A stretch of 64,000 nucleotides of DNA from Amphiura filiformis (taxonomy: Eukaryota; Echinodermata; Ophiuroidea; Amphilepidida; Amphiuridae): assembly GCF_039555335.1 (NCBI RefSeq), contig NC_092628.1, positions 64,241,235 to 64,305,234 on the forward strand, given 5' to 3'. Within the stretch, counting starts at the first letter, position 1, and every line of letters starts with the position of its first letter. Positions 1 through 64,000 of this stretch are shown in pieces. The position numbers were made by a program, and so were the translations under genes. The notes below the pieces were generated by a model that was not told the DNA's origin, made no database searches, and saw only the letters and a list, made by a program, of their open reading frames with translations.

Positions 1-390
1 CAAAGCATTTTCTAATTTCTAGAAAATGCATCCAATACCACCTTAAAGGGGGGTAACCCTATTGGTTTTGGATATGGATTGTCTTTAAAATTACATAATA
101 ATATCAAATATCGCCTCCTTCATGCTGCTTTGTGAAAAACGAGAGCATTTTCAGCGTAAATGTGAATAAATAGCCAAATTTGCAATCCAATACCTTGGTA
201 TACGTGAATTGCATTCTGGGCAGGCAATGACGAATGCTGACATGCTGTACAATGCCCGGCCCGTATTGAACGGAAAATGGTTTTTTTCGCAGTACCGTTT
301 CAGAAAAAAGGAAACAAAATATATTTCCCCTTGCAATATGTACATTTCAAATGAATATAAAAAAGTTTGGGTAAAATGGAGAGGAAAAAA

Positions 391-470
391 ACCCTTCCGA
401 GACCGGGTTTTGAACCGGTACCTCTCGGGTAAAAAACAAACGCGCTCGTCAATTGAGCTATTTAGCACAC
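391..470 (-). repeat. tRNA-derived SINE-like relic
   Basis: On the minus strand there is an A-box-like stretch (TAGCTCAATTGACGAG) and, about 40 nt later, a B-box-like GGTTCAAAACC. This is the spacing of a pol III tRNA promoter, and the A box resembles tRNA-Lys. The acceptor and anticodon stems do not pair, so it is not a working tRNA. A SINE head or tRNA pseudogene are equally likely. Confidence 0.4.
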
Positions 471-753
471 CACGCTTACTGTTGCCGTTTTCATAACTAT
501 ATACGGCGCACCGTCTTGCGGTGACTGATATTTCGTTCATAATTCCCTCCCAGAATTCCAAAGTATTTACCATTGTTTACAAACTGGTATACCTGTAAAA
601 CCGCTGTGATTCATGATTTCTCGAAATACATCGACTTGGAGCGTCAAATTTCAGGATAGTAATGAGAAAAATAGTATCTATCATGTGATACCAAAACCTC
701 ATCAACAATGAAAAAAATCGGGGGGATGATGCTGTCGATCGGGTTACGGACCT

Positions 754-1052
754 TTAAGAACTGAAATTGCTATCACTTCAATGATGGCTAAATGTTTACT
801 TATTATTTCTAACTGCAAACCTAATTCTCCCTGGCAACTTTAATCCATAGTGACCAGGTTGGAACCAGTTTGCTACAATAAAACTGTTGGTGATGGGTTG
901 CTTTCCCCTGATATGGTTCAGTCCACAGTGGGAGCTTGCCTGCATAGCAGGACAATGGTTCAATTAACACCTATGGTGATGATAATGTTTTTTATCTAAA
1001 TGCTTGTTTAACACGTTTCTAATTTTGTCTGCTGAAGTTTTAACTGGTTACT
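754..1052 (+). repeat. Duplicated intron segment, copy 1
   Basis: The first 210 bp are nearly identical to 5367-5577, and similarity continues more loosely to the end of each copy (5656). The two direct copies flank the giant palindrome. The right copy lies about 110 bp upstream of a RAN exon, so this is probably duplicated RAN intron sequence. Confidence 0.85.
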
Positions 1053-1886
1053 ACAAGTTGTGTTTAGTCTACCATTTTTAAGGCAGAATAACACGCATGT
1101 AATAGACTTGCTAATAACATTGATACTTGCCTATGGTTGGTAATTTTCTGACTTTTATCGTGTAAGTTTTAGTGAACCCATTCAAAGAAATTCAACCATT
1201 ACCAAATATGTCAACATTTCCATATTTAACCTAGATCTAATATAATAACCCTTCCTGCATAGGATAATAATTTTGACTTCCAAACCCCCACCCACCCCAA
1301 AGTTACTAACTTAGGCACCAAGGGTATTAATGTTCAGCTTCTTTCATGCAAACCAAACCTAGTATACACTAGGCTGAGCCAAAACCCAGAAAATGCTGGT
1401 TTTAACCCAGGTTGCTCCAGGCCAGCCCATATTAGCCCAGGTTGACCCAGAAAGGATTGATTTTCAACCCAGGTTGGCCCAGGCTCCTAGATCACTCTTG
1501 AAAATGAGCCCAGTCTGACCCATGGCAGCCCAGGTTAACCCAGTAAAACCCAGGTTGACCCAGAGAAGATAAGTTTTGCTAGACACAAGCTACTCAACAT
1601 GTCTGGGCCCAGCTACTCTCTTTGTTGTGCAAGTCATAAAAAGTTGATCCATGAGATATTATTGATTGGTATAGATAGGCTATGATCATGCATGGTAACT
1701 TATTAAGGTGAATTCCTCAAATTGTTAATATTTTCATGTGTGTTTGTTTTAAGTTTGTCTGTCCTCTCTATGGTAATGTTTGGATATTTATACCTGACAT
1801 GATTAATTAAGGTGTGTTTACAACTCCCAGTGAGTTGAGGTCTATAATAGAGTATAAGGTAGGCCTATTATGTGCAAGTTTGATAT

Positions 1887-2022
1887 AAAATTGGATCGAT
1901 TGAGCCCATATATTTATTGGTCGAGCTATAAGTTTAAAAATATTGGACGAGACATAGTCGAGTCCAATATGTTAAAACTCATAGCGATACCAATAAATAT
2001 TGGGCGTAAAGTATCCAATTTT
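1887..2022. mobile_element. Hairpin MITE nested in left palindrome arm
   Basis: The ends are AAAATTGGAT and ATCCAATTTT. The two halves, about 60 bp each, pair through most of their length around the centre near 1955 (ATATTGGAC / GTCCAATAT). The right palindrome arm lacks this block, so it inserted after the palindrome formed. A second short hairpin follows at 2026-2081 (TTATTATGTTTTG / CAAAACATAATAA). Confidence 0.7.
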
Positions 2023-3637
2023 ATCATTATTATGTTTTGGATCCAATATTTTCACACACTTGGATCCATCAAAACATAATAACGTCCCTACTTGGAAACT
2101 GGTTTGGGAGATTCCTTGCTCATTAGAATAAATGTGAATCCCGATGTGAATAGGCCTAGAATTATGGAATGAGTAAACTTGGAATAAATCACTGGAATCC
2201 AACATTTGGTTTTTTTTTAATAAGATATTTATTGATATAGTTATATACAGCACTTAAGGTAGCAATTGTTTGTCTTATCACAATATTTATCTGTTCAAGA
2301 GCCCAATTTTTAACTTCCTGGGTCTATTACTAGAAAACATAACATTGATGTACCGATAGTTTGTGTATTGCTGAAATGTAAATAGTGCCTCACCTAAATT
2401 ATTTAGAAGACATCCAACATTTGAATGGATTTTGCAATTTCCAGTGAATGTTTTGCTGGCAGTCTTGGGAATCTGTTACTGTAGGTCATCAGGAGCACTT
2501 AGAAATTTCTTAGCAAGAGTTGTATAATATTGAATATTAGATGTTTTTGAATTGATATACTTTTAAAGCTTGAACATTTGCACAAACATTAGACCAATTT
2601 GGCATTTGTATACATTAATATTTTCAAAAATAGTGTCCATCTTTTTGCCAATTAAGATAGCCTTACTATTTTGGAGTGTTTTTTGCCATGTCCATAATAT
2701 GAAAATTTGTTAGGTCATCACGCAAAGTTGCTACCAAGGAGTTAACATGTAAGTAATAATAATATGCATTATTATAAAATATTCAGCTTGTAAATGTTAC
2801 TTCTAGCTCATTTGATTCAATCAATGTATTACAATGACCATGGAAGAAAGAGATAACTATTTAATACTTGAAAGTATGATCTAATCAATACAAATCATCA
2901 TTCTGAGTACCTCTGCACACACCAGTACATTGTTATCTTAAGTGTTTTACATGAGTAAGAGCAGTTTTGTATTGATTATTTGCTTGAACTACTTGAATTC
3001 AAAGTTGGTTATAGCTTTGTATATTAATAATTATTGTTTTTAAGTGCCTTTTAATATTGGAGGTAAATTGCCTCTTGAAAAATTCCAGATACATGGATAG
3101 GAGTTTGCTGATTGTAACTTATATATAAATGTCTTTCTATTGAATAAAAGACCTTGGTTATTTTAGGATTATTTATTATTACTGTACTTAAATAATTAGT
3201 AATAATATTATAAACATTACTTATTAGGCCAAAACATAAAGGTTTGTCTCTGGTGTCATCATGGTCATAGGAGATTGGAAATGCAATGTGGTATACATTT
3301 TCAATAATTCAATATTACATTTGATGTGATGATTATGCTGGATGATTTCTTTTTTTTTTTAATTGATAAAAACAAAATGTTTTTCAGCATGATTTTATGA
3401 ATGTTCAGTAATTAACCTATTTTTGTTGGCCTTATTATTATATTATATTATATTATCATTAATTATCAATACTAGTACATGCAGAGGGGAAACAGGGCAA
3501 ACTATTGGTTTGAAATATACGAGTGGATATTCATCTTCAAACATTGCAAAGATGCAAATTTTATAATTGTGCACAGTATTAATTTGCATGTTAACTCCTC
3601 AGTAGCAACTTTTCAAAGTTCAACTAATTTTCTTATA

Positions 3638-3965
3638 AGGCCAAGTAAAAATAAAAACATGCTTAGCGTCCAGGTGTTTTTGAAAAAGGGAAGGAGGATA
3701 TTTTTTTACAAAACTGCTCTAAATACTCATATTTTAATGCCTTATTTTGAGTATTCGGCATTGTGAATGATATCTAAAAATGAAGAGGAGGCACTTTTTA
3801 TTTTGTTTAGGAAGGTAAGCCCCTCCTGTGATCACAAAACTCGTCACAAAAATGTGTCTTATACATTTTCAAGGCTGTATACAAAATTTCAACTTCTCAA
3901 ACATTTTGGAGAAGAAGTTATATAAATAAAAATTTACAAAATAAAAAGAAATTTGAAAAGGAGGA
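3638..3965 (+). repeat. Interspersed repeat, copy A (see 23106)
   Basis: Starts with GGCCAAGTAAAA and AAAACATG, followed by GAGGAGGC blocks and a CCTGTGATCACAAAAC-type block. The same modules occur in the same order at 23106-23455, and shorter pieces occur around 19960-20140. No coding potential and no clear ends, so the class is unknown. It is absent from the corresponding part of the left palindrome arm. Confidence 0.6.
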
Positions 3966-4657
3966 GGGCGGGGACACTAAACTTGTTTGTTTTTTCACTC
4001 AGCCTTATGGACATGGCAAAAACACTCAAAATAGTACGCATATCTTTCACTCTTTTTTATATTGTATGTATAAAATTTAAAATTGGTATCTGCAAAATGT
4101 TTGTGCAAATGTTCAAGCTTAGGTATGGCAATTCAAAAGACATCTAATATTCAATATTTATACAAGTCTCTTGAAAAGACAGTTTCTGAGTGCTCCTGAT
4201 GACTTCCAGCAAAACATTAAATGGTAGTTGCAAAATCAGGCTCAAATGTTGGATGTCTTTCAAATAATTTAGGTGAAGCACCATTTGATAAAATTGTTAG
4301 ATCAGCGATGTACGCAAACTATATCGTACATCGATGAGCTAGCAATTTTAAATGTTGCCTTAAAAAGGTTATTCTCGATGGACAGATACCTATTTGCTGT
4401 ACATAACTATATCAATAAATGTTTTACATTTATAGAAAAACACAGGTTTCCAGTGAATTATTCCAAGTTGACTCATCCCATAATTTTATAATATAATGTG
4501 CAAGCAGGGAGCAGTAAATACACCCGTATTAATTGTGGAAGTATAAATATCCAAACATTACTATAGAGAGGACAGACAAACATAAAACAAACACATATCC
4601 ATGCAACTAAAACAATTTGAGAAATTCACCTTACCATGCATGATCACATAGCCTATC

Positions 4658-4992
4658 TATAGACGAATCTAAATTCACGCATTCCTACACCTGACTAGCA
4701 GCCTTTAGTTGGGTAGCCGTCGGCTACAATGCACTCAAAATGTGAAATGATTCGGCCTTGCCGGAAAATTTAAACTGCATTCCATCACCCGTTTTACACC
4801 TTTCATAATAATCGGATTAACTACACGCGGTATCTATGCTTTGATGTACTTCTCGTCCTTGCATCTTCTCTGGGTGTTAGGCGGCTTTTGTTTGCACAAT
4901 TGGACGCTCAAAACACTAGGTTGGTGCTAGCGGCTACCCAAAGATGTCCGACCAAATCCTGACCATGACTTGGCTCGTTGGATTCGTCTATA
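4658..4992. mobile_element. Non-autonomous TIR element nested in right palindrome arm
   Basis: The ends are TATAGACGAATC and GATTCGTCTATA, and the outermost TATA may be target duplication. The block interrupts sequence that is contiguous in the left palindrome arm at about 1678, which proves a later insertion. GGGTAGCCG motifs lie just inside both ends. No transposase is seen. Confidence 0.75.
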
Positions 4993-5366
4993 CCAATCAA
5001 TAATATCTCATGGATCAACTTTTTATGACTTGCACAACAAAGAGAGTAGCTGGGCCCAGACATGTTGGGTAGCTTGTGTCTACCAAAACTTATCTTCTCT
5101 GGGTCAACCTGGGTTTTACTGGGTTAACCTGGGCTGCCATGGGTCAGACTGGGCTCATTTTCAAGAGTGATCTAGGAGCCTGGGCCAACCTGGGTTGAAA
5201 ATCAATCCTTTCTGGGCCAACCTGGGCTAATATGGGCTGGTCTGGAGCAACCTGGGTTAAAACCAGCATTTTCTGGGTTTTGGCTCAGCCTAGTGTATAG
5301 TGCTTAAAATATGGTGATGGTGATTTTCTGCAATAACTTGTAAATCAAGAGATGCACACTTAAAGA

Positions 5367-5656
5367 TTAAGAACTGAAATTGCTATCACTTCAATACTGG
5401 CTAAATGTTTACTTATTATTTCTACCTGCAAACCTAATTCTCCCTGGCAACTTTAATCCATAGTGACCAGGTTGGAACCAGTTTGCTACAATAAAACTGT
5501 TGGTGATGGGTTGCTTTCCCTGATATGGTTCAGTCCACAGTGGGAGCTTGCCTGCATAGCAGAACAAAGTTTCAATTGATAATATTTTATCTATGCTTGT
5601 TTAAATAATTTCTAATTACAATCTAATTTCAACTGTTGAGGTTATTAACTGATTAC
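5367..5656 (+). repeat. Duplicated intron segment, copy 2
   Basis: Direct repeat partner of 754-1052. It lies about 110 bp upstream of a RAN exon acceptor, so it is probably the original copy. Confidence 0.85.
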
Positions 5657-5734
5657 AGATTAAAACATGTGAGTTCAAAGGTATGCCAGACATTAACATT
5701 TATTATAGGATTCAAACACAATCTACAATTTTAA

Positions 5735-6808
<1,074 letters not shown>

Positions 6809-9800
6809 ACTTTTAGTTAGGTGTATATTGAAACTCAACCAAGGATGTCTTATAAGAGGGAGAAAAAGATGTCCAACCCAAAATAATTCCTATTTGGAAT
6901 AGCATTTATTATTATTATGATATTATAATATCTATATGTGGAACAAATAGGCTTGGGTGATTCTTTGAAAGAGTGGGTAATGAAGACAATTGGTTACCCA
7001 TCCAACCACCCACGTTATAAATAAGGATCATTTTGTAATCATATATGTGAACTGTTACTTCCAGTCAGTAAGTTTTCTGCAGGGTGTAAGTAGTAGTAGT
7101 TAGAATTTATTCCCTGTCTGGTAAATAATGTGATGGTTCCAATTGAAGGTAATTTACTTGCATTCATTTCTTTTACAGATATTTATGCTGCTGTTTAAAA
7201 CACCTGTTGATCCGCATGTTGAATTCAAAGAATATTGACACAGGGAATCACCCTTGCTTAGACAAATTGAATGTTTTATACACTCAGACTCTCTGAGAGC
7301 ACCACACATGTATGTAATATATATTGGATAGAAAATGTTTTTGGTAACTAAAATGTCGACTGCTGGCAGTGCTCTGCATGCCTTTAATTTATTTGTGCAT
7401 TTGGTCATAATATATATTGGAGCACTCGCAATTTTTTTTCTCTGCGTGTTATAGAACACACAAGTTAAGTTATAAGCTCTTTTGTAAAGCATTTGCTTTC
7501 TTTGTATGTTAGGGGTGTCATTAGGCTTGTTTAAGCTCCTAGTTAATGGGCTAGGTCTTGGGTGCAAATCCTTAATTGAGTTCATGCAAAGATTTAAATC
7601 AAAGGTGATTCTCATAAATTAGTGATATCAACACAACACATAAGATGATCATTTGCAAGAATCAAGTTTGATGCCCTTGTTATGCATCAAACCCTGACCC
7701 TAATGTGCATGTGGTAACTTATGCAACCTTAATATTTGAAACGGGATATTCTGATGATGGTTTGCATGGTTGTCAGAAGGATTATTCTGTCTTCAAATGT
7801 TGGGAGCTTAGCAAATACTAAAAACAGGTTTTGGTTAGCTTCTAAATCTTGAAATAAATATTTATTTGTTAATTGTACACAGTCCTAAGTACAAGCTCTA
7901 AAATACATGTTATAACATTTTTTTTTTATTGTACATTTAAGAATGTATCATTTGGACTGATTGCAGTTGCTACAGTAAAGTTAATCCACATTAAGCTAAC
8001 TTTGGTCCTGCAGCTTAATTGACAGTCATGACACAAGTTAGTGGTATTGTCTTTGATGTGATTGGTCATGCCCTTTGTTAGGTAATCGGATGTTGCACAC
8101 ACACTATATATATCACCTGTTGGATGTGTAGTGTGTGGGCTACAGTCGCTGAAGTAATAAGAGTTGATCAGGCTCTGGTAGATTTATTGCTGAAAAACTT
8201 TTGTCCACTTAAAGTTACATATTTGAAGAAGGGATTTAATGTTTGTGCCCAATGTAAAACCATGTGTGAACTAAACATGTTGGAACTAAAAAAAAAGTTG
8301 GAGATGCAATGTTTTGATAATAATGTAAATGTCAATTGTACATTCATGTTTTGATATAATTTCAAAAGTATATTTTGTTTTGTCAAAAATAAGTCAAAGA
8401 CCAAAAACATTTTGTGAAATTTAGTGCTAATGCATTTTAGAGATGGGTGTATATTTTGAAGGGAAGGGAAGGACATCACATATGGGAACATTTCTTCCAT
8501 GGTTCTGAAAGATAGAGTGCTTGACATGTTGCTTTTATTTTATAGCTGATTTTTAAGTATTTACACATTTTAAATCTAAATGATCTACCTGAAGGATGGA
8601 ATGAATATTCAGAACAAAAATGGAAAACCTGTATCAAAAAGACTTTTTTCTTTAGAATGAATACATGATCTGCACTGATAGTAATGCATAGTATGACATT
8701 TTTGTCAGAGCTTCAAGTTCTATATATATAATGTTACAAAGAATAAGTTAACTGATCTAATAGTTTGACCAATCAAGTCCGACTTCAGTGAAGTAATATT
8801 CTCTGACATAAATATGGCATGCAACAATTTGCAGGTATTTGTAAAATACTGGAGTGTTTTTGCCATTGGCCCTTTCCACATTCTTCAGATTTCATATTGA
8901 AAGTGTGTATAATATTTTTCGTCATAATTTTGTCATTCAATGTACATAGAATTATTTCTTTGGTATGCAGTCCAGTACCCCTCAGGGTTTCAAGACGAGA
9001 TTGTTATAAAAGTCATAATCAACGAGAGTTAATTTCAGTTGACCAAGTGCTCACATTTTGAGCAGAATTACTTCAAGACAGCAATACTATTGATTTCCTA
9101 GGGTATTGTTAAAACAACTTATTCATCATTTTGTGGTTGGTTAATTTCTGGTAATACCTAAATTGCTTAACATAACAATTTCATTACTGCAGTGCTCTGA
9201 ATTAATAGAATATTAGTCACTTGGGAGGAAATTAAACCCCATGTATCGTATCTATTTTTGGAAGAGCATTTGGCTGTGGTCTTGCTCTGATTTTGTCATT
9301 GAGAAAAAAACACTACATGAGTCCTAAAATAACCTCTAAAATGTCATTTCAGTAACTGAGATCATGTGAAATTATTGTGTATTATCACCCAAGACACTGC
9401 CCAGTGATGGTTAATACATTTTATGAAGATTTGATTACATTAAAGTTGTGTAACTAGGAATGGGATCTGGAGTGTGATGATGACCTTGACTGCCAAGTGT
9501 CGCTTTCATATTGGGCTTACAAAAGTAACACACCGATAGTTTTCATACTGCATATTTCATGCAAACATTATCTATGCTGAACTCTGTCTTGGTAGATGAT
9601 ACACAAACAATATTTTGGAGCTGTAAAAAATAACTGATCAGGAAAATTGTCATCACTTTTATAGTTCAAAATGACTTCTACAAATAAACTTACATGATTT
9701 GACCGATATATGTGTGTTTTGTTGTGTTTTAAGTTGAAACAGTTCTTTCATTTAGTACTTTGATAACTCCCCTGCCAGGGTCTTTGACCTACCTCCACCA

Positions 9801-9825
9801 TGATGTACTGTGAGAAGTACAAAAT
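6809..9825 (+). other. RAN 3' UTR and intergenic sequence
   Basis: The RAN 3' UTR must begin here, but its end is not clear. AATAAA at 7853-7858 is a candidate poly(A) signal about 1 kb downstream. The short open frames show no family resemblance and the base composition is uniformly AT-rich. I see no gene, RNA gene or well-bounded element. Confidence 0.5.
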
Positions 9826-10330
9826 GCAAAAGAATTACGGTACCAATGAGTTGTGTTCACCCCTGTATATCATAAGACATATGAAGAGCTTGGTTCCAAA
9901 AAGTCCAAACATGTTTCGGATTTACCTCTGCGATATTGCAATGAGTTGTGATGCTATAAGTAATTTCTGTTGGATGCACCATTACAAAGCAAACAGTGGA
10001 TGGATGTACAATACTGTGAGGCCTTTGGTTACTAAATGAGAACAATAGTCTGCATATTGTTAACCAGCATTGTGGCAAATAATGGCTTGTTGATGGCACA
10101 TCTCATTGTTGCTAATGTCAAAGTAATTGTGATTGTATCACACAAGTAAATGAGAAACATGAGGTTGTGGACTTAACATGGTTTGGAAACAAGCTCTTCA
10201 TATGTCAAAATTAAAACAAGCAGCCAATATCGGTACCCTATTGCTCTGATTTAAGACCTTATTTGTTGAAATTGGTTGAAATAAAGAAACGGTGATCTAA
10301 AACTTGAGGGAAGAGAAGATGCATTTTAAT
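9826..10330 (+). repeat. Interspersed repeat shared with 30.24-30.88 kb
   Basis: GCAAAAGAATTACGGTACC, then TTCACCCCTGTATATC and AAGACATATG, recur (directly or inverted) around 30236-30345 and 30775-30880. Further shared blocks are AGCAGCCAATA and GTTGAAATTGGT. The ends are not precise and no protein is encoded. Confidence 0.6.
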
Positions 10331-10425
10331 ATTCTCAATAGAAAGCACTACACTAGTTCTATTTGAGAACGCTTCAAGTACAAATCAATAGAGCATCCAA
10401 TTAGCCTTAAAATATGGCAGGCATG

Positions 10426-10515
10426 AAAGGAGAGGACATACTTTGATTTGGGTAATCTTTTGTCAGCTGAGAAGCATACAAAAGATTACCCAAAACAAAA
10501 TACACCCTCTCCTTT
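10426..10515. repeat. Hairpin of about 90 bp
   Basis: Starts AAAGGAGAGG and ends CCTCTCCTTT. The inner arms TTTGGGTAATCTTTTGT and CAAAAGATTACCCAAA enclose a loop of about 14 nt. This fits a miniature foldback element. No target duplication is identified. Confidence 0.7.
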
Positions 10516-10962
10516 TGTGCTTGTATTTGACAGTATTTGATTCAACATCTTATCTCCTGGAAATTGATTTCAAATTTGCTCCCTAAACAAAAGAACAACC
10601 AGAAGCTTGTGAACATTAAAAATATACTTTTATTGTCCAGGTATTACATAATCATATTTCTTTCTACCAGGTGAACTTGTATCCATAAGCTCAACTGAAA
10701 GTTAAATAAACAGTCCAAGTCATAGAAAGATTAAACAAAAATAATTACCCATTTGGATTTATTTCTATATTTCAAAAAGTATTTCTTCAATATTGAAGAG
10801 ATTTTTTGGCATGCATCATCACTCATCAGCAAACTCATAGCATCTAAGACACCGATTTGACACCTGTAGTTGATTTCATGCTTGAATGAGCACTCATTAA
10901 ATGAAAGAGTTCACTAATTCGAAAGTTACACAAAGTTAATATCAAATACTCAAATATATTAA

Positions 10963-11191
10963 TAGAGGTTATCCACTTTACTCATGTGACTTCTAACAAA
11001 AGGCGCTGATTCCCGTAGTATTCCTTATTCAAAACAAATCAATTCATGACCTCGGAGTTACCTGCATGACTCTTGGTGGGCTATTTTGAAACAGTCATGG
11101 TTGCACATGCAGGTACTTCTTTTGAAAGTCCTAAACAAGGTATAGCAGTCGTTGATAGGATACGCAGCTTATAGAACACGGATAACCTCTA
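10963..11191 (+). mobile_element. TA-type MITE, copy 1
   Basis: The ends TAGAGGTTATCC and GGATAACCTCTA are exact inverted repeats. A second copy of the same family lies inverted at 19659-19898, sharing CATGCAGGTA, TGACCTCGGAGTTACCTGCA and CCTTGTTTAGGACTTTC-type blocks. The terminal TA fits Tc1/mariner-like target choice. Non-coding. Confidence 0.85.
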
Positions 11192-11859
11192 TGCATGTTT
11201 CCCTGATACCGGGTGCTCGATTATAATCCAAGTGTACTTGCTAATAAATATGGGTGCCCAATTATAATGCAAGTTTTCCTGATACCGGTGCCCGATTATA
11301 AATGCAAGTGTCTCATTGCAATTGCCCTATTCTGGTCAGACAGGCAGGGCATGATTTCAAATTGAGAGTCACTGATGATCAGAATGCAGACAACGCCATA
11401 ACATGAACAGCAGCAGTGATTCTGCTAAACCATCATCCTGTAAAAAGATACCCATTTTTACTACTTTTGGAATCACCAATCTCTCCATTCATGTGCGATT
11501 ACTCATGCATCAAAACACCTGTGGGATTAGAACCACTTGGTATGAATAGGCTACGAGTCTGTAGATGATGCATGTGAAAAATATTTTCTAATGAATAAAT
11601 GCTTTTTGAAATATAGAAACAAATCCAAATGGTGGTTATTTTTGTTTTACACTTTAATACAGAAATAATGGCAAAATGAAACACCTGCGGGATGAACCAG
11701 AACATTATGGGCACATTTTATACCATGTACCTAACTTGTGACATACGTATTAAAGAAATTTGCAAGGTTTCAAAATGCAAGAAACAAAACATCACACATT
11801 TTCTGCTCACTCAGATAGGGTAACAATGAGCACATGTTTTCCATACTGTCACATTGCTG

Positions 11860-12090
11860 ATACAATATTCAAGGACCTTCCACACTCCTACTGCCAGGAA
11901 ATATAAGGCAGGCCTACTGGTGACGATTGTAAGCTGGGATTACATGGATTAACCTGGTCAGTGCACCCAACGGGTAGGGGCGTGCAGTAGTTTGTAATGC
12001 GTAATCTGATGGTAGAGAAGCAACAGGATAGTGGGGGCATGTGATGCATAAACAGCAGTGATCCTATCATAGGGGGTGGGGAAGTGCATT
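11860..12090 (+). repeat. Interspersed repeat shared with about 25.78-26.33 kb
   Basis: The block ATTGTAAGCTGGGATTACAT, followed by a GGTAGGGGYGT motif, is shared with 25833-25897. The 25-kb copy is interrupted by two MITEs. No coding potential; class unknown. Confidence 0.5.
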
Positions 12091-12134
12091 ATTGAACAAC
12101 CATTTGGTAATCAAGTGCCAAGCAGTGTTTTAAG

Positions 12135-12626
12135 CAGGGTTGGCGCGATTTAAATCATGATTTAAATCACGATTTAAATCAAATGATTTTTGTTTTAAAT
12201 CACTGATTTAAATCAACTTTACCATTTTTGATCAATTTAAGTTAATTTCTATCTTCAATTGACTGTTTTACTTCATTTGTAATGCTTCTACACCTTTTGG
12301 ATACAATTAAACCTCTCTATGATGTCATTTTATCTATTGCTAAAAAATCATTTTCAAGGTGCAGAATTTTTTTTTCCATGATTTAACCAAATTTTTTCAT
12401 TGAAATTTTCACATCTAAAAATGTGTTTTGATTTTTTGTAAATACCTGATAGGATTGTGCATATGTCTAGCATTCCACTGGTCTCTTTTGACTTTATCAT
12501 GGGGTATAGCAGTTCTTGGAATAAAAATAAATCAAAAAAATAAATTTAAATTAAAAAAATCCGATTTAAATCAAATAAATCTATTTTTTTATTTCTTTTT
12601 AAAAATCAAAAAAATCGCCAACCCTG
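12135..12626. mobile_element. hAT-like non-autonomous element
   Basis: Starts CAGGGTTGGCGCGATTT and ends AAATCGCCAACCCTG. It is flanked by an exact 8-bp target duplication, GTTTTAAG, at 12127-12134 and 12627-12634. CA-G-start TIRs with 8-bp duplications are the hAT signature. The subterminal regions are rich in the 10-mer GATTTAAATC, at least five copies near the left end and one near the right, which may be transposase-binding repeats. 492 bp and non-coding. Confidence 0.93.
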
Positions 12627-12928
12627 GTTTTAAGGATGGCCCAATCAACAATGTTTTATACAGTAAATTGTGTCTAAAGTGGATTAAACCCATTTTCTAT
12701 ACACACAATATTCTATGGGCTTTCTAAATAATACACATTTGCCTCACATATCCAAAGGGATTGAAACTAATTGGCTTGAAACTAGGCAAGGTGAGGAGTC
12801 ATGGTCATTAAACAAAGGTGGGAAAAGCAGGTAATAAAACTGAACCATCTTCACACATTTATTTGACTTCTAAATTGAAACATCCAAGAAACTTTTATGT
12901 TGTATCCAGTCAGTGGGTGTGTACTAAC

Positions 12929-13221
12929 CACAGACAAAAAATATACAGACCATTTACCAAAAGGCAAAGTCCCAGTGCTTTGTATGCTGTGAATTCTCAT
13001 ATATTCATGAAGGCCGATCGTTTGATCATTCATACGTCTAACAAATCACACCCGTGTTGCGTGCCTTCACGTTATGCAATAGCGCGTTGTGTGTCCTCAC
13101 GTCTAAGACCATAAAAAGATGCGGTATGTGTTCATCTCTCATGGTATGATTGGCCCTCATTGATAGGTGATGCTGGGACTTTGCCTTTTGGTGGATGGTC
13201 AGTATATTTCCTTGTCTGTGG
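12929..13221. mobile_element. TIR MITE of about 290 bp
   Basis: CACAGACAAAAAATATAC followed by ACCAAAAGGCAAAGTCCCAG is repeated inverted at 13170-13221, giving arms of about 48 bp. The interior is CpG-containing and non-coding. No clear target duplication. Confidence 0.75.
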
Positions 13222-13360
13222 GACGAACACTTTATATTATATTCTATTACCCCCACGACCCATTATTCAAAATCGCGCACTGTGATTTGTTGAAACACGT
13301 CACGTGAGAGCCCATTATTCTGCAATAATGGGTCACGCGCCGTAACACATTCTAAACACT

Positions 13361-13523
13361 CAGGGATGAAAGTGGCCTGAAGTGACTTGGCAGGAAAAGC
13401 CTGAAAAAACACGTAAATTTGGGCTATAAAGCCTCAAAATGGGCTGAAAATAAATAAAAGTGCGGAAATGTGGAGTAGCAAAAGGCCTGAAATCAGGCAA
13501 TTGCCTGAAAACTGACATCCCTG
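13361..13523. mobile_element. hAT-like MITE (GCCTGAAA-rich)
   Basis: Starts CAGGGATG and ends CATCCCTG, with AAACACT (7 bp) directly on both sides. The interior carries several GCCTGAAA and AGGCTGAAAA motifs. A related, more diverged copy lies at 43167-43324 in a VPS37 intron. Confidence 0.8.
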
Positions 13524-13689
13524 AAACACTGCATTACGCTTGGTTATGCGTGCAATATTTCCGCGATACGCGCTATCACTTACGCGTACTCGCTCCACCT
13601 TGAAGTAAACAACTTAAAATATTTGTGCCAAAAATGATATTTTCTCTTTAAATTCTCTTTAAATCGGACTATTTTCTGGTAATAGAATA

Positions 13690-13850
13690 GAAATAAAGGG
13701 TGCAGCATTATCCTTTACACGCAAATAATGTGTCCTCGGCAGTTAAAACGTTTAAATAATGGGTTTGGCTGCGCCTCACCCATTATTTACGTTTTTACTG
13801 CCTCGGACACATTATTTGCATGTAAAGGATAATGCATTACCCTTTATTTC
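13690..13850. repeat. Near-perfect hairpin element
   Basis: The arms run from GAAATAAAGGGT to ACCCTTTATTTC and pair over about 70 bp (for example ATTATCCTTTACA, GCAAATAATGTGTCC, AAATAATGGGT). The loop is about 13 nt near 13770. Similar CCCATTATT pieces occur at 13258-13335, so a larger composite foldback is possible. Confidence 0.8.
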
Positions 13851-13903
13851 TTAAATATATCATAACACTGGTGCCATGAGGCCCACAAGTGCCCTGCAAG
13901 GTG

Positions 13904-14056
13904 GATATGAAGAGTTCAGATACAAAACATGTTTTTGCGTATATTTTTGATCAAAAAATGTACATCTTCTATTTATGTTATTTATTTCCGATGATTTGCC
14001 TATATCTAAAATTGAGAGAAATGAATATATCGCTTTTGTATTTGAACTCTTCATAT
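13904..14056. mobile_element. TIR MITE of about 150 bp
   Basis: ATATGAAGAGTTCAGATACA is inverted at the other end as TTTGTATTTGAACTCTTCAT. Non-coding, directly downstream of BUD23. Confidence 0.7.
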
Positions 14057-14278
14057 GTATTTAGTATATATCTGCATTTTGACACATTGGTAGCTTGAAT
14101 TTAAATTTTATATTCATCATGATTCGGTCATTTCCTATAACCAGATAAGTTAACAATGACCTATAAGTCAGGTTGATCTCTGTTGTCCATTGTATGTATC
14201 ATAATTACATACTGTGTTGTAAAATATAACTTTTGATGCCTCTGTTGTTTAGTAACAACAGCATGCAACTAGTTGAGC

Positions 14279-14284
14279 TTTATT
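14279..14284 (-). promoter_or_regulatory. Likely BUD23 poly(A) signal
   Basis: AATAAA on the minus strand, 28 nt past the BUD23 stop codon. If used, the 3' UTR is unusually short. Confidence 0.55.
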
Positions 14285-14312
14285 GTCTGTCCTTACAAAT
14301 GTCTATATGATT

Positions 14313-17300
14313 CTAAAACTTCTTTGATCGTTTCCTTCCTGTAAACTTTGAATCCGGTCGTACATCCCTGATGAGAAAAACAGAAGTCAATATAAATGCA
14401 TTACAAACAAAAGAAAACTAAACAATTGCGACTTGGTTTAACCATACATTTGAATGTTTCAAATTCTTGCTAGGTTTGTTTGTTTGTTTGTTTACTTTGA
14501 AAAATCTGTGTAGCAAGTTTTAACAAAAAACATTGTTTTGGTGAAGTTCTTATGATATTAGCATAATATAGGTTTACATTATAAAAAATTGCTATACAAG
14601 CTAAAATTTGTGTAGCAGGTTGTCCAAAATGGGGAGCATTTTGCTCTGCTACACCAGTAAATTGAACGCTGCCACTCTTGATGCATTTGATGCAAACTTT
14701 CATTGTGCATAATACTTCAGTAGAAGTTGCTTTTTTTTGCATGTTTAAATAGCCCCAGTTGAGGCCAAGTCATATTGCTGTTATCAAAGTTGAATCATGG
14801 CTCATGTCTTGACCAAAACAAACAACACTCACACACACATGTACCTACCTGCCCTGTCTTCTCCTCCTTTCTTTCTTTTCTTGAATCCAATCTCTACTTT
14901 TCTTAGGTGCTTTACCCCTCATGTTCTTATACCGTTGTCTGCTATCACTAAATGATGCTTCTGTTGGTAATCCCTTCTGATTACTTTCAGTGCCAAGTCC
15001 CTGAAAATAATTCAAGACAAAATTAAAACAAAACTCCAAGCTCAATTCAATTACATGTGCACCAATATTATTTCAGATGTATGCACTAAATTATGTGCCA
15101 AATTATGACACATAGAAAAAGTTTTGATTCTTTCTCTAAAAATTAACAAATGGGTATGTCATTTTAAGTTCCTTCTATTCTTCACACTCTCAAGGCCTCA
15201 AATTTCAGAGTGGAGAAAACAACAAAAGTTTCATGTTTGATTGATACCCGGGATTGATGCTATTGAAAGACCTTTTGTAAGTGCTCCATACAGCTAAATT
15301 AAATGACTACTAGTAGCTAGTCATTACTTTCTAAAAGCTGTCACAGTGAGTAAATTATAACTTTCAGCAACAGTTCAAATGATCAACTGGTTACTGCTAC
15401 TAGGTTTTATTTAGGTGGTATAGAATTCAATGATGTGGTACTTTCCTATAATTTGAGTAAAACAAGTTTACAAGTTACTCCTGAGGGGCTTTGGTAGGAG
15501 GTGCCCTATGCATTGCCCACCCATACAAGCTGAGGAGGCACCCAACCTGTAGCATTTAGGGTTAAAACAGTGTAAATGCTTCGGTATGCCTTCACAAGAC
15601 TGGCAGAACAAAAATTTACAAACCTAATTCCTATCAAGAACTTACCTTTGGAAGCTGGGGATTACTAAGGCCAGCAAACAAGCATAGAAACATTCTGTAA
15701 AGATCACAAGAAATGGTTTTCAAATTGTTATCTTGAGAGAAATACAATTGATTTGGGTAAAGCTGTATCGCTTTAAATGGTAAAGCAGAAGCGCAATTAT
15801 GGTGGACCGTTTTTGGACCTTTTCAAAAATGGGTAATGTCAAAGATGTAGACTTTTTGTAGTTGAATTATTTTCATCATTACCTCTCCAAAAATGCATAT
15901 TTTCACACATTTGTATTTGTTACTTTTTAAGATATAGTGAAAATAAAGTTTTACAAATTTCCCCCTAAACGTGATCCTGCATGCACCCATAAGGTAACTC
16001 ATAAATTTGTAGTTCAGTATTTATTCATCAATCACAGCCAAACAATAAATAAAGAAAATACACATAATAACTATTCTAGCAATGCAATAACATCAAAGCT
16101 TTTGATGTCATCCACGCCTGGAGTGGTAGCACCAATCAGATACAACCAAAAAGCTAAAAAGCCTAGGATCCCATAAAAACCTGGCTACGAGTGCAAGCTT
16201 ATATTCAGTGGGGTCTCTTAACAATAAAAATTGGATGTGTATTATCTAAATATTGCATTTACTTACTTTTTGGCTTTGGTACTATTAGGATAGTCTACCA
16301 CTAAACCACCAGTGAAGCCTGCTTTCATTGCCTGGGATGTTATTAGCTCTAACTGAAGGGAATTTTCGGGATAAAACTGGAAAACTGCTCGACCACCTCT
16401 CCTCTAAGATTGTACAGTACAAAGAAAGACATGAAAGATATTAACCACTGATACTTAATTAGGCTTTCATTACAGGAATTCATAACTGGGTTCAGTCAGA
16501 CTGCTATGGTTTTCACAAAGTTTCATTGAAGCTGTAATGTACGATCTTATAATATGAAATATTGGTTAATTTTTTTCAAACGTGATTTTTGGCAAATTTG
16601 TAATGGTTAAACATGTCCCAACTTACACTTCAATGGAATCAGTCAAATTCCTTGTATTTGTCACGTCAACAGAGCAATTATGACATAATATCATATTCAG
16701 ACATTAAGTCCCCCATTCCATGTTAAACAGCCAAAATAGCTAGTGGGGTTTACTGACATTTATTACTAATATCATTTCAGCATTTTGAGTAACGAATAAC
16801 AAAGTTAAAATTTGATGGAAATCGTACATTGTGGATATAAAGTAGCACTAAAAACTGATTTGCGGATTCAAATAGGGGTCATTTTTGTTTTAGGAGTCCA
16901 CCTGAAGATAAAACTAGACCAAACTGTGAAGGTTTCTGAGATATTGTTACTTACCAGAGCACCATATAATGAACTGAAGAATTTGTAAAGTCTTTTAGGC
17001 GGATTATGTGTCTTTTTGTCTGCATTGCATAGCCATTGTAAAGCTGAAATACTGAAAATGAAAACAGACAATCAAGTAAATCTCACTATTCATATCATAC
17101 AAATAACCACATTATTTAACAAGAACAGCAACACACCTAACAGACAGGCAATGAGACCAACTATTATGATGTGTGAAGTTGAAAAAGAAAAGAATCAGTT
17201 AATCTGATCTCAATCCTTCCTTGCATCATCAGATGCAATTGTTTTTCCATGAACTGAAGTCTTTATCATGTAAAATCACTGACACATCTGTGACAATGAT

Positions 17301-20300
17301 TTTGTTTAATTGACAGGCACTTAATTTCTCATGATCTAATCAGAAATCAAGTATTTGTATTCACAAACTTACATGTTAAATTTGCACCCAAATGCAAGTT
17401 ACATATTTTTTTTAAAGAGGAAAACACCTATTTAATTGTATTTTCATATCTTGTGATAAATTCAAACACAGTTTGTTGATTGAATCATTACACTCAGCAT
17501 ATTTGCATTCACACCCCCCGCTGTGATCTTATATACGGAATATACTGTACCTTATAACTCCATCAAAACTTCCTGGTCTGAAGAACACTCCTTGTCCCAT
17601 ATCACTGACAAACAGATCACCCTCTACTTCTCTTTCTGCTGCTATATCTGTAACAAGACATTGAAACTTACATCAAATGATTGCTACTAATTAGTTTTCA
17701 TTGTTAACTGTAAGGACTTCTTCTTTTATGCAACGTTGTATCCCCTTGAAATGATCAAGTTTGGTAGTTTCAGGAGTTTGCTATGTCATGAAGTATAGGT
17801 GTACATATCAGGTCATTTGGTGTGTATGTAATGTTGCATAATTTGAACATGGCTGTCTTTCTCACAATCACTAGAAACTGATGGGTACGATTACCCATCA
17901 TTTGACACAGGATTGGTTACACATCTGTCAGTAGAAAGCACCTCTAGAATTACTATACATTGTAGCTATTCGCCGTAGAAGTGATGTAATAATCGGATTA
18001 ACTACCATAGCAATAGGGTAAAACATTTTTTGAATATATAGCACTTCACTAGTACGTTCGTGTGGTACCTCTGCATTGAACCATATCATGCTGATCACAC
18101 ACACCTGTAAGATAAGTATCTTTGAAAAGAGCGGTATTGTATTCAATCTATGATTGCAGACATACACAGGTGATGAGTGCAACCTGCTTGTTGTAGTGCA
18201 GCGCGATATATTCAATATATGTTATTACCCTATTGCTATGGTAGTTAATCCAATTATTACATCACTTCTATGGCGCATTAACTTAAGATTATAATTATTA
18301 CTATGACTATAAATAACACCTTACCTATCATACTGGTACTGATATCTAAACCAACCCAGTAATGACCTTGTTCAGTGAGAGCCTCTCCACTTAACCCTGA
18401 ACCACATCTGTTGAATGAATGAAAACAGATTACAGTCTCAATATTACAAATTCATGAGATAATTGAACATAATCACTGCGAGCATAACTCCAGATTCATA
18501 TCTCTGAAGTCATGTTTTAAAGTATGTTATTTTTTTCTTTATGTACCCAGTGGCGATGCCAGGAGGCTATGGTTGAGCAAATACCTCTTGGTCTTTCCCC
18601 GGTCAAAATAAGATCAGGAAAATGTCAAAAAATGAACAATTTTAGGCAAAGTTATGAATGTCCCCAGAAACATCTATCATACTAACAAGAGTTATGTGTT
18701 AGAGCAGAGAAGATGAGAATAGTTAGAGTAAACTTACCCCACATCTAAGATAAACGCTGGCGTGTCTTCAGGTAATGCCAATAGTTCTAGCGCCCTCTCT
18801 GACATAGTCATTTGGATCTCTATCATACGAGAGCTAGAGTTTAGAGACAAAATAAATTGTTGTCATTATTCACTGATGATTGTGTATGAAATTAGTACGA
18901 CTTCAGTAAGAAACATCAACTGATGCAAAATACATAAAGTTTATACCAACAACAAAAAAACACCAATACAAGAATAGAACTTGCAAATTTCCCTAGCAGG
19001 GTTGTAACTAAGAAGAGGCATGTAGTGCAATAGTGTATTCGTATATAAACAAGCCAACTGAGATTCTGGAAGCCTTGAAAAGTACCTGGAATTTTTGTCA
19101 CTGTAGCTGTAGTCTGTTAACTCTGTTTGTCAGAGAGTAAGGTAATTATACAATCTTGGTTTTGAGTAAGGGCATAAGCATGGCAAGTCATCTTCAACTT
19201 TGAATAGGCCAAAAAAAATATGGGTGAATTTACGATAAAAAGGTGTTTCTTACACACAAAAAAGTGAATTCATGCTAGATGCTTTTATAATTCCTTTTCA
19301 CACATTAGCATACAGGGGTGTACATGTATCTGATAGTTTGTAGCACTTATAGCAGGACCAGGAATGTCAAGTTCTTTGCACTTACTTTGATGTGTATTTC
19401 CTTGCTTCGTCTTCATTGTAGAACTACATGTACAACAGATGGAGGAAAGAAAGAATATTGGGTTGGTTCAGTTCAATGTACACCTTTTTCTTGTTCTAGC
19501 ATAGCTTATTTATACACAATGTTGATGGTAATGTAATTGTTTTCAATAATCACATGTTTACCCCCTTAAAATTGGAATTTTCATACAAAATTTCACAGAT
19601 TTGTTGAAAATGATAATATATACAAAATATACAACAAACATTAAATTAAATTAAACTATAGAGGTTATCCGTGTTCTACATGTATAAGTTGCATATCCTA
19701 TCAGCAACTGCTATACCTTGTTTAGGACTTTCTAAAGAAGTAAGTACCTGCATGTGCGACCATAACTGTTTCAAAATAACCCGCCAAAGTCATGCAGGTA
19801 ACTCCGAGGTCATGCATTGAATTGGTGTGAATGAGGAATATTACGGGAACCAGCGCATTTTGTTAGAAGTCACACATGAGTGAAGTGGATAACCTCTATA
19901 GTGAAAACAAAAATTATTAAGTCCCAGGCCCCACCCCTCCCCCAATGCGCTCCTATATGGTAAGTCTACGGCCAAATAACATATGTCCAGACTTTCTCAA
20001 AATTTGGTGAGGGAGGCCCTTATTATTTGTTAATTTGTTACAAATTTACTATTCCTTTCTATAAAATTGCAATTGTCAAGTGTTTTAACACATAAAAACG
20101 AGGAGGCCCTAATATTTTTGTTATTTCTCCAAAGCCTTACCTCTAACTTAAAGAAAGTGTTTGCAATGTGTTTATAATTTGATATCCAAGAACTTCTTAA
20201 CATTTAACATCACAACAATTTTAAAACAAAGTAAGGGAGCAAATAAGAAAAATAAGAAAAATATTTAAAAATCTCCAAAAACGATGTATGTTATTTACTT

Positions 20301-21532
20301 TACTTGGTCTGATCAGAAAATATGGCCTACAGTTTTTGTCAGAGAAGAACGGCACTTGTTTACATTTTGAGAGCGTGCAGAGCGTAAACAGGGTTCTGAT
20401 TGGCTGAATCAATAGTCTGACAATCATTGCAACAGACCGATAATCTGATTGGCCAATTGTGCCTCTCCATCATATCGTTGGTCGGTGCAGATCGGCGCCC
20501 TTGAAGTGAACACAAAGCTCTGCGTATGTGGCTCATTAACAGGGCGCTCGCGTCAATTTGAGCAAAGGACTGCCGTTCTTCTTTGAAACCCAGTGTAATA
20601 TTGTTGTGATAGTATTAGTAATTTGATCATAACTTCACTTGATTTTGGTGTCACATTGTTTCTGAAAACTGACAAGTTCTCAATAAACAGCAATTCAAGT
20701 CAAACTTTGATGGATTGACAGAAAGCACTACACAACAAAGTCAAAAATGGTCTTGGCTTTGGTTTTTTTGGGCCTTCTCTCTTCTGTCACATACATGTAC
20801 ATGTAGACTATAAAACTATGTTAGACTAGCATGACTAGTACTACCATAGTAGCTAGTAGTACACTACTACACTAACAGGGCGAGATGGCCGAGTGGTTAA
20901 GGCGTTGCGATTTCTGCTTCATGCATAATTTATGTTTGTGAAATCCTGTGCAGAGTTTTGGAAGTGCTTTAGCATGTGCAGATATAGGTAGAGTATCTGC
21001 ACATACACTTTTAACCGTCGCCTGTGTTTCTGGTTAAAAGTAAGCAAACACTCCAGCTAAAAATACATAAATGTTAGCCAAGCTAAATTGAAGCCAAACT
21101 GGACAATCTAAAAAATTGGTTTGCTGCGTTTTAAAACTGAAGACGCTACGATGACTGACCGTGTTATACTAGCAATCTCTATCTTCTATCCACACATTAA
21201 CTATCGTCATGATCGTGTCGTCGTGGATAGTAGATAGATTTCTCGATCAAGTCAGGTCCCGTTACAGGAAGAGTCAAACACTGCACGTTAAGTGTCAGAG
21301 GCTGAGCTATTCGAAAGGAGAAGGGGGACCATCCCCGGTTCTGATATCTGCAATCAATCCAAGGTTCCAGGATCGTGCATAGGTAAACTGTGCACGTTAA
21401 GCCTGTGGCTGTGCGACAATACTCAAATTGAGCCCGAGGTATGCACATAATATCATGAATATAGGAAGAAGAAGAACTTTAACTTACAATTTCTGGCGGT
21501 GCAGAATGTTCAGGTCGTCTTCCCGATGCCAT
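14313..21532 (-). CDS. BUD23: BUD23, 18S rRNA (guanine-N7) methyltransferase
   Basis: BUD23 with TRMT112 methylates a guanine of 18S rRNA during small-subunit maturation in the nucleus. Coding exons located: 21488-21532 ([15 protein letters not shown], strong Kozak CACCATGG), 18738-18833, 18325-18407, 17551-17647, 16955-17051, 16267-16403, 15646-15694, 14849-15000 and 14313-14367, all with AG acceptors and GT donors. The SAM-binding motif ILDVGCGSGLSG spans the 18738/18407 junction. [36 protein letters not shown] and the basic tail [17 protein letters not shown] and [10 protein letters not shown] match the family. The short exon for FYDETEARKYVRN was not found. With a 38-nt exon there the phases close and the protein would be 282 residues (human 281). 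Introns over 300 nt: 15001-15645, 15695-16266, 16404-16954 and 17052-17550 show nothing I recognise; 17648-18324 holds a MITE; 18834-21487 is listed separately. Confidence 0.95.
17971..18275. mobile_element. Long-TIR MITE in BUD23 intron
   Basis: CGCCGTAGAAGTGATGTAAT opens a roughly 50-bp terminal repeat that also contains GGATTAACTACCATAGCAAT. Its inverse closes the element at 18225-18275 with only a few differences. High arm identity suggests a fairly recent insertion. A fragment (ATAATCGGATTAACTAC) also occurs near 4808. Confidence 0.85.
19659..19898 (-). mobile_element. TA-type MITE, copy 2 (inverted)
   Basis: Same family as 10963-11191, in opposite orientation, with identical 12-bp ends. 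It sits in a BUD23 intron. Differences from copy 1 are scattered, so the two insertions are not a recent duplication. Confidence 0.85.
20878..20925 (+). repeat. tRNA-Ser/Leu-like 5' half
   Basis: GGGCGAGATGGCCGAGTGG followed by TTAAGGCG is the D-arm and A-box region of a class II tRNA. The anticodon arm, variable arm and B box do not follow. This is a fragment, pseudogene or SINE head rather than a functional tRNA. Confidence 0.5.
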
Positions 21533-21903
21533 GGTGGTGTGTATGATACGTGCTGATATTGAACTGGAAGTAAGCTGACTAGAAAGAAAGAGTCTTTGAC
21601 GATGAATACAACGATTAACTGTCAGCGGGCAAACAAATCTAGGACACGTCGTACGGATACAGTGTTGATGTCTAACTATTGGTGACAGAATTGATAGTGT
21701 TGAACGGATGACTTTTGATAGCATGAAATCATTATTGATCTCAAGAATATTCAAATATAAGGACTGGAATGAAATTGAAACATGCTGAAACGTTCCAGTT
21801 CGTTGAATTGAGGAAGCTTAAAAACCACGAAATAAACACACGTGAACCAGTCTCAGATCATGTTTATATTCTAGAAGTTTGGAAAATATGAATATTCATT
21901 CCA

Positions 21904-21911
21904 TGACGTCA
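21904..21911. promoter_or_regulatory. CRE-like site upstream of BUD23
   Basis: Perfect palindromic TGACGTCA, 372 bp upstream of the BUD23 ATG in the divergent BUD23/DNAJC30 interval. CREB/ATF proteins bind this sequence. Use here is inferred only from position. Confidence 0.35.
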
Positions 21912-22004
21912 TAGAATACGCATCATGCGTGTGATTTAGCTTGCATACAAATGTATTTTTATCTGTTCCCTGACTGATGATCTAGTCCAATGCCCTAATA
22001 ATTA

Positions 22005-22799
22005 GGGGCTGTGCAATAATTATGAGCCCAAATGGCTCGCCAAAATCGTTTGCCCCCCCTCTCGGCCCGCCAAAATTGCTTGCCCCCCACCCTGGGCCCC
22101 CACCCCCATCTTGCCCGCCAAAAAATCTTCCCCCCCCCCCTTGTACATGCCAAATTTTTGGGATCCCAATTTGCAAGTCTATATACATGTTGCGAGCGCA
22201 GCGAGCAGGAAAATTTGCATATTTAAGCGTTTCTGTACGGTTTTCCTAAGCCTTTTTAGAGCGTTTTGCCACCCCAAGAATGCGGTGCCAAAAATCGCTT
22301 GCCCCCCCCTTTCGGCTTGCCAAAATTGCTTGCCCCCCAGTTTCGGCTCGCCCCCAATATTTTGCCAGGGGATGGTCCATACAATTACCCCCTCCCCCCA
22401 TGTTGACACCTGGGTTTTGGCCACCTCATATTTGGCCATTTTAGCCCCAAAAGTGCCAATTTTTCGCACTTCGCACGAATTTATCCACCCCCTTTTCACC
22501 ATATTTCACCAGTTTAGCTTCAATATGGCAAATTTTTTCCCGTGCTTCGCGCACATTTGTAACATAAACTCTTTATCTGTCGCCAAAAGGTGATGGATTC
22601 CCTATACTATTAAAAGAAATTTTTCCAACCTCACCCCCCATGTCAAAAAGATATCTACGCCACTGCATGAATATGTGCCAAAAATTGCCCCCCCCCCCTT
22701 CTCGGCTTGCCAAAAATTGCTTGCAATCCCCTTTTGCCAAAAAATTCTTGCCCCGGCCCCCAATTTTGTTTACCTCCACCAGCACCAGGGCTAAGCCCC
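22005..22799 (+). mobile_element. Harbinger-like C-rich element
   Basis: Starts GGGGCTGTGCAATAATTATG and ends AGCCCC, with TTA on both sides (22002-22004, 22800-22802). A 3-bp TNA target site fits PIF/Harbinger. The interior is a series of CGCCAAAATTGCTTGCCCCC-type units and the motif GCGAGCGCAGCGAGCAGG. Inner sequence (about 22360-22670) is related, inverted, to 56041-56440. Proline-rich open frames here are a by-product of C runs. Confidence 0.6.
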
Positions 22800-23105
22800 T
22801 TATTACTATAGTATATTATGATTTATGAAACATGCATGGGGAAATAATAAGAATTCACTTTTTGAAGATACTTATTTCAAATACTCACAAGTCTATCAAA
22901 ATACCGTAGAACAAAGAAATGAATTTTGAAACCGTCATAAAACAAAGTCAAACATAACAATACTCTGTTGAGATGTTTATTTCAATGGATCATAATTTCC
23001 TCATAATACAATATAAGATTTTGAAACCCTTATAAAACAAAGCCAAAAGAAACAAAAGAAACAAAAGAAAACAAAGTCAAATAAATATAAAAAAAGTATA
23101 ATATT

Positions 23106-23455
23106 AGGCCAAGTAAAATAAAAAACATGTTTCACGTCCGGGTTTTCGAAAAAAAGGAGGAAGAGGGGGCTTTTTATTTTCTATTTTTTATCGCAAAATT
23201 AGTGTAAATAAATGATACTTATAGAGCTGTTTTTATAGCGTATAAAATAATGCCTGGAAAAAGGAGGAGGCCCTTTTTTATTTGTTGTTCTGAGAGTTAC
23301 ACCCACTCTAATGATCACAAAACCTTCCGAAAGTGTTTCTTGTATCTTAACAAGGCTATAGAATTAAGCATCCCAACTTCCTAGACATATTTTGAAAAGT
23401 TATAACTGAATTTCAAAAAATAAAAATATATTTGAAGAAACCTCAAAAAAGGAAT
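23106..23455 (+). repeat. Interspersed repeat, copy B
   Basis: Homologous to 3638-3965: GGCCAAGTAAAA, AAAACATG, GGAGGAGGCCC, a GATCACAAAAC block and ACAAGGCTATA-type blocks come in the same order. Non-coding, class unknown. Confidence 0.6.
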
Positions 23456-23647
23456 GTGTTTTTTTAATTTTATTTGGCCTTAATCTAGCTCGTTCACGTA
23501 GCGTTTTCGTTGTCCCACTGGCCTAGATTGCCTGGCGATCGGAGTGTTATCGTCAGAGCACCTCGGACTAGCCTTAATCATGATGAACGCATTGCGCATT
23601 CACTTGAACCACAGTCCACAGATGGTTTGGACGGACACATTCAATAA

Positions 23648-24134
23648 GGGGTGGTGCAGTAATTATGTGTACCCCCGGGTGGGGGGGTGAATTATAGGGG
23701 GCAAAGATTTTTTGGCAGGCCAAAAGGGGGGGGCAAGCATTTTTTGGCAGGTCGAAAGGGGGGTCAAGCGATTTTTGGCAGGTCGAAAGGGGGGGGGAAG
23801 CAATTTTTGGCACAGATATTTTGGGCACCGTTTCTATATTACGCCCTAAAAGGCGAGGAAAGCGTTCTGAACACGTTCAAATATGCAAAATTTCCTGCTC
23901 GCTGCGCTCGCATTATATGTTAAGACAATTTAAGGTTTTAAATTCGGGTTCCCCAAAATCTGGCATGTGTAAAGGGGGGGCAAAGATTTTTCGCACGTCA
24001 AAAGGGGGGGCAAAGGTTTTTGGCACGTCGAAAGGGGGGCAAAGGTTTTTGGCACGGCCAAAGGGGGCAAGCGATTTTTGGCAGACCATTTTGAGAATTC
24101 ACCCCCGGGGAACACATAATTATTGCACCACCCC
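23648..24134 (-). mobile_element. Harbinger-like G-rich element (inverted partner)
   Basis: Starts GGGGTGGTGCAGTAATTATG and ends CATAATTATTGCACCACCCC. It is flanked by TAA on both sides (23645-23647, 24135-24137). The interior repeats GGGGGGCAAGCATTTTTTGG-like units and contains CCTGCTCGCTGCGCTCG. It is the same family as 22005-22799 but reversed, so the two form a loose inverted pair between BUD23 and DNAJC30. Confidence 0.75.
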
Positions 24135-24536
24135 TAAGTTACTATCAATAAAGTATTATGTTAATCTCAATGAAAGTACAGTATGATCAGCTTATTAATA
24201 TTCATATCAGATAAATGGTTGTGGAATACAAGCATCATATTTTGGGGCCTGTTTCTAGTAAATCCTCAAAGAAATATTTTGTATAAAAACATTCAGTTCG
24301 ATAAATTTACTTTTGAACTATGCACTAAATATTCATTGGGTATTGTAAAAACATGAATATTAGTAAACTTGATTGATTTAAAACTAATTGATGGAGTTTA
24401 TTTCAAATTATTAATGCAACTTAGGTTTTTTCTATTTCAAAGGCATGTGTGAATCGGTGTTTATACATTTGCAGTTAAGTAGCCCAATTGGGCGGAATGG
24501 AATGCTGTGATTTCTTCAGTAGAACTTTTGCATGGG

Positions 24537-24544
24537 ACTTCCGG
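24537..24544 (-). promoter_or_regulatory. ETS/GABP-like site upstream of DNAJC30
   Basis: ACTTCCGG (reverse CCGGAAGT), the consensus for ETS factors such as GABP/NRF-2, 168 bp upstream of the DNAJC30 ATG. GABP sites are frequent in promoters of nuclear genes for mitochondrial proteins, which fits this gene. Use is inferred. Confidence 0.45.
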
Positions 24545-24711
24545 TGGGGTTATTGAATTGGGCGACATTGGGTCGGCAATTATGGAAATCTGATACCGGC
24601 TCTATTCTTCCATAATCCCACGAACATGACGAAGGTCAATGGGCGAAGGGCCGACGTCTTCTGATTGAAGATCACAATAATTTCTATGGTCGGTGTAATT
24701 CAGAATGCATA

Positions 24712-25659
24712 ATGTCTTCTCATGCCAATAGATATGTGAACTGTAGTAGAACTTGGTGGGAGTATAGAGCTCTCAAAGGCAACAGTTTTGTCATCAGAAA
24801 TTCGTTGACAAACTCTAATCATGTTGGTAAGCTTACGAAAGTTAGGTGTAATCTTATACCAGACATCAACAGTCATGACAGTGTAAGCTCCCTCAAGCTT
24901 AGCAGCAATAGACCAAGACTCCTTTGTAGGTTCAAGTCAACTGTATCAATGTCCTGTTTGAGCTATCGTGGCTATGCTGTTAACTTTAACTCATCTGATA
25001 ATCAACATTTGCATTTGGAAGGATCAAGACTACATGTAGCTTCGCAGAGTCTGAAAAACTACAGCACAAATAGAAGACCATACTTCAAGAAGAAACGGCA
25101 CAACTTTTATGATGTTTTAGGTATCACACCTAAAGCAACTCAAGCGCAAGTGAAAGCGGCATACTACAAACTGTCTAAAATTTACCACCCAGATAAACAT
25201 CAGAATCCCGACAATCCAGACAAAGCCAATCTAGCTGAAAATCAAGCAAAGTTCAATGAAATAAGTGAAGCTTATAATGTTCTTGGTGATACAAATATGA
25301 GAAGGCGATACGACCGGGGTATACTCAGTCCTCATGATACGCGAGAAAGTGTTAAAAAGCAAGAAGTATCAGTTAGACAAGATAGTAATGTGTACAGGCC
25401 AGTAACAGACCGAAGAATATATGACTTTGATGCTTTTTATGAAAGACATTATGGAGACAGCATAGCAAAAGAAAGAAAAGCCAGAGCAGAGCAAATGGAA
25501 AGAGAAGCGGAGTATGCTAGAAAGATGGCGCAAGAAGAACAGAGCACTTGGTTGACAAAAACAGTTTTTATTGTGGGAACTCTCATATTAACAATAATTT
25601 TATACGAGCATAAGTATGAAGAGAAATGGAAAAAAGTTGTTTCTAAGAAGAAATATTAA
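24712..25659 (+). CDS. DNAJC30: DNAJC30, mitochondrial J-domain protein
   Basis: A 315-residue single-exon gene; human DNAJC30 is also intronless. DNAJC30 is an inner-membrane Hsp40-type co-chaperone linked to complex I subunit turnover and ATP synthase. Residues 1-125 are rich in Arg, Lys, Ser and Asn and poor in acid residues, fitting a mitochondrial presequence and linker. The J domain is at 131-203: NFYDVLGITPKATQAQVKAA, then YHPDK with the catalytic HPD at 159-161, and EISEAYNVLGDTNMRRRYDR. The segment RGILSP after the J domain matches the human RGLLS motif. A charged helix (252-278) precedes one membrane segment at 282-298 (TVFIVGTLILTIIL) and a short lysine-rich tail. The ATG at 24712 is the first of the frame; a tiny upstream frame (ATG at 24684) ends at TAA just before it. 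It lies divergent to BUD23, 3.2 kb away, as in human. Confidence 0.95.
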   Translation: MSSHANRYVNCSRTWWEYRALKGNSFVIRNSLTNSNHVGKLTKVRCNLIPDINSHDSVSSLKLSSNRPRLLCRFKSTVSMSCLSYRGYAVNFNSSDNQHLHLEGSRLHVASQSLKNYSTNRRPYFKKKRHNFYDVLGITPKATQAQVKAAYYKLSKIYHPDKHQNPDNPDKANLAENQAKFNEISEAYNVLGDTNMRRRYDRGILSPHDTRESVKKQEVSVRQDSNVYRPVTDRRIYDFDAFYERHYGDSIAKERKARAEQMEREAEYARKMAQEEQSTWLTKTVFIVGTLILTIILYEHKYEEKWKKVVSKKKY

Positions 25660-25903
25660 TTTGTGGTTTGAGGCAGAAAGGTATAAATATACTGCCTTCA
25701 AAGTAATTACTAATTATACAATATATACGGTACAGATCTTACTTGGGGCACAGTTGTTCTAATCAGTAACTATATTCTGAAAAGTACCAGTACTCCCAAA
25801 GTCCCGGCAAATGTGGGGCACTTGGTGGGAATTGTAAGCTGGGATTACATTGCATTATTAAACTGGTTGATATATATGCTCTTGGCGGTAGGGGTGTCAG
25901 CCT

Positions 25904-25996
25904 CAGGCCTCGAAATAAGGAGGACCCAAATTTGTGAGGACCCTCAAACATTTAAGATCGAGGGCCCAAATGAAATTTGGCTTATTTCGAGGCCTG
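25904..25996. mobile_element. Small hAT-type hairpin MITE
   Basis: The ends CAGGCCTCGAAATAAG and CTTATTTCGAGGCCTG are exact inverted repeats around a 60-bp interior. Related CCTTGAAATAAG motifs recur at 26472 and 39230. The flanks share only GTCAG, so the target duplication is not clear. Confidence 0.7.
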
Positions 25997-26068
25997 AGTC
26001 AGGGGGTGTGCATCATTTTGTATGTGTAATATCCCTCAGACCCTGCAATGTGTGGGATTGGATGCTGT

Positions 26069-26251
26069 TATAATTTGGTTCATCTCAAGTTTGGTAGTGA
26101 CGTCAATGCTACTTCACGGTTGTGCCATAAGTGTGTCGCTCAGCGTGTACACTCACTCAGGGCATTTTACTTTACGCGCACGATTTGATACTCCTGCGAG
26201 CGAAATACGCACGTATACGTCACTACCAAACTTGAGATGAACCAAATTATA
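26069..26251. mobile_element. TIR MITE, copy 1
   Basis: The 31-bp ends begin TATAATTTGGTTCATCTCAA and invert at 26221-26251. CpG-rich interior, non-coding. A diverged relative is at 29332-29521. Confidence 0.8.
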
Positions 26252-26470
26252 GAAACGATGGGATAGCAGGATACATCAGGCAGGGATCCCCAGGGGTCAG
26301 GATGTACCGGTACCGTACTTTACATGTTTTAATGTGCTTCCCGTTTAAACTTCTTCATGGAGATTTTGGAATATATGGAGAATATCTGGAATCTAAATTT
26401 AAGTAACGTGCAACCCTATCAAAATAATTATTTTTCCACAGCCTAATATACCATGTACCTAACTAATAAT

Positions 26471-26787
26471 AAGCCTTGAAATAAGCAGGCGCCAGGAGCA
26501 AATTTACCATCGTAAAGCCATCAATATTGCTGGACCTTGTAAAATTCACATGAACCAGTGAGCAATATAATTTTCTAAAATAAATTGCTCCTGGTTCCAG
26601 TTTTGTACACTTGATGCAGTAGTAGTGCTGGTATGCTGTATTGTATTTACATGCAGAAAATGATTTACTATTTGAATATTGCTCCTGTTTCTTCCGAAAT
26701 TGCTCCTGGTTCTTGAAAATTGTAGTGAACCAGGAACAATGTTCAAAAACAAATTGCTCTTGGTTCCAGTATGCTGATTTCAAGGCT
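26471..26787. repeat. Inverted repeat with GCTCCTGGTTC units
   Basis: AGCCTTGAAATAAGC at the left and GCTGATTTCAAGGCTT at the right frame several direct and inverted ATTGCTCCTGGTTC units. A similar arrangement with CCCCTGGTTC units occurs at 44905-44990. Probably a hAT-type relic; no target duplication seen. Confidence 0.55.
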
Positions 26788-27022
26788 TGCATGATGTACC
26801 ATGCCGTATCATGTTACTTAGGGAAATATTTTGCAACAATGTCGGTATTTCAGTTTAGTATCAATCATGTAAATTTATTGAAGATTCATTGTTCAGAATT
26901 TGCACAAATTAGATTTGATTTTCATGTACACTTCTAAGGCAGAACTTGTGCCAGCTCCTGGTAGACCTACGTTGCAAGAATCAAATGATTGTTGTCAAGT
27001 TCATTTATAATTGAATCAACAT

Positions 27023-27223
27023 TGGGCTATTCCAGTTGAAATCCATACTCCTCCCTATGGAAGATATGACCATGACTTTAATCTCACACCTGTATACATG
27101 TAGGGGTGTAGACTTCAAATGGAGTCACCCATTCAGATAACCCTATTTGAAATTCACACTCCATGTATGTGAAATTAAGGTAATGTCTTCCTTAGGTGTG
27201 TGGATTTCAACTGGAATAGCCCA
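27023..27223. mobile_element. TIR MITE, copy 1 (GGGCTATTCCAGTTG family)
   Basis: TGGGCTATTCCAGTTGAAAT at the left is inverted at the right. A second copy is at 58368-58526. Internal matches include GACCTTAAT-like and GGGTGTAGA-type blocks. Non-coding. Confidence 0.85.
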
Positions 27224-27797
27224 TTGATTCTCATGCTCTGATACTAGAATTCCATGATATTCTACCCTAATATATGTAGTTCAGGTGGCTTTCTGCATGC
27301 AGCTATAAAATAGATGTGTAGAAAAGGTTCTTGTAGTAAACTTTTTTCCTAACACTATGCAGCCTGCAGGGTTAGAATTTTGGTATTAAATCACAACATG
27401 TTTCTTTTTGGGAAACCATTCTTCAATTCTAAATAACCCTGGATGACTGGAAATACAAATGAACACATCTGTGAGGTTTTTTTAATTGTTTTAACTTTTT
27501 AAGAAATGATGTACATCTGTGTTTATGTTGCTAATTTTGTTGTTTTATTTCATTTTTAAAAAGTGGATACTACATACATGTACATGTATATAATATTTAT
27601 AAATAAGCTGAAGTAATTATGTATCATGAATTCATGATGGAACTTGTACACCTCACTTCTCTCCTAAATCTCAAATGTAAATCGGAACTGTTGCAGTGAG
27701 TGACCAATTATTTTCCAAATATTTGTGGATTCATAAATTGGTAGGTTAAGTGGAGATGTGCACAAATATCTTCAATGCCGAATTTGAATACTCGTAA
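27224..27797. other. Unremarkable intergenic stretch
   Basis: AT-rich sequence with a TACATGTACATGTATA palindromic run near 27580. No gene or bounded element seen. Confidence 0.5.
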
Positions 27798-28657
27798 TAT
27801 GTGACGTGTCATGTCAAAAGGAGACACTATTGGGCAGGATCGTAAATGGAGAAATAGCCAAAAATCTGCACTGGGTGATTTTTTCGCAATTTGGGTTTGT
27901 TGCGAATTTGTGATGTTATTAATGTTTAAAATATTGTCTGATTGTTTCAGGCCGGAATATAACTGGCATCTGGTAATTTTTGAGACATTTTTCTAGGCAA
28001 TTCCTACTCTCAACACTGTCAATAATATTTTTTAAACTTAAAGGCCGATATCTCAATTTCCAATTTTATAACACCATAACTTACGAACTCAATATCTTCG
28101 CTTGGGAATGTCCGATTTCATTGGTGAAAACGGCATTGTGGAGCAAATTTAGAGTTGGGCGACTACAATGTATCACTTTTTTCCTAGTCGACTAGTCGGC
28201 AGCAAATAGTCACGACTACGACTATAGTCGCAACTATCTGTGGTCAGAATTGAACCAAAAAATCGGGTGAAAGTTTAATTTACAATAACAAGTCAACAAG
28301 ACCAATTTAATGATGATTTATTCATTTTATGATTACTTGTTTGTATAGTGTTACTATTGGTAAGACAATGACTAACGTTTTTATTACAGTTTATATGAAG
28401 TAATTGGTTGTTTTTGGTGTGGATATCTGGCACTTTTAACGTGATTTTGTAACATTTAAATATAGTTGGGTTGGACGACTTTTGGTTTTCAATAGTCGTA
28501 GTCGCGACTACCAGTAATAGTCGCAACCAACGACTATTGGCGACTTAGTCGCCCAAGTCTAAGCAAATTATCTCTATATTAATTAATAAGATATGTAAAA
28601 ACCTCAAAATTGATAACCTGCCCAAAAGTGTCTCCTTTTGACATGACACGTCACATA
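27798..28657. mobile_element. TATGTGAC-type TIR element (host of a nested hAT)
   Basis: TATGTGACGTGTCATGTCAA opens a 31-bp terminal repeat (continuing AAGGAGACACT) that inverts at 28627-28657. Removing the nested hAT-like element leaves about 440 bp. The TATGTGAC terminus is shared with 30356-30614 and 34578-34815. No coding sequence. Confidence 0.85.
28150..28561. mobile_element. hAT-like element nested in 27798-28657
   Basis: The ends TAGAGTTGGGCGACTA and TAGTCGCCCAAGTCTA are inverted (15/16). AGCAAATT (8 bp) flanks both sides exactly (28142-28149, 28562-28569). Many GTCG/CGAC subterminal motifs (for example AGTCGCGACTA) are typical of hAT termini. It inserted after its host element. Confidence 0.92.
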
Positions 28658-30235
28658 TATTGAACCTACATGTAATTAGCACCTCTCCTGCTTGTTAGCA
28701 CTCATGTGAATTCCACAGGAAATATCATGGTATTCAACCTAATTAGTGGCGCTACACTATTTCAAAACTTATTTTGGGTGGTGGGCATCAACCTGAAATG
28801 GGTGCAGCATTTTCACAAATTGCAGTTCCTTGTTTAACCTTGAATTGCAGAATTATTTTGGGGATTATTTTGCATGCACAGTGTCCAGGTTCACCTTCAT
28901 AACATATTAAAGTGTACTTTTTTAGCCAAAACACATTTGCCTTATTGTAGGAAGTACATGTACAATGGAACCTCATGAACGCACACAAAAAAACCTGATT
29001 TGATTTAATACAAAATGTTCTCATTCAGTCCCAAGCAAACATATATACCTTTTCACAGTTCAATGAGTGTGTTAATGTGGTTCTACTGCAATTGTGTTAC
29101 ATAATATATAGTCAACAATTGATATGTACTATACGGGTAATATTAGAGCATGATTGATACCTAAGAAGTGAAATTAAATCACTTTCTGTACAGACAAAAA
29201 TTTGTGGGGCATGGGTAAATGTAATGTTCCAAACCAATCATAAATGTGTGTGATTTATTAAAAATTTTGGTTAATTTTTCACTCTTCCATAAGATTGCAT
29301 GTCCTTTGTGAATTCAGAACCTGCATATGTACTTTAGTTCACCTCGACAGCATTCGTGATATCAATTCTTTTTCCTAGTTGTGCCGCAAGTGCAAACATG
29401 CCGACAAACCACCCTTGTAGATCATGTGTGTGTACTCTCTGCCTGATCTACTTTAAACATGTGATTTGATCCTGCATCCACTGAAATATGCACCTGTCAT
29501 AACTTGAGGTGAACCAAAGAATAGTTGCAAATAGCATTGCACACATTTTTTCCTTGATTGTATGTCCCATAGAGTGTACTTTACTACTTGAATTCCACCA
29601 GGAATATTATCGTGCTTAATTTCCATTGTCAGATTTCACACACCACATTCACACTTCTGGGTGGAGATGATGATACACGTAACACAACCACTGGAATAGT
29701 GCATGATGGGACATATATAAATTGGATAAAGTCTACATGTATATTGCAGTGAATGCAGTCTAGGCGTGGGAAGAGCTGCATATCTTGAAACAAAATTAGA
29801 TAATCTTCAATACTAAGCTACATGAACAGCAGCATAGCTAGCCTAATAGGGGGGTGACAAGGCCAAATTTTCATCCCCATTTGTAAATTTTTTGTCCCAT
29901 TTTTAGTCATTTGAATGATACTTGACTGTTCGCCATCCCCATTTTATCTCTGAAAGATTTTTGTGGTGAGACAATTTGCCCCTTGGCTCCCCCTGGCTAT
30001 GCCACTGTTCATGAACTGTTTAAACAGCATAATTATACTTTCTATACTGTGCAATTATAATATTTTTGTGATGCATATGACTACTGTATAAAACAATGAA
30101 CTGAATTAATAAATAGTTTTGTTTTGAAATGAACTACATTTGTTAGAATGCCTTTATCCTTGATTTTTGATACATTTAGACTATTATTTAAAACTAAGTG
30201 AAGGGAGGGGACTTGCGTATATTATATTGGGCACA
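28658..30235. other. Intergenic stretch with one MITE relic
   Basis: Apart from the diverged MITE at 29332-29521, nothing bounded is seen. The motif TACATGTA recurs, as elsewhere in the window. No coding frame with family resemblance. Confidence 0.5.
29332..29521. mobile_element. TIR MITE, diverged copy 2
   Basis: TTTAGTTCACCTC at the left and GAGGTGAACCAAAG at the right, with an internal TTGTGCCGCAAGTG block that matches TTGTGCCATAAGTG in 26069-26251. Older than that copy. Confidence 0.6.
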
Positions 30236-30880
30236 TACAGATAGCAAAAGAATTAAGGAACCAGTCGTTTTCACCCCTGTATATCCTGAACAAAGACATA
30301 TACATGTATGTCATAATTAGAACCAGCAGCCAATAGCGGCATCTTTTAGCTCGCATATGTGACACGATCTGGTCCATGGGGGCCAAAGGAGGCATATTTG
30401 AAAATTGTGTTACTAGCATCATTACCTTCTACAAACATTTATAGGCTATCATACTGAAAACACCAAAGGTCTAGCATACTTGATCCTAAAGTTATGAAGT
30501 TTTGTGATGTGTATTTTTTTATGTATTTTATTATTTTTTACTCCATATATGTTTGCCTTTATCTCAGTTCAAATTTGCCGCCTTTAGCCCCCATGGACCA
30601 GATTGTGTCACATATAAGACCTTCGTTGAAATTGGTCCAGAAATAAAAACAAGAAAGATACAAATTCAAAATTTGGAGATAGCTCTATTGAATTGATTTG
30701 TACACAGCATTCCTGAACAAAAGAACTAGCGCTTTGCTTTTCATTGATTCGAACATTAAAATATAAATAAATGAGGTCTTAATTTTGACATACGGCCTAT
30801 GTCTTTGTTTAGGATATACATGTATAGGGGTGAACTGAACATAACTGGTACCGTAATTCTTTTGCTGTCTCTTTATACAA
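30236..30880. repeat. Inverted-arm repeat hosting a MITE
   Basis: The left arm (30240-30330: GCAAAAGAATTAAGG, TTCACCCCTGTATATCC, GAACAAAGACATA) is inverted at 30780-30880. The family also occurs at 9826-10330. A TATGTGAC-type MITE is inserted in the middle. Confidence 0.7.
30356..30614. mobile_element. TATGTGAC-type MITE
   Basis: The ends TATGTGACACGATCTGGTCC and GGACCAGATTGTGTCACATA are inverted, with CATGGGGGC just inside both ends. It shares its first 8 bp with 27798-28657 and its first 14 (one difference) with 34578-34815. Confidence 0.85.
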
Positions 30881-33580
30881 TAGGTACAAAGTTCATATAT
30901 AAACTGTTTTGGTGACCCTTTTTCAGTTGCAGACTCCTGCCACTACCAACATTTCCTATTTCAGCTCCGTTCAGTTCTTATGCCCAAATTTTACAGCATC
31001 TTCGATGAAGTTATATTTTCATGCCCAAATAACACCAATTTTGAGCAGTTTTAAGCAGATTTAATTTCTCAATATCCTATTTTGGAAGAGAATCTCGGTT
31101 CCCAAGCCTTTCGAGAGGGGGAGAAAATCATTTCCCCAAGACGCTTTATAAGATAAGATCAGCATACTTTATTAAAAAGGTTTCTAAGTGGCCCCTACCA
31201 GGTCAGCATTTGTCCTGCGACCCACATGACAAGATTACAATTCACATCTCTATGCTAACAAAATTCTTAAGCTCCCTTAACTCAATGTAGTGTAGCTAGC
31301 TACCACATCAACCCATTTGCTCCTGGGCCATACAAAATGAAAGCCTTTGACCAGCTAAATACCAGTTTCATTCAGAGCAGAAGTACATGTAGATCAAGTT
31401 TGGATGAATACCATAACAATATATTAGAACTCGCTGTACCCTCAGTGTGCTGCTAAAGCCTGGATAACGTTTGGAAGGTCAAAAATAGGCAATTATACAA
31501 ATTATGGGAAAACCTAATATTCTGGTTACAACTATGACCAAGGGGATGCTAATCACAACCAATACCAAAACACAATAATCAGCATGTCATATTCATTTCA
31601 ATCTTATGTTTTATTTTACAGCATAATTACACCTATGATCTAAATGTTCCATTAAATACATCTCAACGTGAGCTTTTAACATATCCAATTTACATTAGTG
31701 TACAATTTATAAATTAAATAGTAAAGAAATAAAACAACAATATCAACATTTGAGTTGATAAGCAGCAATGAAATATATTGGTAACAGAACTGAAAACAAA
31801 GTTGTTACCAATTTATGTTCCTGTACACTTTTTACTGTTGCAGTACCAATTGTAGTATTCACAATCACATGTTTTGGAAACATGCAAAATATTATGTAGC
31901 TTTGGAAAAACAAACAATATCAACATCTAGTGTAACTTTTGACTATCACATAAGCACAAGCAGGGTACAAATACAAAATGAAATTAATAAATGGGTTGCT
32001 CGTTTGCAATTCTGTTAAATCTACAAATGTTACAAGGATCATTTGTGGATTTTTTTGTACAGAGGATCGTGAAAAGGTTTCCAAAGTTACCCTTAATATG
32101 ATCTAGGACTGCAAAATTACAAAACTTCCCTCAAAATTACAAAACTTCCCTCCTCTTGTAACAAATAATTAAATCAATCCTTTCTTGATTTATACTGTAA
32201 GCTGGTATGTTCTGAAAAAAACATGTGCAGAATGTTTGTTAAAAGCAAATTTCTGCTGGATTCTGTATCTTTGGGTGTTCTAAAAATGTTCAAAATTAGC
32301 ATGCCATTTTTCTAACCCAAGATGGTGGCCAATATAGATATAACCCAAGATGGTGGCCAATATAGATATAACAATTCAACATGGTCAGATCAAATTATAC
32401 AATATCACTGATTGTCTTTGACCTTTTGCCTATTTTATCCTCTGACTCATTAACCAATCGTATTGAAGATATGTGACCATGACTTTTTGATTAGAGAAGG
32501 AATATGAAATATTGTATATCTTGATTAGATCATGTTTAATTTGTTACATGCATACTGTGGAAGGTAGGCATGTTGTCTATGGGGGACGACGATAAGTGTG
32601 GGGTACATTAGAAAACTAAAAAATAGCACATACAGCACGAGCGTACAAAAAAGAGTTTGCTAGTATACAAATATTAACCGTCTATGAGTGTGATGGTCGA
32701 AAGCTGATTACAAGGTGAAAGATGGATTGTTCCATTCCACGAGCCGGAACGGCGAGTGGAATGGAACAATACATCTTTTACCTTGTGATTAGATTTCGAC
32801 CATTACACAAATTTAAGACAGTTAATATTTGTTTAATATCACTCGTACATAAATTCTATTACTAAATACAATTTAAGGTAGGAAATACATTTTTTCATCA
32901 ACATAACACCATGCTTTGCCGTGATATACTTCACATTTTGGGGTCCACCCCATAACTAAATCGGCGAGTACAAGAGTCCGCGCACGGCTTGGCGCAGGCG
33001 CACTACGGCAAAGCACATGATGGTAAAAACTATCACACGGAGAGGCTGATGGTAAAAATGATAAATGGTAATCAACCAATGAACTGTCTAGAATTTATGT
33101 ATGAGTGATATAATAAGCGCTGGTAAGTTGAGCGCTCCGTGTATGCTCAGATGAGCGATGTCGCCAAGCCCCAACACATTACTGGGCTCAGCTGAATTAA
33201 AGTATGCTTCTAGAGCACAGGCATGGAACATTCATAAGCAGGGTAGTGAGACTTCCGATTTAAATCTGAATTAGGACTTTTTTATTTTTATTTTCAGCTC
33301 TTTTTCTGCACTTGCTCTGTACAAAAGTGTAGGAGCTTACCAAGTTCTTCACTAATTTTAGACTCTTCATACCTCTTTTCATAATTAGATTGCACTTTTT
33401 ATATGGACCATATTTACCATGACAAATTCAAACACATTCGACACCAATGAATAATGCATATATATAAATTGATTTCAAAATTGAATGGCTTAGCAGAAAT
33501 ACATCTCCATTTGCTGCGGTGTATGATGGCCTGCCTGTGGTATGCAGGAGTCCACTCATTAACACTGCATGCCCTTCAGT
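30881..33580. other. Intergenic stretch, little structure
   Basis: Contains a 28-bp unit (TAACCCAAGATGGTGGCCAA and 8 more bases) repeated twice in tandem at 32313-32370, and the hairpin at 32669-32830. Otherwise AT-rich with no coding frame of any known family. Confidence 0.5.
32669..32830. mobile_element. Hairpin MITE of about 160 bp
   Basis: AAATATTAACCGTCT pairs with a diverged right end, and the inner arms pair strongly: ATTGTTCCATTCCAC / GTGGAATGGAACAAT, TACAAGGTGAAAGATG / CATCTTTTACCTTGT, GATGGTCGAAA / TTTCGACCAT. The loop is near 32748. Similar outer pieces reach 33110 (TATGAGTGATATAATAAGCG), so it may be part of a larger foldback. Confidence 0.7.
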
Positions 33581-33712
33581 CAGTCTACTCTGAAGTACAA
33601 AGTACCGACGCATTGTGCCGACTTTGAAGGCACGCATACCTGCAGCAGAGACGCAGCACTGCGCACTGTTTACGCGCGCGTTGTCACTTTGTACTTCAGA
33701 GTGGACAAACTG
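33581..33712. mobile_element. TIR MITE of about 130 bp
   Basis: ACTCTGAAGTACAAAGT at 33587 and its inverse ACTTTGTACTTCAGAGT at 33685 lie inside slightly diverged outer ends. The interior is CpG-rich (GTTTACGCGCGCG). Confidence 0.7.
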
Positions 33713-33950
33713 TATACAAGTGCACTCGTATACCAGACAATAAGATACACACAGCTAAGGAGATTAATCCTTCTGTGAAGCCACTGATTCAAATGTCAAC
33801 TTCATAAGAGATATCAATTCATGAAACTAGTTTTTGATAAATGGCAAATAATGGCAGAGTTAATAATTAAGCTAATTACTTAATAAATTGCCTTATATTT
33901 TGTTGTTCAAAGTTGTGAATAGTGTTAACAGAATAAGAAATGGTGATCTA

Positions 33951-34397
33951 TTGATCACAACACAGTGGGTTGTTCACCTGATATTTATTGGATTGTTGAA
34001 GCCACTACCTTTGACAGTAGAATGATGTAGACCTTTAATCAGCTGTTGTCCTGTGGCATAAAGACTGGACACAACAACCTGTATCATTCAAAATGATTGG
34101 TATACATACATGTAGTTTCCATGATCTGATAACAACCTGTTGCTAAAATAACTTGTCATCACACGTAGATGTGTGTAAGTATAGCATGTGGATAACTGCT
34201 GATTTTGTATAGAAGAGGTAGTCAATTAAATAAGTTTCCACTGACAGAGTTGCAATCATTTTGATAGGCAAAGTCCTGTGTTCTCATTTAGAGGATGGTC
34301 CAATGTAAATTTACCACTTGATCCCTCTTTCTGTTGTCAAAGGTTGTAGCTTCAACAACAACACATTTCAGGTGAACAACTCCTGTGTTGTGATCAA
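33951..34397. mobile_element. TIR element of about 450 bp
   Basis: TTGATCACAACACAG, then GTTGTTCACCTGA, is inverted at the right end (TCAGGTGAACAAC, CTGTGTTGTGATCAA). Inner inverted pieces TGTTGAAGCC / GCTTCAACA and CCTTTGACA / TGTCAAAGG extend the arms. Non-coding. Confidence 0.75.
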
Positions 34398-34577
34398 CCT
34401 TTTGTCCAATACAGATGATTATTAAATAATTTACACAAAGTCTCATTTCAAAGTTTTGACAAGTTAATATGACAAATTCAAGAATGCAATCATGATTGTA
34501 TATTGAATAAGACTATTACACATATCTGTGCATGTCACTTACTTGCAATAGAAGTTTAAGAGTGTTTCATATCAAAT

Positions 34578-34815
34578 ATGTGACATGATCAAGGGAATGA
34601 GTCAGATGTCGCTGAGATATTCGCAAAAACAGTGTTCAAATTCTTTTGTTTTATTTTGTTTTCAGCTATTGATAAATCGCTCATAACTCGGTAACCAGAT
34701 GTCCGATTTTGATGGAATTTGCATCAAAATGTAGCATTCGTAAACGATAATGATGTAAAAACATCCAATTGAAAGTTGCCGACATGTGACTCATTCCCCT
34801 TGATCATGTCACATA
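34578..34815. mobile_element. TATGTGAC-type MITE
   Basis: The ends TATGTGACATGATCAAGGG (continuing AATGAGTCA) and the inverse with CCCTTGATCATGTCACATA. It belongs with 30356-30614 by terminal sequence, but the interiors differ. Confidence 0.85.
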
Positions 34816-36279
34816 CAAGTTGTTATATCAGTGAAAGTGGATTTTGTTGCATTATTATCTGTTCCAGGTCCAGTGATACCTCATGCAAATTGTCCTGGGT
34901 AGCATATGTTAACTAGAGGGGTATGTGTTGCGTTGTGTTGATAACACCTAGCCCCATAATAGCAGTGCTATGGATTTTTAATTTTTTTAAGTAAAATGTA
35001 ATACCTAGTAGTATTACCAGAGACTTCTCTGGTATTACAATATATCCAAAGGGCCAAGGAAATGAATGAGGACATCACTGGAGCTAAACAGATTATAGTT
35101 ACATTTAACTTTGCACTATTCCAAGATAGCGGTAAGAAAAAAAAATCAAACCAGTTAACAGTTTCATTTTAGATGAAGCAAAAACTGTTTGAAATAATTG
35201 CAGAGTGAAAAACTAATGCAAAAAATATGTCTGTGTAATTATATTTGGTTATTTACATGTATCTTCACCAATAACACAAAAGTACACCATTCACACAACA
35301 TATTATGGTACGTATTTAAAAGCACGGTTGGAGAACTTACTCTAAGGTGGCTGCATAGTGTTGAAAAAAGCTACAATAATAATAACACACCCTTCCACAA
35401 ATCCAAGGTTAAATAACATGGACTTTTCAGTCTCTATATAAATGTATGAAAGAAAGAAATATTTATCAATGAAATTAAAATTACGTGATGTGCAAGAAAG
35501 AATTCTCACTTTTAGGTGAATAAAGTTAACCAACAACCAATGTTCACTTGAAACATTGGTTGGTATTTATATCTAAAAGATCATTTTGTAATGCTTAAGA
35601 TTTGAAACATTGCACAAGCTTGGCTACTACTCTTTCAATGTCCTGCAACAAGTTCATTTCCACTTGTTTGATATATGTTTATATACATGAAATTCTTTTC
35701 CACTGCCCTAGACCATGAGGTGCAGAGCACTTTACACAGCCCTGAATAAACCAACAGGCATAAAAAGAAGATACAAAATGTTTTTGTAACATTGGTAATG
35801 TATACTTATACTTTAGCAGCAATTTCATTGTAACATGATAATCTCTGCTGTAGTCATTAGACAGCAGCTAGCATTCAACCATTGACAGTGAATGGTGTGT
35901 TAAAGTAGATTATACTTCGCACACATACATAAATGTGAATAACAATGCAAGTAAAGGCACATGATGACAGAAACACACTATATAGATAGCAGAAATGTGA
36001 AGAATGAGTGATACACTCATACAACCAGCAAATAGCTTTGTATTCAGCATTGTGTATTTACATGAGCCTGGAAATAATACAGTATTATTACCTCCCTTGA
36101 AAATATGTATATTGTGAATACAGTCTGTCTCCTCTCAAGTTGAGATTAACAGCATGTTGGATTGCACAGTGGCACATTCAAATCAAGCTAACCTAATCCC
36201 ATGGGCGTATACATGTGTAGAAGGGCGATTTGTCCGTACGCTGGTAATACAACTGTGTAATAAACGCACTGGTTCCAAC
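34816..36279. other. Unremarkable intergenic stretch
   Basis: AT-rich. Short frames such as 35198-35416 have no recognisable product. No bounded repeat detected by eye. Confidence 0.5.
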
Positions 36280-36635
36280 CAGCCCTCAAATTAAGGATCT
36301 GAAGGGGCACAGCAACTTTTTTAGGGCAAGTTGATAATTGCCTTGGATTTTCACTTAAAAGGCAAGGCAGCACAGCAGTTTGTAATATTTCAAGAGGGCA
36401 TCATGGCAGCTGTTGAAAATTTGAGAAGGGCACCAAGGCAATTTCTCAAAAGTGAAGAAAACACACACAAAAATAGATAGATGATTTTATAATGAAGGCA
36501 GGGCTGGGGCACCGACGGCAACTTCATTAGAGGGCACGGCAAGTGACTGCCTTGGGTAAAGTACATATTTTGAGGGCATTACGGCAGTGGGGTTGGGCAC
36601 CCACGGCAAAATGCCATGGGTTAATTCAAGGGCTG
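36280..36635. mobile_element. hAT-like MITE, long form
   Basis: The ends CAGCCCTCAAATTAAGG and the inverse TTAATTCAAGGGCTG. GTTCCAAC flanks exactly on both sides (36272-36279, 36636-36643). Interior motifs AGGGCACGGCAA and GGGGCACCGACGGCA are shared with the shorter copy at 42086-42314, which lacks about 127 bp. Confidence 0.94.
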
Positions 36636-36853
36636 GTTCCAACCTACCACTGTGAAATACAACATGGCGATACTTGAGACGAGACAAACTATTTATTGTT
36701 AGATTGTTCTTTGAAAACAAGTTCATTGAATATGTTAAAATGTGAAATGGTTTTGAATGAGCAATCTAACATTGTGTTAAAATAAGTGGCATAGCAAAAG
36801 AAGGATGGAGCCCAGGGCCTCTGACTTCCATACCTAAGGTCCATTGGTACATC

Positions 36854-37016
36854 CAGTGTTCGAAATATGCCTCAAAAAGTTACAGGCCAGCCAGGCTTGA
36901 CCGTAAAAAGTTACCAGCCAGCCGGGCTGGAAACTAGATGCCAGTCAGAAAAGTTACCGGCCAGGCCAAAAAGTTACAGGCCAATGGCCGGCTGACCGGC
37001 CCTATTTCGAACGCTG
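36854..37016. mobile_element. hAT-like MITE with internal AAGTTAC repeats
   Basis: The ends CAGTGTTCGAAAT and ATTTCGAACGCTG, with exact 8-bp flanks GGTACATC (36846-36853, 37017-37024). The interior has four AAAAGTTAC(A/C)(A/G)GCCAG-like units spaced roughly 30-36 bp apart. Confidence 0.94.
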
Positions 37017-37024
37017 GGTACATC

Positions 37025-39330
37025 ATGACCCATCATAGTGCCAATGAGAAAATAGGTCACATAACAGTGTTGCCTGAAAGTATTGTAAAATCTCTGAAAA
37101 GTGTTTCCAACATATAACAGCATTTGTAATCTTTGTTTGGAGGCAACATTTGGTCAGCATTTTTAGGTTATCTGTACATTTGCCAATTTGTGCCCCCCCC
37201 CCCCATTTTGAAAAGCTGGCACTGCCACTGTCTGTTTGAAATACTGATGAATTTGCACAAGAAAATATCCTGATGGTATTACGCAGTATTACATGCACAT
37301 TTAGAAAGTTTGGCTTTAGTATAGAAAACACTTTTATTGTTATTAAAATAACATTATGTTAGTATGTATTGTGCCAAGTTTTCAAGCATGTTTTTACCCT
37401 TTCATATAACTCGACATGTAAACGTTTTCTATAAAACGTTTTATGTTTGCCGAGTTAGTATCGGGATTGTATATCGGGTTCACATTTCGCTGACAATCAA
37501 ATAACATGAATCAATTATATCATACATTTTATATTCAATTGATTCTGTTAATATTAAGTTATTCTCTTACATTCAAATACAAAATCAATTTAAAAACTGA
37601 AGATAATGGACACATGGCACACAAAATACATTGTTTTTAAATCAGCTTTTAACATAATATTAAGATTTGGCGATCTCTTCTTTTAGACCACCTAAGCCAT
37701 AAAAGCTTAAAATTACAAATTCATCAAATTAAACTTTTGCATCAAGGTTAAACATGTTTTTAGCTATACAAACATACCTTTTGAACAAGCTTCATTTACG
37801 CTAGCTTTCATGTATTTTCAATCATGCACGTTTGACATCTTTTTACTGCATCATGAAATTCTGCATTTATTTAAGATGACAAATTTCTCGAAAATTTTGA
37901 CGTATTTTTCTGACAAAACAAGCTTCATTTACGCTAGCTTTCATGTATTTTCAATCATGCACGTTTGACATCTTTTTACTGCATCATGAAATTCTGCATT
38001 TATTTAAGATGACAAATTTCTCGAAAATTTTGATGTATTTTTCTGACAAAATTCCCACATTTCTCAAAATTTTTACAACTTTCCACTCATCTGATCACCT
38101 TTTCATATGACGAAAGTGATCCTGATTTTAAGAAGGTATGTTTCATGATATCCAATTATTTTTAAATTGTTTTTTGAGACGAAAACTTCAAAAAGTTGTT
38201 TTAACCTTGTCTTTATCCCATATAATTGCCCTCATTTATAGAGCCCTGCGCTCCCTCCAATACTCTAACAATACTTCGAAGTATTAGGCAGCTCTTTAAC
38301 CTTGATGCAAAGGTAATAATTTAGTCCCTGTGGTCTAAAGGAAAATATCGCCAAAATTTCAGAAGATTGATGAAAAAAAAACTTCAAAAAAAGTAAAAGT
38401 AAAAAGAGCGAAAGCCCAAACATATATAAATAATTAATCAAATCAATCAGCAGTTAATCAGAAATATCAATCAACTGGAAGAGACGGTTGTAGCAGGTAG
38501 CAGTATTGTAATTTGCTTGACAGCTGACACTGATGGCAATGCTACAGGAATTGAAACCTGTGTACATGTAATCAAAACATCCCAACCTTTTCACAAGATG
38601 AATTTGGATAATTTGAAGTAAATCATATCACATATTATCATTACATTACATAATTGTACACTGTAGGTAAATATGGCCCATCCTAATTTGAGTAACAATA
38701 AGATTTACCAGTAAGATGTGACAAATGCTTACTACATAAAGCAAAATATCCTTTGGAAATCAGGTAAGCAGCACTAATTTCCAAAGGATTTTGGCTCATA
38801 TCAGTAGTAGTTGACAATTGCATTGGCCAATCAACACTCAACAGGTGTTAAAATATTGTGCTGCATGTAATTTTTACAGATAGAAAATCATTGGCACGTG
38901 TTGATGATTGATTTATAATTTGATCCTCATGACAAGAGTGGGCCAATATACTTTAATATTATAAAATTTATGTTAAGTCATACCACTGATTATATTAAGA
39001 CATGTTAGAATACACAGGACACATGCATATTACAATCAAATACAACATATATTGTGAGAATAAAATAGTTGACATCATAAATCCCTGATTGATTAGAATA
39101 TAAATTTGCATATAAATATCTAAGCAATCAGTTAAGTAGTGAGCAGTTCATTGAACACACTCATCCTTAAATTTGTCAGCAATTTAATATGGTTAATGGG
39201 TTGTTTGCTGACAAAGAGTTTTACACAGACCTTGAAATAAGTGGAATTACAGTATAAATCGGACAGCATTTTTCCTTTTAACTTTTTCATGTTGTGACAT
39301 TTTGACATTACTTGGTACTCTAGGTTGGTA
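37025..39330. other. Intergenic stretch with a 132-bp tandem duplication
   Basis: Besides the duplication at 37785-38049 there is a small hairpin at 38746-38790 (TCCTTTGGAAAT / ATTTCCAAAGGA). No coding frames of known family. Confidence 0.5.
37785..38049 (+). repeat. 132-bp tandem duplication
   Basis: The unit beginning AACAAGCTTCATTTACGC repeats twice head to tail (37785 and 37917). Only one difference is seen (GACG in the first, GATG in the second), so the duplication is recent or an assembly artefact. Confidence 0.92.
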
Positions 39331-39525
39331 AACATGAGTAGGATTTAATTTTTCCCTAGAGAAGTCCTTTTCAGAGGGCTGAGCTTTCGGTACTCTAGTG
39401 AGTGCCATCTTCAAAGTAACTAGCCATGTCATCTTACTCGGATAATGTCACTCTCGCTAGAGTACCAATAGGTCAGCCCTCTGAAAAAGGACTTCTCTAG
39501 TGAGAGATTAAATCCTACTCATGTT
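39331..39525. mobile_element. Hairpin MITE
   Basis: Starts AACATGAGTAGGATTTAA and ends with the inverse. Inner arms AGAAGTCCTTTTCAGAGGGC and GGTACTCTAG also invert. The centre is near 39430. Confidence 0.8.
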
Positions 39526-40007
39526 GTGATACAACTTATAAAGTATTGCGCAAAATAGTATTATCCTTATCCATTCATTTGATATGCTCACAGTTCCACT
39601 TTAGTGAGGGGGTGTTAGGATTCACATCATAGACACTATGTGACTGTGTTGCTACCTCAACATCCCTCTTAATATACCCGAACTGGTAGGCATATCAATT
39701 GAAAAGATTTGTACAACTTCTGAAGTGAAGTGCAAATTTGTTTGATGTGCAAAATTATAGTTCAAACTGTATCAAAATAATTTGCACCCATTACTTTACC
39801 GAGATTGTAGCAAATGTAACATTAGATTCACTCTAAATGCCACTATCTTTAGGTTAATATCATGTGATGAGCCATTCTTAACATCTTGTACAATAAACAA
39901 GTGATGAGATCATGAGTAACAATCACCTTGTTACAGGTTGTACCTTATGTTGCATTCATAGAAGAGAAACAGTTCCCTTGACAACAAAGTCTAGCATCAC
40001 CAATTTA

Positions 40008-40143
40008 ATGAGGGCCAATCATTCTACAAAGAGCAGGAGAAAACCTCATTGTTACTCTGTTATTTCTCAGAGTGCAGGCATGATAGATTTCACGTAAATG
40101 TGTGATTTGTTAGACACCGTGTAGTAGAACAATTGGCCCTGAT
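40008..40143. mobile_element. TIR MITE of about 135 bp
   Basis: ATGAGGGCCAATCATTCTAC at the left and its diverged inverse (GTAGAACAATTGGCCCTGAT) at the right. Non-coding. Confidence 0.6.
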
Positions 40144-40216
40144 GTATATATGGGAGAATGTGCATCCCATACAAAGACTTTCTAACTTCATTGCCAAATG
40201 CAATTTGCACCTATAA

Positions 40217-40390
40217 CACTTTTCACCCTGATGTGGCAGTGACGTCAGTGCGCATTTCATTGGGCTCAGCTTCAAATTGCTAGCGTTTGCTCAGAGTGGT
40301 GGCGTACACACACACACACGCTTTAATAAGATGTCTCAATGCGACTGCCTCAATGCATTGACATCACTGCCACATCAGGGCGAAAAATGG
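40217..40390. mobile_element. TIR MITE of about 170 bp
   Basis: CCCTGATGTGGCAGTGACGT near the left end is inverted near the right end (ATCACTGCCACATCAGGGCG). An ACACAC microsatellite lies in the interior at about 40308. Confidence 0.75.
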
Positions 40391-41002
40391 AATAGGTACA
40401 TGTACATATCTAGACCCGGTATAACATGTAAATTGTTTCTGATATGTTGTCAGTAAGTATCAATGACTCCAATAATGTACATCTGCTTTGTTTGTCTTGG
40501 TGAATATGATTGACATTGTGTCCCATTATAATACTAGTTGTAAAAACTGCTTGTCTCGTGAAGTGAAAACTTATCTGTCAGCCATGTTGACACATATTGG
40601 ATAAACAATGAAGATGGTATTAACTGCCATGATTTACATTTTTTTAAATGTTGACCTCCAACAGACACTGTCTTATGAATAGAGAGGAGCAGGTTGCAAA
40701 AGGCTCAAATTGAGCTCTTAATACCATACTGAGTAAAGGTTTACGTGCAGAACAATTATGTGTACTGAAGGAAGGCAAGTGAGTGAGTGATTTACAAATA
40801 TGGCTTGGCCTTTTTACATGTTTGACCATCCCCTTTACACATGAACAATGTTAGGAACGTTCAAATACTTATGTCATAGACTAAGCAAGCAGAAAGATTT
40901 TGCATATTTAAACATTTTTGATTTCTTTTTATGCGCAATGTTGAAATGGTGATCCAAAATATGTGCCAAAAATCCCTTATCTCCCTCTGAATCTTGCCCC
41001 CT

Positions 41003-41332
41003 GGGTACACCGAAGTGTGACGTCATGAAATTTATATTTTTGCATTTCAGCATTTTCATGACCATATTTCAGTTGAACATGATGAAAAACACCCACAGTC
41101 CAAATTTGGTGGGAATCGGATCATGATATTGGCCTGGTTTGGAACCAGGCCAATTTACACTGATTTCAATGGGGCTAATTAGGTATTCATGCGGCCATAT
41201 CTCGGGCCCTCATGATCCGATTCCCACCAAATTTGGACTGTGGATGTTTTTCATCATGTTCTACTGAAATATGGTCATGAAAATGCTGAAATGCAAAAAA
41301 AAGTGTTTTGTGACGTCATCACTTCGGTACTC
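41003..41332. mobile_element. Long-arm palindromic element downstream of VPS37
   Basis: GGTACACCGAAGTGTGACGT at the left and its inverse at the right. Arms of about 130 bp include CCAAATTTGGTGGGAATCGG / CCGATTCCCACCAAATTTGG. The element ends about 150 bp past the VPS37 stop, so it may lie in the 3' UTR. Confidence 0.85.
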
Positions 41333-41485
41333 TATACTAAATGCACCTCCCTGTAAGTGAACATGTGGTCTGATGACTGTGATACAATAATTAATCATTA
41401 CTGAGAATGATAGATTTCTTATATATCAACTGCTCTTAGTCTTCTTCAAAGACAGTGTCTGCTATAGGTGAGACACAAAAAGTTT

Positions 41486-44202
41486 TCACTGTGGATATGA
41501 CCCTAGTGTAGGCATAGCCATATTACCACTCCCATACGGCTTCCAAGGCTGATTTTGAGCAGGTGCCGAATAACCCATTGCTGAGCCCCCTGCTGGATAT
41601 GATGGAGGCTGCGGTGCTCGACGAGCCGGCGATGTGTAGGAAGCACCTGATGGTTGTGATGAGGGATATGGAAGAGCGCCCCCACTTGGGGCTGCATAAG
41701 ATAGTGTACTCCCACTTGCACCAGACGGTGTAGGGGAGGATATATGTCCATTGTGTTGTAATTCTTCCATTTTATCAGCTTTGATACGTCGGACATGAGC
41801 TACCCTACGCAATTCTTGAAATTGTTCTAGAAATATTTCAATTGTGAATTCACCTTGCAGAAACTTGTCAGCTACTTCCTGTTGTAAAGATCAATACAAA
41901 CAAAAGACAATAAAAGCTTTAAATATTTCTACTTATAGACTTAAAACATGGAAAGAAACAGACAAAATAGAAAGGGAGATAGAGAGACAGAAGGGATGAG
42001 AGAGAGAGAGAGATGGGGAGAGAGGAGTAGAAAGAGAAAGCAATGGAGAGAGAGAGAGACTAAGAGAGAGTGATGGAGGCAAGGGCAGCCCTCGAATTAA
42101 GGATCTGAAGGGGCACGGCAACTTTTTTAGGGCAAGTTGAAAATTGCCTTGGATTTTCACTGAAGGGGCAGGGCTGGGGCACCGACGGCAACTTCATTAG
42201 AGGGCACGGCAAGTGACTGCCTTGGGTAAAGGACATATTTTGAGGGCATTATGGCAGTGGGGATGGGCACCCACAGCAAAATGACATGGGTGCCGTGGGT
42301 TAATTCGAGGGCTGGGCAAGGGGTGAGAGGGGGAGCGAGCGAGAGAGATGATATCTACTTGCCTCTGACTCCTCCTCAGCTTTTTCTGCAGCTGTCTCTA
42401 ACATGATCTTGGCTTCAGTTGATGAAACTGTGCCCTGCAATCCATCTGAAACAAACCAGGAATAATAAATAAAATTATGTATCAACTCAAGTTTCATGAG
42501 GGAGGGACTGTCAGTACTAAAGACCTTTTAAACACACTTCAGAATCAATGATCTTATTCATTTTTAACTATTTGGGTAATTCCAAGCACATCATTCCACA
42601 ACACAAAGTTTGCATTTGCAAATTAAGAAATTAGGGTGGTTTGGAAAAGTTTCTCCTGCCATAATCATTTACTTACCAAAAATAGTTAATGTACAAAGAA
42701 CAACACAATATACTATCAGCAATTGACAGCAAATTTCAGCACATAGCTACTTCACTCTTCAGTAAAAGAAGACATGAGACGCTTGCCAGAAACCATTGTG
42801 GCAGACAGGTTGATCTTCATTTTGATGTCACATGTCACCTCATCTATACTCATGAAATGACATGTGAATGAATAATCCCGGGACAGCATGTAGGGATCAT
42901 GCTTTTAAAGTCAAGCAGTATAACTCCTCCAAAATGAAGATACAACTTACCTAACTGCCTTCTGTCTTTATCATATATATCACGTACACTCCTAGCTTCT
43001 TGATGTAGTCTTGCTAGTTGAGCTCTTCCTTCTCTTAGTCTAGGCTCCCTAGACAGATTGAAGTCAGCCAAACTGCGATTCTCAGCAAGTGCCATTTCTT
43101 TGTCAAGTTTCTTCTGTTTCATCTATAAATTGTAATTCAAACAAAAGATTAAGCCCTGCAATTTAACAGGCATGAGAATGTTTTTTCTGAAAACTGCCTG
43201 AAAAAAGCGCATGAATTCAGCCTTAAAAAAGGCCCAAAACAGGCTGAAAAAAATAATAAAAATGTGTAAATTTGGACAACAAAACTGCCTGAATTCAGGC
43301 AAACACAGGAAATTCTCATGCCTGATTTATAGATCGAATGAACTGGGAGTTTGTTTATAAGGCTAACATTAGTTTTACTTTTCACCTATATCAAATGTGC
43401 ATGTCAACATTTTCATTATTTTGATAACATGTACTTTTATTTCAAAAGATTTGGGAGTATCTGGACCAAAATCAGCACTTAAAATCCCTCTTATCCTTCT
43501 GATGATTTTCAAGGTAACAGGGGTAGTGAATAGGCTTTTAAAATAATGAAATGTTTAGTATACCCTCATCATATTTGATATAGTTAAAGCATGTTCAGAG
43601 CCAGTACAACACCTGGACCAGTGCAATATGAATTTTTACCTCACGAATATTGATAAGCAACCTTGTCCTTATTTTTAGGTCCAATTGGAAACTACATGTA
43701 ATGATCCCTTTCCATTTGCCTAACACAGGGTCTGACTCTGAGCCTAACACTGAGTTCATGATAACTAAACTGTAACATGTTTATGACCAAAGCAAATCAA
43801 TACAAAACACAATGATTGTCAATATTTGACTAGTATGCAGTCAAGAAAATACAAAAAGATTTCTAATGTTGAAGTACATTACAACCCATATAACAACACG
43901 CTATTTTATGAAACAACTGAAAACCTGTAACAAAATGCAACACATACCTCATCAAGGTCCTCCACCATATCTTTCATTCTGTCATCACTTTCATGTAGTG
44001 CTTTGAGTTCTTCTGTGTTCATATGTTGAAGCAGAGGAAATTTTGTGTTAGCTGAGCCCTGTGCCTGCATTTTGGTTGGTGGATTAGTTGGGCGTGGTGG
44101 TCTAACACCTGCTGGTGGGGTTTGATACCTTGAAGGTGATCCTGGAGGACCACTTGGTGTTCCCATAGCATACGGGAAACTGTGGCTACCCGCATATGAC
44201 AT
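41486..44202 (-). CDS. VPS37: VPS37B/C/D-type ESCRT-I subunit
   Basis: VPS37 proteins join TSG101, VPS28 and MVB12/UBAP1 in ESCRT-I, which sorts ubiquitinated cargo at endosomes. Four coding exons: 43948-44202, 42951-43122, 42363-42445 and 41486-41878, giving 300 residues. Residues 60-210 form the Mod(r) coiled domain: LQHMNTEELKALHESDDRMK, KEMALAENRSLADFNLSREP (matching the EMxLAxNRSLAExNL signature), KAEEESE, and VADKFLQGEFTIEIFLEQFQ then RVAHVRRIKADKMEEL. The tail (about 215-300) is Pro/Ser/Gly/Tyr-rich, as in VPS37B/C. An extra Pro-rich N-terminus (RPPRPTNPPTK) precedes Mod(r); no UEV domain is present, so it is not VPS37A. The third exon ends in a GC donor (AG|GCAAGT). The start MSYAGSH follows a likely acceptor (TTTTTACACAG) at about 44221, so a 5' UTR exon should lie upstream. 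Paralog choice B/C/D is not settled; synteny favours D or the ancestor of the three. Confidence 0.93.
42086..42314. mobile_element. hAT-like MITE, short form, in VPS37 intron
   Basis: The ends CAGCCCTCGAATTAAGG and TTAATTCGAGGGCTG, with exact flanks GGCAAGGG (42078-42085, 42315-42322). It lies in the GC-AG intron, 48 bp downstream of the GC donor, after a GA-rich (AGAGAG) tract at 41970-42075. Same family as 36280-36635. Confidence 0.94.
43167..43324. mobile_element. hAT-like MITE, relative of 13361-13523
   Basis: Starts CAGGCATGAGAAT and ends ATTCTCATGCCTG, with GCCTGAA and AGGCTGAAAA motifs inside. The flanks share only ATTTA, so the target duplication is degraded. It lies in the intron between the first two VPS37 coding exons. 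Confidence 0.7.
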
Positions 44203-44515
44203 ACTGATGCAATATTGTGCTGTGTAAAAATGTAAAGACACAAAGATGTTGAAGCTCTTCAGTTTTGTGTTATCTATGTATGTAACTGAATTCATTTTTC
44301 TTTCAGGCCACTAACACAGGCTTGTAGTACTGTACATCAGATTATATTTATTATAAAGCAATTTTTCTTAACTTTATACCTTAATGAGTGCGAATGCGTT
44401 TGTGTGCAAATTCAAAGCTCGAGTTCTTGAGTAATTAGCACTATACATGATGTGTACTATCATGACTATTCATCTGCCAAATCTGTAACATGAAAAACTG
44501 TCTATTGCACTAGTA

Positions 44516-44862
44516 TAAAGCCAAGAATTTTCTGCTTTACAAATGCTAAATTCTGCTTTTCTCCGCTTTGTAATTTTAGCACATTTCTGACATAATAAAA
44601 TTTCACAATTTTTACATGTTTGCAGCCCGGCCAAAGTGACGATTATTGCGATGTTGCAAAGTTGGGATGGGTGATTGGGTATCACGGCTGCAATGGGAGG
44701 TAGGACAGGCATTGTACGGTAAATCTATGACGGATTTTTGATGAATTTTCCTTTTCTAGGTCATTTTTGCTTATTTTTTTTTCTCAGAAATGCGTTTTTC
44801 CGCTTTACCTCAATTCGCATGATTTTTATGGAATTTCGCAACGCTGAGAATTCTTGGCTTTA
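44516..44862. mobile_element. hAT-like element upstream of VPS37
   Basis: The ends TAAAGCCAAGAATT and AATTCTTGGCTTTA. CACTAGTA flanks exactly on both sides (44508-44515, 44863-44870). Non-coding, 347 bp. It inserted about 300 bp upstream of the VPS37 coding start, possibly in its first intron or promoter. Confidence 0.93.
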
Positions 44863-44870
44863 CACTAGTA

Positions 44871-45845
44871 CTACCGGGTATGTCACAACAAATTTTCCCA
44901 TCCATTTAATAGCCCCTGGTTCATTTAAAATAGCCCCTGGTTCCTTGAAAAACCCTACATATGTATGAACCAGGGGCTATTTTTTCTCAAAGTAGCCTCC
45001 TGGTCCAGCGCTTATTTCCAGCCTGGCTCTGGCTACATGATATAATACTTCTTGCAGATTAATTTGTTATACCATTCAGCAAATTACTTCAGCGGTGTTC
45101 ATCTGCTGTCTGATTATCGCGTTAAAAGAACTAGGTCACACGTTGCTACACTGCTTGACCAGCGAATGAGGTGCCGATGATGATGTGATGTCAATAATGA
45201 TGTGATTCTACTAGCCAATCAGAACCACACTTCCATATACCGTACGCATAAACTGCACCAAATTGGCAGACCGCTGAAGTTCTCTGCTGAAAACTATAGG
45301 CCTAGATAGCAAAAATATCTTGAAATTTTACGTTCTGTACACCAGTATGAAATTACACAATTGTAGCACATCATGAATGCATAACTTGCAAGTTTACGCA
45401 AAATCGGAATCAATTGAAATTTTGGAAATAAGCCTTTTTCATGGATATCTACTGAAAATCATGAAATGTCATGAAAAGAGGATGCTCAGTCAGTGTCAGT
45501 GATGCTAGCCTGCTACTACATGTACTAGTACACGATCCAGAATATCATCATGCATGCATGTCAGAAATTATAGTGGGAATTCGAATTGAATGAACATATT
45601 TTTCAATAGCGTGATGATTTTTGCGTACACTGCGCGATGTATTAGCATTGTATCCAAGGTTGTGTGTTCACGTTGTAGTTTGAAATATGTGATATACGAT
45701 CGCGGTTGGATTGAGTATGTACAGCTAATGAAAGCTGCGTTCATTCAATTGGAATTCTTACTACTGTATAAATAATATTTTGTTCTGGGACTGATATAGG
45801 TATGCTAGGTGAATTCAAATTTGCCATCAACAACTGCATCATTTT
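44871..45845. other. Upstream flank or first intron of VPS37
   Basis: A small inverted repeat of CCCCTGGTTC units occupies 44905-44990, related in layout to 26471-26787. The rest (to 45845) is non-coding to my eye. No clear VPS37 first exon or promoter could be placed. Confidence 0.4.
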
Positions 45846-47710
45846 ATATATGGTCATTTTCACGGTAAAGGGTGTAACTTTTGATTTTTAGGGTCAAAAT
45901 TTCAAACCACTTAAATATATTTCTGTTTACTGAAATCATGCATAGAAGCAACTTAATTTCAAGTAAAATAATGTTTCAAGGCTTAAACCTTTTGATTTCT
46001 AATAAAAAATTTGACATTTGCATAACATTTTGGTTAAAATCTAAGAAAAAATTTATTTTACATAACCTCAGAAAATTTTGACATGAAAGCTGGAATACAT
46101 GTGAAATTCCATTCCAAAGTAAGTCAACAGATATAAGTTAAATTTTATACCATGTTTTGCTATGTTTGTAATTGCAGTTTTGAAAATTTTTAACATCAAG
46201 TGTCATTTACAATGGAAATTTCCAAACCTTAAACATATTTTTTAAGTTTTAATTGGGTTCCTAAAATAATTTGAATGTCTAACTTCATGTACAAATACTA
46301 CTTGATGAAAGGAACCTCCCAGCCAAGTTTCACAGAAATTGGAGTTATTTTTAAAATTGGCAATTCAAGCGATTTGTGTTTCGGAGGCTTCAGTTAACAA
46401 CACAGGTGATCATAAAAGTAAAATATTTAGCTAACTACTACAAGTTGACATAAAAAATAGGTAAAAAATATCACAATTACCAATTTTCATGCTTTGCTTC
46501 TAAGTATTGAATTTCAGTTGTGACAAAAATTAAATTATCACAGCAAGTCATTTTTTTGTTTCGGAGGCTTCATGTTAACAATTGTTAAACGTTGCAGAAG
46601 TAGTTTTTTGAAAACAACAGTGTTGGGATCATCTAAGCTGTTATTTTCTTGTGTGTATTGAATCAATGATTCTATGCGGCAGATATTGTAGATTTATCAC
46701 ACATTAATTTTTTCACCCATTTGTTAAGTATGGTGTTTTTTGCATGTGAAGCCTCCGAAACAGGCTTTTTAAGGTATCAGTATATTTTTCAAACATTAAC
46801 CATAATGTCAATTTTTTTAAATTTATGACATTCTGCACATATCAAGTAATAATTACAATGCAGATATCAGTATGAAACACACCAATTTAGATATGCATAG
46901 ATGATAATTAAGTTTACTGTTGTTTGGAGGCTTCATTTGTTTCGGAGGCTTCAATTGTTAACGGAAAGTTTGTATTGGGTCCCATTTTCAAACGGTGATA
47001 TATATCTCCACGATTTAAAAACATGTGACTTGAGGATCTAGTTTGCTACATTTTAATAAATAGATTGGATGAGCTCTTTTATTTATATTTGCACAAGCTT
47101 GCTGAACAGTTTGTTTCGGAGGCTTCAAAAAGTTAACGGAAAAAACGGCTATTTGAAGTCAAGATTTTATAAAAATTTTAAAAGCTTGCAAATCGGCTAA
47201 TTTTTGTTACCCATTTCAAGTTAAGATAACAACTGTTATGAATCAAGAAGAAGTGAAGAAATAACCAAGAATTATGAACCAAAGCTACACCCACAAAGTT
47301 TGTTAACAATTGTTAACGGAAAATGAAGCCTCGAAGCGATAAATATCGAAGTCCGGTTCTCAAAAATACAGGGCCGTTCACAATTAAATCTAATGTGGCA
47401 GTGTTTACTGAACATATGACTGTACTTTCAGGATAAGAAAAATTATCCATGAACTAACTGAAGAAAACACAGGGTTTTACAAAAATGTTACTGTTTTTAT
47501 AGTTTTTCAAAATGGCAATATTAAGTACATTTAAGCCTGCTAAAACTGAACGCAGTAACTCCCAAAGCTGATTATGCTACCCAAGGTAGCTGCTAACTAG
47601 ATGACTTATGTGGCCAAAAATTATGGAATTCTGTGGCTTTATTAGAACACTACGGATTAAAATGTTAAAAATCCAAAGTTACACCCTTTACCGTGAAAAT
47701 GACCATATAT
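45846..47710. mobile_element. 1.9-kb TIR element with a spaced 15-mer array
   Basis: ATATATGGTCATTTTCACGG opens a terminal repeat of about 44 bp (through GTAAAGGGTGTAACTTT) that is inverted with few changes at 47668-47710. Inside, GTTTCGGAGGCTTC or its inverse occurs at 46378, 46558, 46748 (inverse), 46935 and 47112, with partial copies at 46922 and 47325 (inverse). Most are followed within 0-6 nt by GTTAAC, often GTTAACGG. Full copies are 176-190 bp apart. The sequence between them is not repeated. There is no transposase or long frame. It fits a non-autonomous DNA transposon with unusual internal repeats; superfamily unknown. Confidence 0.85.
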
Positions 47711-48014
47711 CAAATTAAAGCCCTTGAATAAAGAAAGCCAAATTAACTGTAACTGAAAACCTTTTGTTATAGCACTTTCCGTAGCAAAGTTACATCTTGT
47801 CAATACTGACTTTCATCAAAAAAATTCAGCTAGCAAAATTCCCCAAAACAGCATTTCGGTGATGTTTCTAGATCTTAGTCTCAGGTTGATAGCAGAGCTC
47901 TTTTTTAATGGAACTGCTAGATCAATATCCCTCTAAAATTCCATGTGCGAGTGACTTATCACCATAAAAAATCATATATTTGGGTTTAAGTGAAGTATAG
48001 ACAACATATTTATT

Positions 48015-48260
48015 AAGGCTGGCATTTTCGGTCGGGTAACGGGTACCCGCCGAGATTACATTACCGGTATTCAATTTCAATGCATTTTGAAATCATTAAT
48101 AGACTATACCATGAATACAAAGTATCAATTTTCATATTAAAAATACAAAATATCTTTTTTTTTTTTTTTTTTTTTTTAGGTCAACCATGAATGATCCTAG
48201 CATTTAGGTCTAGGTCCAGGGACACTACAAAACCGAAAAAAAAAATAAAATGCCAGGCCT
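48015..48260. mobile_element. hAT-like MITE
   Basis: The ends TAAGGCTGGCATTTT and AAAATGCCAGGCCTA, with exact flanks ATATTTAT (48007-48014, 48261-48268). The interior module GGTCAACCATGAATGATCC, with TCTAGGTCCAGGGACACT-like sequence, recurs at 53520-53590. A T-run of about 23 lies at 48155. Confidence 0.92.
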
Positions 48261-48268
48261 AATATTTA

Positions 48269-50106
48269 TGTAGGTTTCCTTGACCGGCCAGTTCTTTTAT
48301 ATTTCTATGTAAATATATGTATTGTGTTCTACATTGTAGGCGAATTTGGCTGACTATAGCCAAAATAACAATTTCTCGATCATGAGAGGATGTACCTTCT
48401 GTGTCAGCGTACTTTTCATAGAATAACACAATCGCGCGACCTGCATGACCGAACCTTGACCTTGCCTAGCAACGACCGTGTGATTGGTCAATTCTCAAAA
48501 GCTGTGTTTGTGCTGTAAGCGCCAGTAATTGCGTAGTACGTTCGCCGCAAATAACTGTGCGTCCCGCTGCACAGCGTGTCAGCGTCATCATCCCTATATC
48601 TTTGTGTCAAAAATTGCAGTGATAGTACGATGAATCCTCTCGTTTTTCAACAGCTACGCATAGTTCCAGTAACTTTAACCACTCTATCATATTGAGCAGC
48701 ATTCTCCTTGTGATGTTTCTGCACTGTGTAGAGAGGGTCTACAACATCTCTGAGGTAAAACTGACAAATGCAAGGTATATTTCTTGATGCTTGAAGTTTG
48801 GATTTCTTAAACGTACAGTGCATCCCTATATACCGCTGCAAGACTTCAGGTCCGTAGATGTCATTATGTTTATGATAAAAACTGAAGTCTTGCTGGCAAG
48901 ACTAGCTACATTGTACACATGGCGATTTTGTTCGCGATAGGCCGAGCGACTCAGGCTAAGCATACCATTTACAGACGATATGAGATTCCACAGAGCCTGC
49001 CACAGTTTCTATTCTATGTTTTCAGTATGATATTCTGTCGGTCCGTGTCACGTCACTTCCGGTTGAATTGATATTCGAGTGAAAACAAGTCCCTGATTCG
49101 ATTTTTGTTGATGATTTTTGTCATTGGTGTTATGTAAATTTCGATCGCAAATAGTCAGTGGAATCAAACAACCGTTTCTAAGTCTCCAGAGTGAAAGAAA
49201 CTTACTTGATTTACCGCTTATATATCGACAAACTTAAAATTAAATTCCATGGTCGAAAGTGTCGTTTTTCCGAAATTGAATGCCACTCCAGCAACATCGC
49301 TATGTAGCCTCCTTCACAGCCGGTTTCTGTTGTTCACAACAAACCGTGAGCTACATGCAGTTTGGGCCCGAGACTAGAGATAGCCCGGATGTCCGACCGA
49401 CAGAATAGTATATGATCCCATATGGTATTTCTATTACCGGTACAAGAAAATTTGATTTGTTGTCAGGCAAATCCAAGGTTTTATTTTTAATACACTAACT
49501 GGAAATTAAATGTACACTAATTAGCGGGGACCGGTATTTTGCTGTGGATATGTTTTACTGCATTTTATAAGTAACGATTTTGAAATCAAAAGTTTAAATT
49601 GTGATATATTCAACTGTTTGAGAAACGAAATTTATAAAGGAACCTGTGACTGTGTAAGATCCAGGTGCTGTATCTATTTTACAATGTACATTATCGACAT
49701 TCTTTATCTGCGTCAATAATAGAATATCGATTTCAATCGAACAGAATACATGTCTCCAATACTCTCCATTTTGAGTTTGTACTACACCACGGCACTGACT
49801 GAGCGATAAGCTAGGAATGTTTCAAGCGATCGATTTCTAGCCAGTTCGGTGAAATACCAATCGCCCGTCGCTCACCAACGGAGTATTTATTGTTTATATT
49901 TATAACACTGGGTGTCGACACTGTGCGCTGTGCGTACCCAAGTTGGCTCTCATGATCGAGAATTTAATATTTTGGCTAATGTGTTAAAATTAAGGTTTGC
50001 CTGGCCTGGGCCCTGCATACATGTACCTAGCCCTACTGACAAATGACTGACAAAACAATCATGACGGATTAATCGGACTACTACACGAAATACTCCTTCC
50101 TTTAAT
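48269..50106. other. Intergenic region with possible promoter-like CpG content
   Basis: Richer in CpG than its surroundings around 48420-48560 and 49020-49400, but no gene is recognised. A minus-strand frame at 48647-48841 contains protein-like text (YLRDVVDPLYTVQKHHKENA) without a family I know. A TIR pair at 49026-49417 is listed separately. Confidence 0.4.
49026..49417. mobile_element. TIR element of about 390 bp
   Basis: TATGATATTCTGTCGGTCC at the left and GGACATCC-flanked GACCGACAGAATA, inverted, at the right. The arms are about 20 bp and diverged. Non-coding, CpG-bearing. Confidence 0.6.
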
Positions 50107-52215
50107 TCTTGGATCTTGGATGATATAACCTCCTAAATACTCCTGCGGAGTTTAAACTGGAGGTGTGGTGAGAGTGGGCTAATTTTTAAGGCGGCGTCGA
50201 GCAGTACAGTCATCTGTCAGGGAATTCTTAAAAGTAGCAATGGATGGTTGGATGATTGTAGTAGGTGGGAGAGAGTTCCAATCCTTGACAGTTCTTTGGA
50301 AAAATGAGTTAGCGTATGCGTCAGTCCTGGTCTGGTGAATTTGGAATTGGTTGTTGTGACCTCTTCTGGAACGGCTTATTTTAGGGGTGATGTAGTTGTT
50401 GTGGTTGATGTCCATCTGTCCGTTGAGGATCTTGTAGAAACAAGTCAGCCTCCCTTTACTGGCGCCGGTCTTGAAGGAGCGGCCAGTTCAAGGTGTTTTT
50501 AAAGCTGTGACACTGGTGTCCTTGCCATAGGTGTTAGTAACATATCTCGCCCCTGCGTTTTGAACGTTTTCAAGATTTTTGATGTTTTTGGTTGTATAAG
50601 GATCCCAGGCGGCGGTGGCATAGTCGACATGTGGACGGACAAGGGTACTGAATAGTCTTTCTTTGATGGAGGATGAAGTGTCGTGAGAAGTTCCTTCTCA
50701 GGAAGTTTAGAACCGGAAGGCCTTTGTTTTGGCATGGTCAGTCTGTTTATTCCAGCGGAGGTCGTTTTGGATGGTGATTCCAAGGTATTGGCTACTGCTG
50801 GTTTCTTCCAGGTCGACGCCCATCATTTCATATGAGGTAGGGTCAGGATTTCTCCTCCTAGTGATACGCATGGTCTTACATTTGCTGGGATTGAATCTCA
50901 TGCCCCACTTGGTGGACCAGGAAACCATTTTGTTCAGGTCGGTCTGGAAATCACGCTCGTCTTCGGGAGATCTGATGGTCTTGTAGATAAGGCAGTCATC
51001 CGCGAAGAGTCTTGTTGTGCTATTCACTCCATCTTGGATGTCATTAATATGAAGGAGGAAGAGGTGAGGTCCCAGGACCGTGCCTTGTGGAGTTCCGCTG
51101 AGAACAGGTACCCATTCGGAGGATTTTCCGTTTACGACAACCCTTTGGAATCTTTTTGTGAGGAAGGAGGAAACCCAGTTCTTGGTCGCAGAGCGGATAC
51201 CGTAGAAGTCTAATTTGATGAGCAGTCTATGATGTGGGATTACGTCAAAAGCTTTTGAAAAGTCTAGGATGCCCATGTCTGTAGTAAGTCCGTCGTCAAG
51301 GTGCTTGGTAAGGTCGTTGGTTGTCAAGATCAGTTGAGACTCACATGATCTGGCCTTGCGAAATGCGTGCTGGTTGTCGGATAAGATGTTCCACCTGGAA
51401 AGATGTCTCATCAGGTTACTGTCGACAATGTGTTCCAGTAGTTTACAGCAGGTGCATGTGAGCGAAACTGGTCTGTAGTTCGCCGGATCAGTAGTGGCGC
51501 CTTTTTTGTAAATTGGTGTGATATTTGCTTTCCTCCAGTCTAGCGGTAAATCCCCTGTATCCAGAGATTGCTGAAACAAGTGCTGAAGGATTGGTGCCAG
51601 GTCAACTGCTGCCATTTTCAGCGCTTGGTTTGGGATCATATCTGGTCCGATGGCTTTGGACACATCAATGTTCAGTAGGAGCTTTGTGACGCCCTCTAGA
51701 TCAACAGCAATTGGTGGCATCTCAGGGTAACTTTCGCCAGACATTGAAGGCATGGAGTGTGGGTCCAAGTTTTCCTTGGTGAAGACGCTCTCGAACTGAT
51801 CAGCTAATGCTTGAGCCTTATCCTGGTCGTCTGTAAGGAGTTTGTTATTAACTTTCAGCGGCTGGATACCAGTGTTGTCTTTCCTGCGGGCTCGGATGTA
51901 ACGCCAAAAAGTTTTTGAGTTGTCCGACTCCATAATGTCATTCACATAGACTCTATGGGCTTTTCTAATAGCCCTGTCAACTTGTTTCATGGTGGTGTTA
52001 AACTTGGCCCAGTCACCTTTTTTACCGGAGTTCTTTGCCTTGTTGTAATGCTTTTCTTTCTTACTGCAGAGTCTTTTTAACTTTGAAGAAAACCACGGTG
52101 GCCTTGAATTTCCCTTGACCAATTTGTGGGGAACAATCTCAGAAACTATACTGCATAGTGAATCACGGAACCAACTCCAGTTCTCCTCCAGTCTTAGATT
52201 CAGGTGTGCGTTAAT
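50107..52215 (-). mobile_element. CR1/L2-like LINE, 5'-truncated
   Basis: The minus strand encodes a non-LTR reverse transcriptase of the Jockey/CR1/L2 group. An open frame runs from about 52205 to 50707. It contains the endonuclease-RT linker (PPWFSSKL), YKKGATTDPANYRPVSLT, LDFSKAFDVIPHHRLL (domain A), SGTPQGTVLGPHLFLLHIND (domain B) and FADDCLIYK (catalytic Asp pair). A frameshift near 50.7 kb then moves the thumb/C-terminal part into another frame (50499-50783: KDYSVPLSVHMST-like) and again to 50179-50415 (QFQIHQTRTDAYANSFFQRT), so it is dead by at least two shifts. The endonuclease domain is missing, the usual 5' truncation. The 3' end has a short tandem TCCAAGA-type tail, as CR1/L2 elements do. 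Confidence 0.93.
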
Positions 52216-52969
52216 TACTACCTACAGTCTGAGTACAGACAGGTACACCATTTATTTAATATTTCACAACATGGTGAAGAAAATACATGGCAATGAATGC
52301 ATACACATGATGCATATGCAGTCATTCATGCATGCATGTGCATCCGCATGCAATTTGAACAGTCAGTCGGTAGTGTTATGGTTTTTTATTGCATGAAAAC
52401 AATACCGATATTAAACCGACCGATCCACAATCATGAAATTAAATCTCATCGGAACTTATTTTTCACTGCTTACATGAACTTAGAAACGCCCCTACCTTCC
52501 AATTTTTCTTCTGTGACTGCAGTATTTCTCAATGTGAAAGAAAAGGGCTACGTAGCATTATCTTTTTACGTCATTTTGTTGTTTATTTTCCGTTTGCTTC
52601 ACATGATTTGGTTAGTCATTCGCCATCATACATGTCATAGGAAGTAGTTGACTAGTCTTGCAAACAGTCTCGTAAAATGATACCTGCCTCCATTGATTTA
52701 CAACACCTAATTTCGAGACGTTCTGTGCAAGAGACTAAAATTCGGCAGTTCATCTCTTCATCATAATACTCACTACATCACAGCTGATATTGCGCAGAGA
52801 TGTTGCCAATAAGTTAGCGTCATGTCTGCTATGATTTTATTTCTTGATACGCGGGAACGAGACTATCTTGATCCCAATCAATCAATTTGCCTGTGACAGG
52901 TCAGGAAGGAAGGAATGAAGAAACAAACACACACAAAAGGAAAATGAATAATTATTAATTAAATACAAT
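52216..52969. other. Intergenic stretch, nothing recognised
   Basis: ATGCAT-rich run at 52290-52350. Frames of 93-116 residues here resemble no family. No bounded repeat. Confidence 0.5.
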
Positions 52970-53038
52970 ACAATAAAATAATTTAAAAAATAAATGTTAA
53001 AATAAAATAATAAATAAATAAAATAATAAATAAACGAA

Positions 53039-53129
<91 letters not shown>

Positions 53130-53147
53130 ATTAATTAATTAATTAAT
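52970..53147 (+). repeat. AAAT (TAAA) microsatellite
   Basis: An imperfect start, then about 25 uninterrupted 4-bp AAAT units to about 53130, ending in TTAATTAATTAAT. Probably length-variable. Confidence 0.97.
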
Positions 53148-53700
53148 ACGGTCCGAGTATTATAGTCCCACCTGTTTTTCAGGCTAAAATTTTTCACAAT
53201 TGTATTTTTAATATGAAAATTGATAATTTGTATTCATGTCATACTCTATTAATGATTTCAAATTGAATTGAATTTGAATGCATTTTGATATGACCCTAGA
53301 TGCTAGGATCATGCATGGTTGACCTAAAAAAAAAATTCAAGATGTTTTGTATTTTTAATATGAAAATTGATAATTTGTATTCATGTCATACTCTATAATG
53401 ATTTAAAATTGCATTGAATTTGAATACATTTTGATATCATTAATAGAGTATGACATGAATACAAAATATCAATTTTCATATAATTAAAAATACAAAACAT
53501 CTTGATTTTTTGTTTGTTTAGGTCAACCATGAATGATCCTATCATCCTAGCATCTAGGTCTAGGTCCAGGGACACTCCAAAACCGAAAAAATAAACAACT
53601 TTAAAAAAAATTTTTTTTTTTACAATTTCTGGAATTTTTCGAAAAATGGGGGGTGGGACTATACTCGAACGTGGGACTATACTCGGACGAATGCGGTAAT
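53148..53700. mobile_element. Composite foldback element
   Basis: CGGTCCGAGTATTATAGTCC at the left is answered by inverted GGGACTATACTCGGACG at the right (about 53673-53692). The inside is itself an inverted repeat: TATTTTTAATATGAAAATTG at 53202 and again near 53350, both inverted at about 53470-53500. The module GGTCAACCATGAATGATCC at 53521 is shared with the hAT-like MITE at 48015-48260, so that family probably inserted here and was duplicated. Confidence 0.7.
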
Positions 53701-53774
53701 AGCCTACAAAGAAAATTTCTAAATAAACTGAGAGTAAAATGGCAATAAAACAAACTCAAGAGGTGGCACGCCCT

Positions 53775-54030
53775 AAAATGGTGTAGGAAAACATTAGAAA
53801 TATGTTTAAATATGAAAAATTTCCTGCTCGCTGCGCTGCGCTCGGTTTGGTCCCCCAAAATCTTAGTGGGGGGCCGAAAGATTTTGGGGAACATCAAAAG
53901 GGGGGGCACGGATTTTTTTGGCACGTCACTAGGGGGAGCGGCAAATATAGTATGACACGGTCAAAGCAGGGAAGTCATGGTCAAAGGGGCAGACCACTGA
54001 GAATTCACCACCCGGGGTAACTCTTATCAC
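53775..54030 (-). repeat. Fragment of the C/G-rich Harbinger-like family
   Basis: Shares TTTCCTGCTCGCTGCGCT, AAAGGGGGGGCACGGATTTT-like units and GAGAATTCACC with 23648-24134. Truncated at the left. Confidence 0.65.
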
Positions 54031-54384
54031 AGAAAACCCGTATTTCGTATGGTTCAGAACTTATAAATTCCACCCTGATATAGGCTAAGGCTATTCTTGA
54101 TATTTGCAGAGTATCTTTATTGACTAAAAGTACATTATAATCGTTCTCCTCAGCAAATGTTATACATGTAATATGGTTTTAAATAGGAGTCTAAAGCCGG
54201 TTTTTGCCAAAAATATAACAGAGGTCCGGTATTACCTGCGGTCCGGTATTACCTGCATGTACCCTATAGGTCCAGGCTACTTCCTCATGCTCAGTAAAAT
54301 CTGCTCATGCTTTCTATTTGAATGAAATTGCGCCCTCAATTTCACCGTGTTTATTAGCTCCGGTGAATCTTCTATAAAATAATA

Positions 54385-55835
54385 CTGGTAGTCTGTGACT
54401 CTGTCTGTGCCTCTGTCTGTCTGTCTGTCTGTCCGCCTATTTTCTCGGACACTAGGGGTCCCACGTTCCTCAAACTTGGTGGGTGGGTGCAGCTTGGCAT
54501 GAGGAAGAACAAGTTTATATTTTTAAAGGTCAAAGGTCAAGGACAGGGTCAAGTTCAATTGAAGTCTAATTTCAAACACATTAAATAGCAAATCTAGCCA
54601 TGCCATTGTGTTGACCTTGGACTATCAAACAAAAGTTTCCACAGTGACCTTTTTGTCAGACCTACGGTTAAGAGGTCATAGGTCAAGAAAGGTACAAATT
54701 TCGAATTGCCCCTATGTAGCTCAAACTTAGTGGGTGGGTGAACCTTGGACTATCAAATAAAAGTTTCCACGGTGACCTTTTCGTCAAACCTACGGTTATG
54801 AGGTCATAGGTCAAAAAAGATAAAAATTTCAAATTGCCTCTATGGAGCTCAAACTTGGTGGGTGGGTGGACCTTGGACTAACAAACAATAGTTTCCACAG
54901 TGACCTTTTCTTTAGACCTACGGTGAAGAGGTCATAAGTCAAAAAGGTAAAAATTTCAAATTGCCCCGATGGAACTCAAACTTGGTGGGTGAGTGGGTCT
55001 TGGACTAACAAACAAAAGTTTCCACGGTGATCTTTTCTTCAGACCTACAGTCAGAGATCCCAGTCAAAGAGTACACCCTGATTTTGAGATCTGCAAAAGC
55101 CAATAACCATGACAGCCGAGAACCGCGAAATACGGGTAACCGCCTAGTCTTACTATAATTCACCGGATCTCTGTCTGTCTGTCCGCATCTTTTCTCGGAG
55201 ACTGGGGTCGCACGTTCCTCAAACTTGGTGGGTGGGTGCAGCTTGGTATGAGGAAGAACCAGTTTATATTTTTAAGGTCAAAGGTCAACGACCGGGTCAA
55301 GTCCAATTGAAGTCTAATTTCAAATCGCTCCTATGGAGCTCAAACTTGGTTGGTGTGTTGACCTTGGACGAACAAATAAAAGTTTCCTCAGTGACCTTTT
55401 CGTCAGACCTACGGTTAAGAGGTCATAGGTCAAAAAAGGGAAACATTTCAAATTGCCTCTATGGAGCTCAAACTTGGTGGGTGAGTGGACCTTGGACTGA
55501 CAAACAAAAGTTTCCATGGTGACCTTTTTGTCAGACCTACGGTTAAGAGGTCATAGGTCAAAAAACATACAAATTTCAAATTGCTCATATAATGGAGCTC
55601 AAACTTTGTGGGTGGGTGTAACTTTGGCCAAGGAAGCTCAGGTTTGCGTTTGTTAGGTCATCCGTGGTCAAATTTCACATTGAGGGCGAAAGTCAGGTCA
55701 AATTGCAAAAAGCTACAACTGAGCTCAGCTGGAGGAAAGTGATCCCAGCCAAAGGACACACCCTGATTTTGAGATCTGCAAAAGGCAATAACCATGATAG
55801 CCGAAAACCGCGAAATACGGGTAACCGCCTAGTTT
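54385..55835 (+). repeat. Two-level tandem repeat rich in AGGTCA direct repeats
   Basis: Units of about 128 bp (CTCAAACTTGGTGGGTGGGT, CCTTGGACTA, GTTTCCACGGTGACCTTTT, AGACCTACGGTTAAGAGGTC) repeat at 54732, 54861, 54985 and 55352, 55481, 55609. The whole block is duplicated: 54410-55137 and 55165-55835 both start with CTGTCTGTC and TTTTCTCGGA and end CGCGAAATACGGGTAACCGC then CTAG. Each unit carries AGGTCATAGGTCA or AGGTCAAAGGTCA. No stable reading frame runs through it. Confidence 0.9.
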
Positions 55836-56040
55836 AATTTAATTCGGAGCTATTCGGGCCCGGGATATTCAGGCACCTTTTCGATTCTAAACACACGGTA
55901 GAAAAGGAGTAGTTAAAACCGTAGTGCAAAAACAACAATCACAACATTGCAACAACAAAAACGGAAATTGAGCAATCGGCATTTTTCATTGTTCAATTTA
56001 TTCATTTTTATTTTTTTATTTTGCGATAAAGCTAGCTATA

Positions 56041-56440
56041 AAGCAGTGGAGGCGTAGATTTTTTTGACATTGATGGGGGATGGGGTTGGAAAAATTTTGC
56101 CATTTTGAAGCTAGACTGATGAAATATGGTGCAAACGTGGAATATGTTGCAAACGTGGTGCAAACGTGGAATAAATATGCGCAAAAAATTTGCACTTTTG
56201 GGGTTATGGCCAAATATAAGGTTAATTGGGTCAGAAACCCACATACAGGCCTCATTTAACATTGGGGCCGGGATGATTGTATGGACCATCCCCCTGGCAA
56301 AATATTGGGGAAATTTATCACCCCCCCCCCATCCCCCGGGATCTACGCTTATGCGAAAAGTAACCCCTCTGGCAATAACATTAACATTGGCAAAATTTGA
56401 TCTGAGCCTACGCGATGCTCTTTTAGGTTAGGGCCGGGGG
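56041..56440 (+). repeat. Repeat related (inverted) to 22360-22670
   Basis: GCAGTGGAGGCGTAGAT, GGTTGGAAAAATTT, GAAGCTAGACTGATGAAATA, TGCACTTTTGGGG and GGACCATCCCCCTGGCAAAA match the reverse complement of 22360-22670 in order. It extends the same C/G-run repeat family. Confidence 0.8.
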
Positions 56441-56452
56441 TGGGGTGGGGTC

Positions 56453-56749
56453 GGGGGGGGTACTCAGTACAAATGACCATACGGGGACGTGCCGCAAATA
56501 TTGGTACCATTTTCAGCCTTTTGGTATATCAATGACCCCTTTTTCAAAGCCTATTTTGGTATATGAATGGGTCCTTTTTTCAAAATTTTCTCAATTTTTT
56601 CGGAAAATAGCCCAATTTTTCCTTAATCTAGCCAAAATTGTCAAAATTTTCCCAAAATTTTGAGAAAATTTGTAAAAACTAAGACAATTTGGGTTAAATT
56701 CGGCTGAAATCCCTACCAAAACCAAACTTGAGTACCCCCCCCCCCCCCC
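56453..56749. mobile_element. MITE with poly-G/poly-C ends
   Basis: A G8 run followed by TACTCAG at the left, and TTGAGTAC followed by a C15 run at the right. The interior has repeated TTTTGGTATATSAATG units and AAAATTTTC-type runs. Non-coding. Confidence 0.65.
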
Positions 56750-58367
56750 GGGTGGGGTCAACCACTCAAATAAACCTCTTGCCCCTCAAATGAAACTCCA
56801 CTTCACCTCATTTGCCCTTACTTTTGTTGTTTTTATATTTTTGACAAGTTCACCCCTCATGCCCCTAGCTCCCTTATCTCACCAATTTACATCGAACACA
56901 CTGGTATCATACGGTATATAGCACAGAGGCACTATGAAATCGACAGGGCTGCAGGTGTATGGACCAGGCCAGGCTGAGATTTTCAAAGGAGACTTTCAAA
57001 AAGGGGCGTTCAGTGCAGAGAAAAATGTAAATGGGTTTGGTGTGAGATGAATTTTTGGACGTAAATTATTTTGGAGCGAGCATCGGGTGAGAACATAGCC
57101 CTAATTATAGATGCACTAGTCTAAAATGCATCAAATGATTTTGTTATTGAAAAACAAGTAAAAAAATCAGTAGTAAATGGAATTTGCAATTATTTTTGTC
57201 TTTGGGTATAACAAATCTGAGGAGTAATGAAGGACATGAGTATGGCGTTAAAAAAAAATATGGGGCCTTTTGGGCCCGGCGTTTGTGTAACATCACCATG
57301 ATCTGCAAAAAAAAGGGCCAAACTTGTACGTGTCACTTCACTTCCTATATTTAAATGCCCCCCGCCAAACAATAAACTTTATTAAGCACACAATAATAAT
57401 AATATTAAATAATAATTATTATTGTGTGCTATTTCTTTATAGGAGTATGTTTTATTTATAAACATGATAAATGTGAGAACGTATTTGTTTTAAATCTGAT
57501 GCTGTAGACCCCTATATGTATGTACAAGGTCGGGAACTAAATAGTAAATATTGCAGGTATTTTTTAAGTCTCAAGGTTTCTCATTTGCTTTTAGCATTAC
57601 CGTGTTGATTTTTGTGTATGGAATAAAAACATTTTTATATTGATCATTTAAAACATTATTGTATGAGATTTGAATGCTTATGGTTTAGCTCAATCTTGCA
57701 TGATGTTTGATATGTTGTGACATGTCTATACCTGCAACCTTTAAACTGAAATGTGTTTTGTTATGTTCAGTAAAATGTTTGTAGAAGATCTGAAATTATA
57801 AAATACTGTAGATAAAAACGATGAGGACAATGAACATTATTTAAAGTACAGTTTGAGAAATGACCTGCTATAATCCTACTGACAGGCAGGGAAAAAAATA
57901 ATTGTAGTCTATGAAAGACTGACTAAAAACTGAATTCATGGAATAACAGTTTGGAATTTTACAGTTTCTGTTTCGTTTTTTGTGTGTGTTCATGCTACAA
58001 AACGATACTGTTATTTTCCCCTTTGTTTGCTATTTTTGGTTTTCAAAGACAGCCTTTTTTATGACGCAAGTATCGTAATCAAAATAATTATATAATTTAT
58101 GAATGACAAAATGGTCAAAATGAGCAAAAATGACTTCATGCAAAAATTATACGAAAAAGCACAGTGATTTATACAATGTTTATCAGCATAAGCGCCAATC
58201 CGGGTTGAAATGTGTGTGTGTGTTGGGGGGGCATTCGGCCTGAATTGTCAAAAAGTGGCAGAAAAGAACAAAAAGTGGCAATTTTGCTGAAAGGTGGAGG
58301 ATACGTCCCCTGCCCCCCCCCAATTTGACGCCCATGGTATATGCATAAACCCGATATCAGCACACTT
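56750..58367. other. Intergenic stretch with a small hairpin
   Basis: A hairpin GCACACAATAATAATAAT / ATTATTATTGTGTGC lies at 57386-57431. Nothing else bounded is seen. Confidence 0.5.
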
Positions 58368-58526
58368 TGGGCTATTCCAGTTGAAATCCAATGCACCCCT
58401 GTGACAAACATGACCTTAATCTTTCACACAGGACCGGTACCTGAATGGGTGCATCCATTTGAAATCTACACCCCCTGTGTAAGGTCATGTCCTCCGTATA
58501 GAGGTGAATGGATTTCAACTGGAATT
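58368..58526. mobile_element. TIR MITE, copy 2 (GGGCTATTCCAGTTG family)
   Basis: TGGGCTATTCCAGTTGAAAT at the left and GATTTCAACTGGAATT at the right. Same family as 27023-27223, slightly shorter. Confidence 0.85.
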
Positions 58527-59160
58527 TAAAATCCTTTACAGGAATCGTTTATACCATGTCCCAAGCCAAGAGTGAAAAAACATTTTAGGTCACCATGATC
58601 ATGATGATCATTTATTGACGTGACTTATTTTGGCAACTGAAGTTATAATTGAGTTATTAAATGTGATTTGTCCATTCTTTTACCTTCTATAATGCATTCA
58701 CGCCAGTCATTAATGCTAAATATAGAGGGGAACGGATCTTTGGATTATATGTGAGCCGATTAGACATTTCTGTATTGTCAGAAATGAAATTAAAAAAATT
58801 AAATATAGATGCAAAATATGTCTTACAACAGGCTTAGTGATGAGATAATACAGCGAAGTATTTGCCAAAACCGATTATGGTGCATAATTATATGTATGTA
58901 CCTGTCAAAAGTCACTTAGACACAAGCTCGATTTTAGACATATGGATTACGAGCGATTACGTGATCAGGATATAGGCCTAATAGTGTTTGATATAATATC
59001 AATATCACAAACGGGGCTGAAATATGAAGGAAAAATTATGATCAACTTTAATAATAAAATATAATAAGAATATACAAAAAGATTATTGGTTTCAGTAAAA
59101 TATCAAAAATAAACAAAACAAATTGTACATGTCAGAGTCATAAGACTCTATTTGACCCCC
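58527..59160. other. Unremarkable intergenic stretch
   Basis: A short palindromic CATGATCATGATGATCA run lies near 58593. No gene seen. Confidence 0.5.
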
Positions 59161-59388
59161 AAATGTAAACGAGTTTTTTCACTCCCTTAAAGAGTGATTC
59201 ACTTATAAAAACCACTCAAAAAAGAGTGAATTTCAACTCAACAGCACATTTTAGAGTTGCCCTCCTTGAAAGAGTTAAAATTCACTCTTTTGGTTTTCAA
59301 AGTTACAAAACACATTTCACTCTTTTTTGAGTGGTCTTATTAGTGAATCACCCTTTTGGGGAGTGAGTTTTTCACTCTTTTACATTTC
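59161..59388. mobile_element. Hairpin MITE with TTCACTC units
   Basis: AAATGTAAACGAGTTTTTTC at the left pairs with inverted GTTTTTCACTCTTTTACATT at the right. Further paired blocks are AGTGATTCACT / AGTGAATCAC and ACCACTCAAAAAAGAGTGAA / TTCACTCTTTTTTGAGTGGT. The arms total about 75 bp. Confidence 0.85.
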
Positions 59389-60360
59389 GAGAGGGATATG
59401 TTTTCTACCTTTGTGAGTGTGATCCCCAGTCAACATAATTGCTAAGGTGACGATTGCAAGTTTTAACTGAAGTTTAAAGCATTTTACATTATTATTAATG
59501 TTACATCATCATGACCGCAATTGTGTTGAAGTTCACGTCCAACGTACCTAACTCATCGTCATTACTATTGTGAAACCTGCCATGATTATATTGTTGTGTT
59601 TGTGTCATGCTGACTGAGAATGCTGAAAACGCCAAACAAAACACGGGCAGTGTCATTCAACTCCGACAACAAACAAAGCTTTAAAATTTATTGAAAATAT
59701 GACACAGCAAGATATCTTATAATTGAACTCTTTGTCATACACAGGAAGAATCGTCATAATTGGCCCATCGTCTGATTCAGAGTCGAACCTGTTGTTAAAT
59801 CTCAGTTTCATTCACATTAATTATTTCTACATATATAGTAGGTTAATATCTATAACAACCGACGTGTGGCTGTAACACCATAATCGCTATATTTGTGTTA
59901 CAAAAATATCATATCATACGGGTTTTTGTCATACGACCATGGGATATGCAAAATATCCAATGGCTCAAATAAAATCATTTACGAGTATAACAAGCAACAT
60001 GACTATTGTCATTCCTTAAACATGTATATGTTAAACATAATGCTATTTTCCGAAGACAGCAGTCACGTCAAGGTGCGACTAATATCACTCCGTAATATAT
60101 ATGCTATCTTCAGAAGATAGCAACCAATATGGGTCTATCATCACTTTGTAAACATGGTTTCTTCGGAAGATGGCAACCAATGTGTGTCTTTCATTATTCC
60201 GTAAACTTTCAGAAGATAGCAACATGTTGTTTCTATTACTCCGTACAAGCTATCTTTAGAATTATATAGCAGTGAACGTGTGTCTATTATCACTAACCGT
60301 CTGCAGATACGTCGGAAGATAGCAGCCAGCTTGTGTCTTATACTCTGTATAAATCTTATT

Positions 60361-60844
60361 ATATCCCTCATTAATAGCCTATATTCTCGTTCATTAATTG
60401 GTTAAACGAGTATCATGTGACCAAAAATAGTTTTGCTATTTTGCAAACTTGTTAAAAAGCCGATTGAGGAGGGAACGGGGTACTATTCAAAGTACTATCT
60501 CCCGGGGAAATAGTTTTACTATCTCCCTCTGAGCGAGTCCCGAGCGCGTATGACCTCATAACCGCGTCGCAGTTCCTAGTGGTCAGTGCAACTTGCCACA
60601 TACACGGGATATCAGTACCGGTTCCGGGGTATTAATGTGTAGCAATTCGTTTTGTCTTGCGAAGCACACAAGCAGCACAGAAGTGCAGCTAAAATACGGC
60701 GGTTTAATGGCATAAATCTGAGTTACATCAGGACCAAAACAAAGCAAGGCCAGCGTAGCCTTGACTAGGCCTAGCCTACATTTATGCCTAGGCCTATGCC
60801 TTGTGTTTAATGAACAAAGAATATATTAATGAAGGATATAAAAC
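60361..60844. other. CpG-bearing insert splitting the minisatellite
   Basis: Locally GC-richer (for example CCCGAGCGCGTATGACC and CCGGTTCCGGGG). Contains a GGCCTAGCCTAC / TAGGCCTAGCC palindromic run near 60765-60800. No coding frame recognised. Confidence 0.45.
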
Positions 60845-61027
60845 AAATATTTACTGCTCTAAATTCGGGATCTGGTGGAATCTATTGGTCCCCTCGGTGA
60901 ACTGGAGACCGTGAGCCTACTATTTTCCCTCGACCTGACGGTCTCGGGAAAATAGTAGGCTCACGGTCTCCAGTTCACCTCGGGGACCAATAGATTCCAC
61001 CAGATCCCTCATGAGCAGTAAATATTT
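60845..61027. repeat. Near-perfect palindrome, arms about 83 bp
   Basis: Starts AAATATTTACTGCTC and ends GAGCAGTAAATATTT. The inner arms, GGGATCTGGTGGAATCTATT through TAGTAGGCTCACGGTCTCCA, pair with only two or three small gaps or mismatches. The loop is about 15 nt (TCGACCTGACGGTCT). Such high arm identity implies recent origin or arm-to-arm gene conversion. Confidence 0.93.
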
Positions 61028-61170
61028 GTATACTATCTTCAGAAGATAGCATTATTAATAATGCGTCTGTTATCACTCCGTATCTTCAGATATAGCATAT
61101 ACAACATGTGTCTATTATCATTAGCACTCCGTATACAACCTATCTTCAGAGAACAACAGCCAATGTGATA

Positions 61171-62398
61171 TACCTTGGTGCAAAGCATGTTGATAAGAGG
61201 GGAACATGAGAAGGTAAACCTGGGGTCACCTGAGGTCCGGTCAAATGAGGTGAAATGTTAAAATGGGCCCGATTAGCTTAAACTTGGTGCAAATTATCCT
61301 TGATATGAGGAAGCATGAAAAAGTAAACCTGCCGACTCCCAAAGATGAAATTTATTTCAAGAGCAGTTTTTGGGTCCAAATTTAGACCCCCCCCCCTACT
61401 CCAACTTTAAATGGCTGCCACATCAAGAGCTATACAGACCTCAAACTTTCAGGTTTTTAATATTTCTACAAGTACAACATTTGAGTAAAATATAAAGCAA
61501 ATCTGAGGGGTCAGGTGGGAGCCCCTTGATTTGGTATGGATTGACCCCAATGTGTATTTATTCTTATAAGAACTGTTATATGGGCAATTCAACGAAAAAT
61601 GAGTCCAATCCAATTTTTAAAAGTGACAAATTAAGTTGTTTCTAAATTACATATTTTTAATGGTTTGCAAAAGCACACATATAATTTGGATCAAATAATA
61701 TACACCTGCTCGTATCTTCACTGAGCACTGTGAGCATAACATCAGAGTCAATATTTTACACTTTATTTTTCCAACGTGCAATGCAGCTGCAGGTTGTTTT
61801 AAAATCAAATTCTTTAAAACTTACGTATAACATAAAATGTCGTCCCTTTCAAACATTCATGCAAAAAGAACACGTAAATGTTCCATGTAAACAGTGGCAG
61901 CGCCACTCCCCCCCCGGCCCCGAAAAAATTCCTGGCGCCGCCGCTGCATGTAAATGTGACTAATTCCTTGTGGAATTATTGCCATATATAATTATACAGC
62001 GTGATACTGGTAGTCTATACAGTGTTTATATTAATGATAATCATCATGTAATAAATTGGTATCAAATGAGATGAGAGATCCTATATTTTTCTCATTAACA
62101 TATTGAAATTACCCCCCCCGTTCATACACCCAAAACCTTTTAAACCCCCATATTCTGAACTCCTAAAATTTTTGATCCCCCCTACATATTTTCCAGGCCC
62201 CCCACCAGAGTAGGCCTATTTATGAACACTCCCTATATGATTTCAGTGTAATCTACAATTAAGATGTAAAGGCCATAACACCGTAAATTTCGGAAAATTA
62301 AAAGAGCATTTCATATTTGAAATAAATTCTTTGAATAGAAATAATATTCAAACAAAAACAAATAATAAAATAAACAAAACAAAAATATAAAAAATATC
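61171..62398. other. Intergenic stretch, nothing recognised
   Basis: C/G-run containing sequence (GACCCCCCCCCC near 61385). Two loosely similar AAGTAAACCTG blocks at 61213 and 61330. No gene. Confidence 0.5.
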
Positions 62399-62470
62399 GG
62401 GCTCGTCCGGGAGTCGAACTCGGGACCTCTCGCACCCGAAGCGAGAATCATACCACTAGACCAACGAGCC
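62399..62470 (-). tRNA. tRNA-Pro (anticodon CGG)
   Basis: A 72-nt cloverleaf on the minus strand. The acceptor GGCTCGT pairs with ACGAGCC, and the discriminator is C. The D arm holds the A box TGGTCTAGTGGT. The anticodon stem-loop is CTCGC-TTCGGGT-GCGAG with anticodon CGG, reading CCG proline codons. The T arm is CCGAG-TTCGACT-CCCGG with one A-C mismatch (position 52 region), which also changes the first B-box G to A. A TTTTTT terminator follows 4 nt past the discriminator. There is no intron and no CCA is encoded, as expected in eukaryotes. Confidence 0.93.
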
Positions 62471-63034
62471 TTGCAGAATTCCTGGCCGCCATTCTTGCCA
62501 TTAAACACATATTACTCATACCGGGATATAAATAACCATAAAAGCTCATAAACATGCCATAAACAAGTCGCTTTATTAATTTTCCGAGTAACTTTCTTTG
62601 TTTATGTGGATAAATTGAAGGCCGAACATGTACACGCGCCACGATAGATATCGATAGCTCACCGTAGAACAAAAATGCCTTTAAAAGGGAAGCCGGACGT
62701 TGAATAGCCCGAGGAGACACACAGCTATAAGCTCAGCTACACACAGGCTCCGCGCCGTCACTACGATTTGCACTGGCCTTCGGCTCCGTAACAAAGGAAC
62801 TCATGTGTCGGGCTAGCAGTTGAAGTAAATGATAACTTGTAGGCCTATCGCCGTCCGCGTCCTGCCGCGCCGACCTGCTCTCACCGGCGATTTTTGGAGA
62901 TTTTCAAATATTTTTGTTATTTTTCTTCTTTGCTCCTTTGTTTCTAAAATGGTTGAGCCAATCCATGTCAACTCCTGGGATGTGCACCGCAGCACCTCTT
63001 CAATTTTTTTCTTTTTCTGTGTGGTGCTAGATAT
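62471..63034. other. Flank of tRNA-Pro
   Basis: CpG-rich patches (62740-62890) but no recognisable exon. Short frames are without family resemblance. Confidence 0.45.
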
Positions 63035-63242
63035 GGCCGTGTAAAATTAATATTTTGGTTCTCGTCCCTCCCTCCTCAATTTCTGGGATTTGTCAGATTT
63101 TTTTTTTTTTTTTTTTTTTTTAGATTTTTCAATTTGTTTAGACTTTGGAATAATTTATGAAATCTTCATACATATAAATAAAGTTTATTAGAGAACAAGC
63201 AACAATTACAAGTATTTTTATAAAAAACAAGGAAGAATATCC

Positions 63243-63275
<33 letters not shown>

Positions 63276-63429
63276 CTCATCGTTTCCTCGAGCACTGTTG
63301 GAGAAGACCGAAAACTACTGACAATGCTAATTTTACATTGGAAAAAAAACAAAACAAAAAACACCTCCCTCCCTCATCAATTCATGAAAATCCTCTGGAC
63401 GAGAACCAAAACATTAATTTTATACGGCC
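63035..63429. mobile_element. TIR MITE with internal poly-T and poly-A
   Basis: GGCCGTGTAAAATTAATATT at the left, continuing TTGGTTCTCGTCC, is inverted at the right end with a few changes. TAT lies directly outside both ends (3-bp target, Harbinger-like). A T-run at 63099-63121 and an A-run at 63243-63271 face each other across the interior. Confidence 0.8.
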
Positions 63430-64000
63430 TATTGGTGAGAAAGTAAAATCCTGAAAATTTGAGCTTCATATTCCATTTCGTTTTTCCGTGGTAGCAAGTT
63501 GAAATTTAGGGGGTCAGCGTAAAAAATGTGTTGCTGCGCGAAAGAGGGAACCCATACAATTTTTTAAAATAGGCCTATGTATCCTGGGGTGCTTCTTTGT
63601 GTAGAATTCAAATCTGCCATCAGCAAACTTGTAAGCCCTTTTATACTTAGATATAGGGCCCTCAAAATGCAACTTCATGAGGACCAACTTCGGGGGGTCA
63701 GAACTCCAAAAGTAAAAATAATTTTACTGTCCATTTTTTGGTCAGTCAAAGCCCTTTGGTGGGGGACATTACTCTTGTCCCATATTGAGCCTATTAGAAT
63801 ACTATTAGCTGAGATATTACCCATGCAAAACCCCAATTGTAGTTTTTTGTACATTTTGACCCCCCTGAAAACCAATGTCATTGTCAGACATTATGCCCCA
63901 CCATCAACTTCAGGTATGTTAAAAATATGTCCTTGGACAACATTTTGGCTTGGGGTCTCGATGGCTTTAACACATCAGTTAGGTTTTTAATTAATTAATT
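63430..64000. other. Unassigned right edge
   Basis: A plus-strand frame at 63577-63990 is open for 137 codons, but its translation (CCCC-derived prolines, no motif) resembles no family. It is more likely chance or part of an unidentified repeat. Confidence 0.4.

Follow-up and report, generated by a model that had tools for sequence, protein, structure and literature searches.

Transposons with repeated internal sites are already known, as in the hAT element Hermes, in which putative BED-domain sites of the left end extend out to bp 276 and beyond (PMC10368747). The sites described there consist of a short motif, AAGT, near the tips of the element, five of them within 55 bp at each end, and the authors of that study consider it unlikely that auxiliary internal binding supports transposition (PMC10368747). 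A different arrangement is found in Tetris, a foldback element of Drosophila virilis, where the whole unit is repeated and the repeats lie in long terminal inverted repeats (TIRs) (PMC4079207). Satellite arrays may also be housed in mobile elements: in the oyster, monomers of 160-180 bp are the leading class and make up 33% of the satellitome, while of 11 satellites that were inspected 9 lie mainly inside mobile elements (PMC8268682). Elements of the IS3EU group, which have TA..TA termini, usually produce 6-bp target duplications (PMC10045372). The locus described here, in a 64-kb window (the whole stretch of DNA that was analyzed), carries an evenly spaced row of a short two-box site in the interior of a TIR-bounded element. 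A comparable internal site array in a transposon was not found in the titles and abstract openings of the open-licence literature, and the motif and TIR strings are absent from the main texts of open-licence papers.

The element and its ends

Inverted-repeat comparison delimits a 1,875-bp stretch with 50-bp TIRs, 96% complementary, at its two ends (Table 1). The TIR pair encloses all copies of the motif, bearing out the proposal of an earlier, sequence-only reading that the array lies within a TIR element. The termini read ATATATGGTCATTTTCACGG at both sides, and comparison of the ends by hand shows that TA, TATA, and ATATAT are all compatible as the target duplication; because the palindromic ATATAT fits any of the three, the ends do not assign the element to one superfamily. 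A TA duplication, as in Tc1/mariner, is one of these three readings, the element itself being without a transposase. A 6-bp ATATAT duplication, as in IS3EU/GingerRoot, is another possible reading of the ends (PMC10045372), but on comparison by hand the ends do not show the TA..TA termini together with the 6-bp duplication usual for IS3EU: if the element is taken to start with TATGG or TATATGG, the target is duplicated over 2 bp or not at all. A target-duplication table was not found in the accessible part of the Repbase overview (PMC4455052). Assignment as a foldback element was rejected, the TIR being short and the array lying outside the TIRs.

Table 1. Positions in the window of the element ends and of the motif modules
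Feature	Position	Strand	Remarks
Left TIR	45841..45890	+	50 nt, pairs at 96% with 47666-47715; the palindromic ATATAT makes the outer limit uncertain
ATATAT, left end	45846..45851	.	Either belongs to the TIR or is a target-site duplication; GGTC from 45852
Module 1	46378..46398	+	GTTTCGGAGGCTTCA then GTTAAC, spacer 0; exact 15-mer 46378-46392
Module 2	46558..46588	+	Motif, 1-bp spacer, GTTAACAATTGTTAA; exact 15-mer 46558-46572
Module 3	46747..46761	-	Exact inverted motif without adjoining GTTAAC; on the strand of the motif, CTTAAC follows after 18 bp
Partial motif	46921..46935	+	12/15 (3 mismatches); 18-bp tandem duplicate before module 4
Module 4	46939..46964	+	Motif, ATT, GTTAACGG; exact 15-mer 46939-46953
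Module 5	47113..47139	+	Motif, AAAA, GTTAACGG; exact 15-mer 47113-47127
Module 6	47302..47335	-	Inverted partial motif and GTTAACAATTGTTAAC 6 bp downstream on the motif strand
Right TIR	47666..47715	-	50 nt, pairs with 45841-45890
ATATAT, right end	47705..47710	.	Counterpart of 45846-45851

The 1,775 bp between the TIRs are without a recognized coding frame. At least 35 residues are encoded in each of 29 frames that overlap the element, the longest stop-to-stop frame lying wholly inside it has 67 residues, and none of 10 of these 29 small frames gave a Pfam match at E ≤ 1. The element thus combines TIRs with the lack of transposase coding capacity that characterizes a non-autonomous TIR DNA transposon (a long MITE). 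From its single copy it looks like a non-coding, non-autonomous DNA transposon of this kind, and it is presumably mobile DNA with relatives; the 64-kb window contains no further copy and, at up to 3 mismatches, no match to an empty insertion site.

Among viral contigs and bacterial genomes, pattern searches with the TIR 21-mer and with a spaced pair of motifs returned no stretches. The 15-mer motif is present in 34 viral stretches, with one match in each, and chance gives a similar order by a rough estimate. A single stretch of a viral contig contains the motif together with GTTAACGG, within an open frame, and one bacterial contig matches a TIR 20-mer, with identity ending after 22 bases; both are attributed to chance. 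No match was obtained when phage records were searched by similarity. Viral, bacterial, and phage searches that are empty or at chance are as expected of an animal transposon.

Repeats of other kinds lie elsewhere in the window. Positions 754-5617 contain an inverted pair (1363-1675 and 4987-5299, 98.7%), between whose arms there is additional inverted similarity, flanked by a direct pair (754-1024 and 5367-5617, 88.6%); the whole resembles a large element of the foldback type that is enclosed in another repeat. Arrays of a ~30-bp unit, in inverted orientation on two sides, occupy 22034-24083, with related pieces (67-70%) at 53768-54017 and 56088-56310, and a 133-bp unit at 37784-38051 is present as one tandem duplication at 99%. 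At least six long imperfect palindromes, 79-86% self-complementary (13689-13851, 32658-32841, 39331-39525, 41009-41328, 53299-53546, and 60830-61041), are perhaps palindromic MITEs. Comparison of six window frames with Pfam gave one DnaJ domain, one reverse transcriptase, which we take to be of the non-LTR type, one Mod(r) domain below the Pfam cut-off, presumably a VPS37-like exon, and three without a match. The one Rfam match at gathering score in the whole window is a tRNA-Pro outside the element. Judged by this content, the window is probably animal nuclear DNA.

The two boxes and their spacing

The motif, TGTTTCGGAGGCTTCA, is present in five exact 15-mer copies, four on the + strand and one on the - strand, and in two partial copies, of which one is also inverted; these numbers and orientations are as first described, and all seven copies lie inside the element. 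The five full copies are in fact identical over 16 bp, with an additional T 5' of the 15-mer. The partial motif of module 6, at 47324-47335, reads TGAAGCCTCGAA on the + strand and is one base short of the motif. When the window was searched at up to 3 mismatches, 6 matches were obtained, 6 of 6 inside the element, as compared with a mean of 0.87 in 100 dinucleotide shuffles, none of which (0/100) had 6. At the same threshold there is no copy in the TIRs. The left TIR edge and the start of the first motif copy are separated by 537 bp, and the last exact and last partial copies end 588 and 380 bp, respectively, from the right TIR edge.

A second box, GTTAAC, follows the motif on the motif strand by 0, 1, 3, or 4 bp in four of the five exact copies, and it also stands 6 bp downstream of the inverted partial copy on that copy's own strand, where it forms part of the 16-bp palindrome GTTAACAATTGTTAAC (47302-47317). 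In five of six modules, one of these being inverted, it therefore lies downstream of the motif at a distance of 0-6 bp. The earlier statement that most copies are followed by GTTAAC(GG) is correct for the hexamer, but the longer form, GTTAACGG, stands beside only two of the five exact copies, and the inverted one of these five is followed only by CTTAAC. Of 20 GTTAAC sites in the window 6 are in the element, as are 3 of 5 TAACGG sites. TAACGG, which is contained in GTTAACGG, is presumably a Myb-type recognition sequence and would fit a Myb-like partner protein.

An extended form of the box, CAATTGTTAACGGAAA, occurs three times, always on the + strand, at 46952, 47127 (81% alike), and 47307, with intervals of 175 and 180 bp. 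In module 6, where the motif is inverted, this extended box (47307-47322) keeps the + orientation that modules 4 and 5 show. Because the asymmetric extension does not follow the motif in its inversion, the motif and the second box thus act as partly independent units, an arrangement that fits two contacts or the remains of a tandem array alike. The pair is not one rigid site, given the distances of 0-6 bp, the absence of one box, and the orientation in module 6.

The gaps between exact copies, measured from start to start or between centers, are 180, 189, 192, and 174 bp (CV 0.045), and the last gap, from module 5 to the inverted partial copy, is ~211 bp by module center. The spacing had been given as 176-190 bp; it is indeed near-constant, but the exact gaps span 174-192 bp and the gap to the inverted partial copy is outside the range. 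Five random sites between the TIRs would be equally regular with P ~6e-5 (200,000 trials; 7e-5 if the sites are non-overlapping), and six modules including the inverted partial copy (CV 0.075) with P 2.6e-5; with a minimum distance of 100 bp imposed between sites, P rises to 3.1e-4 (five sites) and 1.9e-4 (six). It should be noted that all of these tests are post hoc, in that the array was picked for its regular look; they do not include the partial copy at 46921. The window was also screened for recurring words (12- and 14-mers composed of three or more different letters and present four times in 2.5 kb, each gap being 60 or larger). Only two places were returned, the motif array (gap CV 0.033-0.055) and a 128-bp tandem repeat, in agreement with the earlier view of the locus as a constant short site at near-constant spacing. 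The second place, at 54613-55618 (54.5-55.6 kb), is an ordinary tandem repeat in two blocks with 88% and 85% matches.

This regularity bears on an origin of the row by local copying of a short segment, through template switching or gap repair, in which case the even spacing would be coincidental and the sites without function. The 18-bp tandem partial copy at 46921 indicates that the motif has been duplicated locally at least once, and the identity of the five copies is as expected of recent duplicates. However, regular spacing would arise by coincidence with a P of only 6e-5 to 3e-4, and the pairing with GTTAAC recurs at varying short distances, whereas block copying would hold the distance constant. 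We consider local copying unlikely.

Nucleosome repeat lengths span a range that includes 174-192 bp, and the row had also been suggested to be a nucleosome-phased array, that is, a phasing or chromatin-boundary array with the motif, or a factor bound to it, in each linker. The spacing taken by itself fits this suggestion, but the 10-bp periodicity of AA/TT/TA/AT in the array is not above that of shuffles (0.79 of 200 are as high), and the pattern is interrupted by the 18-bp tandem copy and by the last gap. Phasing imposed by a bound protein would still be compatible with the missing dinucleotide periodicity. As an account of the whole row, nucleosome phasing appears very unlikely.

The spacers and a tandem origin

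The five spacers, of 139-157 bp after removal of the boxes, were compared by counts of 7- to 10-mers and by alignment. Shared 7- to 10-mers are not in excess over 300 shuffles in direct or inverted orientation; there are, for example, 17 direct 8-mer pairs as compared with a shuffle mean of 17.0, and fractions of 0.55 (direct) and 0.66 (inverted) of window stretches have as many 8-mer pairs as the spacers. None of 20 global comparisons reached p ≤ 0.05, and 2 of 20 local comparisons did. The first of these is a match between spacers 2 and 5 (46705-46728 and 47198-47225, comprising TAATTTTT, ACCCATTT, and GTTAAG) for which 0 of 200 shuffles were as high, but this match is a short one that does not keep the register of the modules; the second, between spacers 1 and 5 in inverted orientation, has a local p of 0.035, about what 20 tests yield. 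When the GTTAAC boxes and the two flanks were kept, 2 of 42 comparisons were at p ≤ 0.05 (segments b/e, and segments a/e inverted). Within the element, Tandem Repeats Finder (TRF) listed only the 18-bp duplicate.

Word counts and global alignment thus rule out a satellite, or a decayed tandem array with recognizable units, and the initial judgment that the spacers are unrelated and that the locus is not a satellite is upheld by these data and by TRF; a fully saturated tandem array is beyond the reach of the spacer tests. The row might accordingly be the relic of a short tandem array of ~180-bp units in which a protein-bound box remains and the spacers have diverged beyond recognition, much as the CENP-B box stands in the ~171-bp units of alpha satellite. 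The spacing corresponds to the size of satellite monomers such as the oyster 160-180-bp class (PMC8268682), internal tandem repeats of ~220 bp occur in Tetris (PMC4079207), and CAATTGTTAACGGAAA retains one orientation in three successive modules across the motif inversion. These points are to be weighed against the lack of leftover similarity in the word counts and global alignments, the shortness and wrong register of the one strong local match, and the inversion of two motifs, one exact and one partial, an outcome that is not produced by head-to-tail duplication. On balance, a tandem relic, the foremost of the alternatives to a row of binding sites, seems somewhat improbable.

Candidate binding sites and their relation to known systems

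Short identical boxes amid unrelated spacers resemble a row of protein-binding sites, and sites for a transposase or host factor appear to be the most economical reading of the sequence. We therefore favor, tentatively and with a little less than even confidence, a row of candidate sites in the interior of a non-autonomous TIR transposon, as represented by this one copy, at which a protein would bind DNA in a sequence-specific manner. The row would consist of about six two-box sites, GTTTCGGAGGCTTCA with GTTAAC in five of six, ~180 bp apart in the middle of the element, which may be bound by one sequence-specific protein or by a pair. The binder could be a host factor, or else a transposase or accessory protein that an autonomous partner encodes. 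Several bound molecules might then act on the element, in loading, looping of the ends, or control of chromatin or transcription, and because several would act in this way the boxes would be kept while the spacers were free to change. Whereas the boxes, their spacing and orientation, the dissimilar spacers, and the TIRs can be read directly from the element, we infer from them the binding of a protein, its identity, and its effect. A direct role of the motif at the transposon ends is less likely, because the array, unlike typical subterminal sites, begins 537 bp from one end and stops at least 380 bp from the other, and a simple loading role is disfavored by the doubt of the Hermes authors that auxiliary internal binding aids transposition.

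A more specific possibility, which we regard as quite doubtful, is that of a transposon family that keeps an interior array of two-box sites, about one per nucleosome repeat, so that the element would be folded jointly by chromatin and a partner-encoded protein, either to be mobilized or to escape silencing. Should boxes and spacing be conserved among copies of the family, this would be a transposon with nucleosome-spaced cis-acting sites well inside its ends, and it would lend itself naturally to the question of whether chromatin architecture belongs to the mobilization signal. If they do not, the row is a curiosity of one copy.

CENP-B boxes, which are ~17 bp in length, recur in alpha satellite at the monomer length of ~171 bp, and the monomers are clearly related to each other. 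The present row is similar in that a fixed box recurs at an interval near the length of a monomer, but differs in that the spacers around the motif are unrelated; identity of the motif with the CENP-B box itself was rejected, the motif differing by eye from the CENP-B consensus. With Tetris the element shares a non-coding, TIR-bounded structure and internal repetition, with repeats of ~220 bp in Tetris (PMC4079207). Unlike Tetris, however, only ~16-36 bp recur here, outside the TIRs. The resemblance to Hermes lies in a short motif, present in both orientations inside a TIR transposon, with sites that reach the interior (PMC10368747), but the motif of the present element is 16 bp long, is evenly spaced, and occurs only from 537 bp inside.
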